Assembly (NCBI GenBank): GCA_016290135.1
Contig: JAEESW010000013.1
Span: 1 to 51,886 of the forward strand
Direction: 5' to 3'
Origin: a bacterium
Lineage (GTDB): Bacteria > UBP6 > UBA1177
DNA: 51,886 bases
The notes beneath the pieces are model-generated. The model was not told where the DNA came from, did not search any database, and saw nothing but the letters and a program-made list of their open reading frames with translations. A program made the translations under genes and the position numbers. Below, piece after piece: positions 1 to 51,886 of this stretch (within the stretch, counting starts at the first letter, position 1; each line of letters begins with the position of its first letter).

Positions 1-194
1 GGATCTACCGTAAAATCACGCCGCACATGCTGCGGCACAGCTTCGCGACCCATTTTCTCGAAAACGGCATGAACCTGCGCTACCTCCAGCATCTTCTGGG
101 GCACGAAAACCTTTCGACGACCGAGATCTACACTCACGTCTCGATCGAGCAGCTCAAAAAGGTCTACCGGGAAGCCCATCCAGGATCAAAATAA
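1..194 (+). CDS. Tyrosine recombinase, C-terminal part (5' end outside window)
   Basis: The reading frame enters from the left edge and stops at TAA 192-194, so only about the last 63 residues are visible. They carry the end of the phage-integrase catalytic domain: the HxxR box (HMLRH), the downstream LLGH box, and the tyrosine nucleophile in TEIYTHVS. This fold cuts and rejoins DNA through a 3'-phosphotyrosine link. The tail ([17 protein letters not shown]) resembles XerC/XerD-like and mobile-element integrases ending in HP-basic residues. Without the N-terminus I cannot tell a housekeeping Xer protein from an element integrase. It is not adjacent to the accessory block that begins 18 kb away. 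Confidence 0.85.
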
Positions 195-202
195 AATCAC
201 GG

Positions 203-231
203 TTGACAAACCGGTCTCTATTTCCTACATT
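203..231 (+). promoter_or_regulatory. Predicted sigma70-type promoter for ilvE
   Basis: TTGACA at 203-208, a 17-nt spacer, then TACATT at 226-231. It lies between the recombinase stop and the ilvE start at 273, where transcription of the ilvE-vor region should begin. Confidence 0.65.
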
Positions 232-272
232 CCGCTGTTTAAAGTATTTTTTACTTTCATTTGGAGGGAATC

Positions 273-1301
273 ATGACAGAAAAAGCAAACATCGACTGGG
301 CAAAACTCGGTTTCGCCTACACAAAATGCGACTATCGCTTCCACTCTTACTACAAAGACGGAAAGTGGGATGACGGCGAGCTCGTAACTGACGATTTCAT
401 CAGGATCCACGAGGGTTCGACAGCTCTTCACTACGGTCAGGAGTGCTTCGAAGGCCTCAAGGCATACACGACAAAAGAGGGCAAGATCGTCCTTTTCCGC
501 CCCGACATGAACGCAAAGAGAATGAAGGAGTCCTGCGAACACCTTCTGATGGCGGTATATCCTGAGGAGAAGTTCATTGAAGCTGTCAAAAAGGTCGTTC
601 TGGCAAACGAAAGGTTCATCCCGCCGTACGGCAGCGGTGCATCGCTTTACATCAGACCCTATCTTATCGGAATCGGCGCCAATGTCGGTGTAAGACCGGC
701 CTCAGAATACCTTTTCGGCATCTTCGTGACACCGGTAGGTCCCTACTTCAAGGGCGGAATGGCGACAAACCACTTCAACGTCGCGATGTTCGACCGTGCC
801 GCACCGAGAGGAACAGGCGGGATCAAAGTCGGCGGCAACTACGCGGCAAGCCTTCTTGCACACAAGCAGGCAACTGACGCCGGCTACGCAGACTGCATCT
901 ACCTCGACCCGGCGACAAACACCTACATCGAGGAGGTCGGAGCAGCAAACTTCTTCGGAATCACGAAAGACAACACATTCATGACCCCGAAGTCACCCTC
1001 GATCCTTCCATCGATCACCAAACGCAGCCTTCTCTACCTCGCTGAACACTACCTCGGCATGAAGGTCAGCGAAACGAAGATCCCGATAGACTCCCTCGAC
1101 CAGTTCGTCGAGGCCGGCGCATGCGGTACAGCGGCTGTCATTTCACCGATCGGTTCAATCACATACAACGACAAAGTCTTCAAGTTCTACGGCGACGGAA
1201 AAGAGGTCGGCCCGAAGACAAAAGAGCTCTACGACCTGCTCACTTCGATTCAGATCGGCGACACGAAAGGTCCTGACGGCTGGGTAGTCGAAGTCAAGTA
1301 A
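273..1301 (+). CDS. ilvE: Branched-chain amino acid aminotransferase
   Basis: A 342-residue class IV PLP-dependent aminotransferase that exchanges the amino group between leucine, isoleucine or valine and 2-oxoglutarate. Family signs are the N-terminal HEGSTALHYGQECFEGLKAY region, the conserved RPDMNAKR stretch, and GGIKVGGNYAASL, which follows the usual layout of larger bacterial IlvE proteins. The length is normal. I start it at ATG 273 because GGAGGG (262-267) lies just upstream; the in-frame TTG at 261 overlaps that site. The next genes encode a 2-oxoacid:ferredoxin oxidoreductase of the branched-chain type. This suggests the pair works in oxidative branched-chain amino acid breakdown or in the reverse synthesis from acyl-CoAs, though the direction is inference. 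Confidence 0.95.
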   Translation: MTEKANIDWAKLGFAYTKCDYRFHSYYKDGKWDDGELVTDDFIRIHEGSTALHYGQECFEGLKAYTTKEGKIVLFRPDMNAKRMKESCEHLLMAVYPEEKFIEAVKKVVLANERFIPPYGSGASLYIRPYLIGIGANVGVRPASEYLFGIFVTPVGPYFKGGMATNHFNVAMFDRAAPRGTGGIKVGGNYAASLLAHKQATDAGYADCIYLDPATNTYIEEVGAANFFGITKDNTFMTPKSPSILPSITKRSLLYLAEHYLGMKVSETKIPIDSLDQFVEAGACGTAAVISPIGSITYNDKVFKFYGDGKEVGPKTKELYDLLTSIQIGDTKGPDGWVVEVK

Positions 1302-1328
1302 ATCGTTATAAATTCAGCTACTTACTTC

Positions 1329-1386
1329 AAATCAAGCCAAAAAATTCAACTTTTCGCGCTTCAAGCTTTTCTATTGCTTGATTTTT
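1329..1386 (+). promoter_or_regulatory. Possible alternative hairpins between ilvE and the vor genes
   Basis: GCTTGATTT at 1376-1384 can pair with AAATCAAGC at 1329-1337 (nine pairs, long loop) or with TCAAGC at 1361-1366 (six pairs, 9-nt loop). The shorter stem is followed by TTTTT, so it resembles a weak terminator with a competing upstream arm. A TATAAA box at 1399-1404 just downstream may serve a separate promoter for the vor genes. Read by eye only. Confidence 0.35.
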
Positions 1387-1455
1387 GCATCTGATTTGTA
1401 TAAATTCATTCGCTTTCGTAGCAGAAGTCACTATTTATCAATTTTGGAGGAGAAA

Positions 1456-1680
1456 ATGGCAGCAAAAGGTTTGGTTGAAATCTCAGTAGAGACCTGCAAA
1501 GGCTGCGGTCTGTGCGTTCACTACTGTCCTATGAAATGTCTCGCTATCAACGAGACTGACACGAACTCTTACGGTCTGCATTACGCTCAGAGCGTGGACC
1601 CCGACAAATGCATCGGATGCGCGAACTGTGCTGTAATGTGTCCTGACGGCGCGATCACCGTTTACAAACAGTCTAACTAA
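1456..1680 (+). CDS. 2-oxoacid:ferredoxin oxidoreductase, ferredoxin-like (delta) subunit
   Basis: A 74-residue protein with two [4Fe-4S] motifs: CKGCGLCVHYCP near residue 14 and CIGCANCAVMCP near residue 51. It is the small electron-wiring subunit of a four-subunit oxidoreductase, passing electrons from the TPP/FeS core to ferredoxin. The start is ATG 1456, preceded by TTGGAGGAG. An in-frame TTG at 1378 would add an unlikely leader lying over the promoter region. It is directly followed by the alpha, beta and gamma subunit genes. Confidence 0.93.
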   Translation: MAAKGLVEISVETCKGCGLCVHYCPMKCLAINETDTNSYGLHYAQSVDPDKCIGCANCAVMCPDGAITVYKQSN

Positions 1681-1694
1681 TAATGGAGGCGGAC

Positions 1695-2777
1695 GTGGAC
1701 AACAAAAAAATAGCATTCATGAAAGGAAACGAGGCGCTTGCAGAAGCTGCTCTCAGAGCCGGCATGACAGGTTACTTCGGATACCCCATCACTCCCCAGA
1801 CGGAAGTCATCGAGTATCTCTGCAAAGAAGCTCCGAAATATCCGAAATTCACCGTCCTTCAGGCGGAAAGTGAAGTCTCTTCGATCAACATGGTTTACGG
1901 TGCTGCAGCTGCAGGCGGAAGGATCATGACGACCACTTCTTCACCGGGATTCTCGCTTATGCAGGAAGGCATCTCCTACATCGCATGTGCTGATATTCCG
2001 TGCGTAATCGCAAACGTTCAGCGCGGCGGCCCCGGTCTCGGAACCATTCAGCCCAGCCAGGGCGACTACTTCCAGTCGGTAAAAGGCGGCGGCCACGGTG
2101 ACTACAGACTCATCGTTTTCGCTCCGAACTCTGTTCAGGAAGTCGTTGACTACACATACAACGCTTTCGACCTCACCACAAAATGGATGTGCCCTGTCCT
2201 CATCCTTTCTGACGGCGCAATCGGCCAGATGATGGAAAAAGTCATCCTTCCGGAGCCGATCCCCGCAAGGACCGCTGAAGAAATGAGAGACGAAAAACCG
2301 TGGGCGACCAACGGCAAAGGCAAGAGAACGAAAAGAAACATCATCACATCGCTCAACATCCAGTCCGACGCGATGGAGAGAAGAAACAACGAACTTCAGG
2401 AAAAATACCGCAAGATCGAAGCTGAAGAAGTCCGCTACGAAACATACAAGGCAGACGACGCTGAGATCATCATCACAGCTTACGGTCTTTCGAGCCGTGT
2501 CTGCAAGAAAGCTGTCGACATCGCACGCGAGCAGGGACTCAAGATCGGTCTTGTAAGACCTATCACTTTGTGGCCTTTCCCGACCAAAGTCATCGACGAA
2601 TTCGCTGCGAAACCGAACGTAAAATTCTTCATCGATGTCGAAATGAACGTCGGCCAGATGGTCGAAGACGTCAAACTCGTAGTCAACGGCCGCAAACCGG
2701 TCTACTTCTACGGCAGAACAGGCGGTATCCTTGCCACGGCAGAAGAAATCCTTGAACAAATCAAAGCTAAAATGTAG
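1695..2777 (+). CDS. vorB: 2-oxoacid:ferredoxin oxidoreductase alpha subunit (VorB/KorA type)
   Basis: A 360-residue pyrimidine-binding subunit of the pyruvate:ferredoxin oxidoreductase superfamily. The opening FMKGNEALAEAALRAG and GYFGYPITPQTEVIEYL are characteristic of VorB-type subunits, which oxidise 2-oxoacids to acyl-CoA with ferredoxin. VorB/KorA assignment rests on these motifs and on ilvE lying just upstream, which favours 3-methyl-2-oxobutanoate and related branched 2-oxoacids. I prefer GTG 1695 as start because GGAGG at 1685-1689 sits just before it; ATG 1683 overlaps that site and would add four residues. Confidence 0.9.
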   Translation: MDNKKIAFMKGNEALAEAALRAGMTGYFGYPITPQTEVIEYLCKEAPKYPKFTVLQAESEVSSINMVYGAAAAGGRIMTTTSSPGFSLMQEGISYIACADIPCVIANVQRGGPGLGTIQPSQGDYFQSVKGGGHGDYRLIVFAPNSVQEVVDYTYNAFDLTTKWMCPVLILSDGAIGQMMEKVILPEPIPARTAEEMRDEKPWATNGKGKRTKRNIITSLNIQSDAMERRNNELQEKYRKIEAEEVRYETYKADDAEIIITAYGLSSRVCKKAVDIAREQGLKIGLVRPITLWPFPTKVIDEFAAKPNVKFFIDVEMNVGQMVEDVKLVVNGRKPVYFYGRTGGILATAEEILEQIKAKM

Positions 2778-2786
2778 GGGGAAGAA

Positions 2787-3551
2787 ATGAAAGAAGGATA
2801 TACACTCGTTTACAAAAGACCCGACACGCTTCTTAAAACAAGAATGCACTACTGCCCGGGCTGTTTCCACTCGATTCTTCACAAACTCATCATGGAAGTT
2901 GTTGAAGAAATGGGTATCCAGAACGATGTTATCGGCGTCAGCCCGGTCGGATGCTCGGTTTTCGCTTATGACTACATGGATGTCGACTTCCAGGAAGCTG
3001 CTCACGGCAGAGCTTGCGCGGTAGCTACAGGCATCAAGAGAACACTTCCGAACCACCCGGTCTTCACCTACCAGGGCGACGGCGACCTTGCTGCTATCGG
3101 TCTTGCAGAGACGATGCACGCTTGCAACCGCGGCGAAAAGTTCTCGATCTTCTTCGTAAACAACGCGATCTACGGTATGACGGGCGGCCAGATGGCTCCG
3201 ACCACGCTTGAAGGTCAGGTCACCACGACAAGCCCCTACGGCAGAGATCCGAAGAACGTAGGTTACCCGATGAAAATGGCTGAAATGGTAAGCCAGCTTC
3301 CGGGTGTCGCTTACTGCGAAAGAGTCTGCCTCAACACTCCGGCAAACGTCAGAAAGGCTAAGAAATCGATCCGCAAATGCTTCGAGATCCAGGCTCAGAA
3401 CCTTGGAACGACTTTCCTTGAAGTTGTTTCCAACTGCCCGACGAACTGGAGACTTTCACCGATCAAAACACTTGACTTCGTTGAAAACAACATGCTCAAG
3501 TACTATCCGCTCGGTGTAAAGAAAGATGTAACCGCAACAGAAGAGAAATAA
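2787..3551 (+). CDS. 2-oxoacid:ferredoxin oxidoreductase beta subunit (TPP-binding)
   Basis: A 254-residue thiamine-diphosphate-binding subunit. It shows the HYCPGC motif near residue 30, VSPVGCSVFAYDY, EAAHGRA, and GDGDLAAIGLAE, which starts the TPP/Mg-binding motif. It pairs with the alpha subunit to form the decarboxylating active site. The usual Gly after CPGC is replaced, giving CPGCFHS, a small departure from family norm. It follows the alpha gene after 9 nt, in the same operon, with GGGGG before its ATG. Confidence 0.92.
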   Translation: MKEGYTLVYKRPDTLLKTRMHYCPGCFHSILHKLIMEVVEEMGIQNDVIGVSPVGCSVFAYDYMDVDFQEAAHGRACAVATGIKRTLPNHPVFTYQGDGDLAAIGLAETMHACNRGEKFSIFFVNNAIYGMTGGQMAPTTLEGQVTTTSPYGRDPKNVGYPMKMAEMVSQLPGVAYCERVCLNTPANVRKAKKSIRKCFEIQAQNLGTTFLEVVSNCPTNWRLSPIKTLDFVENNMLKYYPLGVKKDVTATEEK

Positions 3552-3561
3552 GGAGGGAAAT

Positions 3562-4098
3562 ATGTTAGCTGAAATGATTTTCGCAGGATTCGGCGGACAG
3601 GGCGTCCTTTCGATGGGCAAAAACCTTGCCTATGCTGCAATTGAAGACGGCAAAGAAGTAAGCTGGATGCCTTCTTACGGCCCGGAACAGAGAGGCGGTA
3701 CGGCAAACTGCATGGTAAACATCAGCGACGAACCTATCGCAAGCCCGATCGTTCAGGCTTATGACGCGGCAGTCGTTTTCAACCAGCCTTCGCTTGAAAA
3801 ATTCGAGTCGAAAGTAAAACCCGGCGGCGTTCTTGTCTGGGAAAGCTCCACGATCAAAAAGCACCCGACCCGCACCGACATCACAGTCGTTGCAATTCCG
3901 GCAATAGAAATCGCTACAAACGAGCTCAAAAACACCCAGGTTATGAACATGATCGCTCTCGGCGCACTTCTCAAACACCTTCCGGTTGTCCAGATCGAGA
4001 CCGTTATCAAAGCTCTCGAGCACACACTTCCGGAAAGACACCACAAACTCATCCCGCTCAACGAGCAGGCTATGAGAATCGGCTGGGACAGAGCATAA
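3562..4098 (+). CDS. 2-oxoacid:ferredoxin oxidoreductase gamma subunit
   Basis: A 178-residue catalytic gamma-domain protein of the PFOR/KorC family, recognised by the opening EMIFAGFGGQGVLSMGKNLA and SYGPEQRGGTANCMV. Gamma subunits bind near CoA and complete the alpha-beta-gamma-delta enzyme. AGGAGG stands just before the ATG and the gene follows the beta subunit after 10 nt. It is the last gene of the operon, closed by the terminator at 4121-4147. Confidence 0.92.
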   Translation: MLAEMIFAGFGGQGVLSMGKNLAYAAIEDGKEVSWMPSYGPEQRGGTANCMVNISDEPIASPIVQAYDAAVVFNQPSLEKFESKVKPGGVLVWESSTIKKHPTRTDITVVAIPAIEIATNELKNTQVMNMIALGALLKHLPVVQIETVIKALEHTLPERHHKLIPLNEQAMRIGWDRA

Positions 4099-4120
4099 AG
4101 TTTTTTTCATGGTATCTCTC

Positions 4121-4147
4121 AGCGGCTCTTCGGAGCCGCTTTTTTTA
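4121..4147 (+). terminator. Rho-independent terminator after the vor operon
   Basis: AGCGGCTC-TTCG-GAGCCGCT is a perfect 8-bp stem with a UUCG tetraloop, followed by a run of T. Nearly the same stem recurs at 5450-5474. Confidence 0.92.
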
Positions 4148-4207
4148 TCCGGAGATTCCGAGTCCGCCGGATTTTCCTGCTTAAACCTGGATTTACCATT
4201 TTTACTA

Positions 4208-4239
4208 TTGACTATAATATAATAATATATATATATAAT
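4208..4239 (+). promoter_or_regulatory. Possible promoter for the lipoprotein gene at 4278
   Basis: TTGACT at 4208-4213 and TATAAT at 4234-4239 are separated by 20 nt of very AT-rich sequence, longer than ideal; nearer TATATA boxes could serve instead. The leader that follows resembles the one upstream of the gene at 5574. Confidence 0.5.
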
Positions 4240-4277
4240 GTTTTCTGTTTATTGTTCAAACCACTTGGAGGAAAACC

Positions 4278-5426
4278 ATGAGTAAGAGATCATTTTTTAC
4301 ACTTGTTTTGGCAATTTTTCTTGTTTTCGTGTTTATTGCCTGCGGAAGTGACAACAAAGAATCGGAAAAAACCGACACCGGTGACACGGAAACTGTTCCT
4401 GACACGGATCCGACTGACACCGGAGATGCAGAGGTGGCTCCTGATGAAGACAACACGGATACCGGAAACGTCACGCAGGAGGGATGCACGATAAAATCAT
4501 CTTTCGGAGCCCGTTCCGTAAAAAGAGATATTGCCGAAACCTGCATCAAAGAAATCGCCAAAGCCAAAGACGCAGAATGCAGCTGGAATCACAAACATGA
4601 AACAGTAACTGCCATTCATATCGAAGCCTTGCAAAAACTTAAAATCACTTTTGGCAAAGAATGCAAAGACAAAAATGGAGAAGAGACCGTTGAATGTCCC
4701 GGTTTTATTCCGGAAACTTTGAAATTGGGAAGTCTCACGGGATGTGATGTCTACAGCATTGATCCTCTTACAGACTGCATTGCTCCATGCGCGGATATCT
4801 ATTTTTCAACAGGCGACGACACTTTTCACACAGTCTATGTCGGTGGTGCTTATGGCAGAACTTTCATAAAATCATCGGATTCGATCAAGGAGGCATCGTT
4901 TTATTCCGAAATGAATACCGGCTCGAATAAAGCTGTTTTCACATGGTCAGAAAAGACTGAAGACGGCACTGAAACCGAGAAAGCGGTATCGGTAGAGATG
5001 AAAGTCGTTGATTCAGACGACTATACGGGTGAGGACTTTGAAGCGGTCGATGTCGGCGAGTGCCGTCACGAAGAACCGGCTTTTGCTTTGAGAGACAGGA
5101 TTTATACGGAAACTGACAGTTATTGGTGCAAAGAATATGTCGAAGTCACTGATAAAACAGAGACTTCCATCCGTTTCAACTGGTTCGGCGAGATGCACTG
5201 CGGTGCGGACTGGGAATACGGCTATAAAGTTGAAGGAATCGCTGAAAATGTTCTGAAAGTCCGCATTCTGGAGCGCGACACCGATAGTATTGCTGCTGAC
5301 TGCGACAACTGCTGCTATCTTATGCCGATAGAATACACCGCTTCAACTGCCGAAGAAATCGAATCAGTCAAAACAATCGAAATCAATTACGAAGGCAAAA
5401 ACCACAAAGCTTACTTCGAGATATAA
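4278..5426 (+). CDS. Lipoprotein with acidic Thr/Asp linker and a duplicated C-terminal domain
   Basis: A 382-residue predicted lipoprotein. A hydrophobic N-terminal segment ends in a lipobox (VFIAC, Cys about 22). A low-complexity linker rich in Asp, Thr, Glu and Pro follows to about residue 70, then a Cys-containing region with no recognised family. The last 130 residues (from FEAVDVGECRHEEPAF onward) are nearly the same as the mature part of the protein at 6452-6916, including CDNCCYLMPIEYTASTAEE. The linker probably holds the domains away from the membrane. Function is unknown; conserved paired cysteines suggest a disulfide-stabilised extracytoplasmic fold. The ATG has a good TTGGAGG site. 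Confidence 0.88.
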   Translation: MSKRSFFTLVLAIFLVFVFIACGSDNKESEKTDTGDTETVPDTDPTDTGDAEVAPDEDNTDTGNVTQEGCTIKSSFGARSVKRDIAETCIKEIAKAKDAECSWNHKHETVTAIHIEALQKLKITFGKECKDKNGEETVECPGFIPETLKLGSLTGCDVYSIDPLTDCIAPCADIYFSTGDDTFHTVYVGGAYGRTFIKSSDSIKEASFYSEMNTGSNKAVFTWSEKTEDGTETEKAVSVEMKVVDSDDYTGEDFEAVDVGECRHEEPAFALRDRIYTETDSYWCKEYVEVTDKTETSIRFNWFGEMHCGADWEYGYKVEGIAENVLKVRILERDTDSIAADCDNCCYLMPIEYTASTAEEIESVKTIEINYEGKNHKAYFEI

Positions 5427-5449
5427 AAAATTTACTCCTTATTGTTGTT

Positions 5450-5474
5450 GCGGCTCTTCGGAGCCGCTTTTTTT
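5450..5474 (+). terminator. Rho-independent terminator
   Basis: GCGGCTC-TTCG-GAGCCGC followed by eight T, 24 nt after the lipoprotein stop. The stem matches the terminator at 4121-4147, a house-style terminator of this genome. Confidence 0.92.
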
Positions 5475-5510
5475 TGCCTTTTTTTATACTGAAAATCTTC
5501 ATTTTCACTA

Positions 5511-5538
5511 TTGAGCGAATTTAAAAAAGGCATATAAT
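5511..5538 (+). promoter_or_regulatory. Predicted promoter for the Cys-rich secreted protein gene
   Basis: TTGAGC at 5511-5516, a 16-nt spacer and TATAAT at 5533-5538, directly after the preceding terminator. The leader GTTTTCTGTTCAAAC-ACTTGGAG matches that of the gene at 4278 apart from a short insertion. Confidence 0.65.
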
Positions 5539-5573
5539 ACTGCGTTTTCTGTTCAAACTACTTGGAGAAAATT

Positions 5574-6425
5574 ATGAAAAAGTTACTTGTTATTTTCGGA
5601 ATTTTTGCGGTTACAGCGACACTTTTTGCTGAAACTCTTGACTGTCAGTCAGAACTCGGAAGATGTATGTATGAACTTTTAGACGATTCATTCACGAAAG
5701 AGTGTTTCTGCCTCGACGGAATCGGAACCAGTGAAATGGAAACGCCTTCTGAAGACGGAACTTTTGATTTTACTCTGCCGACAAAAGAAGAGTGTCTGGC
5801 AGAAATTGAAAACATCTGCAAAAATGCAGGAACCAAATGTAAAAACGAATCAGGATCGTGCTCAGTAAAACGTAACGGTGACTACGAATGCTATTGCGAC
5901 TATGTTGACGGTAAAAAAACCGGAAACGGGTATTTCGGTCAGGAAGGATGCACTGCTGTTTTGGAGAAAGAATGCGGAACAGGACTCCCGACTCCAAGAA
6001 AAGTCTGCCAGGAAGAAATTCTCAATGAGTGTGCCTCCTATTTCAAAAGAATCAAGAGCAATTGTTCCAAAGAACCTGTCAACATTGAAGAAATTCTCGA
6101 TACTCCGATTGATGCTTTCGATTATTCGACAGAATCAGCTGTAACGGCGCATGAATTCGCGGATTGCTGCCGCTCCGAATATTGGAGAAACGAATATAAA
6201 AGGGAGTCAGACTGCATTGAAACCTTTGATTCATGTGAAGACCACGAGTGCTGCGAATGTACTATCCAAGTAGGCGGCGATGCTGCAAATACCGAAGCTC
6301 CGACCGGCGGCGCAACTAAAGAAGACACCGCTGACGGCGATTCAGCAACACCCACAACTGATAAAGTTCCTGCAGAAAACAAAGAAAATAGCAAATCCGA
6401 CGGCTGTTCGATGCTGTTTGTCTGA
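5574..6425 (+). CDS. Secreted Cys-rich protein with C-terminal GCSMLFV tail
   Basis: A 283-residue exported protein of unknown function. Residues 1-20 form a type I signal peptide with likely cleavage after LFA. The mature part holds about two dozen cysteines, suggesting many disulfides. Its first 130 residues are clearly homologous to the protein at 18260-18787 (ELGRCMYEL versus ELGKCSLTL; both have EECL/ETCM and GCxAVLxxECGT). After CCECTIQVGG comes a polar Ala/Thr/Asp/Lys linker and the ending KSDGCSMLFV. Two other exported proteins in the window share this Gly-Cys-Ser plus four-residue ending, which may be a sorting or anchoring signal. The start is ATG 5574 behind TTGGAG; an upstream in-frame TTG is part of that site. 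Confidence 0.85.
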   Translation: MKKLLVIFGIFAVTATLFAETLDCQSELGRCMYELLDDSFTKECFCLDGIGTSEMETPSEDGTFDFTLPTKEECLAEIENICKNAGTKCKNESGSCSVKRNGDYECYCDYVDGKKTGNGYFGQEGCTAVLEKECGTGLPTPRKVCQEEILNECASYFKRIKSNCSKEPVNIEEILDTPIDAFDYSTESAVTAHEFADCCRSEYWRNEYKRESDCIETFDSCEDHECCECTIQVGGDAANTEAPTGGATKEDTADGDSATPTTDKVPAENKENSKSDGCSMLFV

Positions 6426-6451
6426 TTATTTGATTAAAAAGGAGGCAGATC

Positions 6452-6916
6452 ATGAGTAAGAAATCATTTTTTATCGTAATTTCAGCAGTTTTTATGTTTT
6501 TAGGTTGCGGAGGCAACGACGGTTTCACGGCAGTCGATGTCGGCGAGTGCCGTCACGAAGAACCGGCTTTTGCTTTCAAGGATAGAATCTATAATGAGAC
6601 TGAAAACTACTATTCTTGCAAAGAATATGTCGAAGTGATCGAAAAAACAGACACAACCATTAAATTCAACTGGTTTGCCGCGTTTCATTGTGATGATTGG
6701 GAATACGGCTACGAAATCGAGGGGATAGAGGAAAATATCCTTAAAGTCAGCATTAAAGAACGGGACCTCAGCGATTTGGCTACCGACTGCGACAACTGCT
6801 GTTATCTCATGCCGATAGAGTACACGGCTTCGACCGCAGAAGAGATCGACTCGCTCAAAGGGATCGAGATCAACTACGAAGGCAAAAACCACACTGCTTA
6901 CTTCGAAATAAAATAA
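6452..6916 (+). CDS. Small lipoprotein, single-domain paralogue of the protein at 4278
   Basis: A 154-residue lipoprotein with lipobox FLGC (Cys about 18). Only four residues separate it from a domain nearly identical to the last 130 residues of the protein at 4278-5426: shared stretches include VDVGECRHEEPAFA, CKEYVEV, DCDNCCYLMPIEYTASTAEE and INYEGKNH. It looks like a copy in which the linker and first domain were lost or never present. Function is unknown. AAGGAGG precedes the ATG and it follows the Cys-rich gene after 26 nt, so the two are probably cotranscribed. Confidence 0.85.
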   Translation: MSKKSFFIVISAVFMFLGCGGNDGFTAVDVGECRHEEPAFAFKDRIYNETENYYSCKEYVEVIEKTDTTIKFNWFAAFHCDDWEYGYEIEGIEENILKVSIKERDLSDLATDCDNCCYLMPIEYTASTAEEIDSLKGIEINYEGKNHTAYFEIK

Positions 6917-6978
6917 AGATCTCACTTGAAGAAGGATCTCGAGTTCTTATAAGAAAAATCAGACGTTTACACTTGTCG

Positions 6979-7002
6979 AATACGATCGGCAAAAATCGTA
7001 TT
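6979..7002. repeat. Inverted repeat between convergent genes
   Basis: AATACGAT-8 nt-ATCGTATT forms an 8-bp stem ending exactly at the stop codon of the MATE gene. There is no clear T-run on either side, so it may slow or stabilise transcript ends rather than act as a standard terminator. Confidence 0.45.
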
Positions 7003-8388
7003 TCAGTTCAGCTCTTTGACCAGATTCCTGATCCATTTTTTCGAGATGTAGCGCTTGAAGCCCCAGCCGAATTTTATGGCTTCCTCGATTTTTCCGAGAA
7101 GAAGGACCCAGTAAAGCGGAAGACCGAATGCCACAGCTCCGGCAAAAGAAACGGGAACTGAGACGAGCCAGAGCGCTCCGACATCGATGAGAAAGGCTGC
7201 CTTCGTGTCGCCGCCGCTGCGTAAGATGCCGACTATATTGAGGTTGTTGAACGCGACTACCGGCAGGAAAAGTATCCAGACGAGTGTGCTTTTGTAAGCC
7301 AGATCGCGGACGCTTTCCGAAATGTTGTAGACTGAAAGTATCGGGTCGGTGAAAAGAAAGACAAAAAGCGAGAGAAAAACGCCTGTCGAGATCGAAAGTT
7401 TCACGAGTTTTTTCGAAGTTTTCCACACTTTTCCGGGTTCGGCCCCGGCTCCGATGTCATACCCCAAAACGACAGCACCGGAATTGCCGATCCCGATGAA
7501 AGCGGCAAAAAAAAGTTTCGTAACGCTGTCGGAAATGTTTATCGCGGCAAGCGACTCCGTTCCGAGTTTCGCATAGATCCAGTTGAGCGCAAGAATGCCC
7601 AAAGCCCATGTGATCTCATTGAAGAAAACGGGGACTGCCGTTACAAAAAGCTGTTTCAAAAGCTCTTTTTTCGCACTCACGAGCTCACTGAACTTGGCAG
7701 CGGCAGCAAGATTCCTGATGTAGGCGTAGGCAAGAGTGAACGCTGTCTCGGCGACTCTGGCGATAAGTGTTGCAATCGCAGCCCCACGGATCCCCATCGC
7801 AGGAAGACCGAGATGACCGAAGATCAGGACCCAGTTGAAAAATATGTTTATGACAAGCGCCAGAGCACACGAATAGACAGGAAGGCGCGGACTGTCGGTA
7901 CTCCTCAGGACCACCTGATAAATAAAGGAGACCGCTGTGAAAATATAGCTCCACGAAACTATTCTCAGGTATTCGCAGGCATATTTCACAACCGGAGCGT
8001 CGTTTGAAAAGAGACCGACGATCGCTTCAGGAAAGAATCTCGCACCGGTAAAAGCACCCAGCGAAACAAAGATCCCGAGCCCGAGGACCGCCCCCATGAC
8101 GCGCCGCAGATTGAGAAGGTCGCCTTTTCCGTAGAACTGCGAAACGAAGATCTGGCCTCCGCTTCCCATTCCGAAAAGAAAGAGGATCAGTAGAAACATC
8201 AGCTGGTTGCTTATGCCTAAAGCCGCGATAGCCTCTTCTCCCAACTGCCCGACCATAAATACGTCGGCCATGTTTATCGCGGAGATCATCAGATTGTGTA
8301 TCGCTATCGGAACGGCGATCCCCAAAACGCGCCTGTAAAAACCTGATTCCATCTGAAAACTTCCAGTCAACAGTTCACTGCGCCGCAT
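7003..8388 (-). CDS. MATE family efflux transporter
   Basis: A 461-residue inner-membrane protein with about twelve predicted helices in two related halves. Such proteins export drugs or metabolites in exchange for Na+ or H+. The opening matches the MatE family (LLTGSFQMESGFYRRVLGIAVP, shown as parts: PIAIHNLMISAINMADVFMV then QLGEEAIAALGISNQ), as does GMGSGGQIFVSQFYGKGD. I place the start at ATG 8388 (MRRSELLTG) because this gives a typical length. In-frame ATG 8415 and TTG 8433 are alternatives, and none has a strong ribosome site. It runs divergently from the C25 protease gene, sharing a short promoter region. The substrate cannot be told. Confidence 0.92.
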   Translation of the reverse strand: MRRSELLTGSFQMESGFYRRVLGIAVPIAIHNLMISAINMADVFMVGQLGEEAIAALGISNQLMFLLILFLFGMGSGGQIFVSQFYGKGDLLNLRRVMGAVLGLGIFVSLGAFTGARFFPEAIVGLFSNDAPVVKYACEYLRIVSWSYIFTAVSFIYQVVLRSTDSPRLPVYSCALALVINIFFNWVLIFGHLGLPAMGIRGAAIATLIARVAETAFTLAYAYIRNLAAAAKFSELVSAKKELLKQLFVTAVPVFFNEITWALGILALNWIYAKLGTESLAAINISDSVTKLFFAAFIGIGNSGAVVLGYDIGAGAEPGKVWKTSKKLVKLSISTGVFLSLFVFLFTDPILSVYNISESVRDLAYKSTLVWILFLPVVAFNNLNIVGILRSGGDTKAAFLIDVGALWLVSVPVSFAGAVAFGLPLYWVLLLGKIEEAIKFGWGFKRYISKKWIRNLVKELN

Positions 8389-8426
8389 AATATAGACTTT
8401 TCGGGAAAAATCCATTTGCCGCACTT

Positions 8427-8454
8427 TTGACAAAAACTCTTCTTCCGCTAAACT
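8427..8454 (+). promoter_or_regulatory. Predicted promoter for the C25 protease gene
   Basis: TTGACA at 8427-8432, 16-nt spacer, TAAACT at 8449-8454, about 30 nt ahead of the start codon. It overlaps the possible upstream start codons of the divergent MATE gene. Confidence 0.65.
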
Positions 8455-8483
8455 ATTCTGCTTATGGTTTTACGGAGTTGATC

Positions 8484-10853
8484 ATGATAAAAAAGTATTT
8501 GATATTTTTCGCATCGTTCCTGTTTTTCACGCAAATTTCCGCCGACATCTTAGAGATCGATATTCCCGAAGCTCTCTTCACTGTCCGCGACGGATCCACT
8601 GTCCCGAAAATAGAAGGTTTTGACCTTGACGGAGCCGGAGGAGAGACTGTTCTTCCGTTCAAAAAGATGACTTTCGGAAGCGAAGTCGTCAAAGTCGAGA
8701 TCCTAAAGCAGCACAAAATAACGCTTGAAGCTCCTTTGAAAAAGGGCGAAGCTCTCTACAGGCTGAGCGATATGCGAAAAGTCGAAGCCGCGCCGTCAGC
8801 AAAGAGGCCGGTTCCTACCCTTTCAAAATTCGCATTTGACCGCAAGCCCTCTTTCAAACGGGAGAAAAAGGTGTTTTCGTTCGATCTTTACCCTGTCATC
8901 CCTGCCGGTGACAAAGAGGTCGTCAAGATAGACAGGATCCGCGTCACGACAAAAGAGAGATCTCTTCTTCCGATGGCTGATACAAAGGGCGGAAATTCGC
9001 TCCTTATCCTCACGACGAACTATTTCCTTGCTGAATCCAAGGAGATAGCAAATTTCGTCAAAGCCAAGAAAGAATCAGGGTTCAAGGTCGCCATCGCAAC
9101 CGAAAACGACTACGAAGGCGGAGAACTCAAAGGTATGGAGCGTGTCGAAAAGATCAGAAAATACCTGCGGAGCGTCTGCAAGGACTATGACTTTCTTCTC
9201 ATAATCGCCGGAACTAACCCGCGGGGCAGCGAAGTCCCGATGGTCGTTACGCGTCCTGACGAAGCGGATGATCCTGAATACGAGCTTGTTCCGACAGATA
9301 TTTTCTACGCCGAGATCTCCGAGGATATGGACAGCAACGGCAACGGTGTCTACGGAGAACGCGACGACTGGATAGAATACGAATTCGAACTCATCGTAGG
9401 CAGGATCCCGATATACGGAAACAATGTCAAAAATGCCGACGCGATCCTTGCCAGGACCGTCGATTTCATCAGGGAAAAGCCTTCGACAGCCGATTACAGG
9501 CGGAGAGTGCTCTTCCCGACGACGATCTCCTACTACGAGAATCAGGACGGCCAGTTCGGGATCCCGAAAATGGACGGCGCGTATGTAGCGGAATATCTTA
9601 TCAACAATTCACTGCGCCCACCCTTTTCATCGAAACTCCTCGTTGAAAAAGGAGGCATAGATCCGTCGGAATTCACCGAAGAAGACGCTCTGACATACGA
9701 CTCCATGCTTGAAAACATGAACACCGGACACGGCCTGGTCTTCTGGCAGGCTCACGGAATGCCCGAATATTCAGTCAGGACGCTCTGGCGGTCAGACAGA
9801 AACGGGAACGGCGTCGCAGACACATACAGCTACGAACTGACGAGCGAGACTTTCGTGGACACAACGCTTATCGACAAAGTAAAGGTCTTGAATCCTTTCG
9901 TGTTCCAGGGGAGCTGCCTCAACGGGACGATCGAGAGCGCGGGGAGCCTCGCATACTCTGTCCTCCGGAATACGGCTGTCGGGGTCGTCGGAGCGTCGCA
10001 GGTCTCTTACGGCACGATATTCAGCAACTACGACCTGAGTTCCCACGATATTTTTTCATACGGAGCAGTCTTTACCGACGCCCTCTTAAAAAACGAGATC
10101 CCTGCAAAAGTTTTCTTCGAGACCAAGGAACAGTGGCCAAACCGCAGCGTCCTGCTGACGATAAAGCTCGAAACGAACTATCTTGGAGACCCCTCTTTGA
10201 ACCTGAATGTCAAAGAGTGCGGGACCGATGCCGAATGTGACGACTCCCTTTTCTGCGACGGAAAGGAAATATGCGTGAGCGGTTTCTGCGAAAAGGCAGA
10301 AGGCTCGATACCGTGCATGGAGGGCGGGACGGAATGCGAGGAAAGCGTATGCGACGAAGCTGCAAAATCGTGTTCCTCAGTCCCGATGCCGGACGGTTCT
10401 TTCTGCGGGAATCCTGAGAACGCCTGCATCGGAGGAAGGCGCTGCATGAGCGGAAAATGCACCGATGTCGACTTGAAAGACTGTTCCGGATTGGATTCCG
10501 AATGTTCCGAAGGCGTCTGTGACCCTGAAAGCGGAGAATGCGTCAGAGCAGCCCTGAACGAAGGAAAGTCGTGCAGCAGCGGACTTTTATGCATCAAAAA
10601 CGAGATCTGCCACAACGGCTTCTGCGAGGGAGAGGAACCTGACATGCCCGAAGCCGGCGAGTGCCGCAAAGCGGAATGTTCCGAGACCGACGGTTTCATA
10701 AGCGTCTCCGACATATCGAAAAACTGGACTCCGTGCACTACCGAAGAGGGCAAGGAAGGCTACTGCGACTACGGAAGCTGCACTCCGAAAAAAATTCAGA
10801 AAAAAGATGCTTCGTCGTCTTCGTCGTCAGGCTGTTCGGTGACTGTTTTCTAA
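8484..10853 (+). CDS. C25 (gingipain-like) cysteine peptidase with Cys-rich region and GCSVTVF tail
   Basis: A 789-residue exported peptidase. Residues 1-20 form a type I signal peptide (cut near ISA-DI). An N-terminal propeptide-like region leads to the caspase-like C25 domain at about residues 165-570: LLILTTNYF, a His in WQAHGMPE (about 424) and the Cys in FQGSCLNG (about 478) fit the His/Cys dyad. From about 578 to 770 there is a Cys-rich region with repeating units such as CDDSLFCDGKEIC and CIKNEICHNGFC. The end is a Ser-rich linker and GCSVTVF, the same tail type as two other secreted proteins here. It lacks the type IX secretion domain usual in Bacteroidetes gingipains. GGAG precedes ATG 8484. 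Confidence 0.9.
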   Translation: MIKKYLIFFASFLFFTQISADILEIDIPEALFTVRDGSTVPKIEGFDLDGAGGETVLPFKKMTFGSEVVKVEILKQHKITLEAPLKKGEALYRLSDMRKVEAAPSAKRPVPTLSKFAFDRKPSFKREKKVFSFDLYPVIPAGDKEVVKIDRIRVTTKERSLLPMADTKGGNSLLILTTNYFLAESKEIANFVKAKKESGFKVAIATENDYEGGELKGMERVEKIRKYLRSVCKDYDFLLIIAGTNPRGSEVPMVVTRPDEADDPEYELVPTDIFYAEISEDMDSNGNGVYGERDDWIEYEFELIVGRIPIYGNNVKNADAILARTVDFIREKPSTADYRRRVLFPTTISYYENQDGQFGIPKMDGAYVAEYLINNSLRPPFSSKLLVEKGGIDPSEFTEEDALTYDSMLENMNTGHGLVFWQAHGMPEYSVRTLWRSDRNGNGVADTYSYELTSETFVDTTLIDKVKVLNPFVFQGSCLNGTIESAGSLAYSVLRNTAVGVVGASQVSYGTIFSNYDLSSHDIFSYGAVFTDALLKNEIPAKVFFETKEQWPNRSVLLTIKLETNYLGDPSLNLNVKECGTDAECDDSLFCDGKEICVSGFCEKAEGSIPCMEGGTECEESVCDEAAKSCSSVPMPDGSFCGNPENACIGGRRCMSGKCTDVDLKDCSGLDSECSEGVCDPESGECVRAALNEGKSCSSGLLCIKNEICHNGFCEGEEPDMPEAGECRKAECSETDGFISVSDISKNWTPCTTEEGKEGYCDYGSCTPKKIQKKDASSSSSSGCSVTVF

Positions 10854-10856
10854 GAG

Positions 10857-10877
10857 TGTTCCTGAAATTTCAGAACA
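10857..10877. repeat. Near-perfect palindrome after the protease gene
   Basis: TGTTC-C-TGAAATTTCA-GAACA is symmetric apart from one extra C. It begins four bases after the stop. It has no T-run; it may be a 3'-end hairpin or a protein-binding site. Confidence 0.35.
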
Positions 10878-10965
10878 TCATTATTTGACTTTGTAGATGT
10901 AGAGTTTGTTGTCTTCGTAAAGCGTTACGATGATCTCGTTCCAATAGATATTCAGGATCTAATGA

Positions 10966-12459
10966 TCATTTGTGTTCGTTGAGCGTCGTTGCGAAAGGAT
11001 GGAGCGACGAGTCGTCAAGGAGCGCCTCATACTGCGTTTCATTTTTAAGAGTCGAGTTGAAGAACGCTGCCATAAGTCCGCCCGTGTAGCTTATGAACTG
11101 CTGGTTGAGGGTGTTGTTGCCGCTTTTTGCACAAAGTGAGCAGTATGTTCCGCATTCGCTCTGGTCATCGACCATGTCGGCATGTCCTACACCTTTGGCA
11201 ATGATGTGGCGGCTCGGTGACGGATAGCTTGCATAGAAATGAACGCTGTTATCGCCTGCCGGAGCGCACGCCTGAACGCCGGAGGGACCTTTTTCCGTTC
11301 CCAGGAACATCGTGGGAAGTGTCGCAAGGTTGTTGAAGCACTCGTTGTTTTCATTCAAGTAGTTTCCACCGAGTATCTCGCATTTTTCCAAAGTGTCGAT
11401 CACGGCGTTCTTACAGCTCTTAATTAATAATCCCGACCATGTTCCGCCTAACTCTTCACACTGACTTTCCGTAGAGATCGCTTCCGTTGTGAGCTGGATT
11501 ATGCTGTTCGGGTCAGAAGCGCCTCCCAACGGCGGAGCCGAATCGACAGGGTCTACGCCGAAAAAGCTTTTTGCGATAGTCGTGTCAGCATTTACAAGCC
11601 TGTTCGTGACTTTTCCGCCGCGGCTGTGGCCTGAAACGCCCAGATTGTCAAAATCGGGAGTCGCCGCAGTGTAGGAGGAAAGATGCTCCTTGAGCCAGTT
11701 GATAAAGGTGATTACTTTCTGGTATTCAGCTATCGTTGTGTCTCCGCCGGACAGTGAGTGCTTCGACTGGCTCGAAACTACGATGAAGCCGTGGGAGGCA
11801 AGGTGAGTCATAATACCATCATAATATCCGATCTTGTACATGAATCCGTGCAGGAAGTGGATAACAGGAAGGTTCCCCGAAACATCTTTCGGCTCGTATA
11901 TCCTGAACTCTCTCGGCGCTCCGTCTGTGCCGGATGCGATATCTGTCGTTTTGACTTCGTAAGGTCCTGAGTTGAAAATATCGACCAGATCTTCGGGATT
12001 CGTTGGATCCGTGGTCGGATCGGTCGGATCAGTCGGGTCTGTCGTAGGATCTGTCGGGTTTGTCGGGTCCGTGGTCGGATCAGTCGGATTCGTCGGATCA
12101 GTGGTCGGATCAGTCGGGTTCGTCGGGTCTGTCGTCGGATCAGTGGTCGGATCGGTCGGATTCGTCGGATCCGTGGTAGGATCGGTCGGGTCTGTCGGGT
12201 CCGTGGTCGGATCGGTCGTCGGGTCTGTGGTCGGATCAGTCGGATCAGTCGGGTCTGTGGTCGGATCAGTCGGGTTTGTCGGGTCGGTCGTTGGATCAGT
12301 CGTCGGTTCGCCCGTCGGATCGCCCGAATCAGGCTGATCCGTAACGTCTGTATCAATTGAATCTGTGTCGATTCCATCGATCAGATCTGAAACATTTTTG
12401 CCGTCGCAGCTTACAAAAAGGAAAATCAAAACGGGAATGAGAAAAAGGAAATTTTTCAT
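10966..12459 (-). CDS. Lipoprotein with Thr-Asp-Pro repeat linker and chlorophyllase-like alpha/beta hydrolase
   Basis: A 497-residue lipoprotein. The signal segment ends in FLFVSC with Asp at +2; in E. coli that residue favours inner-membrane retention, but the rule may not hold here. About 110 residues of repeated TDP/TNPTDPTTDP units form an extended linker. The C-terminal 340 residues are an alpha/beta hydrolase: VIHFLHGF (oxyanion region), nucleophile elbow GHSRGG (Ser about 279), acid in FGVDPVDSAPP, and His in GVGHADMVD. GHSRGG with the following DPV motif is typical of chlorophyllase-type and related esterases. Substrate is unknown; an ester in the periplasm or outside the cell is likely. 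Paralogous to the gene upstream at 12510-13802. Confidence 0.88.
   Translation of the reverse strand: MKNFLFLIPVLIFLFVSCDGKNVSDLIDGIDTDSIDTDVTDQPDSGDPTGEPTTDPTTDPTNPTDPTTDPTDPTDPTTDPTTDPTTDPTDPTDPTTDPTNPTDPTTDPTTDPTNPTDPTTDPTNPTDPTTDPTNPTDPTTDPTDPTDPTTDPTNPEDLVDIFNSGPYEVKTTDIASGTDGAPREFRIYEPKDVSGNLPVIHFLHGFMYKIGYYDGIMTHLASHGFIVVSSQSKHSLSGGDTTIAEYQKVITFINWLKEHLSSYTAATPDFDNLGVSGHSRGGKVTNRLVNADTTIAKSFFGVDPVDSAPPLGGASDPNSIIQLTTEAISTESQCEELGGTWSGLLIKSCKNAVIDTLEKCEILGGNYLNENNECFNNLATLPTMFLGTEKGPSGVQACAPAGDNSVHFYASYPSPSRHIIAKGVGHADMVDDQSECGTYCSLCAKSGNNTLNQQFISYTGGLMAAFFNSTLKNETQYEALLDDSSLHPFATTLNEHK
11998..12321. repeat. DNA repeat array encoding the Thr-Asp-Pro linker
   Basis: On the plus strand, short units such as GGATCAGTCGG and GGTCTGTCGT recur with small variations in multiples of three bases for over 300 bp. 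The array keeps the reading frame of the minus-strand lipoprotein, so slipped-strand changes would alter linker length without breaking the gene. A shorter array of the same kind lies at about 13396-13490 in the neighbouring paralogue. Confidence 0.85.
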
Positions 12460-12509
12460 TTTTTGACCTCACAAATTACGAATTTGAAAAAACAGCGGTC
12501 TGGATCCGC

Positions 12510-13802
12510 CTATTTGTGTTCCGTTACAGTTGTTGCAAAAGGATGTGTCGAAGAGTCGTTGAGAAGAGCTTCATACTCGGTCATTCCTTTCAAAGTCGAG
12601 TTGAAGAAAGCCGCCATAAGCCCTGCCGTATATGCGATAAACTGCTGGTTAAGCCCGGTGTTGCCGCTGCCTACACATGCAGAGCACTGCATACCGCACG
12701 CTGAGATGTCGGCAGGATCGACCATGTCTGCATGGCCTACGCCTGCTGCGATTATGTGGTGACTTACTGACGGATATCCCGCATAGAAACTTGCGCTGTT
12801 GTCGCCTGCCGGAGCGCATGCCTGCCCCATTTTCTTCTCAGTCCCCTTTTCTGTTCCGACAAACATTGATTCGCCTGTAAACTGGACCGGATCTTTGAGA
12901 CTTTGCGGGTCTGAACCGCCGCCCATAGGCGGAGCAGAATCGACAGGGTCAACGCCGAAGAAACTCGTAGCCATCGTCGGATCGTTGTTAAGAACTCTGT
13001 TCGTGACTTTTCCGCCGCGGCTGTGGCCTGCAACACCGAAGTGCTCTACATCGGCCGTGACTGAAACTTTGGACTGAATGTTCTCTTTGAGCCAGGTGAG
13101 GAATGTCGCGACTTTTTCAGCTTCTACGATAGTTGTGTCACCGCCCATCAGGCTGTGGGACGACTGACTCGAAACTACGATGAATCCGTGGGAAGCGAGC
13201 TGAGTGAGCATGTCATCGTAGTAAGTCAATTTGTAGGTAAATCCGTGCAGGAAGTGAATGACCGGAATGTTTCCTTCCGCTCCTGCCGGCTCGTAAATTT
13301 TGAACTCTCTCGGTGCGCCGTCGGTGCCCGATTTTACGTCCGTTGTATTGACCCCGTAAGGCCCCATTTCGAAGACAGCGTTACCGTCTGCAGGACCTGT
13401 CGTAGGATCGGTGGTCGGGTCAGTCGGATTCGTCGGGTCGGTCGTCGGATCGGTCGGATCCGTCGGATTTGTAGGATCGGTCTGATTTCCCTGGCAGGTA
13501 GTCTCATCCCAGCCTGTGCAGTCAGCCTTGCAGTAAGCGTATCCGCCGGTGTAGCCCGGATTGATCGAGCTGCATTCCTGCGCTCCGCCGTCGCATGTTT
13601 CGCCTTCGTCAACGATCCTGTTTCCGCAGTCTCCTGCAGCAGTGTCCGTCGGCTCGGTGTTTGTGTCTGTGTCTGTGTCGGGATCAACGACTTCAGTGTC
13701 GGGATCGTCCGGTGTTACCGGTTTTTTCTCTGAACCGCCGCAGCTTGCACAAAAAAGAAAAGCCAGCAGCAGAATTGAGAAAATCGAAAGTGCTTTTTTC
13801 AT
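12510..13802 (-). CDS. Lipoprotein with Cys-rich module, Thr-Asp-Pro linker and chlorophyllase-like hydrolase
   Basis: A 430-residue lipoprotein with lipobox FCASC (Cys about 21). After an Asp/Thr-rich stretch comes a small Cys-rich module (CGNRIVDEGETCDGG...) like the DUF4215-type repeats common in deltaproteobacterial and Myxococcota surface proteins, then a short TDP/TNP linker. The hydrolase domain closely matches that of the gene at 10966-12459: VIHFLHGFTYK, GHSRGGK (Ser about 262), FGVDPVDSAPPMGG and GVGHADMVD. It lies 50 nt upstream of its paralogue on the same strand, so both are probably one transcript and a tandem duplication. The ATG has GGAGG before it. The ester substrate is unknown. 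Confidence 0.88.
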   Translation of the reverse strand: MKKALSIFSILLLAFLFCASCGGSEKKPVTPDDPDTEVVDPDTDTDTNTEPTDTAAGDCGNRIVDEGETCDGGAQECSSINPGYTGGYAYCKADCTGWDETTCQGNQTDPTNPTDPTDPTTDPTNPTDPTTDPTTGPADGNAVFEMGPYGVNTTDVKSGTDGAPREFKIYEPAGAEGNIPVIHFLHGFTYKLTYYDDMLTQLASHGFIVVSSQSSHSLMGGDTTIVEAEKVATFLTWLKENIQSKVSVTADVEHFGVAGHSRGGKVTNRVLNNDPTMATSFFGVDPVDSAPPMGGGSDPQSLKDPVQFTGESMFVGTEKGTEKKMGQACAPAGDNSASFYAGYPSVSHHIIAAGVGHADMVDPADISACGMQCSACVGSGNTGLNQQFIAYTAGLMAAFFNSTLKGMTEYEALLNDSSTHPFATTVTEHK

Positions 13803-14100
13803 TTAATGCCTCCAAAAAAGTGAACAACAAAAATCGAAAGGATATCTTTAAACATCATCTATTACTTCAACTTCACAAATTCGCAGATTTCAAAGAACGC
13901 TTTACCGCAGGGAACAGAGATTTTTTCTTCCCGTCGCGGTCAAAATGTATATTTGTGTCCGCAAAAATCAAGAAAATGTGTATCACAGATATTATTGCGC
14001 AAATGAACTGCGGCAGTAGTGAATTTTCTTGCAAAAATCCTTAAAACAATTAAAAAAGCGCCGTCATAAGTCATGTTGACAATTTTTTGGGGAGGAGAGT
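13803..14100. other. Intergenic region between divergent lipoprotein and rnf operons
   Basis: About 300 bp with no recognisable gene. It must hold both divergent promoters but I see no convincing pair of boxes; a TTGACA at 14074-14079 is too close to the rnfC ribosome site (GGGGAGGAGAG) to serve it well. Confidence 0.5.
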
Positions 14101-15456
14101 TTGAATTTCAAGACTTTTAAAAAGGGCGGTGTTCATCCGCCGGCAAACAAAATAAGCGCTGGAGCACCGATAGAAGCGGTCGAACTTCCGAAAAGGGTAA
14201 CGATCCTTCTTTCGCAGCACATCGGCGCGCCTGCCGCTCCGGTCGTCCAGAAAGGCGACAAAGTCAAAGTCGGCACTTTGATAGGTCAGGCTGGCGGCTT
14301 TGTTTCGGTCAACATCCACTCTTCGGTAAACGGAACCGTTTTCGCGGTCGATACCGTCAAGGATCCGGGCGGATTCGCTTCCAAAGCGGTAATCATCGAT
14401 GTCGACGAGGCCGACGAATGGGAAGAGAGCATCCTCAGAACGCCTGAAGTGATCCGCGAGATCAAGGCGACCCCGGAAGAAATCGTCGCGACTATGAAGG
14501 AAATGGGCATCGTCGGAATGGGCGGCGCGTGTTTTCCGACCCACGTAAAATACACGATCCCCGAAGGCAAAAAAGCCGACACGCTCATCATAAACGCAGT
14601 CGAGTGCGAGCCTTACCTCACGGCCGACCACAGGATCATGCTCGAAAGGACCGAAGAGATCTTAGTCGGCGTCGAGATCATGAAAAAAGCCCTCAGGATC
14701 GACACAGCTTTCATCGGGATCGAGGCCAATAAGCCCGATGCAATCGAAAAAATGGAAAAGGCAGTCAAAGATTTTCCCGGAACGGTCGTCCAGCCGCTCA
14801 TGCTCAAATATCCGCAGGGCGCTGAAAAACAGCTCATCAAGGCGATCCGCAACCGCGAAGTGCCCTCAGGCAAACTTCCGCTTGATGTCGGCTGTGTGGT
14901 CGACAATGTCGGAAGCGCACTTGCGATATATGAAGCTGTGCAGAAACACAAACCTCTTTTCGAAAGAGTCGTCACGGTTACCGGCAAAAAGCTCGCGAGA
15001 CCGGCGAACTACCTTGTCAGGATCGGTATCCCGGCAAGCGTCCTCATCGAAAAATCGGGCGGGATCCCTGAAGGGACAGGCAAGATAATTTCGGGCGGCC
15101 CGATGATGGGAAAAGCAGCCGTTTCAGCAGAATTCCCGATCACGAAAGGGACGAGCGGCGTTCTTCTGCTTGACGAAAGCGAGGCGAAACGCAGGGAAGT
15201 CCAGAACTGCATCCGCTGCGCGAAGTGCGTTGACGCGTGTCCGATGGGACTTGAACCTTTCCTCTACGAAAAACTTGCGGAGAAAGGAAGGTGGGACGAT
15301 CTCGACGTTCTCAACGTGACCGACTGCATCGAATGCGGCTGCTGCAGCTACACCTGCCCGAGCGCACGTCCGCTCCTTGACTACATCAGGCTCGCAAAGG
15401 CGAATGTCGGAAGGATCAGAAGAGAAAGAGCTGCTAAAAAACAGGAGGCAAAATGA
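14101..15456 (+). CDS. rnfC: Rnf ion-translocating complex subunit C
   Basis: A 451-residue peripheral subunit of the Rnf complex, which couples ferredoxin:NAD+ electron transfer to Na+ or H+ pumping. Visible are the N-terminal GGVHPPANK, the NADH/FMN-binding-like GMGGACFPTHVK (about residue 140), INAVECEPYLTADHR, and two [4Fe-4S] motifs near the C-terminus, CIRCAKCVDACPMGL and CIECGCCSYTCPSARPLL. Length is normal for the short RnfC form without the long repeat tail of gammaproteobacteria. The start is TTG 14101 behind GGGGAGGAGAG. It begins the order C-D-G-E-A and overlaps rnfD by 4 nt. Confidence 0.95.
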   Translation: MNFKTFKKGGVHPPANKISAGAPIEAVELPKRVTILLSQHIGAPAAPVVQKGDKVKVGTLIGQAGGFVSVNIHSSVNGTVFAVDTVKDPGGFASKAVIIDVDEADEWEESILRTPEVIREIKATPEEIVATMKEMGIVGMGGACFPTHVKYTIPEGKKADTLIINAVECEPYLTADHRIMLERTEEILVGVEIMKKALRIDTAFIGIEANKPDAIEKMEKAVKDFPGTVVQPLMLKYPQGAEKQLIKAIRNREVPSGKLPLDVGCVVDNVGSALAIYEAVQKHKPLFERVVTVTGKKLARPANYLVRIGIPASVLIEKSGGIPEGTGKIISGGPMMGKAAVSAEFPITKGTSGVLLLDESEAKRREVQNCIRCAKCVDACPMGLEPFLYEKLAEKGRWDDLDVLNVTDCIECGCCSYTCPSARPLLDYIRLAKANVGRIRRERAAKKQEAK

Positions 15457-16430
15457 ACAATATGAAAGTTTCCCTCTCGCCGCATGAAAAGGGTCATTTT
15501 ACGACGAACAAGATCATGTGGCTCGTCTGCGCCGCACTTATCCCTTCCTTTATTTCGGCTCTTTACAATTTCGGAATAAGAGCTCTCGTCGTCGTCGCGG
15601 CTTCGCTTGTTTTCTGTGTCGGTATCGAATACCTGATCCAGAAGTTTTTGCTCAAAACAAAAGTCACGGTCTGCGACGGTTCTGCCGCAGTCACGGGGCT
15701 TCTTTTAGCTTTCAACATGCCGAGTTCGATCCCGCTCTGGCAGCTTTTCATCGGTGCTTTGGTCGCTATCGGCATCGCGAAAATGGCTTTCGGGGGACTG
15801 GGCAAAAACCCGTTCAATCCGGCACTTGTCGGCAGGGCTTTTCTCCTCATCAGCTTCCCCGTTTCGATGACGACCTGGCCGCAGCCCGGGATCACGCGCT
15901 TTGTCTGGAACGTTGATGCGATGACGGCAGCAACTCCGCTCGGAAACATCAAACTTCACGCTTTCAGCCAGCTTCCTGCTTACTGGGATCTTTTTATCGG
16001 TACTGTCGGCGGATCTCTTGGTGAGACAAGCGCGCTCGCGATACTTTTGGGCGGGCTCTTCCTTATCTACAAAAAGATAATTTCGTGGCATATCCCCTTC
16101 TTTTTCCTTGCTACGATATTTGTTTTCACCGGGATCGCATGGCTCGTTGATCCGGAACAGTTCGTCAATCCGCTCTACCACATTCTGGGCGGCGGCGTTA
16201 TGCTCGGAGCTTTCTTCATGCTCACCGACATGGTAACGAGCCCGATGAATCCGAAAGGTCAGATAGTTTTTGCGATAGGAGCAGGCATCATCTGCTCGTG
16301 CATCAGGCTCTGGGGCGCATATCCTGAAGGCTGCATGTTCTCGATCCTCATCATGAACGCGTTCGTTCCACTTATTGACAAATACATCAAGCCGAAAAGA
16401 TTCGGCAGCGAGGTCAACTATGGCGGATAA
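15453..16430 (+). CDS. rnfD: Rnf complex subunit D
   Basis: A 325-residue integral-membrane flavoprotein with about ten helices. DAMTAATPLG holds the Thr (about 161) expected to bind FMN through a phosphoester link. GKNPFNPALVGRAFLL and MLTDMVTSPMNPKGQ are family signatures. It forms part of the membrane ion path. GGAGG before the ATG lies inside the end of rnfC, giving tight coupling. Confidence 0.95.
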   Translation: MNNMKVSLSPHEKGHFTTNKIMWLVCAALIPSFISALYNFGIRALVVVAASLVFCVGIEYLIQKFLLKTKVTVCDGSAAVTGLLLAFNMPSSIPLWQLFIGALVAIGIAKMAFGGLGKNPFNPALVGRAFLLISFPVSMTTWPQPGITRFVWNVDAMTAATPLGNIKLHAFSQLPAYWDLFIGTVGGSLGETSALAILLGGLFLIYKKIISWHIPFFFLATIFVFTGIAWLVDPEQFVNPLYHILGGGVMLGAFFMLTDMVTSPMNPKGQIVFAIGAGIICSCIRLWGAYPEGCMFSILIMNAFVPLIDKYIKPKRFGSEVNYGG

Positions 16431-16980
16431 GAAAAAACTCGAAAGTTCATTCAAAAATATGCTCATCGTCCTTGCGGCGATATCGCTCGTAAGTGCGCTG
16501 GCAATAGGCTTCACCTACTCGAAAACGAAACCTGCGGCTGAAAAAGTCCAACTCGAAAAGTCGAAAAAGGCCCTCGAAGCTGTTCTTCCGGCGTTTGAAA
16601 AGCTGGGTGAAAAATACGAATCGAACGGCTGCACGCTCACTCCGGCATACAAAGGCGAAGAGCTTGTCGGAACGGCAGTCGAAGCAGTCTCGAAAAAGGG
16701 TTTTGGCGGCGATGTCCAGATCCTCGTCGGTTTTGACGCTGAGGGAAAGATCCACAACACGGCAGTCCTTTCGATCAAAGAGACTCCGGGGCTCGGCAGC
16801 AACATGACAAACCCGAAATTCAAGGATCAGGTGAACGGCAAAGACCCTGAAAACTTTAAACTTTCGGTCAAAAAAGACGGAGGCGACGTTGATGCGATAA
16901 CCGCAGCCACGATCTCCTCGAGAGCGTTCCTGGACGCCGTAAACACTGCGGTCGCCGCATACAAGAGCGGAAAGAAATAG
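16420..16980 (+). CDS. rnfG: Rnf complex subunit G
   Basis: A 186-residue protein with one N-terminal membrane anchor and an extracytoplasmic FMN-binding domain. The motif DAITAATISSRA (Thr about 164) is the site of covalent FMN attachment by the flavin transferase ApbE, and KETPGLGSNM is conserved. I start it at ATG 16420, behind CGAGG and overlapping rnfD by 11 nt; an upstream in-frame start at 16375 would add 15 residues lying wholly within rnfD. Confidence 0.93.
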   Translation: MADKKKLESSFKNMLIVLAAISLVSALAIGFTYSKTKPAAEKVQLEKSKKALEAVLPAFEKLGEKYESNGCTLTPAYKGEELVGTAVEAVSKKGFGGDVQILVGFDAEGKIHNTAVLSIKETPGLGSNMTNPKFKDQVNGKDPENFKLSVKKDGGDVDAITAATISSRAFLDAVNTAVAAYKSGKK

Positions 16981-16989
16981 GAGGCAGAA

Positions 16990-17586
16990 ATGAGTGCTTG
17001 GAAAGAATTTACAAAAGGTTTCATCAAGGAAAACCCCACTTTTGTTCTCCTTTTGGGTATGTGCCCGACCCTCGGAACGACGACAAGTTCGATCAACGGG
17101 CTCAGCATGGGGCTTGCAGCGACAGTCGTTCTCATTTGCTCTAACATCGTAATCTCACTGCTGAAAAACGTGATCCCCGACAAAGTCAGGATCCCCGGTT
17201 TCATCGTCGTAATCGCAAGTTTCGTAACGGTAGTAGACCTCGTCATGCAGGCATATCTTCCCGATCTTTACGAGACTCTGGGGCTTTTCATCCCGCTCAT
17301 CGTCGTAAACTGCATCATTTTGGGACGCGCTGAGGCTTTCGCTTCGAAAAACGGTGTCCTTCTTTCGGCAGCTGACGGCTTAGGCATCGGTCTCGGCTTC
17401 ACGATGTCGCTCACGATCTTGGGTTCGGTAAGAGAGATCTTGGGCAACGGCTCTGTTTTCGGATTCCAGTTCATCCCCGAAAACATTGACAAGATCCTTC
17501 TTTTCATCATGCCGCCCGGAGCTTTCATCGCGCTCGGCTTCCTGATCGCGTTCGTCAACCACATCAAAAACAGAAAAGCGGCATAG
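16990..17586 (+). CDS. rnfE: Rnf complex subunit E
   Basis: A 198-residue integral-membrane protein with six predicted helices, a sister of RnfA. GLFIPLIVVNCIILGRAEAF carries the conserved Cys (NC) that helps bind the [2Fe-2S] cluster at the RnfA/RnfE interface within the membrane. The opening KEFTKGFIKENPTFVLLLGMCP is typical. GGAGG precedes the ATG, 9 nt after rnfG. Confidence 0.95.
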   Translation: MSAWKEFTKGFIKENPTFVLLLGMCPTLGTTTSSINGLSMGLAATVVLICSNIVISLLKNVIPDKVRIPGFIVVIASFVTVVDLVMQAYLPDLYETLGLFIPLIVVNCIILGRAEAFASKNGVLLSAADGLGIGLGFTMSLTILGSVREILGNGSVFGFQFIPENIDKILLFIMPPGAFIALGFLIAFVNHIKNRKAA

Positions 17587-17595
17587 GAGGGGAAA

Positions 17596-18183
17596 ATGAC
17601 TGGATATATTCTTGTTTTCATAAGCGCGATACTTGTCAACAACATCGTTTTTGCGCAGTTTCTGGGAATCTGCCCCTTCCTCGGCGTTTCGAACAAAGTT
17701 TCGACCTCGGTCGGAATGGGCGCGGCCGTTCTTTTCGTCATGACTTTGGCGACGACAGTCACGTGGCTGCTTTACAACCTCGTACTGATCCCGCTCAATA
17801 TCGGTTTCATGCAGACAGTCGCATACATCCTTGTCATCGCTGCACTCGTGCAGATGGTCGAAATTATTCTGAAAAAAGTTTCGCAGCCGCTGTATCAGGC
17901 TCTCGGCGTATTCCTTCCTCTCATCACGACCAACTGCGCAGTTCTGGGTGTCGCGATCCTCGTAACTCAGAAAAACTATGACCTTCTTCAGAGCGTTGTT
18001 TACACAATCGCGACCGCTCTCGGCTTCTTCCTTGCCCTCGTAATTTTTGCCGGAATCAGGGAACGCCTTGAGCTTTACGAGATCCCCGAAGCGATGAAAG
18101 GCGCACCGATCGCGCTTGTCACCGCCGGCCTTCTTTCACTCGCATTCATGGGCTTCACCGGACTCATCTCGGTTCCGTGGTAG
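17596..18183 (+). CDS. rnfA: Rnf complex subunit A
   Basis: A 195-residue integral-membrane protein with six helices. It shows [18 protein letters not shown] and [15 protein letters not shown], with the conserved Cys pair that shares the membrane [2Fe-2S] cluster with RnfE. It ends in [14 protein letters not shown]. In clostridial-type operons rnfB follows rnfA, but here the next gene encodes a Cys-rich secreted protein. A diverged copy of the last 23 codons lies at 23115-23183, so this 3' end is probably a recombination boundary. Confidence 0.95.
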
Positions 18184-18195
18184 AATCAGCAACAA

Positions 18196-18218
18196 GTCTG
18201 AAAATATCTTCAGGCTTT
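18196..18218 (+). terminator. Weak terminator candidate after rnfA
   Basis: GTCTGAA-AATATC-TTCAGGC makes a 7-bp stem with one G-U pair, followed only by TTTAA. It is about 12 nt after the rnfA stop. Confidence 0.35.
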
Positions 18219-18259
18219 AACCCACAGAAACAAAAGCTGTAATTGAATCAGGAGGTTAT

Positions 18260-18787
18260 ATGAAAAAGACAGTTGTTTTAGCTGCCGTCTTTGCTGTTGC
18301 AACGGTTCTTTTTGCGGAAGAGAAAAGTGTTTCGTGTGAATCGGAACTCGGAAAGTGCTCTCTTACGCTGACTGACGGATCGATCCGTTCGGAGTGTGAA
18401 TGCCGGGACGGCGAAGGATATGTTTCTGATGAAAATGTCCAGCCTGAAACGACCTCTCTGAGCAACGAAACATGCATGGAGAAGATCGAAAAGCTCTGCA
18501 AAGATACGCGGATCCGTTGCCGGAATGAGGCAGGCAAGTGTACAGTAGCATACGGCGGCAACTATGCCTGCAGGTGTTACGGAGTCGGAGATTTAAAGAC
18601 CGGAAGCGGCACTTTCAGCGAAAACGGATGCGGCGCGGTTCTGGTGGAAGAGTGCGGAACCGAACCTGTCGAAGGCTGGGAAACCGACGACTCCGATTAT
18701 CCGGAGGTCGATGCAGCTGACGACAACACTTCCGACGGCGCTGGGGATGAAGGCAAATCCGGCGGATGTTCGATGCTTTTCATCTGA
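18260..18787 (+). CDS. Secreted Cys-rich protein with C-terminal GCSMLFI tail
   Basis: A 175-residue exported protein with a type I signal peptide (cut after LFA, about residue 20). Its mature core is Cys-rich and homologous to the protein at 5574-6425: both start with a Cys and a SELGxC motif, then share a CMEKIEKLC/CLAEIENIC helix, a GKC/GSC turn, and NGCGAVLVEECGT. After an acidic Asp/Glu linker it ends GKSGGCSMLFI. Function is unknown. AGGAGG precedes the ATG. It sits just past rnfA, inside the block bounded by the two rnfA 3' ends, and need not belong to the Rnf system. Confidence 0.85.
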   Translation: MKKTVVLAAVFAVATVLFAEEKSVSCESELGKCSLTLTDGSIRSECECRDGEGYVSDENVQPETTSLSNETCMEKIEKLCKDTRIRCRNEAGKCTVAYGGNYACRCYGVGDLKTGSGTFSENGCGAVLVEECGTEPVEGWETDDSDYPEVDAADDNTSDGAGDEGKSGGCSMLFI

Positions 18788-18789
18788 CT

Positions 18790-18981
18790 TCCGACATCAA
18801 AATGAGTAAGTGCGATACTGATTATGTGATCGCCATCGACACCGGCAGAATTGAGATAATCTTTGAAAATATTGAACAATAAATAGGACTTGCCGCATCT
18901 TCTAAACCCTGTGATAATTTTTACAAGACCGTTTTTCCTCTTGGAAATCAGACGGTTAAGATATAGATCTCTTTTTATCAT
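18790..18981 (-). pseudogene. Truncated ATPase gene, N-terminal fragment (DUF4143/AAA_14 type)
   Basis: Reading leftward from ATG 18981 (GGAG just upstream), about 62 residues match the N-terminus of large AAA_14/DUF4143 ATPases: LYLNRLISKRKNGL, the Walker A FRRCGKSYLLFN, and HIISIAL. Similarity is then lost at about 18800, and the frame continues antisense into the end of the Cys-rich gene. Intact members have about 400 residues, so this is a remnant. Its Walker A differs from the intact ATPase at 21816-23099, so it is not a simple copy of that gene. Confidence 0.7.
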
Positions 18982-19028
18982 CTCCATCTTCGAACTTTGT
19001 GCTTATAAGCGTGAACATTGCACTGAAT

Positions 19029-19304
19029 TTACTGCAAAATATCCTGAATTATAAGATTCAGATGAGCGCACTGCGTGTCCGTCAGGCCGGTCGTATCCAG
19101 CGAGCGGCGGTTGTCGCGCTCCAGCAGAAAATCGGTCGAAACACCGAACAAATCGGCAAGTTTAACAAGCATTTCGATTGACGGCATAATGTTGTTGTTT
19201 TCCCAGTTCGAGACTGCCTGTTTTGAAACATGAAGCCGAGTTGCAAGCTGCACCTGACTGAAATTGTGAGCCTCACGCAACTGCTTTACTCTGTCTCCGA
19301 ACAT
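19029..19304 (-). CDS. XRE family transcriptional regulator
   Basis: A 91-residue DNA-binding protein. Residues 4-60 form a Cro/CI helix-turn-helix: RVKQLREAHNFSQVQLATRL then HVSKQAVSNWENNNIMPSI. The last 30 residues (LTDTQCAHLNLIIQDILQ) may mediate dimerisation. GAGAGGTG precedes the ATG. It is transcribed away from the gene at 19481; the 15-bp palindrome and strong promoter between them suggest it controls that cluster, itself, or both. Confidence 0.88.
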   Translation of the reverse strand: MFGDRVKQLREAHNFSQVQLATRLHVSKQAVSNWENNNIMPSIEMLVKLADLFGVSTDFLLERDNRRSLDTTGLTDTQCAHLNLIIQDILQ

Positions 19305-19354
19305 GATTACACCTCTCTTCGCACATTAAACAAGTTAAAATAAGCAAAACAAAG

Positions 19355-19369
19355 GTATTTTAAAAATAC
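19355..19369. promoter_or_regulatory. Palindromic operator candidate
   Basis: GTATTTT-A-AAAATAC is a perfect 7-bp inverted repeat around one base, 16 nt upstream of the -35 box at 19386. Its place between the divergent XRE gene and that promoter suits an XRE operator, but AT-rich palindromes also arise by chance. Confidence 0.45.
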
Positions 19370-19385
19370 TAAAATATTTTTTTAC

Positions 19386-19414
19386 TTGACAAGTGACTAT
19401 CTTGGCAATACTAT
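19386..19414 (+). promoter_or_regulatory. Predicted strong promoter for the DUF1566-type gene cluster
   Basis: TTGACA at 19386-19391, a 17-nt spacer and TACTAT at 19409-19414, about 67 nt ahead of the start at 19481. Confidence 0.65.
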
Positions 19415-19480
19415 TGTTTTGTAATATTTGTTTTCAGTGTGAAAGCAAGGTATTTTTTTCATTGAAAAATGGAGATAAAA

Positions 19481-19834
19481 ATGGAAGAAAATTTTATTGA
19501 TTATGGCGATTACATAGAATTGCGTGTGCCTGTCGACGGCATCAAGATGATTACAAAAATCGCAGGTAAAATGTCTTGGAATACAGCTGAGGCTTCTTCT
19601 AAAAAATCTAAAATAGGTGGTCTTTCTGATTGGCGGCTTCCAACAAAAGAAGAACTCAAACATCTGTATCAAATTCGAGAAGTTTGTATCGGATTGGGTC
19701 TTTACGACACTTTTTGGTCTTCCTCAGCTGAAAACTGCCGCCCTGACTGCAGGTGGGTCGTAGGTTTTATTGAGAAAAACGATGAAGGTCCAAGCTGCGT
19801 TGATTCGGAACATTGTGTGTTTTTTGTAAGATAA
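19481..19834 (+). CDS. DUF1566 (Lcl C-terminal) domain protein
   Basis: A 117-residue protein without an evident signal peptide. The core MSWNTAEASSKKSKIGGLSD, then WRLPTKEELKHLYQIRE, is the DUF1566/Lcl signature, here with FWSSSAENCRPDCRW and a closing CVFFVR. Proteins with this fold are often extracellular and sometimes adhesive or phage-tail-like; molecular function is unknown. I start at ATG 19481 because GGAG (19470-19473) lies before it; ATG 19469 overlaps that site. The next two genes carry related motifs. Confidence 0.75.
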   Translation: MEENFIDYGDYIELRVPVDGIKMITKIAGKMSWNTAEASSKKSKIGGLSDWRLPTKEELKHLYQIREVCIGLGLYDTFWSSSAENCRPDCRWVVGFIEKNDEGPSCVDSEHCVFFVR

Positions 19835-19874
19835 AAGGTAAAATTTTAACGACTTATTTTTTTGGAGATTTGAC

Positions 19875-20189
19875 ATGAAAAAGCTTCTTTTGTTTTCTTT
19901 GATTATTTTTTGTTGTGTGAATTCGCTCTTTGCTTTGCGACATCCTCAGATTCCCGAGATTCCCATGTCATTTCAAGAAGCCACAAATTATTGTTATGCT
20001 ATCAACAAACGTTTGCCAAGCGCCGATGAACTGTTACGTATGGCCAAAAACATTGCTCGTGCTAATCTAAAATGTCCTCATGCTAGATTTATAACTTCTG
20101 ATGGCTTTGAAGTTTTTATGAGCCAAGATTGCAGAGGATATGTAAATGTGGCTTATACGCGCAAATATGATGTTATTTGCGTAGATTAA
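19875..20189 (+). CDS. Small secreted protein, probably a shortened DUF1566-like protein
   Basis: A 104-residue protein with a type I signal peptide (cut after SLFA, about residue 20). FQEATNYCYAINKRLPSADE resembles the first half of a DUF1566 domain (W-EA--YC--L-G-RLPT-DEL), but the usual WSSS core is missing. The end TRKYDVICVD is like the family's C-terminus. It may be a degenerate or compact member. TTGGAG precedes the ATG. It lies between two clearer members of the group. Confidence 0.6.
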   Translation: MKKLLLFSLIIFCCVNSLFALRHPQIPEIPMSFQEATNYCYAINKRLPSADELLRMAKNIARANLKCPHARFITSDGFEVFMSQDCRGYVNVAYTRKYDVICVD

Positions 20190-20197
20190 GGTGAATT

Positions 20198-20701
20198 ATG
20201 ATAAGGATTTTTGTAGTTTTTATGATTTGTTTCTTGAGTATCGCTTGTAGCGAGGGGCAGTCCACCAATGTACCCAAGAAAGCACCTGAGGATTTAGAAT
20301 GGTCAAATAATGCACCAAATATGGAATGGAAAGCTGCTGTAAAATATTGTAAAAATCTTCGAGAAGGCGGATACAAGGATTGGCGATTGCCAACAATCAG
20401 TGAACTCAGAATTTTATCAAACTGTCCGGCAACACGACCTGGTGGAGAGTGTGGTGTTACTGACAATTGTCTTACAGCACATTATAATTACAATAACTGC
20501 AGAAATGCTGCATGCGATGGTTGTGGTGTTGATCCAAGAGGAAATTCTACTTACCTCTGGTCTTCTTCCATAGTACCGGATAGTATAGACAAAACAGGTG
20601 CATGGGGTCTCAATTTAAGCAACGGACGGGTGGATGAAAATTACATTGGAAAAAGAGGAGATTTCATTAAGATAGAACACTCTTTTCGTTGTGTAAGATA
20701 A
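20198..20701 (+). CDS. DUF1566 domain lipoprotein
   Basis: A 167-residue lipoprotein with lipobox LSIAC (Cys about 17). The mature protein is one DUF1566/Lcl domain: MEWKAAVKYCKNLREGGYKD, WRLPTISELRILSNC, YLWSSSIVPD, WGLNLSNGRV and a closing HSFRCVR. Several cysteines in the middle (CGVTDNC, CRNAACDGCGVD) probably form disulfides. It starts 8 nt after the previous stop, so the three genes look like one operon under the promoter at 19386. Confidence 0.82.
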   Translation: MIRIFVVFMICFLSIACSEGQSTNVPKKAPEDLEWSNNAPNMEWKAAVKYCKNLREGGYKDWRLPTISELRILSNCPATRPGGECGVTDNCLTAHYNYNNCRNAACDGCGVDPRGNSTYLWSSSIVPDSIDKTGAWGLNLSNGRVDENYIGKRGDFIKIEHSFRCVR

Positions 20702-21015
20702 ACATCTCTCATGTATAATTAATAATCTAACCGTTGACCTTTTCACAAAATCACCAAATTTGCCGCTTTAACTGGCATGATCTGTTGAAAAATCCGATCT
20801 TAAACTCTCGGAAAAGCTTGCAACGGGATTTCCGGGGAATGGTTTTGAGGCGATAAAAGCATCTTTTTTGCACTTCACGAAAATTCATGTTTGCCGCAAA
20901 GTTAAACTTTTCTACTTGCTACAATCGAAAACTTGATTTTAAATTCTGATTATTTAAATAATGCATCTTAATTGTTCTTTGTTGAGATTAAATTGAGATT
21001 TTGAAGTAAAAAATG
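20702..21015. other. Non-coding AT-rich region before the toxin-antitoxin pair
   Basis: About 310 bp with no convincing gene, RNA or repeat. It is AT-rich with scattered stops in all frames and may contain decayed sequence. Confidence 0.5.
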
Positions 21016-21042
21016 TTGACAAAATAGGATAAATCCTATAAA
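21016..21042 (+). promoter_or_regulatory. Promoter and operator of the toxin-antitoxin operon
   Basis: TTGACA at 21016-21021 and TATAAA at 21037-21042 lie 15 nt apart. Between and over the -10 box is a perfect palindrome, ATAGGAT-AA-ATCCTAT (21024-21039). An inverted repeat at this place is the usual binding site by which HigA-type antitoxins repress their own operon. Confidence 0.65.
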
Positions 21043-21062
21043 ACAGTTTTTGGAGTGGTTCT

Positions 21063-21434
21063 GTGACAAGTTTTGAAGTTGAGTTTTATGAAAAAGAGAA
21101 CGGCAGCCAGCCGGCAAAGGAATTTCTTTTGTCACTTGATGTAAAAATGAGGGCTAAAATGGCGGACATGATTTCGATACTGCAGGATAACGGCTGCGAC
21201 TTACGGGAGCCTTATTCGAAATATCTGTCTGACGGGATTTTTGAATTGAGAGCCCGTGCCGAAACAAATATAATGCGTGTTTTCTATTTCTTTTATGTTG
21301 ACAGGCGGATCGTGCTGACTCACGGTTTTATCAAGAAAACGCAGAAAACTCCTGTCGCAGAAATAGAAAAAGCAAAAAGATACCGAGCCGATTACTTGCG
21401 TAGAAACGGAGATGAAAATGGGCGAAAAGTTTAA
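21063..21434 (+). CDS. RelE/HigB-type toxin (phage Gp49-like family)
   Basis: A 123-residue protein with the fold of HigB/Gp49-like mRNA interferases: FYEKENGSQPAKEFLLSL, then KMRAKMADMISILQDNGC, LREPYSKYLSDGIFELRA, RVFYFFYVDRRIVLTHGF, and KKTQKTP followed by a basic tail. Such toxins cut mRNA on the ribosome. The start is GTG 21063 with TTGGAGTGG before it. It comes before its antitoxin, the HigBA order, and the two overlap by 17 nt. Confidence 0.85.
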   Translation: MTSFEVEFYEKENGSQPAKEFLLSLDVKMRAKMADMISILQDNGCDLREPYSKYLSDGIFELRARAETNIMRVFYFFYVDRRIVLTHGFIKKTQKTPVAEIEKAKRYRADYLRRNGDENGRKV

Positions 21435-21705
21435 TGATTTTCTCAAAGAACAGCTGAAAGATCCCGAGTTTAAGGCTGAATACGAGCTGCTTCAGCCGGA
21501 ACACGCCGTGATTCAGGCAATCATTGATGCACGCAAACAGTCAGGGCTTACACAAAAAGAACTGTCAGAGCGCACCGGAATCGCGCAGGGTGACATAAGC
21601 AAAATTGAAAAAGGAAATGCAAATCCGTCTCTTAGAACTTTGCAGCGTCTGGCTATTGGGATGGGGATGAAACTCAAAATAGAATTTCTTCCGCAAAACA
21701 GCTGA
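21418..21705 (+). CDS. HigA-type antitoxin, XRE family
   Basis: A 95-residue protein. A Cro/CI helix-turn-helix occupies residues 33-88 (ARKQSGLTQKELSERTGIAQ, DISKIEKGNANPS). The N-terminal part should bind the toxin at 21063. I start it at the second of two close ATGs (21418) because CGGAG (21407-21411) is well spaced to it; ATG 21412 would add two residues. It probably represses from the palindrome at 21024-21039. Confidence 0.87.
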   Translation: MGEKFNDFLKEQLKDPEFKAEYELLQPEHAVIQAIIDARKQSGLTQKELSERTGIAQGDISKIEKGNANPSLRTLQRLAIGMGMKLKIEFLPQNS

Positions 21706-21749
21706 TCTTTTTTTTCAAAAACCACAAAATTCACCGTTTTAATAAAAAC

Positions 21750-21803
21750 TTGCAAAATAATGCATTGCAGTATATGCAAATTGTGTAAAATAGTGCATTG
21801 CAA
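21750..21803. repeat. Two direct repeats upstream of the ATPase gene
   Basis: A 21-base unit near 21750-21770 recurs at 21783-21803, 33 bases on. Each ends in AAAATA-TGCATTGCA. They lie just before the ATPase start and could be a regulator or recombination site. Confidence 0.5.
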
Positions 21804-21815
21804 GCGAGGCAAAAC

Positions 21816-23099
21816 ATGAAAATAAGGATACTTGAAGAGGTTTTGAGAGACCAGAAAGAGGATTTTCAACTCCTTATGAAAAAGAATTTTGTATCAAGGC
21901 GTGAAGAAGATCAGGTTGATCTTAACAGCCCTTTGGCACAGGTTGTCATCGGTGTCCGCCGCAGCGGAAAGTCAACGCTCTGCTGCAATGTCCTGAAAAA
22001 ATCGGGACTCAGTTTCGCCTATGTCAATTTTGATGATGAGCGGCTTTACGGTCTGAGCGGAGCGGAACTTAATGATGTTCTTTCTGTGCTTTATAAAATC
22101 TACGGTGATTTTGAATGTCTTTTTATTGATGAAATCCAGAATATTTCTGAATGGTTTCTTTTCGTTAACCGCCTTTTAAGGCGCGAAATGAAAATACTGA
22201 TCACCGGTTCAAATGCAAAACTTTTAAGCGGCGAACTCGCGACACATCTCACGGGGAGACACAATAAAATTGAACTTTTTCCTTTTTCATTCTCGGAATA
22301 CTGTGATTTATTCAATATCGACAAGGATTCCAAAACTACCAAAGAGATTGCTTTCCGGCGCGAGGCTTTTGATAACTATTTGAAAACAGGCGGTTTCCCC
22401 GAGCTCTTAAAATGCAGGGTCCCTAAAAACTATATTGACACTCTGATGAAAAATATCATCGAAACCGACATCCGGCAGCGCTACAGAATAAAATATACGT
22501 CAACTCTCTCGAAAATAGCGTGGCATCTGATGAATGTTGCGCCGACAGTTGTGAATTACTGCGATTTGCAGGATATTTTTGCCGTAAAGTCACTGCATAC
22601 TGTTGAAAATTACGCAGCGTATTGCAAAAATGCCTATATTTTCGCCGGGCTACAAAAATATTCGCCTAAAAGCAGGCAAAGAATTACTAACGAAAAATTT
22701 TACTGCATAGATGTTGCTATGATGAACGGCAGAGAAAATGCGTTCAGCGGCGAAAATTTAGGCTGGCGACTTGAAGATATTGTTTTTATTGAACTTCTAA
22801 GACGCTGTAAATCACAGATGCAGGATGTTTATTACTACAGCGACCGTTCGTGCGAAATAGATTTTGTCGTTTGCGAAAGGAACAAAGTTGTCTCTCTTTA
22901 TCAGGTGAGTTATGACATTTCGGCTGAAAAAACAAGAAAGAGAGAAATTTCAGCACTCTTGCAAGGTGCAAGGAAACTCAACTGTTCAGACCTGTATCTT
23001 ATTACTGACCATGAGTTTGGTGACATCGAGGCAAACGGCATCACAATAAAAATGCGTCCCGCATTTGACTGGGTTCTGGAATATACGCAAAACCGCTGA
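21816..23099 (+). CDS. ATP-binding protein, AAA_14/DUF4143 family
   Basis: A 427-residue ATPase. It shows Walker A in VIGVRRSGKSTLCCN (about residue 50), Walker B in CLFIDEIQNISEW (about 105), the sensor-like ILITGSNAKLLSGE, LTGRHNKIELFPFSFSEY, and a DUF4143 C-terminal part starting around YLKTGGFPELL. The end resembles a PD-(D/E)xK nuclease-like module (YYYSDRSCEIDFVV), common in this family. Function is unknown; members are frequent in accessory regions. Start at ATG 21816 behind GCGAGG; an in-frame TTG at 21798 lies in the direct repeat. The gene ends 15 bp before the rnfA 3'-end remnant. Confidence 0.88.
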   Translation: MKIRILEEVLRDQKEDFQLLMKKNFVSRREEDQVDLNSPLAQVVIGVRRSGKSTLCCNVLKKSGLSFAYVNFDDERLYGLSGAELNDVLSVLYKIYGDFECLFIDEIQNISEWFLFVNRLLRREMKILITGSNAKLLSGELATHLTGRHNKIELFPFSFSEYCDLFNIDKDSKTTKEIAFRREAFDNYLKTGGFPELLKCRVPKNYIDTLMKNIIETDIRQRYRIKYTSTLSKIAWHLMNVAPTVVNYCDLQDIFAVKSLHTVENYAAYCKNAYIFAGLQKYSPKSRQRITNEKFYCIDVAMMNGRENAFSGENLGWRLEDIVFIELLRRCKSQMQDVYYYSDRSCEIDFVVCERNKVVSLYQVSYDISAEKTRKREISALLQGARKLNCSDLYLITDHEFGDIEANGITIKMRPAFDWVLEYTQNR

Positions 23100-23114
23100 T
23101 GTAGTTCCTAATAA

Positions 23115-23183
23115 CTCGTCACCGCTGGTCTTCCCGCACTTGCTTTCATGGGTTTTGCCGGACTCATCGCAGTGCCGTGGTAA
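23115..23183 (+). pseudogene. Remnant of a second rnfA 3' end
   Basis: Twenty-three codons read LVTAGLPALAFMGFAGLIAV-PW-stop and line up with the end of intact rnfA ([22 protein letters not shown]-stop). I count 15 differences in 69 bases and 4 in 22 amino acids; most differences are in third codon positions. A stop codon lies directly upstream, so the piece is not translated. It marks the far edge of the block that begins at the rnfA 3' end. Confidence 0.85.
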
Positions 23184-23190
23184 ATCCACA

Positions 23191-23865
23191 TTATTGATTC
23201 CATTTTTTTGAAACAAGCACAAGAAAAGGGTTCACACCTGCGCTGTAGATGTAATCAAAAAAATCAATTTCCGTGAGCAACTGAAATGCCGGTTCGTCGA
23301 GCCATTTTATGCATTCCGAAAGCTGTTCATGCTGCGCTTCCAGATCTTTCCAGTGGACGATTCGTTCGTAGTGCGAGATTCGATTGCGCAGGATACGGAT
23401 CCTCTCGAAGATTTTCTGCAAATTTTTGACACTTCTCAGGTGTGACGGGCACTTTTTCAAACATGTTTTTATGATGTGGCTTTGGAAAGCCTGCTGGGAA
23501 TATTTCGCCGTTATTAATGATGTCCAAAATCCGAGCGACAATTCAGCTATAATGCAGTCGTGGGTCGGAATTTTATCTTTTTTCCGTATTTTGCCTTTAG
23601 CTTCTTCGACTTTTTTCCTGCTGTTCTCGTCAAGCGACAGCATATCATACCATTTTTCGCCAGCAAAAGAGCTTAAAGCCTTATCGAAAGCGTTCCTTAA
23701 CGAAACCTCGAAAATATTCAAAGTAACATAAAGTGAACGGCAAAGTTCAATGTTATATAGATATCGTGCCAAGGCAGTTGATTCATCCGCTCCATCCTGC
23801 CGGTAGACCGAAAGCCTTGCCGGAGTGAATGTCTTTTCCAGTTTTTCGTAAAAGTTTATATTCAT
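23191..23865 (-). CDS. Abi-like protein with HEPN motif
   Basis: A 224-residue protein resembling the Abi-like (AbiD/AbiF-type, Abi_2) family linked to phage abortive infection. N-terminal ARLSVYRQDGADESTALARY leads into LYNIELCRSLYVTLNIFEVS, then ELSLGFWTSLI and RILRNRISHYE. The RNRISH part fits the Rx4-6H active site of HEPN ribonucleases. It is thus a likely RNA-cutting defence or toxin protein, though family membership is judged by eye. No antitoxin is adjacent. It faces the rnfA remnant, 8 bases from its stop, and may belong to the same accessory region. Confidence 0.8.
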   Translation of the reverse strand: MNINFYEKLEKTFTPARLSVYRQDGADESTALARYLYNIELCRSLYVTLNIFEVSLRNAFDKALSSFAGEKWYDMLSLDENSRKKVEEAKGKIRKKDKIPTHDCIIAELSLGFWTSLITAKYSQQAFQSHIIKTCLKKCPSHLRSVKNLQKIFERIRILRNRISHYERIVHWKDLEAQHEQLSECIKWLDEPAFQLLTEIDFFDYIYSAGVNPFLVLVSKKWNQ

Positions 23866-24191
23866 GATTTGCCTCAGTTTTATCTTGATTGTAGAATGTT
23901 TTTACATATAATGTTGTTCGTGTGCCGCAGAGATCCTTCTCCTGCTTTTGCAGTGTCAGGGCCTGCGGACTTCTTTTTTTTATTTTCCTTTCTGGTTTTC
24001 AAATAGCAATTTTGAAAATATTATATGTTCGAAGCTTGAAAACTCAATTAAAATTTTGCAAAATCTAATTGAAGAACATCTTGCATTTTCCGCAATTTCC
24101 TCTAAAGTGTCACCGTCTTTTTGACAAGAGTTCTTTTTAATGGAAGAAATTGAGTAAATTGCTGAAAACATTCATGTTTTAGGAGAATATT
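23866..24191. other. Intergenic region between Abi-like and radical SAM genes
   Basis: About 325 bp with no gene I can support. CCGCAG (23925-23930) can pair with CTGCGG (23963-23968) around a long interior, followed by TTCTTTTTTTT, so a plus-strand terminator is possible, perhaps left from a lost gene. The far end holds AGGAG for the next gene. Confidence 0.45.
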
Positions 24192-26645
24192 TTGGAACTT
24201 ATAACTTCTTTTCTGCGCAGGATCGAAAAGCCGGGGCGCTACTTTGCTCCGTTCATCGAGACTGTCAAAGTCAAAACTGACCCTAACAAGCCGAAAATAC
24301 TGATACTTTTTCCTGATCTTTTTGAGATGGCACAGAGCCACACCGGGGTGAAGATCCTCTATTCGCTTTTCCACAGACGCGGTTTTCTGGTCGATTTCGG
24401 TTTTTCGCCGCAGAAGGATGTATTTGAAGAGGCAAAGAAAAGCGGCGGCCTCACTTCGATGATGCACGGGGTGAACTACCGCGATTTTGATATCATTGCG
24501 GTGTCGTTCCAGTATCAGCTGCAATACCCCGATTTTCTTAAGATCATGGAAATCGCAGGAATCCCGATCCATTCAAAAGAAAGAATAGATTCAGGCAGTT
24601 ATCCGATAATCTGGTCCGGCGGGCCAGTCATGTGCAATCCCGAACCGATGGCTGATTTCATTGATATGGTCTCGATCGGAGAGTTTGAGCCTTATGCCGA
24701 AGAATTTATGGATACCCTTGAAAATATTAAGGAAAAATCGGCAAGGATAGAGGCTTTTTCCGAAATCCCGAGCATCTACATCCCGTCAAAACACGACGAG
24801 AACGCTCTCAAAATCAATCCGGACGGCTCGCTTTCGGGTTTTGAGGCGAGAAGAGCGGTCCTGAAGGATCTCAACTACGACCCCGATTCGCTTTTCGATG
24901 CTCCGATATTCGCGATGAGGACGATCCATGACCGTTTCACGATCGAGATAATGCGCGGCTGCACCCGCGGCTGCCGGTTCTGCATGGCTGGGATGTTCTA
25001 CCGTCCTCACAGAGAGAAAAGTGCCCGGAATGTCTGCGAAATCCTTGACAGAGTCGTTAAAACTTCGGGCTACGACGAGGCCGGTTTCCTCTCGCTTTCA
25101 GCAGCGGATCACAGCGAGATCGAGGATATTTTAGTCCGTTCGTACAGCCGCTACAGCCGGAAAATTTCAGTTTCTCTGCCGAGCCTCAGGACTGAAACGA
25201 TCACCCCGAAGATCGCGCAGGTCATCAGAAAAGGGCGCAAAGTGGGGTTCACTCTGGCGGTCGAATCGGGGAGCGACAGGCTCAGAAAAATGATAAACAA
25301 AGGCAACAGCGTGGAAGATCTGCTGAACGCCCTCAACACGATATTTTCAAACGGCTGGCAGGCGGTGAAACTCTACTTCATGCTGGGGCTTCCGAACGAG
25401 GATGAGTCTGATCTTCTCGAAACTGTCGATCTTGTAAAAAAAATGTGCAACTATGTGAAAAGATTCGGCAAAAAGGCGATGATAAGTGCAAGTTTCTCGA
25501 CTTTTGTGCCGCAGCCTTTCACCCCTTTCCAATGGGAAAAAATGTCGAGTCCGGCTGAGATCAAGGCAAAGCAGAAGGTCATAATCGAAAATCTCCGCGG
25601 GATAAAAAATCTGAAACTTTCATGGCACGATCAGGAAATAAGCACAGTCGAAGGATATTTGAGCAGAGCAGGGCGCGAATACGGAAAAGTCATTGAATTT
25701 GTTGCTAAAAACATGAAAGGGCTCCAGACTGAAGACGAGAGTTTCGATCCAGATCTCTGGGATAAAGGTCTCGCTGCTGCCGGGATCGATCCTGAAAGCA
25801 CATATCTGCCGAAATCATTGGACAAACCGCTCCCCTACGAGCACATCGATCTAAGGATCGACCGCAAATTTTTGCTGAAAGAACGCGAAAAAGCCTACAA
25901 TTTCTTGGAAACGCCCGACTGCGCGAAAACAGGGATCTGCAACAAGTGCGGCGCGTGCGATTTTAAAGAGATCAAACCGATGATCAGAACCGACGAGCCG
26001 CTTGATGAGAATGAGACTTTTGAAATTCCGGAAAAGAGCAATAAAAATAACTCTTTTCCCTACGTATTCTCACTTTCGAAACACGGAAATTCTATAAGTA
26101 TCGGGCACCTTGACCTTGTTTCGTTCCTTTTCAAAGCGCTCACTTTGAGTGACCTGCAGATACTTTATTCCGACGGTTTTCACCCCATGCCGCGCTTCAA
26201 TCTGGCATTTCCGGCACCGGTCGGAGTCGAAGTCGACGAGGAATTCGGCACAGTATGGCTCACCGAAGAAGTCAATGGAAAGGAAACTCTGGAAAAACTC
26301 AACTCGATCCTGGAAAATTCGGGAATAAAATTCCTTACTTTCTCCCTTTGCGACCGCGAAAAGATAAAAAAAGCCGAAAAGATCCTGCGGACACTTCCGA
26401 CAAGCACTTACCGCGTGAGATTCTTTGAAAAAGCTGACTTCGATTCGGCAAAAGAAATTCTGGAAGTGCTTGATTTCAATGACGAAACTCTTGAGATGAC
26501 GATCCGCCACCAGACTGAACTCGGAAGCGTAATGAAGAAATTCGAAGGCTTTACAGGCGAATACCACATAATCAAAAACGGTTACCGCAAAGAACTTGCG
26601 GAATACGACATGGAAGACCTGCTGAAAGAGCTGAAGATCCTATAA
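24192..26645 (+). CDS. TIGR03960-type radical SAM protein fused to DUF2344
   Basis: An 817-residue fusion. The N-terminal part resembles a B12-binding-like domain (KILILFPDLFEMAQSHTGVK). The radical SAM core has RGCTRGCRFC, with cluster cysteines at about 257, 261 and 264 (CX3CX2C), and FTLAVESGSDRLRKMI further on. A Cys-rich stretch CAKTGICNKCGAC lies near residue 580. From about 620 comes the DUF2344/TIGR03936 domain (FSLSKHGNSISIGHLDL, SDGFHPMPRF). In clostridia these two parts are usually separate neighbouring genes. The reaction is unknown; a role in RNA or cofactor modification is sometimes suggested. Start TTG 24192 has AGGAG six to seven bases before it. Confidence 0.9.
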   Translation: MELITSFLRRIEKPGRYFAPFIETVKVKTDPNKPKILILFPDLFEMAQSHTGVKILYSLFHRRGFLVDFGFSPQKDVFEEAKKSGGLTSMMHGVNYRDFDIIAVSFQYQLQYPDFLKIMEIAGIPIHSKERIDSGSYPIIWSGGPVMCNPEPMADFIDMVSIGEFEPYAEEFMDTLENIKEKSARIEAFSEIPSIYIPSKHDENALKINPDGSLSGFEARRAVLKDLNYDPDSLFDAPIFAMRTIHDRFTIEIMRGCTRGCRFCMAGMFYRPHREKSARNVCEILDRVVKTSGYDEAGFLSLSAADHSEIEDILVRSYSRYSRKISVSLPSLRTETITPKIAQVIRKGRKVGFTLAVESGSDRLRKMINKGNSVEDLLNALNTIFSNGWQAVKLYFMLGLPNEDESDLLETVDLVKKMCNYVKRFGKKAMISASFSTFVPQPFTPFQWEKMSSPAEIKAKQKVIIENLRGIKNLKLSWHDQEISTVEGYLSRAGREYGKVIEFVAKNMKGLQTEDESFDPDLWDKGLAAAGIDPESTYLPKSLDKPLPYEHIDLRIDRKFLLKEREKAYNFLETPDCAKTGICNKCGACDFKEIKPMIRTDEPLDENETFEIPEKSNKNNSFPYVFSLSKHGNSISIGHLDLVSFLFKALTLSDLQILYSDGFHPMPRFNLAFPAPVGVEVDEEFGTVWLTEEVNGKETLEKLNSILENSGIKFLTFSLCDREKIKKAEKILRTLPTSTYRVRFFEKADFDSAKEILEVLDFNDETLEMTIRHQTELGSVMKKFEGFTGEYHIIKNGYRKELAEYDMEDLLKELKIL

Positions 26646-26717
26646 AAAAAGGTATCCCCGTGTAGAGAAATACCATGTTCGCCCAATAAAATCAACGACT
26701 TATTGTTTTCAGTGATC

Positions 26718-29700
26718 TTATTCAGCTTCGGCTTTGCAGTTTTCGACCATGAAGTGAAGTCTGTTGAAGATGTTCGCTTCTGAGGTGCCGAGATCGAAGT
26801 CGAGGAAGAGGATATTCATCTTCGGGAAGACTTTTTTGACCCGTTTTTCAAGTCCTTTCGAGATGATGTGGTTCGAAATGCATCCGAAAGGCTGCAGGCT
26901 GACGACGTTGTTGATGCCGTGGTCGGCAAAGTTCGCGATCTCGGCGGGGATGAGCCATCCTTCACCGAAGTTGCATGCCGGATTTATGAGCTGCTTCGCC
27001 TTCTCCATGTTGTGAAAAGCGTCGGGGAAGGGGCGGTAGTATTTGAACGGAGCGCAGATCTCATCGAATTCACGTGCCACTTTTCTGACATGTTTGTAGA
27101 TCATGTCGTTGATGAAAAGCGGGATCGGCTGTTTTTTGATGTGCTCTTCCTTCAAAATGTGGTTGTTGACGAAGAAATTGTCGAAAAAGTTGAAGATCGA
27201 GGGCATTACCGGCTCAATTTTATGGTCGATGAGCCACTGAACGACGAATTTGTGTCCGAAATAGTTGTATTTGACGTAAATTTCGCCGACGATACCGACT
27301 CTCGGGCGCTTGATATCCTCGATTATTCCGTTGAATTCGGCAACCGCCTGTTTAAGCAACTCCTTGAGTTCATTGCCTTTTTTGTTTTCTATCATCGGAA
27401 GCGAGAGTTTCGCGAACTTGTCGCGTAGAGCCTTCGCCGCGCCTGGAGTTTTCTCCCTGACACTTGAAGCGTAGTAAAGTTTTGCGAGGCAGTCTGCGAA
27501 ATACATTGCCGGAAGAGCTATCGGAAGAAGCCTCTTGAACGGAAGCTCGAAGCCGGGCTGGGTGTTGTTGGTGTCGCCTGCAAAACCGATGGCTACGACC
27601 GGAATATTTTCAAAACCGCTTGATATCATTGCATTTTTTATAAGCTGAAGGTAGTTTGAAGCTCTGCACTGGCCGCCTGTCTGGGTTATCGCGACAGCAA
27701 CATTGTCAAGGTCATATTTTCCGCTCTGGAGAGCCTGTATTATCGTGCCGACAACTATCGTTGCCGGGTAGCAGACCTCGTTGTTTGCGTATTTGAGGCC
27801 GATCTCAGCCGCTTCCTGCGTTCCTCTCGGAAGGTTTACAAGGTTGTAACCCAGCATTTTGAAGATCGTGGGGAGGAAATCGGAGTAATCTTCCGCAAAA
27901 TAAGGTGCGAGCAGAGTTTTCCGCCTGTCTTTCGCAGTGTAGACAGCGGTATTTTTCGGCGGAATGTTCTTTTTCTCGCGCTTTCCGACTTTCAGACTTT
28001 CCACAAGCGAGCGGATCCTCAGGCGCAGCGAACCGATATTGTTGACATCGTCGATTTTGAGGATCGTGAGGTTCTTTCCTTTTCTCGAAAGGATAGCGTT
28101 GACTTCGTCTAAAATGAAGGCGTCAGGGCCGCATCCGAACGAGGTGAGCTCGACAAACTGAACATCGTCGCCCTCGTTTGCCGCGAAGTGGGCAGCCTTG
28201 AAGATCCTGTTCGGATATGTCCACTGCGGAACTGCAAGAAGCTCGTCGTAAACGCCTGTTCCTGCCGAAGCAGCGATGTTTTCGGTGATGACGTTGATCC
28301 CCATTTCGGAGATGCACTGCGAAACTTTGTGCTGGATATACGGGTCGACATGGTAAGGCCTACCGGCGAGAACGATCGTCATCCTCCCTTCCTTCCTGCT
28401 TTGAGCGAGGATCTCCTCTGCTCTTGTTTTCAGCTTGTCGAGGTATTCGTTCTGCGCTTTGACGGCCGCTTTTACCGCTTTTTTTATCGTGGCGGAATCG
28501 ATCCCCAGCGTTTTAAGGTATGCCGCGCACGATTTTTCAAGCAAAGTGCTGTCGTTGAAGGTGATAACCGGCGAATCAATGCGGATCCCGTATTTCTCGT
28601 CAGTTTCTATCGAGTTGATAAGAACGTCGGAATAACCCGCGACTATCGGGCAGTTGTAGCTGTCGGCGGCACGCTCGTCCTCTTTGCGCTCGTAAATTAC
28701 ATACGGATAGAAGATCCTGTCGACCTTCTTTGCGACAAGGTCCATGATGTGGCCGTGCATAAGTTTTGCTGGGAAGCAGACATTGTCGGCCATGATCGAC
28801 TTTATCCCGCTTTCGTAAAGTCTGCTCGACGAAGCGCACGAAAGGACAGGCAGAATGCCGCACTCGTTGAAAAGTGCGTGCCAGAACGGGTAATCTTCGT
28901 AAATTCCAAGTCCCCGCGGGATCCCGAGACGCATTTTCGCACTCTCGGCCGGGATATTTTTGCGGTTGAGGAGCATAATGTATTTTTCGGCATGCATATC
29001 GATGCCTTTTTTCTCGTTCTCGCTCTTGTTGGAATAGTGCTTTTCGCAGTTGTTGCCGGAGTAAAAACGCCTGTCGCCGCCGAATTTGAAGACTTTGACG
29101 GTGCAGTGGTTCTCGCATCCCGGGCACACTTCGACTTCTGAAGAGTATTCTTTCGATTCGATGAATTTCGAGAGCGGAATAGTTTCTGCCCTGCTCTGGA
29201 ACTGGGCTTTCGCATAAAGCGCCGCGCCGTAGGCACCCATAAGTTCCGGAATATCGGAAAATCCGATTTTTTTGCCGGTGAGTTTTTCGAGGACACGGAC
29301 AATCGAGAGGTTTTTGAAAGTTCCGCCCTGAACGACGATGTTGTCGCCGAGCTCTTTTACATCTTTCAGTTTGAGCACTTTGAAAAGGCAGTTCTTGATT
29401 ACTGAATATGAAAAACCTGCAGCGATATCAGGCACTTTTGCACCTTCACCGAGAGACTGCTTTACTTTTGAATTCATGAAAACGGTACATCTTGTGCCGA
29501 GGTCGCACGGATTTTCGGCAAGACACGAAATCGCCGCGAATTGCGCTACCGGATAGTTCAGCATATTCGCGAAATTCTCGATGAAAGAGCCGCAGCCTGA
29601 GGAGCACGCCTCATTGATTTCGATCCTTTTTATCGAACCGTTTTCGACAAAAATCGCCTTCATGTCCTGGCCGCCGATATCGAGAATGAATGAAACATCG

Positions 29701-30959
29701 GGGAGTATCTGCTTTGCCGCGGTGAAGTGCGCGATCGTCTCGACTATGCCGAGATCCATCCCGAATGCGGTTTTAAGCAGGTTTTCGCCGTATCCTGTCG
29801 CCGCGCTTCCAACGATCTCTATCTCGGTATCATGCCAGAGAGCAGTCTGCTTCAAAGTTTCGAGTGCACTTACAAAAGCGTTGAAACTGTCGCCGCAGTT
29901 GTTGCGGTAGTCGTGGAAGATCATCTTTCCGTCTTCATTGAGAAGAACGGTTTTTGTTGTTGTTGAGCCCGAATCTACGCCGAGGAAGCAGCGCACTTTG
30001 GCCGAGCGCGGCATTTCGCACATTCCGGCGAAGTGAGTCTGGTTTGCTTCCTTCCAGTTTTTGAGTTCCTCTTCGCTTTCAAAAAGCCGCGGAAGAGTTG
30101 CTCCCGTGACAGTCGAAGCAAACGCATCAGAAGCTGTTTCATCAATAATTTCCGAAAGTTTCCTTTCTTTGGGAGCCATCGAGGAAGCAAGAAGCGCACA
30201 TCCGCTTGCCGGAACAAGTTTCGCGACATCGGGAATTATGCAGTCTTCTTCTTTCAAATCGAGCAGTTTGAGGAAACTTTTGTGCAGTTCCGGCAGGAAC
30301 GCAAAAGGACCGCCGCAGAAAAAGAGCGGTCTCACGATGTCGGTGCCGTGTGCGAGAGAGGCTATAACCTGAAGCGCGACAGCATTGAAAACCGAAGCCG
30401 CGATATCGTTGCGGCTCACATTCTGGCTGAGCAGATTCTGGATGTCGGTTTTCGAAAAAACGCCGCATCTTGAAGCTATCGGATAGATCCTTTCTGCCTT
30501 TGCCGCCATGTCATTCAGTTCTGAAGTGTTGATCTCAAGCAGCATCGCGACCTGGTCGATGAAGGCGCCCGTTCCGCCGGCGCAGCTCCCGTTCATGCGG
30601 ATGTCGGGAACTTTGCCCTCGTTGAAGAATATCATTTTGCTGTCTTCGCCGCCGATGTCGATGAAAGTTCTGACCTGCGGGAATCTCACCTGGATGAATT
30701 TCGCCGAAGCGATTACTTCCTGCACGAAGATCAGATCAAGCTTCTTAGCGTAGGCCATGCCGACTGAGCCCGTGATTATCGTTTTTACGATGCAGTCGCC
30801 GAGTTTTTCCTGCATGTCGCGCAGTGCGGCGAGAAAAGTGTTGCGGATGTCGGCGTTGTGGCGTCTGTAGTCGCTGTAAACTATCTCTCCGCTGCTGTCA
30901 AGAACCACAAGTTTGATGGTAGTGGAACCGATATCAATACCAAAATTGCAGGTTTGCAT
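26718..30959 (-). CDS. Giant 2-hydroxyacyl-CoA dehydratase activase-like protein (BcrAD/BadFG plus DUF2229)
   Basis: A 1413-residue cytoplasmic protein. Two ASKHA ATPase domains stand in tandem, starting at GIDIGSTTIK (about 7) and GVDSGSTTTK (about 327). Cys126 (SCAGGTG) and Cys165 (SRCGVF) match the pair that holds the bridging [4Fe-4S] cluster in HgdC-type activases; the second domain has Cys452 and Cys491 with the same spacing. A Cys cluster (CPGCENHC, 612-638) is followed by the DUF2229 region and an HgdB-like C-terminal part (about 980-1400). Activases use ATP to push an electron onto a dehydratase at very low potential. Such giant forms are common in anaerobes; their partner is unknown and no dehydratase gene is near. 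Confidence 0.92.
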   Translation of the reverse strand: MQTCNFGIDIGSTTIKLVVLDSSGEIVYSDYRRHNADIRNTFLAALRDMQEKLGDCIVKTIITGSVGMAYAKKLDLIFVQEVIASAKFIQVRFPQVRTFIDIGGEDSKMIFFNEGKVPDIRMNGSCAGGTGAFIDQVAMLLEINTSELNDMAAKAERIYPIASRCGVFSKTDIQNLLSQNVSRNDIAASVFNAVALQVIASLAHGTDIVRPLFFCGGPFAFLPELHKSFLKLLDLKEEDCIIPDVAKLVPASGCALLASSMAPKERKLSEIIDETASDAFASTVTGATLPRLFESEEELKNWKEANQTHFAGMCEMPRSAKVRCFLGVDSGSTTTKTVLLNEDGKMIFHDYRNNCGDSFNAFVSALETLKQTALWHDTEIEIVGSAATGYGENLLKTAFGMDLGIVETIAHFTAAKQILPDVSFILDIGGQDMKAIFVENGSIKRIEINEACSSGCGSFIENFANMLNYPVAQFAAISCLAENPCDLGTRCTVFMNSKVKQSLGEGAKVPDIAAGFSYSVIKNCLFKVLKLKDVKELGDNIVVQGGTFKNLSIVRVLEKLTGKKIGFSDIPELMGAYGAALYAKAQFQSRAETIPLSKFIESKEYSSEVEVCPGCENHCTVKVFKFGGDRRFYSGNNCEKHYSNKSENEKKGIDMHAEKYIMLLNRKNIPAESAKMRLGIPRGLGIYEDYPFWHALFNECGILPVLSCASSSRLYESGIKSIMADNVCFPAKLMHGHIMDLVAKKVDRIFYPYVIYERKEDERAADSYNCPIVAGYSDVLINSIETDEKYGIRIDSPVITFNDSTLLEKSCAAYLKTLGIDSATIKKAVKAAVKAQNEYLDKLKTRAEEILAQSRKEGRMTIVLAGRPYHVDPYIQHKVSQCISEMGINVITENIAASAGTGVYDELLAVPQWTYPNRIFKAAHFAANEGDDVQFVELTSFGCGPDAFILDEVNAILSRKGKNLTILKIDDVNNIGSLRLRIRSLVESLKVGKREKKNIPPKNTAVYTAKDRRKTLLAPYFAEDYSDFLPTIFKMLGYNLVNLPRGTQEAAEIGLKYANNEVCYPATIVVGTIIQALQSGKYDLDNVAVAITQTGGQCRASNYLQLIKNAMISSGFENIPVVAIGFAGDTNNTQPGFELPFKRLLPIALPAMYFADCLAKLYYASSVREKTPGAAKALRDKFAKLSLPMIENKKGNELKELLKQAVAEFNGIIEDIKRPRVGIVGEIYVKYNYFGHKFVVQWLIDHKIEPVMPSIFNFFDNFFVNNHILKEEHIKKQPIPLFINDMIYKHVRKVAREFDEICAPFKYYRPFPDAFHNMEKAKQLINPACNFGEGWLIPAEIANFADHGINNVVSLQPFGCISNHIISKGLEKRVKKVFPKMNILFLDFDLGTSEANIFNRLHFMVENCKAEAE

Positions 30960-31052
30960 AGGACACTCCTGGAAATCTGTCTCTTGCTGTAGAAAAATCT
31001 GTTGAGAATGTGGATATGGACTGGCATTTTCAAAATTTTCAAAAAAATCCGC

Positions 31053-31994
31053 TTAGTGAACAATCCTCGTTCCTGTCCTGCCTTCCATGGCATCGGCGAG
31101 TTTGTTTTCGGAAGTGATTATGACGACTTTTTTCGGGTCGTTTTTGACGAAATCTATCGCAGATCTGATCTTCGGCCCCATGCTTCCTGCCGGAAATTCG
31201 CCCTGAGCGAGATATTTTTCGGCTTCGGCTGAAGTCATAGTATCAAGCCACGTCGGCTTGTCGGATTTAAAGTTTACCGCGACCTTTTCAACGCCGGTGA
31301 GGATGATCACCATGTCAGCGTCTATGGTCTGCGCGATCATTACGCTTGCAAGATCTTTGTCGATTACAGCGTCGATCCCTTGATAACCCGATCTGTCTTT
31401 GCTTTTATATACAGGAATACCGCCGCCGCCGCCTGTAATGACGGTGAAGCCGGCATCAATGAGGGTGTTCATGGCTTCAGGATTCAAAACTCTGAGAGGC
31501 ATCGGCGAAGGAACGACCCTGCGGTAGCCGCGGCCGCTGTCTTCGACCATTTTCCAGCCGTTCTTCATCTTCATCAGAGCTTTCTGCTGGTTGTAGAAAG
31601 GGCCTACCGGCTTAGTCGGCTTTTTGAATGCCGGATCAAGCGGATTGACTTCGATCTGAGTGACTAAAGTCGCGACTTTGATCTTCTTTTCTCCAGCAAT
31701 GCTCAGGCAGTTCATAAGCCCCTGCTCTATCATGTATCCCATACTGCCCTGCGTGTCTGCGACGCATACGACGAGCGGATCAGGGTAAACCTCGGTCTCG
31801 GCCATTTCGTTGCGGATGAGCCTTGCTCCCGCCTGAGGTCCGTTTCCGTGGGTTATTACGACCTGATGTCCGTCTTTGATAAGTTTAACTATACCGTCCA
31901 TTGAAGCGCGGATGTTTCTTTCCTGATCTTCGACAGTTCCTTTATCTCCCGGTTTTATCAAGGCATTGCCGCCGAGCGCGATCACTATTTTCAT
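31053..31994 (-). CDS. arcC: Carbamate kinase
   Basis: A 313-residue amino-acid-kinase-fold enzyme that transfers phosphate between carbamoyl phosphate and ADP, making ATP in arginine, agmatine or purine-derived carbamoyl phosphate breakdown. Signatures are IVIALGGNALIKPGDKGT, TQIEVNPLDPAFKKPTKPVG, VVPSPMP, and GGGGGIPVY. Length is normal. GGAG stands before the ATG. It follows the gene at 32061-33416 on the same strand, with a hairpin between them. No carbamoyltransferase or arginine deiminase gene lies nearby, so the carbamoyl phosphate source is not shown. Confidence 0.95.
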   Translation of the reverse strand: MKIVIALGGNALIKPGDKGTVEDQERNIRASMDGIVKLIKDGHQVVITHGNGPQAGARLIRNEMAETEVYPDPLVVCVADTQGSMGYMIEQGLMNCLSIAGEKKIKVATLVTQIEVNPLDPAFKKPTKPVGPFYNQQKALMKMKNGWKMVEDSGRGYRRVVPSPMPLRVLNPEAMNTLIDAGFTVITGGGGGIPVYKSKDRSGYQGIDAVIDKDLASVMIAQTIDADMVIILTGVEKVAVNFKSDKPTWLDTMTSAEAEKYLAQGEFPAGSMGPKIRSAIDFVKNDPKKVVIITSENKLADAMEGRTGTRIVH

Positions 31995-32014
31995 AAAAAC
32001 TCCATCAAAAAAGA

Positions 32015-32038
32015 AAGAGGGGACCAGAGCCCCCTCTT
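32015..32038 (-). terminator. Terminator or attenuator between the NTPase gene and arcC
   Basis: On the minus strand AAGAGGGG and CCCCTCTT form an 8-bp stem with an 8-nt loop, followed by TTCTTTTTT. It may limit read-through from the upstream gene into arcC. Confidence 0.7.
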
Positions 32039-32060
32039 AAAAAAAATCAGTTACAAAAAA

Positions 32061-33416
32061 CTATTTGCAGCAGCATTTGCATTTGAAAAGTTTTTCAACA
32101 GCTTCTTTAAGCAGTTCTGCACCGTTTCCTCTCGGAGCAAGTTCATAGCCGACTCTTACGATCGGTTTGTTGACTTTTACGACTCTGCCGAGGTCGATCG
32201 GGGTACCGCTGAGAACGATGTCAGCGTCGATAGCGTTGATGGTCTTCTCAAGGTCTCTGGTCTGCTCTTCGCCGTATCCCATAGCCGGAAGGATGCCTTC
32301 GCCGATGTTCGGATACTTCTTGTATGTGAAAGCGATTTTGCCGACAGCTGCCGGTCTCGGGTCAACCATTTCCTTAACGCCGAATCTCTTAGCTGCTACG
32401 CTTGCAGCACCGATCTTCATGCCGCCATGGGTGAGTGTCGGGCCGTCTTCAACAACGAGGACTCTCTTTCCTTTGATGTCGCCGTCAACGGTAAGTTCGG
32501 AGTCAGCTTCGATAATGACTGCGTTCGGAGCGAGTCTCTTGCAGTTAGCTTTAACTGTTTCGATGTCTTCCGGTTTCGCGCTGTCCATCTTGTTGATGAC
32601 GATGACGTCAGCCATAAGGACATTGACTTCGCCCGGATAGTAAAGGCATTCGTGACCCGGTCTGAGAGGATCTACGACAACGATCTTAAGGTCTGATTCA
32701 TAGAACGGGAAATCGTTGTTTCCGCCGTCCCAAAGGATGACATCGGGTTCGCCGTCGATATCTTTTTCAGCCTGACGAAGGATAGCTTCGTAGTCAACGC
32801 CTGCATAGATTACGTTGCCTGCAGCAATGTGCGGCTCGTACTCTTCCATTTCTTCGATGGTGCAGTTGTTGGCTTTGAGGTCTTCGATCTTCGCGAAGCG
32901 CTGAACAGCCTGTTTGTTGAGGTCGGGATCGTAAGGCATCGGGTGACGTACTGCAACGACCTTTTTGCCCATTTTCTTGAAAATATCATAGATGAATCTT
33001 GTGGTCTGGCTTTTGCCGCAGCCCGTTCTTACAGCGCAGATCGAAATGATCGGTTTGCAAGATTTGATCTTCGTCTTGTCATAGCCCATAAGAACGAAGT
33101 CAGCGCCGAGCGAGTTGACGAGAGCGCCCTTGCTCATAACTATCGGATAGTAAATATCGCTGTAAGCGAATACGCAGATCTCAACGCCGAGTTCTTTTAC
33201 AAGTCTCGGAAGTTCGGTTTCGTCATAAATCGGAATACCGTTCGGATAAAGGTCTTCGCCTGCGAGTTCTTTCGGATACTTTCTTCCGTCGATGTCGGGA
33301 ATCTGAGTAGCGGTGAAAGCAACTACTTCATAATCCTTGTTGTGTCTAAAATAGGTGTTGAAGTTGTGGAAATCTCTACCGGCAGCACCCATGATGAGAA
33401 CTTTCTTTCTGGTCAT
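32061..33416 (-). CDS. Cyclic 2,3-diphosphoglycerate synthase-like P-loop NTPase
   Basis: A 451-residue protein resembling archaeal cyclic 2,3-diphosphoglycerate synthase and its many bacterial homologues of unknown role. The N-terminal KKVLIMGAAGRDFHNFNTYF is Rossmann-like; a P-loop (AVRTGCGKSQTTR, about 128-140) and NKMDSAKPED (guanine-type NKxD) point to a GTPase-like domain. ILWDGGNNDFPFYESDL is conserved in the family. Such genes often sit beside carbamate kinase, as here. The C-terminus ends FKCKCCCK, a cysteine-rich tail that could bind metal. Start ATG 33416 has TTTGGAGG before it; an in-frame TTG at 33428 is part of that site. Confidence 0.85.
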   Translation of the reverse strand: MTRKKVLIMGAAGRDFHNFNTYFRHNKDYEVVAFTATQIPDIDGRKYPKELAGEDLYPNGIPIYDETELPRLVKELGVEICVFAYSDIYYPIVMSKGALVNSLGADFVLMGYDKTKIKSCKPIISICAVRTGCGKSQTTRFIYDIFKKMGKKVVAVRHPMPYDPDLNKQAVQRFAKIEDLKANNCTIEEMEEYEPHIAAGNVIYAGVDYEAILRQAEKDIDGEPDVILWDGGNNDFPFYESDLKIVVVDPLRPGHECLYYPGEVNVLMADVIVINKMDSAKPEDIETVKANCKRLAPNAVIIEADSELTVDGDIKGKRVLVVEDGPTLTHGGMKIGAASVAAKRFGVKEMVDPRPAAVGKIAFTYKKYPNIGEGILPAMGYGEEQTRDLEKTINAIDADIVLSGTPIDLGRVVKVNKPIVRVGYELAPRGNGAELLKEAVEKLFKCKCCCK

Positions 33417-33448
33417 TTGATCCTCCAAATGTTAAGTTATTAAAACAT

Positions 33449-33488
33449 GGCCGGACAAGGTCAACGGCGGCCGGACACAGTCAACGGC
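33449..33488. repeat. Two tandem 20-bp repeats in the leader of the NTPase gene
   Basis: GGCCGGACAAGGTCAACGGC and GGCCGGACACAGTCAACGGC stand head to tail with two differences. On the minus strand each holds TTGAC. They lie just downstream of the promoter at 33494-33521, so they could be operator sites or extra promoter elements. Confidence 0.8.
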
Positions 33489-33493
33489 GGCGC

Positions 33494-33521
33494 AAAATAT
33501 CATAATGAAAATCTATGTCAA
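33494..33521 (-). promoter_or_regulatory. Predicted promoter for the NTPase-arcC genes
   Basis: Minus strand TTGACA (33516-33521), 16-nt spacer, TATTTT (33494-33499). The transcript would begin inside the tandem repeats. A second possible set (TTGACC in the inner repeat, then TAATAA) lies downstream. Confidence 0.55.
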
Positions 33522-33540
33522 GCCGAAAACGACCAAAAAT

Positions 33541-33568
33541 TTGACACTTCCGCTTTGTTCCTTAGAAT
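33541..33568 (+). promoter_or_regulatory. Predicted promoter for the M3 peptidase gene
   Basis: TTGACA at 33541-33546, 16-nt spacer, TAGAAT at 33563-33568, about 48 nt before the start codon. Confidence 0.65.
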
Positions 33569-33615
33569 TTCATGCTTTAAAAAGGCAATGTTTTTTCATA
33601 AAAAAGGAGGAAAAA

Positions 33616-35697
33616 ATGAAAAAAAGAGTGGTTATCCTGACAGTTTTGGCCGGATTTCTCTTCGCTTCGTGCGGAAGTCAGCCGGCAAAAAACGAAGAAC
33701 CTGCAAAGCAGTCGGAGACTCCTGCTGCGGAACAGGCGGCTGAAGCACAGCCCGAAAATGCAGGGGCAAAAGCTCCCGATTTCGGTGAAAAAGGAAATGC
33801 TTTCTACAAGCACTGCACCGATGAATTTGCCGCTGTAAAGGCTGTCATCGCAGACATCAAGGCAAATCCTGAAGGCAGAACTTCTGTCGAGAAGCTCCAG
33901 CTTTTCAACAAGTTCGAGACCATCATTGAAGACAACTGGGGAAAGATCGGCATCTACCAGATGAATCATCCTGACGAAGGGATCAGAAACGCGGCTATGC
34001 TTGCTGAATCAGATCTCATGTCTCTCGTTACCGAGATCAATCTCGATGCAGGTCTCTACCAGGTAGCAGCGGCTATTCCGGCTGACGATCCCGCGCTTGA
34101 CGACCAGGACAGACACTTCCTCAAGGATCTTATCGATGATTTCAAAAGATCGGGTGTCGACAAAGACGAAGCGACCCGCGCAGAGATCAAAAAGACCAAT
34201 GCGCTGGCCGTCGAACTTGAGCAGAAATTCAATGCAAACATCGCTGCGGACAGAAAAGAACTCAAATTCACAATCGAACAGCTCAAGGGAATGCCGGAGA
34301 GCTTCATCAACGCGAAGCCGAAAGACGAAAACGGCATGATCATCCTTTCGACAGACTATCCGGACTACTTCCCGGTTATGGAATATGCTGACAACGAAGA
34401 TGTCAGAAAACAGATGTACATGGCAGCTCAGAATGTCGCTTTCCCGCAGAACACCGAAGTTTTCGCGAACTACCTCAAGGCCAAGGCGAAATTCGCCAAA
34501 CTTTTGGGCTACAAGAACTGGGCAGAGCTTTCCGAAGCAAAAATGATGATCGGAAACCCGGAAAACGCAAAGAACTTCCTTGACAAGATCATCCCGATCT
34601 CAATGAAGTACGCTAAACGCGATGCAGAGATCCTTCTTGCAAAGAAAAAACAGCTCACAGGCAAAGATGATGTTGAAGTCGAGCCGTGGGACAGATTCTA
34701 CATTCCGCGCCTTGTCAGAATGGAAAAGTTCAACTACAACCCGCAGGATGCCGAGCAGTATTTCGAAATGCAGAAGGTCATCAACGGCATTTTCATCGTC
34801 AACGAAAAGATTTTCGGACTTAAGTTCGAAAAGGTAAAAAGAGATGACGTATGGCACGAAAGCGTAATGTCTTTCGATGTTTACGCAAACGGCGAAAAGA
34901 TCGGCGAATTCGAACTCGACCTTTATCCGCGCCCGAACAAGTACAAACACTTCGCAATGTTCACCAATATCCAGGGCATCAAAGGCAGACTTCCGAGAAT
35001 GGCTATCGTCGGCAACTTTCCGGAACCTGTAAACGGCAAATCCTACATCAGTCATGACAATGTTCAGACACTTTTCCACGAATTCGGACACCTCATCAAC
35101 GGGATCCTTGCCCGCGAATACAAATATGTCCGCTTCGCAGGAACCAACTGCCAGCGCGATTTCGTTGAAGCTCCTTCACAGTTCATGGAAGAATATGTCT
35201 GGGATCCGGCGATCCTTCAGCTCTGGGCGACCAACGACGCAGGCGAGCCGATCCCTGCAGAACTTGTCGAAAAGATGAAAAAATCTGATGAATTCGGCAA
35301 AGGTCTCCATGTCTCGAGACAGCTTTACCTTGCAAAACTGTCGCTTGAACTTTATCTTCAGGACCCGGAAAACCTTGACCACCACGCTTTCGAAAAGCAG
35401 CTTGAAAAAGAGTTCTCTCCGTGGAAATCCTACGAAGAAACTCACCAGATAGAGAACTTCGGTCACCTTGTAAACTACACTTCGAACTACTACACTTATA
35501 TGTGGTCGCTTGCGATCGTTAAGGATTTTTATGGTCACGTTATGAAAAACGGAGGTCTCATGAACCCCGAGATCATGGGAAAATACAGAGACACCATCCT
35601 CAAACAGGGCGGCAACAAATCCGGTAACGACATGATCAAAGACTTTACCGGCAGCGAACTTTCCCTCGAAGAATTTGAAAAGTGGCTCAACCAGTAA
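33616..35697 (+). CDS. M3 family metallopeptidase lipoprotein (Dcp/oligopeptidase type)
   Basis: A 693-residue zinc peptidase. The N-terminus is a lipoprotein signal (lipobox FASC, about Cys 18) with a short Glu/Ala/Pro linker. The zinc site is LFHEFGHLING (HEFGH, about residue 488) followed by FVEAPSQFMEEYVW, whose Glu supplies the third ligand, the M3 family pattern. M3 enzymes trim short peptides in a closed channel. The lipoprotein signal places it outside the cytoplasm, so it probably digests imported or periplasmic peptides. Start ATG 33616 has AAGGAGG before it; an earlier in-frame ATG (33505) would hide the signal peptide. Confidence 0.92.
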   Translation: MKKRVVILTVLAGFLFASCGSQPAKNEEPAKQSETPAAEQAAEAQPENAGAKAPDFGEKGNAFYKHCTDEFAAVKAVIADIKANPEGRTSVEKLQLFNKFETIIEDNWGKIGIYQMNHPDEGIRNAAMLAESDLMSLVTEINLDAGLYQVAAAIPADDPALDDQDRHFLKDLIDDFKRSGVDKDEATRAEIKKTNALAVELEQKFNANIAADRKELKFTIEQLKGMPESFINAKPKDENGMIILSTDYPDYFPVMEYADNEDVRKQMYMAAQNVAFPQNTEVFANYLKAKAKFAKLLGYKNWAELSEAKMMIGNPENAKNFLDKIIPISMKYAKRDAEILLAKKKQLTGKDDVEVEPWDRFYIPRLVRMEKFNYNPQDAEQYFEMQKVINGIFIVNEKIFGLKFEKVKRDDVWHESVMSFDVYANGEKIGEFELDLYPRPNKYKHFAMFTNIQGIKGRLPRMAIVGNFPEPVNGKSYISHDNVQTLFHEFGHLINGILAREYKYVRFAGTNCQRDFVEAPSQFMEEYVWDPAILQLWATNDAGEPIPAELVEKMKKSDEFGKGLHVSRQLYLAKLSLELYLQDPENLDHHAFEKQLEKEFSPWKSYEETHQIENFGHLVNYTSNYYTYMWSLAIVKDFYGHVMKNGGLMNPEIMGKYRDTILKQGGNKSGNDMIKDFTGSELSLEEFEKWLNQ

Positions 35698-35713
35698 AAT
35701 TCAAAGTTTCTAA

Positions 35714-36556
35714 ATGATTTCAACGATTTATTCTCCTGCAAAGATCAATATTTTTCTTAAGATCGAAGGGCGCGATAAGGCGAGCGGAATGCATTTTCTC
35801 CGTTCGCTTTTCGCCCCTATTGATATCTGCGACAAACTGGAAATTGAAGAAAACGGCTCTTTTTCAGTTGCCACAAACGGCATCGCCGAAGAGATCCCGA
35901 CTGAAAAAAACATCGTTTTCAAAGCATATTCGGCTCTTAGGACCTATATCGGGAAAGAACTTCCCCTATTTTCGGTAAAAATCGAAAAATCGATCCCCTC
36001 CGGAGCAGGTCTGGGCGGCGGAAGCAGCAACGCGGCGGCATTTCTGAAGTTTGTGAACGGATACTGCAAACTGAATTTAAGTTCAGCACAACTCGTTGGT
36101 ATTGCTTCAAAAATCGGAAGCGACGTGCCGTTTTTCGTTCTCGGAAAACCGGCAATAGTATCGGGAACCGGTGAAAAAATCGAGACAGTCGAACTCCCAG
36201 AAAGCGGAAAGTTTTTCGTTCTCGTAAACCCCGAAATCCATGTTGACACAAAGCTCGCCTACTCTCTTTTCGACAAAACTTATCCCGACTGCGGCACAAA
36301 AAACCGCGTTCCCGGGCACTTTTCATGGAAAAACGAGGATATTTTCAATGATTTCGAAGAGATAGTCTTCACCGAATTTCCCGGGATCGCAGAAGTTAAA
36401 ACAGAACTTGAGACCTTAGGCGCCCACAAAGTTTTCATGTCGGGAAGCGGTTCCACACTCGTTGCAATGACGAAAAACGAAGACACTGCAGAAAAAATAG
36501 TTTCGGAATTTTCAAAAAGATTCAAAACTGTCAGAAAGATCAGGTTCACGGAGTGA
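35714..36556 (+). CDS. ispE: 4-diphosphocytidyl-2-C-methyl-D-erythritol kinase
   Basis: A 280-residue GHMP kinase that phosphorylates CDP-methylerythritol in the non-mevalonate isoprenoid pathway. It shows YSPAKINIFLKIEGRD at the start, the ATP-binding PSGAGLGGGSSNAAAFL (about residue 95), GSDVPFFVLGKPA and MSGSGSTLVA. The length is normal. It follows the M3 gene by 16 nt without a clear ribosome site, and meets panB tail to tail with no gap. Confidence 0.95.
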   Translation: MISTIYSPAKINIFLKIEGRDKASGMHFLRSLFAPIDICDKLEIEENGSFSVATNGIAEEIPTEKNIVFKAYSALRTYIGKELPLFSVKIEKSIPSGAGLGGGSSNAAAFLKFVNGYCKLNLSSAQLVGIASKIGSDVPFFVLGKPAIVSGTGEKIETVELPESGKFFVLVNPEIHVDTKLAYSLFDKTYPDCGTKNRVPGHFSWKNEDIFNDFEEIVFTEFPGIAEVKTELETLGAHKVFMSGSGSTLVAMTKNEDTAEKIVSEFSKRFKTVRKIRFTE

Positions 36557-37324
36557 TCACTTCCCTTCCGACACATCTTTTTTGTATTCTTTGAGGGCGT
36601 TCGTCACCAAAGAATCGAGATCGAGATATTTTTTGAGGAAAGAAGGATTGAAATCGGCATTCATGCCCAAAAGATCATAAATTACAAGCACTTGTCCGTC
36701 TGTTCCAGTGCCTGCGCCTATTCCGATCGTGGGGATTTTCACTTTTTTTGTTATCTCTGACGCCAGAGTTTCAGGGATCCCTTCAAGAACTATCATATCG
36801 GCACCCGCTTTTTCGACCTCAAGAGCAGAATCCATAATAAATCTGCGCTCTTCTTCGCTTTTGCCGCGTCTGCCAAAGCCGCCGAATTTATTAACGAATT
36901 GCGGCGTCATGCCAACGTGTGCCACAACCGGGATTCCGAAATTCGCAAGAGCCGAAATCAAAGGCGCAACTTCGCGGCCTCCTTCAAGTTTGACTGCTTC
37001 CGCCCCTGCTTTCACAAGTTTGACTGCACTTTCGATCCCTTTTTCAACCGAAGGCTGATAGCTTCCGAAAGGCATATCGGCGATCAGGAAAGGATCTGCG
37101 GCCCCTCTTTTGACCGCGCTGACATGATGTGCGACCTCTTCGATCGAGACATTGAGAGTGTTTTCCTCGCCCTTTATGACCATGCCGAGGCTGTCTCCGA
37201 CAAGAACAGAGTCGATTTCCGCTTTTTCGACGAGCCGCGCGAATGTTGCGTCGTAGCATGTCACCATTGATATTTTTTCAAGTCCCTTTTTGCTTTTGAG
37301 TTTCGGAAGAGTGATTTTCATCAT
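36557..37324 (-). CDS. panB: 3-methyl-2-oxobutanoate hydroxymethyltransferase
   Basis: A 255-residue enzyme that adds a hydroxymethyl group from methylene-tetrahydrofolate to 2-oxoisovalerate, the first step to pantoate. Signs are MVTCYDATFARLVEKAEIDS, VLVGDSLGMV, KLEGG, GHV-like VVAHVGMTPQ and GIGAGTGTDGQVLVIYD. Its substrate is the same 2-oxoacid that IlvE makes from valine. Start ATG 37324 has GGGAGG before it and overlaps the end of rsmA by 4 nt. No panC or panD gene is near. Confidence 0.95.
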   Translation of the reverse strand: MMKITLPKLKSKKGLEKISMVTCYDATFARLVEKAEIDSVLVGDSLGMVIKGEENTLNVSIEEVAHHVSAVKRGAADPFLIADMPFGSYQPSVEKGIESAVKLVKAGAEAVKLEGGREVAPLISALANFGIPVVAHVGMTPQFVNKFGGFGRRGKSEEERRFIMDSALEVEKAGADMIVLEGIPETLASEITKKVKIPTIGIGAGTGTDGQVLVIYDLLGMNADFNPSFLKKYLDLDSLVTNALKEYKKDVSEGK

Positions 37325-38133
37325 TTTTGCCTCCCTATTTTTTCATTTATTTCAAGAATCGTTTCCCAATCGAGCTCTTCAGCGCGTTTCATAGCAATAT
37401 CACTAAAATCATTGAGTATTTCTGAGTCGATACAATTTATCTTAAAGACATTCTGCAAAGTTTTCCGCCTGTTCGAAAAAAGGATCCGCACAGTGTCGGC
37501 AAAAGAGACAAGTTCTTCTTTCGTAAAGCTGTGATCGTTGAAAGTCACTTTCAGGACAGCGCTTTCGACTTTCGGAGCGGGGTAAAAATCCTCAGGCGGG
37601 ACTTTGAAGACATAATCCGCATGCCCGACGAGCCTTATCAATGCGGCGACCGGTCCGAAATCGCGGGTCTTCGGAGCAGCTGCGAATTTCTGCGCCACTT
37701 CCTTTTGCAGAAGAAAGACCGCTCCGTCAAGATAACGGCTTTCAAAGCAGGTGTTCATCATTATGAGCGAACTTACCTGATAGGGCAGATTCCCGAAGAC
37801 AAAGCCTTTAACACCTTGATAATACTGTGAAAAATCTATTTTGGAACCATCTTTGAAAACTATGTCGGCTTCATCTGAAAAACGGCTTTTAAGGATTTTC
37901 ACCATATTTTCATCAAGATCGGCGACTGTAAACGGCGCGAGTTTTTTTTGGACAGCCTTTTCGGTGAGAGAACCGAGACCGCCGCCGATCTCGACATAAA
38001 ACCCTTTACCCGAAGGCACTAAATCAATAATTCTGTGCAGAACATCGTCATTGAAAAGGAAATTCTGCGAGAACTTTCTGTCGGCGCGGATACCGGCTTT
38101 TGCCAGATATTTTCTGATTTCGGCCAAATTCAA
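37321..38133 (-). CDS. rsmA: 16S rRNA dimethyladenosine transferase
   Basis: A 270-residue SAM-dependent enzyme (KsgA) that dimethylates two adjacent adenines in the 3'-end helix of 16S rRNA. It shows RKFSQNFLFNDDVL, the SAM loop VEIGGGLGSLTEKA, the NLPY motif (FGNLPYQVSS), and FYPAPKVESAVL. I place the start at TTG 38133 (LNLAEIRK), with AGGTG upstream. An in-frame ATG at 38175 lies inside the terminator hairpin of the ribosomal operon and would encode an unlikely hydrophobic leader. Confidence 0.93.
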   Translation of the reverse strand: MNLAEIRKYLAKAGIRADRKFSQNFLFNDDVLHRIIDLVPSGKGFYVEIGGGLGSLTEKAVQKKLAPFTVADLDENMVKILKSRFSDEADIVFKDGSKIDFSQYYQGVKGFVFGNLPYQVSSLIMMNTCFESRYLDGAVFLLQKEVAQKFAAAPKTRDFGPVAALIRLVGHADYVFKVPPEDFYPAPKVESAVLKVTFNDHSFTKEELVSFADTVRILFSNRRKTLQNVFKINCIDSEILNDFSDIAMKRAEELDWETILEINEKIGRQK

Positions 38134-38153
38134 AACTGCACCTGCAAATAAAA

Positions 38154-38175
38154 ATGGCTGCCCGAAAGCAGCCAT
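38154..38175 (-). terminator. Terminator at the end of the ribosomal protein operon
   Basis: ATGGCTGC and GCAGCCAT form a perfect 8-bp stem with a 6-nt loop. T-rich sequence follows on the minus strand and A-rich sequence precedes it, so it may work both ways. Confidence 0.8.
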
Positions 38176-38202
38176 AAAAAATCACAGCAAAAACAACTGA
38201 AA

Positions 38203-38658
38203 TTAAGCCGTCGGCTCTTCAGTCTTAGCTTCTGCGACCGGAGCTTTCTCTTCAGCCTTCGGAGCAGCTTTCTTAGCTTTTTTCTTTACCGATTCATCTG
38301 CACCAAGGTATTCGATATAAGCTGTCGGAGCCGCATCACCTCTGCGGAATCCGAGTTTGATTATTCTCGTGTATCCGCCTTCTCTGTTGGCGAATCTCGG
38401 TCCGATCTCCTTCAAAAGCTTCGTGATAACGATCTCTCTGTCCGATTTTACAAGCTTTGAAAGCTGTGTAATGGAAGCGGTCGTATTTTTCTTTGCAAGC
38501 GTAACCGCTTTGTCAGCTATCTTCTGGAGCTCTTTCGCTCTGATCAGAGTTGTCTGAATACGTTCACTTTTTACGAGTGAATTAAGCAAGTTACAAAGCA
38601 TAGCCTCGCGATGCGAGCTATTTCTGTTCAATTTTCTTCCTGCTCTTTTATGTCTCAT
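38203..38658 (-). CDS. rplQ: 50S ribosomal protein L17
   Basis: A 151-residue L17 (MRHKRAGRKLNRNSSHREAM, LLNSLVKSERIQTT, RFANREGGYTRI). The core is about 120 residues; the extra C-terminal tail is rich in Lys, Ala and Glu (KKAAPKAEEKAPVAE) and probably disordered. Last gene of the ribosomal cluster; overlaps rpoA by 4 nt. Confidence 0.97.
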   Translation of the reverse strand: MRHKRAGRKLNRNSSHREAMLCNLLNSLVKSERIQTTLIRAKELQKIADKAVTLAKKNTTASITQLSKLVKSDREIVITKLLKEIGPRFANREGGYTRIIKLGFRRGDAAPTAYIEYLGADESVKKKAKKAAPKAEEKAPVAEAKTEEPTA

Positions 38659-39668
38659 TGTTTGCTCCCTGCGTTCTTTTCTATTTGTTCAATAATCCTG
38701 GCATCCGGGAAATTTTCGATTTCCATTCCGAAATGCAACCCCATCTTCATCAAGAGAACTTTTATCTCATTGAGAGATTTCCTTCCGAAATTCTTTGTCT
38801 TGAGCATATCAGCTTCGGTCTTCGTTACAAGTTCGCCGATATACTTGATCTCTGCGTTTTTAAGGCAGTTGTTCGATCTGACGCTGAGGTCGAGATCATC
38901 GATCGTCTTATAAAGGTTCATATTGACTTCGCCGGTGACATCGGAAGAATTGAGTTCATCCGCCTCGTCTACTGCGAAACTGATGAAGAACTTCGTGTGT
39001 TCCCTCAAAATCATGGCCGCATAAGCCAAAGCATCGCGGGGAGAGAGCGAACCGTCTGTTTCAAGGTCGAAAGTAAGTTTATCGAAATCGAAACTGTTTT
39101 TGACCCTTGCGTTTGAAACTTTGTAGTTTGCCCTGACGACCGGAGAGAAGAAAGAATCTATCGGAATATATCCTTCGCTGAAGATATCCTGATTGTGTGA
39201 TTCGGACGGCACATAGCCTCTTCCGATACCGACAAGGAGCTCCATTTCAAAATCGACACCTTCGTCCATCTCAAAAAGCGGAAGATCCTTGTTGAGGATC
39301 GTGAGCCCTGCCGTTTCCTGAATATCGCCTGCCGTTACAGTCCCCTTCCCGCTTTTCTTGAGGACAAGACAGTGAAGTTTGTCTTCATGCGCGATGAAAC
39401 GGATCTGTTTGATGTTGAGGATTATATCGATAACATCTTCCTTTATTCCGGGGATTGTTGCAAACTCGTGCTCGACACCTTTGATTTTAACGCCGATAAC
39501 GGCAGCTCCGCGAAGACTGGAAATAAGGATTCTGCGAAGCGCGTTGCCCAAAGTTATGCCGTATCCTTTCATAAGCGGTTCGCAGATGAAACGGCAGTAG
39601 TTTTGCCCCTGTTCCCCGATCTTGACCTCTTTCGGCATAATCAATGTTTTCCAATTGGCTCGAAACAT
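38655..39668 (-). CDS. rpoA: RNA polymerase alpha subunit
   Basis: A 336-residue subunit that assembles RNA polymerase and contacts activators and promoter UP elements. The N-terminal dimerisation domain has GYGITLGNALRRILLSS-like GNALRRILISS and a C-terminal domain with NCLKNAEIKYIGEL and KNFGRKSLNEIK. Start ATG 39668 (MFRANWKTLIMP) has GGAGG before it; an upstream in-frame start at 39701 overlaps the end of rpsD and is rejected. Confidence 0.97.
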   Translation of the reverse strand: MFRANWKTLIMPKEVKIGEQGQNYCRFICEPLMKGYGITLGNALRRILISSLRGAAVIGVKIKGVEHEFATIPGIKEDVIDIILNIKQIRFIAHEDKLHCLVLKKSGKGTVTAGDIQETAGLTILNKDLPLFEMDEGVDFEMELLVGIGRGYVPSESHNQDIFSEGYIPIDSFFSPVVRANYKVSNARVKNSFDFDKLTFDLETDGSLSPRDALAYAAMILREHTKFFISFAVDEADELNSSDVTGEVNMNLYKTIDDLDLSVRSNNCLKNAEIKYIGELVTKTEADMLKTKNFGRKSLNEIKVLLMKMGLHFGMEIENFPDARIIEQIEKNAGSKQ

Positions 39669-39681
39669 CAGAATCCCTCCA

Positions 39682-40317
39682 TTACTTAGAGTAAAGCTCA
39701 ACTATGAGATTTTCCTTGACATCCTGCGGTAAATCTTCTCTTTCGGGAAGGCGGATAACTTTTCCCTTCATTTCGTCTTTATTCGCTTCCAACCATGCCG
39801 GAGTCGCAACTCTTGCCGCGATGTTCTCGTCAGCCATGATCTCTTTGAATATCTTAGCGTCCCTGCTTCCTTCTTTGACAGCGATGATGTCGCCTTCCTT
39901 AACTATGAAAGACGGGATATCGGTGCCTTTGCCGTTGACAGAAAAATGTCTGTGGTTGATAAGCTGTCTCGCCTGAGCTCTGCTGTTTGCAAAACCAAGA
40001 CGGTAGACAACGTTGTCGAGTCTGCATTCAAGCATCCTGAGCAGATTTTCACCGGTAGCGCCTTTCTTAAGGTCAGCTCTCTTGTAGAAAATGCTGAACT
40101 GTTTTTCAAGCATACCGTACATAGCTTTTGTTTTCTGCTTTTCACGAAGCTGGATTTTGTACTCAGTGACTCTCTTCTTTTCACGTCCGTGGAGACCGGG
40201 TGAATAGGGTTTTCTGTCGAACGAGCATTTGTCTGAATTGCAGCGTTCGCCTTTAAGAAAAAGTTTTACACCTTCTCTTCTGCAAATTTTGCATTTTGCT
40301 TCTTTGTTCTTAGCCAA
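39682..40317 (-). CDS. rpsD: 30S ribosomal protein S4, zinc-binding form
   Basis: A 211-residue S4, an early 16S rRNA binder. The N-terminus has four cysteines (CKIC, CNSDKC; about 9, 12, 26, 31), the zinc-containing form. The S4 RNA-binding domain is at RLDNVVYRLGFANSRAQARQ. It sits between rpsK and rpoA, the usual alpha-operon place. Confidence 0.97.
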   Translation of the reverse strand: MAKNKEAKCKICRREGVKLFLKGERCNSDKCSFDRKPYSPGLHGREKKRVTEYKIQLREKQKTKAMYGMLEKQFSIFYKRADLKKGATGENLLRMLECRLDNVVYRLGFANSRAQARQLINHRHFSVNGKGTDIPSFIVKEGDIIAVKEGSRDAKIFKEIMADENIAARVATPAWLEANKDEMKGKVIRLPEREDLPQDVKENLIVELYSK

Positions 40318-40359
40318 AGCTTCCTCCTTTTGAGCTAAAAGTTTACACTAACCAACGAA

Positions 40360-40740
40360 TTAAACTCTTCTTTTCTTTTTAGGACGACAACCGTTGTGCG
40401 GTATCGGAGTGATATCTCTAAGAAGTGTTACGTTGTAACCGATATTTGCGAATCCTCTGATCGCCGCTTCTCTTCCGCTTCCAGGACCTTTTACGAAAAC
40501 GCTCAAAGTCTTGAGACCGTAATCCTGAGCCTTTTTGCCGGCATCTTCGGCTGCCATCTGAGCTGCATACGGAGTGCTCTTCTTGCTGCCGCGGAAGCCT
40601 TTGAGACCTGCGCTCGACCATGACAGAACGTTACCGCTGACATCAGTGATCGTAACAATCGTATTGTTGAAACTGCACTGAATATAAGCAAGTCCCGTCT
40701 GTATATTCTTTTTTACTCTTTTCTTCTTTTCAGGTGCCAT
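40360..40740 (-). CDS. rpsK: 30S ribosomal protein S11
   Basis: A 126-residue S11, a platform protein near the mRNA exit. Matches include [36 protein letters not shown] and the end [14 protein letters not shown]. Normal length and place after rpsM. Confidence 0.97.
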
Positions 40741-40759
40741 ATTATTTCTCCATTAACTA

Positions 40760-41128
40760 TTATTTTTTCTTTTTCATAAGATTGCGTCTCGGACCTTTTC
40801 TCGTCCTCGCGTTAGTGCGTGTGCGCTGACCTCTGCACGGAAGACCTCTTCTGTGTCTGCGGCCTCTGTAGCTTCCGAGATCCATCAATCTTTTGATGTT
40901 CATAATAGTTTCTTTTCTAAGATCACCTTCGACCGTGTATTTCTGATCGATAATGGCTCTGATCTTGATAGCCATCGGCTCATCGACATCGTCACTTTTG
41001 ATGTTTCTGTCAATGCCGGCTTCATCAAGTATTTTCTGAGCGCTGGTCCTGCCTATGCCGTATACATAGGTCAAGGCGATTTCCATTCTTTTCTTCCTTG
41101 GAAGATCAATTCCTGCAATACGAACCAA
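40760..41128 (-). CDS. rpsM: 30S ribosomal protein S13
   Basis: A 122-residue S13 of the small-subunit head ([52 protein letters not shown]). It uses a TTG start (41128) behind GAGGAGGTGACAC. Confidence 0.96.
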
Positions 41129-41160
41129 GTGTCACCTCCTCTTTTTTCGCGACAACTATA

Positions 41161-41274
41161 TTAACCTTGTTTTTGTTTATGCTTAGGGTTCTCGCATATA
41201 ACTCTGAGAATACCTTTTCTCTTAACGATCTTGCATTTTGAGCATATCTTTTTTACCGAAGCTCTTACTTTCAT
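41161..41274 (-). CDS. rpmJ: 50S ribosomal protein L36, zinc-binding form
   Basis: Thirty-seven residues: [20 protein letters not shown] then [17 protein letters not shown]. Cys11, Cys14, Cys27 and His32 form the zinc site. GGAGAGAG precedes ATG 41274. It lies between infA and rpsM as in many bacteria. Confidence 0.96.
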
Positions 41275-41284
41275 TTCTCTCTCC

Positions 41285-41542
41285 TTAATTATTCGAATTA
41301 GCGTTGTTAGCGTTATTGCCGCTTTTCATCCTGTGAATGATCCTTCCTCTCGACAGATCGTAAGGCGAAAGCTCGATCTGCACTTTGTCACCCGGCAGGA
41401 TGCGGATAAAATATTTGCGCATCTTGCCTGAAATGTGCGCCAGAACAGAATGTCCGTTTTCCAGAGCCACTCTGAACATAGCGTTCGGCAAAGTGTCGAC
41501 TATCGTTCCTTCTACAATGATGCCTTCTTCCTTATTGCTCAT
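41285..41542 (-). CDS. infA: Translation initiation factor IF-1
   Basis: An 85-residue S1/OB-fold protein that fills the ribosomal A site during initiation. Core: [40 protein letters not shown] and [13 protein letters not shown]. It is longer than the usual 72 residues because of an Asn-rich tail ([12 protein letters not shown]). It follows secY directly; adk and map, often between them, are missing here. Confidence 0.96.
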
Positions 41543-41549
41543 CGGGAAA

Positions 41550-42872
41550 CTATCCTCTTCTGCTTTTTATAAGAGAGCCTTTGCCGCCGATAGAAAAACC
41601 TTCATAGTTGTTGCTGATGAGATAACTTTCTATCTGAGAAGCCATATCCATAGCGACACCGACAACAATGAGTATCGAAGTTCCGCCCATGTAGAACGGA
41701 AGTCCCATTTTGTTTCTGAGAAGATCCGGCAGCATACAGACAGCGCAAAGATAAATCGCGCCGCCGAACGTGATCCTTGAAAGGACGGTATTTATGTATG
41801 CCACAGTCTCTTTTCCGGGTCTTATTCCGGGGATGTATCCGCCCTGTTTGTTGATATTCTCCGCGACATCATCAGTCTTGAACTGAATGAAAGTATAGAA
41901 AAACGCGAAGAAAATTATGAGAGCGAGATAAAGCAGGTTGTAAAGCCATCCGCCCGGATTGAGCCATGCCTGAAGCGATCCCATGCTGAAGTTGAAGAAA
42001 TTGGAAACTGTAGCAGGGAAAACCAAAAGTGCACTTGCAAAAATCGGAGGGATAACACCCGAAACGTTGATCCTGAGCGGCAGATGGGAATTCTGGATCT
42101 GCCTTGCGCCGCCGTTGGACGACCTTCTCGCATACTGAACAGGGATCCTTCTCTGCGAACTTTCGACAAATACGATGACTGCGAAAGTTGCAACCATAAC
42201 CAGAACGAAAATAACGACCTGATGAGGCTGAATCATTCCTTCTTTAAGGTATTTGCCCATATCAAAGAACATTCTCGGGAAACGCGCCACGATCGATGCA
42301 AAGATTATAAGCGAAACACCGTTGCCTATACCGCGGTCTGTGATCTGCTCGCCGAGCCACATAAGGAACAGCGTGCCTGCGGTCAAAGTAATGACCGTAA
42401 GGATCCTGAAGAACCAGCCGGGATTGTTGACGACGACTTCGCCGGCCGAGCCCGTAAGGCTTTCAAGGAATTTCGACATCATGAAGCCCTGGACGATACA
42501 AAGAATGACTGTGCCGTATCTTGTCCACTGGGTTATCTTTTTGTAACCCTGCTCACCGTCCTTCTGCCATTCGCCGATCTGCGGAACGATTACCGCAAGA
42601 AGCGACATGACGATCGAGGAACTGATGTAGGGCATGATCCCGAGAGCGAATATCGAAAGGTTCTCCAAAGCACCGCCGCCGAACATATTGAACATGCCGA
42701 GAAGCGTTCCGTCCGATTTTGTGGACATGATCTTTTCCATGACCGAACGGTTCACACCGGGCGTCGTTACGAATATGCCGAGCCTGTAAACTCCGAGCAT
42801 CAGCAGGGTAAAGATGACTTTATCCCTGAGATCCGGAATCCTGAAAATGTTTTTTAACGCCTTACTTATCAA
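41550..42872 (-). CDS. secY: Protein translocase subunit SecY
   Basis: A 440-residue channel protein with ten membrane helices through which Sec-dependent proteins, including the lipoproteins of this window, cross or enter the inner membrane. Features: [27 protein letters not shown]-like [17 protein letters not shown], and [17 protein letters not shown]. Start TTG 42872 behind GGAGATAGAGC overlaps the rplO end by 11 nt. Confidence 0.97.
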
Positions 42873-43314
42873 GCTCTATCTCCTCTGCTTTTCCGCCAGC
42901 TTTTTCAATAGATTCCTTAGCACCTTTTGTGAATTTGTGGGCTTTGACCGTCAAAGCCTTTCCGCCGAGGTCGAACTGTCCGAAGAATTTGACCATGTCA
43001 TCGTTTGCATGGCAGAGCCCTGCTGCAAGAAGCTTGTCGAGTTCGATGACTTCGCCGTTTTCGAACTGGTTAAGATATCTTACATTGATCTCGCAGACTT
43101 TCTTCGCGAATTTGTTGAAGAAGCCTCTCTTCGGGATTCGTCTGTTGTAAGGCATCGTACCGCCTTCAAAACCTCTTCTGACACCGCCGCCGGAACGCGC
43201 TTTCTGACCTTTGTGGCCTCTTCCAGCCGTACTTCCGGTGCCGCTGCCGTTACCTCTGCCCACTCTTTTCCTGTTTTTCAGGCCTTCGGGTCTTGTAAGT
43301 TCATGAAGCTGCAT
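42862..43314 (-). CDS. rplO: 50S ribosomal protein L15
   Basis: A 150-residue L15 (KNRKRVGRGNGSGTGSTAGR, GHKGQKARSGGGVRRGFEGG). It follows rpsE after 4 nt; the rpmD (L30) gene usually found between them is absent. Confidence 0.97.
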   Translation of the reverse strand: MQLHELTRPEGLKNRKRVGRGNGSGTGSTAGRGHKGQKARSGGGVRRGFEGGTMPYNRRIPKRGFFNKFAKKVCEINVRYLNQFENGEVIELDKLLAAGLCHANDDMVKFFGQFDLGGKALTVKAHKFTKGAKESIEKAGGKAEEIELDK

Positions 43315-43318
43315 TATG

Positions 43319-43843
43319 TTACTCCTCTTCTTTCAACTGATAATCTTTAACACCGACATTTCTCTTAGCTTCGACGCTTTCGATGCCTTCGACATTCAAA
43401 AGAGCGTTAAGAGTTGCCTTAGCCATGTTGTGCGGGTTGTTCGAACCGATACTCTTTGAAAGAATATCCGTAACACCTGCCGCCTCGAGAACAGCTCTGA
43501 CCGCCGAACCTGCGATAACACCGGTACCAGCCGATGCCGGACGAAGGATGACTTTTCCTGCGCCGTATTCGCCGACGATCTCGTGAGGAACCGTTCCTCT
43601 GAGCAGTTTGATCTGCTGGATATTCTTTTTCGCTCTTGCGACACCCTTTCTGATCGCTTCCGGAACTTCTCTCGCCTTGCCGAGGCCGATACCGACGGAA
43701 CCGTTTCCGTCACCAACGACCATCAATGCCGCGAAACTGAAATTTTTACCGCCCTTAACAACTTTTGCGACTCTGTTTACATAAACAAGTTTCTCGTTGA
43801 GTTCAAGAGACTCCGGATTAACAGGTTTATTCATTTCTTTCAT
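43319..43843 (-). CDS. rpsE: 30S ribosomal protein S5
   Basis: A 174-residue S5 that helps decoding accuracy. Matches: [58 protein letters not shown] stands before the ATG. Confidence 0.97.
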
Positions 43844-43852
43844 AGCTACTCC

Positions 43853-44212
43853 TTAGAATTTAAGTCCATTTTCCCTTGCAGCATCAGCGAGAGCTTTTAC
43901 TCTGCCGTGGAAAGGATAACCGTTTCTGTCAAAAACAACAGCTTCGATGCCTTTTGCCTTGCATCTTTCAGCTATAAACTCTCCGATCTTCTTTGCGACA
44001 ACCTTCTTGTCACCTTCAGGCTTTACAAAGTTTTTCTCATCGGATGAAGAAGCCGCAAGCGTTACGCCGGCGACATCGTCTATGACCTGTGCATAGATGT
44101 GTCTGTTGCTTTTGTAAACAGTAAGTCTCGGACATTCCGGAGTGCCGGAAATTTTCTTTCTGATAGCCGCTTTTCTTCTTATTCTTCTCTCTCTTTTAAT
44201 ATCAGGTCTCAT
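43853..44212 (-). CDS. rplR: 50S ribosomal protein L18
   Basis: A 119-residue 5S rRNA-binding protein ([54 protein letters not shown]). Normal length and place. Confidence 0.97.
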
Positions 44213-44227
44213 AAATCCCTCCGCTAA

Positions 44228-44770
44228 CTACTTACCTGCAGCCTTACCAGCTTTTCTTCTGATAAACTGATCCTTGTAAAATACACCTTTTCCTTTGTAA
44301 GGTTCGACCGGACGGAGTTTTTTGATCTTCGCAGCGAAATCGCCAAGGAGCTCTTTGTCTGCGGACGTGAGGGTGAGTTCATTATTCGTCTTGTTGACTT
44401 CGGCAGAAATCCCCTTAGGTAATACCATCTCTACAGGATGAGAAAAACCTAAAGAAAATCCGAGTTTATCACCCTTAAGTTCAAATTTGTATCCGGTACC
44501 CTTTACTTCAAGAATTTTTGTAAAACCGCTGACGACACCGTGGACCATGTTTGCGATAAGCACTCTGGAAAGGCCGTGAAGCGCCTTGCTTTCAGCTGTT
44601 TCGTCACTTCTTGTAACATGGATTTCAGATCCTTCGACCGCTACGTGGATGGAAGGATGGATCGCCTTTTCCAATGTAGCTTTCGGACCCTGAACAGTCA
44701 CGACATTGTCTTTTACGGAGACTTTTACGTTGCTGCCGAACGGAATCGGCATTTTTCCTATTCTAGACAC
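44228..44770 (-). CDS. rplF: 50S ribosomal protein L6
   Basis: A 180-residue L6 with two related halves (SRIGKMPIPFGSNVKVSV, GTGYKFELKGDKLGFSLGFS, EPYKGKGVFY). I start at GTG 44770, behind GGAGGG; an in-frame start at 44788 would add six residues and lies over that site and the rpsH end. Confidence 0.95.
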   Translation of the reverse strand: MSRIGKMPIPFGSNVKVSVKDNVVTVQGPKATLEKAIHPSIHVAVEGSEIHVTRSDETAESKALHGLSRVLIANMVHGVVSGFTKILEVKGTGYKFELKGDKLGFSLGFSHPVEMVLPKGISAEVNKTNNELTLTSADKELLGDFAAKIKKLRPVEPYKGKGVFYKDQFIRRKAGKAAGK

Positions 44771-44781
44771 TTTACCCTCCG

Positions 44782-45180
44782 TTACCAAACTCTACAAATA
44801 ATTTCGCCGCCGACGTTGAGTTCTCTCGCCTTCGCGTCAGTCATAACACCTTTGGAGGTCGTTACGATCGAAATTCCGAGACCTTCGCGGACGAAAGGAA
44901 TCTCCTTAGCCTGGGAGTAAACTCTTCTTCCCGTCGTACTTACTCTCTCAAGATTGGAAATAACGCTCTTGTTGCGATAGTATTTCAAATCGACAGAGAT
45001 AGTTTTCTTACCGTCAAGTTCATTGACTCTGTAATCGTTGATATAGCCTTCTTCTTTGAGAACTCTTGATATTTCCTCAAGAATTTTGGAAGAAGGGATC
45101 CCTGAAACGGTTTCCTTGCCAGCAAGGATCGCGTTTCTGACTCTGGTAAGATAGTTGGAAACTAAATCATTCATTGTCAT
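44782..45180 (-). CDS. rpsH: 30S ribosomal protein S8
   Basis: A 132-residue S8 that binds 16S rRNA helix 21 and in some bacteria represses its own operon. Matches: DLVSNYLTRVRNAI, RRVYSQAKEIPFVREGLGIS, ISTSKGVMTD-like VTTSKGVMTDAKAREL. GAGGTG precedes ATG 45180. Confidence 0.97.
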   Translation of the reverse strand: MTMNDLVSNYLTRVRNAILAGKETVSGIPSSKILEEISRVLKEEGYINDYRVNELDGKKTISVDLKYYRNKSVISNLERVSTTGRRVYSQAKEIPFVREGLGISIVTTSKGVMTDAKARELNVGGEIICRVW

Positions 45181-45196
45181 AATTTCACCTCTTCAA

Positions 45197-45382
45197 CTAC
45201 CAGCTCGACTTGGTAACACCGGGGATAAGCCCTTCGTTAGCAAGCTTTCTGAAGCACAATCTGCACATATTAAATTTTCTGAAAACAGCCTTCGGCCTTC
45301 CGCAAAGAGGGCAACGAGTATAGGCTCTGACTTTAAATTTCGGTTTTCTTTCCGCTTTCAAGCGAAGACTTTTCTTAGCCAA
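45197..45382 (-). CDS. rpsN: 30S ribosomal protein S14, type Z (zinc-binding)
   Basis: A 61-residue S14 of the short zinc type: [20 protein letters not shown] holds two CxxC pairs. It ends VTKSSW. Confidence 0.97.
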
Positions 45383-45398
45383 ACTGTCCTCCTACAAA

Positions 45399-45950
45399 TT
45401 AACTGTTAAAAGGCATGTTGAACTTCTTAAGCAGAAGTTTCGCATCTTTGTCGTTAGTTGCCGTAGTAACTATCGTGATGTTGAAGCCTTTTGATTTTTC
45501 AACTTTATTGAAGTCGATTTCCGGGAAAATGAAGAACTCTTTGATACCGAGAGTGTAATTTCCCCTGCCGTCGAAACCTTTTCCCGAAACACCTTTGAAG
45601 TCCTTAACACGCGGGAGTGCGATGTTGATGAGGTGGTCGAGGAAATCGTACATGATGTCCTTGCGCAAGGTTACCGATGTTCCGATCGGCATACCTTCTC
45701 TGAGTTTGAAGGTAGCGATCGATTTTCTCGCCTTGTTGACAACAGGTTTCTGACCGGTGATGGCCGTAAGTTCCTTTACCGCGTCTTCAAGGATCTTTTT
45801 GTTTGCGATAGCTTCGCCGAGACCCATGTTGACAACGATCTTTTCGATTTTCGGAACAGCCATTATACCGACATTAAGCTCATTTTTCAAAGCCGGCTTG
45901 ATCTCGTCTTCATACAAAGCTCTGAGTCTGCTCTTATATTTTTCGTTCAT
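45399..45950 (-). CDS. rplE: 50S ribosomal protein L5
   Basis: A 183-residue 5S rRNA-binding protein ([57 protein letters not shown]). Start ATG 45950 with GGAGAAG before it; an in-frame GTG at 45962 overlaps the rplX stop. Confidence 0.96.
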
Positions 45951-45961
45951 TTTCTTCTCCA

Positions 45962-46273
45962 CTATTCAACGGTTTCGCCGGTCTTCTTGCTTACTCTGAC
46001 GCGTTTGCCGTCTTCAAGAGTTTTCATTCTGAAAGAAGTAGGCTCGCCGGTCTTCGGATCGAGTGCAACGACGTTGGAAACATGGATCGGCATGCTTTTG
46101 TCAACAATGCCGGCTTCCTTCGTAGCGGTCTGCTTCTGATGTTTCTTGTAAACGTTTACGCCTTCGACAATGACTTTGTCTTCAGCAACGAGGACTTCCA
46201 GAACTTTTCCGGTCTTGCCTTTGTCTTTTCCGGCAATAACCTTTACCATATCATTCTTTTTTATTTTAGCCAT
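45962..46273 (-). CDS. rplX: 50S ribosomal protein L24
   Basis: A 103-residue KOW-domain protein that starts 50S assembly ([48 protein letters not shown]). Confidence 0.97.
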
Positions 46274-46284
46274 TGCAGCACCTC

Positions 46285-46653
46285 TTATAATACTTCCGGA
46301 GCGAGAGAAACTATCTTCATGAAGCCTTTCGCACGAAGTTCTCTGGCAACAGGGCCGAAAACACGTGTTCCGACAGGCTCGTAGCTCTCGTCGATCATAA
46401 CAACCGCATTGTCGTCAAAACGGATGTAGGAACCGTCTTCTCTGCGGACTTCCTTGCTCTGACGGACGATAACAGCCTTTTTCACATCGCCTTTTTTGAT
46501 TTTGCCTTTAGGATCAGCAACTTTTACAGCTACGACGATAACATCGCCTACACCGGCATATCTTATCTTCGAACCGCCGTAAACCTTAACGCACTGAACT
46601 TCTTTGGCACCGGAGTTGTCTGCCACGGCCAGTCTTGTCATTTCCTGTATCAT
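46285..46653 (-). CDS. rplN: 50S ribosomal protein L14
   Basis: A 122-residue subunit-interface protein ([60 protein letters not shown]). Normal length. Confidence 0.97.
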
Positions 46654-46656
46654 GGT

Positions 46657-46911
46657 CTATCTCCTGCTTTCGCCGATTTTTTCTTTTACAAACCAAGTCT
46701 TTCTTTTGCTGATGGGTGCACATTCCTGGATCCTGACGATATCGCCTTCGTGGAATGCGTTTTCTTCATCGTGTGCAAGGTATTTCTTGCGCGCGGTGAC
46801 TACCTTCTTGTAAAGAGGGTGTTTGTAACGGCGCGTTACGCGGACCGCTACCGTTTTGTCCATAGCATCGGAAACGACTGTGCCGACAAGTATTCTTTTT
46901 GCCTTAATCAT
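46657..46911 (-). CDS. rpsQ: 30S ribosomal protein S17
   Basis: An 84-residue OB-fold 16S rRNA binder ([40 protein letters not shown]). Its ATG overlaps the rpmC stop by one base (TAATG). Confidence 0.97.
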
Positions 46912-47114
46912 TATTTCACCTCAGTCCCGTTCTTTTTTTCAGTAATGATGGTTTTGATCTTAGCGATCTCTCTTCTCACAGTCCTAATGCGGGAAGGATT
47001 CTCAAGCTGCTCCATCGTCTTCTGCATTCTAAGATTGAACTGTTCCTCTTTGGAGGTAAGAAGCTGCGCTTCAAGCTCTGCCAAAGTTTTTGCTCTCAAT
47101 TCAGAAACTTTCAT
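46911..47114 (-). CDS. rpmC: 50S ribosomal protein L29
   Basis: A 67-residue helical protein near the exit tunnel ([40 protein letters not shown]). Overlaps rplP by 4 nt. Confidence 0.96.
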
Positions 47115-47530
47115 TTCAGTTCATCTCCCTTTCCAATGATTTTTGTTCTAAGAGGAAGCTTGTGGGAAGCAAGACGGAAAGCTTCGTTTGCAGTTTCCGA
47201 ATCAACATCGCCAAGCTCGAAAAGGACACGGCCGGGTTTGATAACGCAAACCCACTCTTCCGGGTTACCTTTTCCCTTACCCATTCTGACTTCGAGAGGT
47301 TTCTTCGTGATCGGTTTATCCGGGAAAATGCGGATCCACATACGACCGCCTCTCTTTACCGCTCTCATGATAGCGACACGGGCAGCTTCGATCTGTCTGC
47401 TGTTGATCCAGCCGCATTCCGTAGCCTTAAGAGCGAATTCACCGTAATCGATACTGTTGCATGAAGTAGCAAGACCGGTTCTCTTGCCCTTCATCATTTT
47501 TCTGTGTTTGACCTTATTTGGCATTAACAT
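47111..47530 (-). CDS. rplP: 50S ribosomal protein L16
   Basis: A 139-residue protein near the A-site tRNA ([60 protein letters not shown]). ATG 47530 is the first start; ATG 47524 (MPNKV) is possible. Confidence 0.97.
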
Positions 47531-47543
47531 GGCAATTCACCCG

Positions 47544-48215
47544 CTATTTGTTTTTCTGTTGTCTTCTTCTCGGTTCGGATTTCCTTTCAGCGAAATCGCC
47601 TTTGGACAACCAAACTTTTACACCGATAACGCCGTAGCTGGTCTTTGCCGTAGCGAAACCGTAATCGATGTTTGCTCTGAGAGTATGAAGCGGAGTTCTT
47701 CCTTCCTGATATCTTTCAGTCCTTGCGATTTCAGCACCGCCAAGTCTTCCGGATGTCTGGACTTTGATACCTTCCGCGCCGCTCTTCATAGCCTGACCTA
47801 TTGCTCTTTTCATAGCTTTTCTGAAGTGAGCCCTTCTTTCGAGCTGCTCTGCGATGCTTTCGCTTACGAGCTGAGCGTCGATCTCAGGTTTCTTAACTTC
47901 TTCGGTCTGAACAAAAACATCGGTAGCTCCCTGCGCGATCTTAAGGACCATCTCCTTGATCTTTTCGATTCCGACGCCTTTTCTGCCAACTACTATTCCG
48001 GGCTTTGCAGTATGGATTATGATCTTCAGTCTTTCACCCGATCTTTCGATATCAGTCCTTGCGATACCAGCGGAATAGAATTCCTTCTTTACCGCCTTTC
48101 TGATCTTAAGATCTTCGTGAAGCCACTTGCTATAATTCTTATGACTGTACCATACCGATTCCCAAGTTCGGGTAACCCCGAGCCTCAGCCCTATGGGATT
48201 AACTTTTTGTCCCAA
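47544..48215 (-). CDS. rpsC: 30S ribosomal protein S3
   Basis: A 223-residue KH-domain protein at the mRNA entry ([59 protein letters not shown]). TTG start at 48215 behind GGAGGTGAACT. Confidence 0.97.
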
Positions 48216-48230
48216 AGTTCACCTCCGTCA

Positions 48231-48581
48231 CTAATCTTTTGTGTTTTCAGCAAGCTCAATTGTAATATGGCTTGATCTTTTCAATATTTTAGCCGCTCTG
48301 CCCTGTGCTCTGGGCACGAATCTCTTCATAACCTGACCTTCGTCGACCATGATGGTTTTGATGAAAAGGTTGTCGGGATCCATATTAAAATTATTTTCTG
48401 CATTGGCTATTGCAGAATCAAGCAGCTTTTTAAGAGCCATCGCTGATTTTCTCGGCGTGAACTCTAAAATGTTCTTAGCATCGCCCGCTTTCTTCCCTCT
48501 GACGATGTCAGCAAGTTCCCTGACTTTCTGGGGGGACATTCTGAAATTTCTAAGCTTTGCTGTGACGATTTTCGTCTCCAT
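48231..48581 (-). CDS. rplV: 50S ribosomal protein L22
   Basis: A 116-residue exit-tunnel protein (LRNFRMSPQKVRELADIVRG, KSAMALKKLLDSAIANAENN, RFVPRAQGRAAKILKRSSHI). It is the first gene after the break at 48621-48663, with its own predicted promoter and GGAG before the ATG. Confidence 0.97.
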   Translation of the reverse strand: METKIVTAKLRNFRMSPQKVRELADIVRGKKAGDAKNILEFTPRKSAMALKKLLDSAIANAENNFNMDPDNLFIKTIMVDEGQVMKRFVPRAQGRAAKILKRSSHITIELAENTKD

Positions 48582-48620
48582 TTCGCATCTCCAACGATCG
48601 AAAAAAATTAAGCGGTCGGC

Positions 48621-48648
48621 ATTATACTCACGACCTAAAAAAATGCAA
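48621..48648 (-). promoter_or_regulatory. Promoter inside the S10 operon, before rplV
   Basis: Minus strand TTGCAT (48643-48648), 16-nt spacer, TATAAT (48621-48626). The -35 box overlaps the descending arm and T-run of the rpsS terminator. Transcription would start about 33 nt before rplV. Confidence 0.7.
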
Positions 48649-48663
48649 GAAATTATTTCTTGC
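48637..48663 (-). terminator. Terminator with the rpsS stop codon in its loop
   Basis: Minus strand GCAAGAAA-TAA-TTTCTTGC is an 8-bp stem with the stop codon TAA as its loop, then A and seven T. The hairpin starts inside the last codons of rpsS, so translating ribosomes would cover its left arm. Confidence 0.8.
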
Positions 48664-48922
48664 TGCCACCGGAATGGGACCTGAAAGTCCTTGTCGGCGA
48701 AAATTCGCCGAGCTTGAATCCGACCATATCTTCAGTTACGAAAACAGGGATAAACTTCTGTCCGTTGTAGACGGAAAAAGTCAAACCCACCATTTCGGGG
48801 ATAATGGTTGATCGTCTGGACCAAGTCTTTATCGGTTTTTTATCTCCGCTGTCTATAGCCTTAATAACTTTGTTCCACACATGGGAATCAACAAAAGGAC
48901 CTTTTTTAATTGAACGAGGCAC
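48653..48922 (-). CDS. rpsS: 30S ribosomal protein S19
   Basis: An 89-residue small-subunit head protein ([60 protein letters not shown]). Its stop codon lies in a terminator loop. The next gene, rplV, starts 71 nt on, much farther than the usual spacing here. Confidence 0.97.
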
Positions 48923-48946
48923 TGTAACCCTCCATAAAAATTACTA

Positions 48947-49777
48947 CTATTTTCCTCTTCTTCTGATTCTGAACTTTTCAGTTCTCTTATTGCTGCGGGT
49001 ACGGAAACCTTTTGTCGGCTGTCCCCAAGGAGAAACAGGATGACGTCCGCCCGAAGTTTTACCTTCACCGCCGCCGTGCGGGTGATCAACAGGGTTCATA
49101 ACGACACCGCGGTTGTGCGGTCTTCTGCCTGCCCATCTTTTTTTGCCGGCCTTACCTTCTTTAACGTTGGAAATCTCCTGGTTTCCGACTGTTCCGATGG
49201 TAGCTCTGCACTCAAGATGGATTATTCTGATTTCGCCCGAAGGCATTCTGACTGTTGCGTGATCGCCTTCCTTACCGAGAACCTGAACACCGCTTGCAGC
49301 AGCTCTTGCGATCTGACCGCCTTTTCCGATCTTAAGTTCTACGTTGTGGATGAACGTTCCGACCGGGATGAAACGGATCTTCATCGAGTTTCCCGGTTTG
49401 ATATCGGCTTCTTTTTCGCCTGCGGAAATGATAACATCGTTGACCATCAACTTATCGGGCGCGATGATATATCTTTTTTCGCCGTCGTTGTAGAAAACAA
49501 GCGCGATGCGGGCATTTCTGTTAGGATCGTATTCGATCGCAGCAACTCTTCCCGGAACATCGAATTTGTTTCTTTTGAAATCAATGACACGGTACATGTT
49601 TTTGTTACCGCCGCCTCTGAAACGGGATGTGATCCTTCCCGTATTGTTGCGGCCACCGGATTTTCTGATCGGTTCGACCAGAGATTTCTCGGGTTTCGAC
49701 TTCGTGATCTCAGCGAAATCACTGCCGGTCATGTTTCTGCGACCGTTCGAAGTCGGTTTGAAAATCTTGATACCCAT
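48947..49777 (-). CDS. rplB: 50S ribosomal protein L2
   Basis: A 276-residue protein near the peptidyl transferase centre ([60 protein letters not shown]). The [14 protein letters not shown] stretch is universal. Confidence 0.98.
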
Positions 49778-49806
49778 AATTTACTCCGAAACCTTAAAAA
49801 TAGTTA

Positions 49807-50109
49807 TTAAACACCTTCGACGAGATTTATTTTATCTCCGTCTTTAAGTCTGATGTAAGCCTTTTTCCAAGTAGATCTTCTGCCGATGTTGCGTCCTACT
49901 CTTTTAACTTTTCCGGCTGTGATGACAGTGTTGACACTGACAACTTTTACGCCGAAAAGCGCTTCGACAGCCTCTTTGATCTCTTCTTTCGTCGAGTCGA
50001 ATTTAACTTCGAAAGCGTAGCCTTCTTTAGCGTCGCCGCTGGTAAGAGCAGAAGATTTTTCTGTCAGAAGCGGACGTTTGATAATGTCAAAATATTTTTC
50101 CTTTTTCAT
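49807..50109 (-). CDS. rplW: 50S ribosomal protein L23
   Basis: A 100-residue exit-site protein that docks trigger factor and SRP (IIKRPLLTEKSSALTSG, GVKVVSVNTVITAGKVKRVG). It starts 3 nt after rplD ends. Confidence 0.97.
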   Translation of the reverse strand: MKKEKYFDIIKRPLLTEKSSALTSGDAKEGYAFEVKFDSTKEEIKEAVEALFGVKVVSVNTVITAGKVKRVGRNIGRRSTWKKAYIRLKDGDKINLVEGV

Positions 50110-50112
50110 CGT

Positions 50113-50796
50113 CTACTCTCCGTCATTTGTTTCGCTGACTCTTTTTCTTCTCGGGTTGAGCCTGTTCTGAAGAAGCGCGTCAACATATTTTACAGATTCT
50201 TCGGTGAAAACGACATTCTTATACGCAATAAGGTCGTAAAGATTGATGACATCCTGCGGCAGGAATGAGAACTCGGGAAGATTTCTCATGCTGAAGTAGA
50301 AATTTTCCTCGTTTTCCCCTGCGATGATGACAGCTTCCGAGAAATTCCATGTTCCTTTGAGAAGCGCAACAGCGTCTTTTGTCTTGATCTTGTCGAAATC
50401 GAAACTTTTGATTACGAAAAGATTGCCCGAGCGAAGTCTGTCGGAAAGAACAGCTGCAACAGCTGCGGTCCTCTTTCTGAGCGGGACATTGTAGCCGTAG
50501 CTTCTCGGCTGCGGTCCGAAAGCGGGAGCACCGCCTCTGAGGGTGGAGGATCTCATCGTTCCTCTTCTCGCTCTGCCCGTTCCTTTCTGTTTCCACGGTT
50601 TGGAATTTCCGCCGGAAATCGTAGCGTAGGTCTTTGTAGCGTGTGTGCCCTGACGGACAGCGGCAAGCTGCATTTTTACTACTTCGGAAACGAGGACATT
50701 CTCTTTTCCGTTGGTTTCTGCGTTGAAAACTCTGTCGCTGAGTTCAACTTCACCGATTTTTGCTTTTGTTTTATCAAATAAATCAACCTTAGGCAT
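50113..50796 (-). CDS. rplD: 50S ribosomal protein L4
   Basis: A 227-residue L4 lining the exit tunnel (KPWKQKGTGRARRGTMRSST, GGAPAFGPQPRSYGYNVPLR). In E. coli L4 represses its own S10 operon; no such leader is visible here. Start ATG 50796 (MPKVDLF) has GGGAGG before it; an in-frame upstream start at 50901 runs through rplC and is rejected. Confidence 0.96.
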   Translation of the reverse strand: MPKVDLFDKTKAKIGEVELSDRVFNAETNGKENVLVSEVVKMQLAAVRQGTHATKTYATISGGNSKPWKQKGTGRARRGTMRSSTLRGGAPAFGPQPRSYGYNVPLRKRTAAVAAVLSDRLRSGNLFVIKSFDFDKIKTKDAVALLKGTWNFSEAVIIAGENEENFYFSMRNLPEFSFLPQDVINLYDLIAYKNVVFTEESVKYVDALLQNRLNPRRKRVSETNDGE

Positions 50797-50806
50797 CTCC
50801 GCCTCC

Positions 50807-51427
50807 CTACTTCTTAATATAAACAATGCTGCCGACGGAACCGGGAACGGCGCCTTTGACAACGATTGTATTGTCAGCCGGAACAACTCTAACAACTTCA
50901 AGGTTCTTTACAGTAACCTGCTCGTTGCCGTAACGACCGGGCATGTGTTTGCCCTTCCAGATCTTGCCGGGGTTTACATTCTGACCGACAGAACCTGTTC
51001 TTCTGTGGAATTTCGATCCGTGCGTCGTTCTGCCGCCGCCGAAACCCCATCTTTTTACGACGCCTGCAAAGCCTCTGCCTTTCGTAAAACCGGTAACTTT
51101 TACCTTTTCACCGGCCTTGAACATGGTTACATTGAGTTCGGAACCAAGTTCGTAGTTGCCGAGTTCGGAAGCCGTTACTCTGAATTCCTTGAGTTTTCCG
51201 AAAACACCGCAGCCAGCCTTTTTGAAGTGACCTGCAGCGGGTCTTTTTACATTCTTTTCCTTTCTTTCAAAACCGACCTGAATAGCGGTATAACCGTCCT
51301 TTTCAGTCTCTTTCTTCTGAATTACAAAGCATGGACCAGCTTCAATTACGGTTACAGGAACAACGACACCGTCTTCCTTGAAGATCTGAGTCATGCCTAA
51401 TTTTCTTCCTATGAGTCCAGCAGCCAT
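50807..51427 (-). CDS. rplC: 50S ribosomal protein L3
   Basis: A 206-residue L3, an early 23S rRNA binder (LIGRKLGMTQIFKEDGVVVP, TGFTKGRGFAGVVKRWGFGG, HGSKFHRRTGSVGQNVNPGK). Normal length. Confidence 0.98.
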   Translation of the reverse strand: MAAGLIGRKLGMTQIFKEDGVVVPVTVIEAGPCFVIQKKETEKDGYTAIQVGFERKEKNVKRPAAGHFKKAGCGVFGKLKEFRVTASELGNYELGSELNVTMFKAGEKVKVTGFTKGRGFAGVVKRWGFGGGRTTHGSKFHRRTGSVGQNVNPGKIWKGKHMPGRYGNEQVTVKNLEVVRVVPADNTIVVKGAVPGSVGSIVYIKK

Positions 51428-51470
51428 AGTTACCCTCTCTGCTTTATGACATAAAGTTTAAAAAACACCC

Positions 51471-51779
51471 CTAATAAGTCTTAATCTCAATTTCAACACC
51501 GGCGGACAGATCGGTCTTCATAAGCTCGTCCATCGTCTGGTTTGTCGGATTGAGTATATCGAGAATTCTTCTGTGGATTCTCATCTCGAACTGCTCGCGC
51601 GATTTTTTGTCTACGTGCGGAGAACGGAGAACACAGTATTTGTGGATCTTTGTCGGAAGCGGAATCGGTCCGGCAATTCTCGCACCGCTGCGCGATACAG
51701 TTTCAATAATTTCGCCGACGGATTGATCAAGTATCTTGTGATCAAATGCCTTCAATTTGATTCTGATCTTGTCACTCAC
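51471..51779 (-). CDS. rpsJ: 30S ribosomal protein S10
   Basis: A 102-residue S10 ([54 protein letters not shown]), also the NusE antitermination factor. I start at GTG 51779 behind AAGAGGTG; an in-frame start at 51806 would overlap the end of tuf. Confidence 0.96.
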
Positions 51780-51798
51780 TTCAACACCTCTTAAAAAA

Positions 51799-51886
51799 CT
51801 ATTCAATTATCTTGGAAACAACGCCTGCGCCGACCGTTCTGCCGCCTTCTCTGATTGCGAAACGGAGACCTTCGTCCATCGCGATC
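51799..51886 (-). CDS. tuf: Elongation factor Tu, C-terminal end (5' part outside window)
   Basis: About 28 residues remain at the right edge, reading [20 protein letters not shown] then VVSKIIE and TAG. This is the universal EF-Tu C-terminus. It lies 19 nt upstream of rpsJ, the common str-S10 junction. Confidence 0.95.

Follow-up and report, generated by a model that had tools for sequence, protein, structure and literature searches.

A short C-terminal cysteine tail on a C25-type protease and other exported proteins of a UBP6 bacterium as a possible sorting tag of MYXO-CTERM type

The C25-type protease described here ends in a short tail, GCS followed by four residues, and similar ends recur on unrelated exported proteins of the same genome and of related genomes. 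Judged by sequence, this tail is a putative genome-wide and phylum-wide tag that goes beyond plain homology. We consider it probable, with room for doubt, that the GCS tail serves as a C-terminal sorting or anchoring tag, that is, as the signature end of a MYXO-CTERM-type signal without its transmembrane helix and basic end. This reading is drawn from the presence of the tag on unrelated exported proteins, its conservation among orthologues, the exchange of long and short tails, and the near-constant occurrence of a single myxosortase-like protease. The window, meaning the whole stretch of 51,886 nucleotides that was analysed, is contig C23 of a 2.47-Mb genome that is 98% complete. The comparison set comprised 28 genomes, all of which we infer to belong to phylum UBP6, in families f1 to f4 (25 in f1 to f3 and 3 in f4), together with 14 control genomes.

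An open reading frame at 8427..10853 on the plus strand was confirmed for the protease, with the ATG at 8484 as its likely start (Table 1). In a Pfam search, PF01364 covered residues 174 to 574 (E 9.1e-24; 84.8 bits against a cut-off of 23), which places the protein in Peptidase C25, and neither a second Pfam family nor any NCBIfam family was found on it at E <= 0.1. Residues H424 (QAHGMP) and C478 (QGSCLNG), which by their motif are the likely His/Cys catalytic dyad, are invariant across 8 aligned protease sequences, as are most cysteines of the C579-C766 region in 7 relatives. The protein terminates in SSSSSSGCSVTVF and a stop codon, its last residues being SSSGCSVTVF. SSSSGCS is invariant in the 8-row alignment, and the C terminus reads SSSGCS plus four residues in 8/8 relatives; in the eighth the frame is broken upstream, yet the same tail stands at its end. 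These relatives come from 8 genomes, several of them from ruminant gut, and were retrieved with patterns located upstream of the tail, which was not part of the selection. Pfam and the alignment together confirmed the anatomy given in the original prediction, namely a C25 part, a Cys-rich region of about 190 residues, and a GCS tail, with no type IX sorting domain. Modelling the protease with AlphaFold on the basis of 8 orthologues gave a useless structure (mean pLDDT, 36.5), and sequence searches of solved structures with the protease and the myxosortase (Mrt) relative described below returned no matches. Peptidase C25 is present in 28/28 genomes, and contig C30 of this genome (L001, L003) encodes two more C25 proteins, of 605 and 829 aa in open frame, that have no Cys tail.

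Table 1. Positions in the window of the protease gene, its parts, and the short tails
Feature	Position	Strand	Size	Basis or detail
Short tail GCSMLFV and stop codon of an exported Cys-rich protein starting at ~5574	6402..6425	+		Tail pattern
C25-type protease gene with C-terminal Cys tag	8484..10853	+	789 aa	
Signal peptide of the protease	8484..8543	+		By eye: MIKKYLIFFASFLFFTQISA, then D; no lipobox; plain signal peptide by heuristic
Peptidase_C25 catalytic domain	9003..10205	+		PF01364
Cys-rich region, C579-C766	10218..10781	+	188 residues	Alignment of relatives
Short tail GCSVTVF and stop codon of the protease	10830..10853	+		Tail pattern, alignment
Short tail GCSMLFI and stop codon of an exported 175-aa protein starting at 18260	18764..18787	+		Tail pattern

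Tails were counted with a 24-base pattern (GGNTGYWSNNTNNYNNTNNTNTRR), and the reversed pattern was used as the control. The strict pattern matched 21 times in this genome against 0 for the control, and three of the matches lie in the window (at 6402, 10830, and 18764). Of the 21 matches, 15 terminate full-length proteins, 1 terminates a protein truncated at a contig boundary, and 5 are orphan tails. According to our heuristic calls, every full-length carrier (15/15) begins with a plain signal peptide and none (0/15) with a lipobox. Among the carriers are six subtilases, a metallophosphatase, an amidase with a golvesin domain, a DUF7151/collagen-like protein, a HYDIN/VesB-like Ig protein, and the C25 protease. 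Variant ends (GCSTMVM, GCALVTI, GCSISVIGGE, GCSLDLI, GCALLTVD, and GCSLLFVD) were found on 6 more proteins in the stretches examined for them, which amount to ~27% of the genome, overlaps included. Part of what would have refuted the original prediction was a lack of similar tails on other proteins; they are found on many other exported proteins. It had noticed the GCS end, and it overlooked both the nature of this end as a tag across genome and phylum and the tie to MYXO-CTERM.

Within the examined stretches of this genome, the tail occurred on 18/103 plain signal-peptide proteins, 1/54 lipobox proteins, and 3/406 other proteins, figures that are not genome frequencies because the regions were partly picked for their tails. 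The one lipobox carrier is a chance match, and of the three others, one is a protein that truly bears the tag and begins beyond the examined stretch. In an unbiased 324-kb sample, the strict test gave 1/44, 1/28, and 1/197 for the same three classes, with no tail enrichment; three true tags were recognized in that sample by eye. A chance or frameshift origin of the tails was ruled out by the reversed-pattern control and by reading three frames after four stops.

The five orphan tails lie at 452 and 2225 in L065 (C13), at 1594 and 2379 in L066 (C21), and at 3711 in L067 (C40). They span ~33 bases, read AAATCCGACGGCTG..TCTAA or TCTGA in 4/5 cases, and stand a few dozen bases downstream of the stop codons of unrelated genes, two of them in frame with the preceding gene. 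They may represent recombination remnants, cassettes, or readthrough. Within the window, the short-tailed gene at 5574-6425 has on either side a lipoprotein-like gene (4278-5426 and 6452-6916, plus strand), and these two have a C-terminal domain in common (VDVGECRHEEPAFA...). The minus strand at 10966-13802 holds two tandem chlorophyllase/PETase-like hydrolases, in which a lipoprotein-like start is followed by long PTDPTDPT-type linkers.

Summed over the 25 genomes of families f1 to f3, the tail pattern gave 293 matches against 9 for the control, and in the 3 genomes of f4 it gave 3 against 5. All retrieved loci together yielded 99 signal-peptide proteins with a Cys near the end. The tail filter retained 59 of these, which BLASTP sorted into 17 groups, and two groups were judged not to be real tags; since the filter requires the motif, the result here is the number of unrelated groups and not the motif itself. 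Five residues follow the Cys as a rule, and 4 to 6 in most variants. The tag has a single, exposed Cys, which terminates a flexible linker of Ser or acidic residues. Of 8 tail pieces searched against NCBIfam, just one gave matches at E <= 10, and these were low-complexity matches.

The tie to MYXO-CTERM comes from proteins with longer ends. The MYXO-CTERM model TIGR03901 scored above its cut-off in 5/28 genomes and more weakly in others, this genome included, and 6/14 control genomes also matched below the cut-off. Most of the matched proteins measure ~1040 aa; at their C terminus a Cys is followed by a helix and then by Arg or Lys. They represent an exported paralogue family that is present in 25/28 genomes and absent from f4. 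Among 50 loci of this family that were read, 41 have long tails, 5 have short tails, and 4 have neither (two are tail-less, one is cut by a contig end, and one was read in the wrong frame). In G006, L218 ends in the short tail CCCGCSLVF and a stop codon, with no helix after the stop in any of three frames. Its identity to L204:11422-14619, a protein with the long tail CDCSMIAGSADIDLSLAVLLLSAMAFIFARRPRRES, is 59.5% over 1013 aa. This genome has five long-tailed members and one short-tailed member (C53). From the L218/L204 pair and the 50 loci, we conclude that the two kinds of tail replace each other at one and the same cysteine. The L204 region (G006 C45:80001-100000) holds four ~1040-aa exported paralogues in tandem, each with a full MYXO-CTERM-like tail.

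The system described here resembles MYXO-CTERM and its myxosortases MrtX, MrtC, and MrtP in Myxococcota in several ways. The C terminus shows a signature with an invariant Cys (GCS or GCGCS) behind a flexible linker, the N terminus has a signal peptide, hydrolases and adhesins are among the carriers, and the genome encodes a type II secretin as well as a CPBP protease similar to the myxosortases. The present system differs in having no transmembrane helix and no basic, Arg-rich end; 4 to 6 residues follow the Cys (four after GCS in the protease), a helix is seen in the long-tailed ~1040-aa members, the short form is missed by TIGR03901, and the protease scores below the myxosortase cut-offs. 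Because two defining features, the helix and the basic end, are missing, we do not file the tag as a member of MYXO-CTERM, and it most likely works like one. According to PMC11980579, MrtX cleaves the MYXO-CTERM of TraA, for which the Cys is needed; Lgt-like lipidation and type II export are proposed for MYXO-CTERM proteins; and the signals handled by sortase, archaeosortase, rhombosortase, and myxosortase have a tripartite form that includes a membrane helix. No helix-less form was found in the literature on the tail, UBP6, and truncated MYXO-CTERM, as covered without the in silico myxosortase study (reference 16 of PMC11980579).

A candidate processing enzyme is the only PF02517 (CPBP/Rce1-type) protein of this genome, on contig C22. 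Its nearest NCBIfam models are MrtP, MrtC, and Mrt_core, at 78 to 84 bits and under every cut-off; against the myxosortase core NF040914 it reaches 78 bits where the cut-off is 100, and that core is above cut-off in 1/28 genomes (G001). Mrt_core matches occur in 27/28 genomes, as a single match in 26, and the sole miss, G005, is a genome that is 65% complete. The control genomes showed an Mrt_core match in 8/14, none above cut-off, so Mrt_core is not specific at this score level. The myxosortase catalytic residues EExxxR, H, and HxxxN are kept in this genome's Mrt relative and in each of the 11 alignment rows displayed out of 28, the 28 having been selected by that motif. In G008, the genes for mrt, an FKBP, a 634-aa protein ending in CACSVVW, and a 509-aa protein ending in GCGCSVVW follow one another on one strand with gaps of <= ~110 bases, and in G009 and G007 the order is mrt, FKBP, another gene, and a short-tailed protein. 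The cluster is absent in G006 and in this genome, and it may reflect a single event, since G007, G008, and G009 are close relatives.

Homologues of Lgt are candidates for a C-terminal acyltransferase. They occur at 6 match places in this genome and at 3 to 7 in others, some of which are pieces of one gene. Of the six here (C65, C26, C38, C41, C36, and C52), one appears canonical, and the other five have diverged and show a motif of GCC/GCCFG type. The paralogue on C52 lies two genes from a tagged gene, and this neighbourhood was not counted as evidence, given that ~0.6 such neighbours are reckoned by chance.

The type II secretin GspD is above cut-off in 25/28 genomes, this genome included. 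C25 proteases are classic type IX cargo, and gingipains of Porphyromonas, which use type IX secretion, have the C25 catalytic domain in common with our protease; here, however, a Cys-rich region and a Cys tag are found in place of the type IX C-terminal domain. For that domain we searched with Por_Secre_tail (PF18962), which is absent from the protease and from the whole genome. SprA was found in 0/28 genomes, and because the control genomes also gave no match, this count does not prove that type IX secretion is absent, although its absence is likely. That the display route differs from the one used by the gingipains of Porphyromonas, as originally proposed, is well supported by the missing sorting domain, the similar tails on many other exported proteins, the type II secretin, and the myxosortase-type protease. 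Display at the surface itself is predicted, and taken as a whole the original proposal is partly supported. The alternative that type IX secretion carries the protease by means of a sorting domain that has diverged was set aside as a leading explanation and seems exceedingly improbable; the SprA search without a positive control leaves it some room, and against it stand the results for PF18962 and SprA and the same tail on subtilases, an amidase, and a phosphoesterase.

If the GCS tail is a sorting tag, Sec would export the protein, and an Lgt-type enzyme would then lipidate its C-terminal Cys. The myxosortase relative would trim away everything behind the Cys, four to six residues, much as Rce1 acts on the CAAX box, and the type II system would take the folded protein over the outer membrane. 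The C25 protease would end on the cell surface with the C-terminal lipid as its hold. In a CAAX box three residues follow the Cys, and a prenyltransferase is involved. Common to that box and the tail are a C-terminal Cys, the few mostly aliphatic residues after it, and a protease of the same CPBP superfamily. In contrast to the exactly three residues and the cytosolic proteins of the CAAX box, the tail is found on exported proteins and mostly has 5 residues after the Cys, and no prenyltransferase is implied. We put forward, as a tentative proposal that has somewhat less than an even chance of being right, that the tail is an extracytoplasmic CAAX-like box, in which a C-terminal Cys is followed by 4 to 6 mainly hydrophobic residues and no helix; once exported, it would be lipidated by a member of the expanded Lgt-like set and trimmed by an Rce1-family protease.

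Several observations speak against the sorting tag. The Mrt relative is under every myxosortase cut-off, and controls also show Mrt_core matches; the long-tailed proteins of the same genomes could be the sole Mrt substrates; a helix that could take the short tail to the membrane is missing; f4 has Mrt, but its short tails are not above control; and the mrt cluster, seen in close relatives, may go back to a single event. Another explanation is that the short tail marks release, with the carriers being ordinary soluble type II substrates and GCS a remnant or a lipid-free secretion cue. The short tails do lack any helix, a type II secretin is present, and TraA lacking its MYXO-CTERM is released through type II secretion, as stated in PMC11980579. 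A remnant would decay, however, yet GCS is invariant in the 8 protease orthologues and recurs on unrelated proteins, and the want of an N-terminal lipobox in all 15 carriers is what an anchoring tag would lead one to expect. We regard release as unlikely. The single exposed Cys after a flexible linker, and the many Cys-rich exported proteins in the genome, would also suit a disulfide or thioether bond that ties the protein to a matrix or an envelope partner, the hydrophobic end then serving as a docking motif. Such a link strikes us as quite improbable; the exchange with MYXO-CTERM-like tails at the same position points instead to the MYXO-CTERM path.

If true, a CAAX-like box outside the cytoplasm would join MYXO-CTERM sorting to CAAX processing, and the helix would be dispensable. 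A helix-less form on ~20 or more proteins of one genome, and in most of an uncultured phylum, would widen the tripartite rule. Because standard models miss the tag, tagged proteins would be annotated as plain secreted; the tag would give a simple sequence handle on surface proteins of these gut bacteria, and the search for the myxosortase acyltransferase would gain a minimal substrate.
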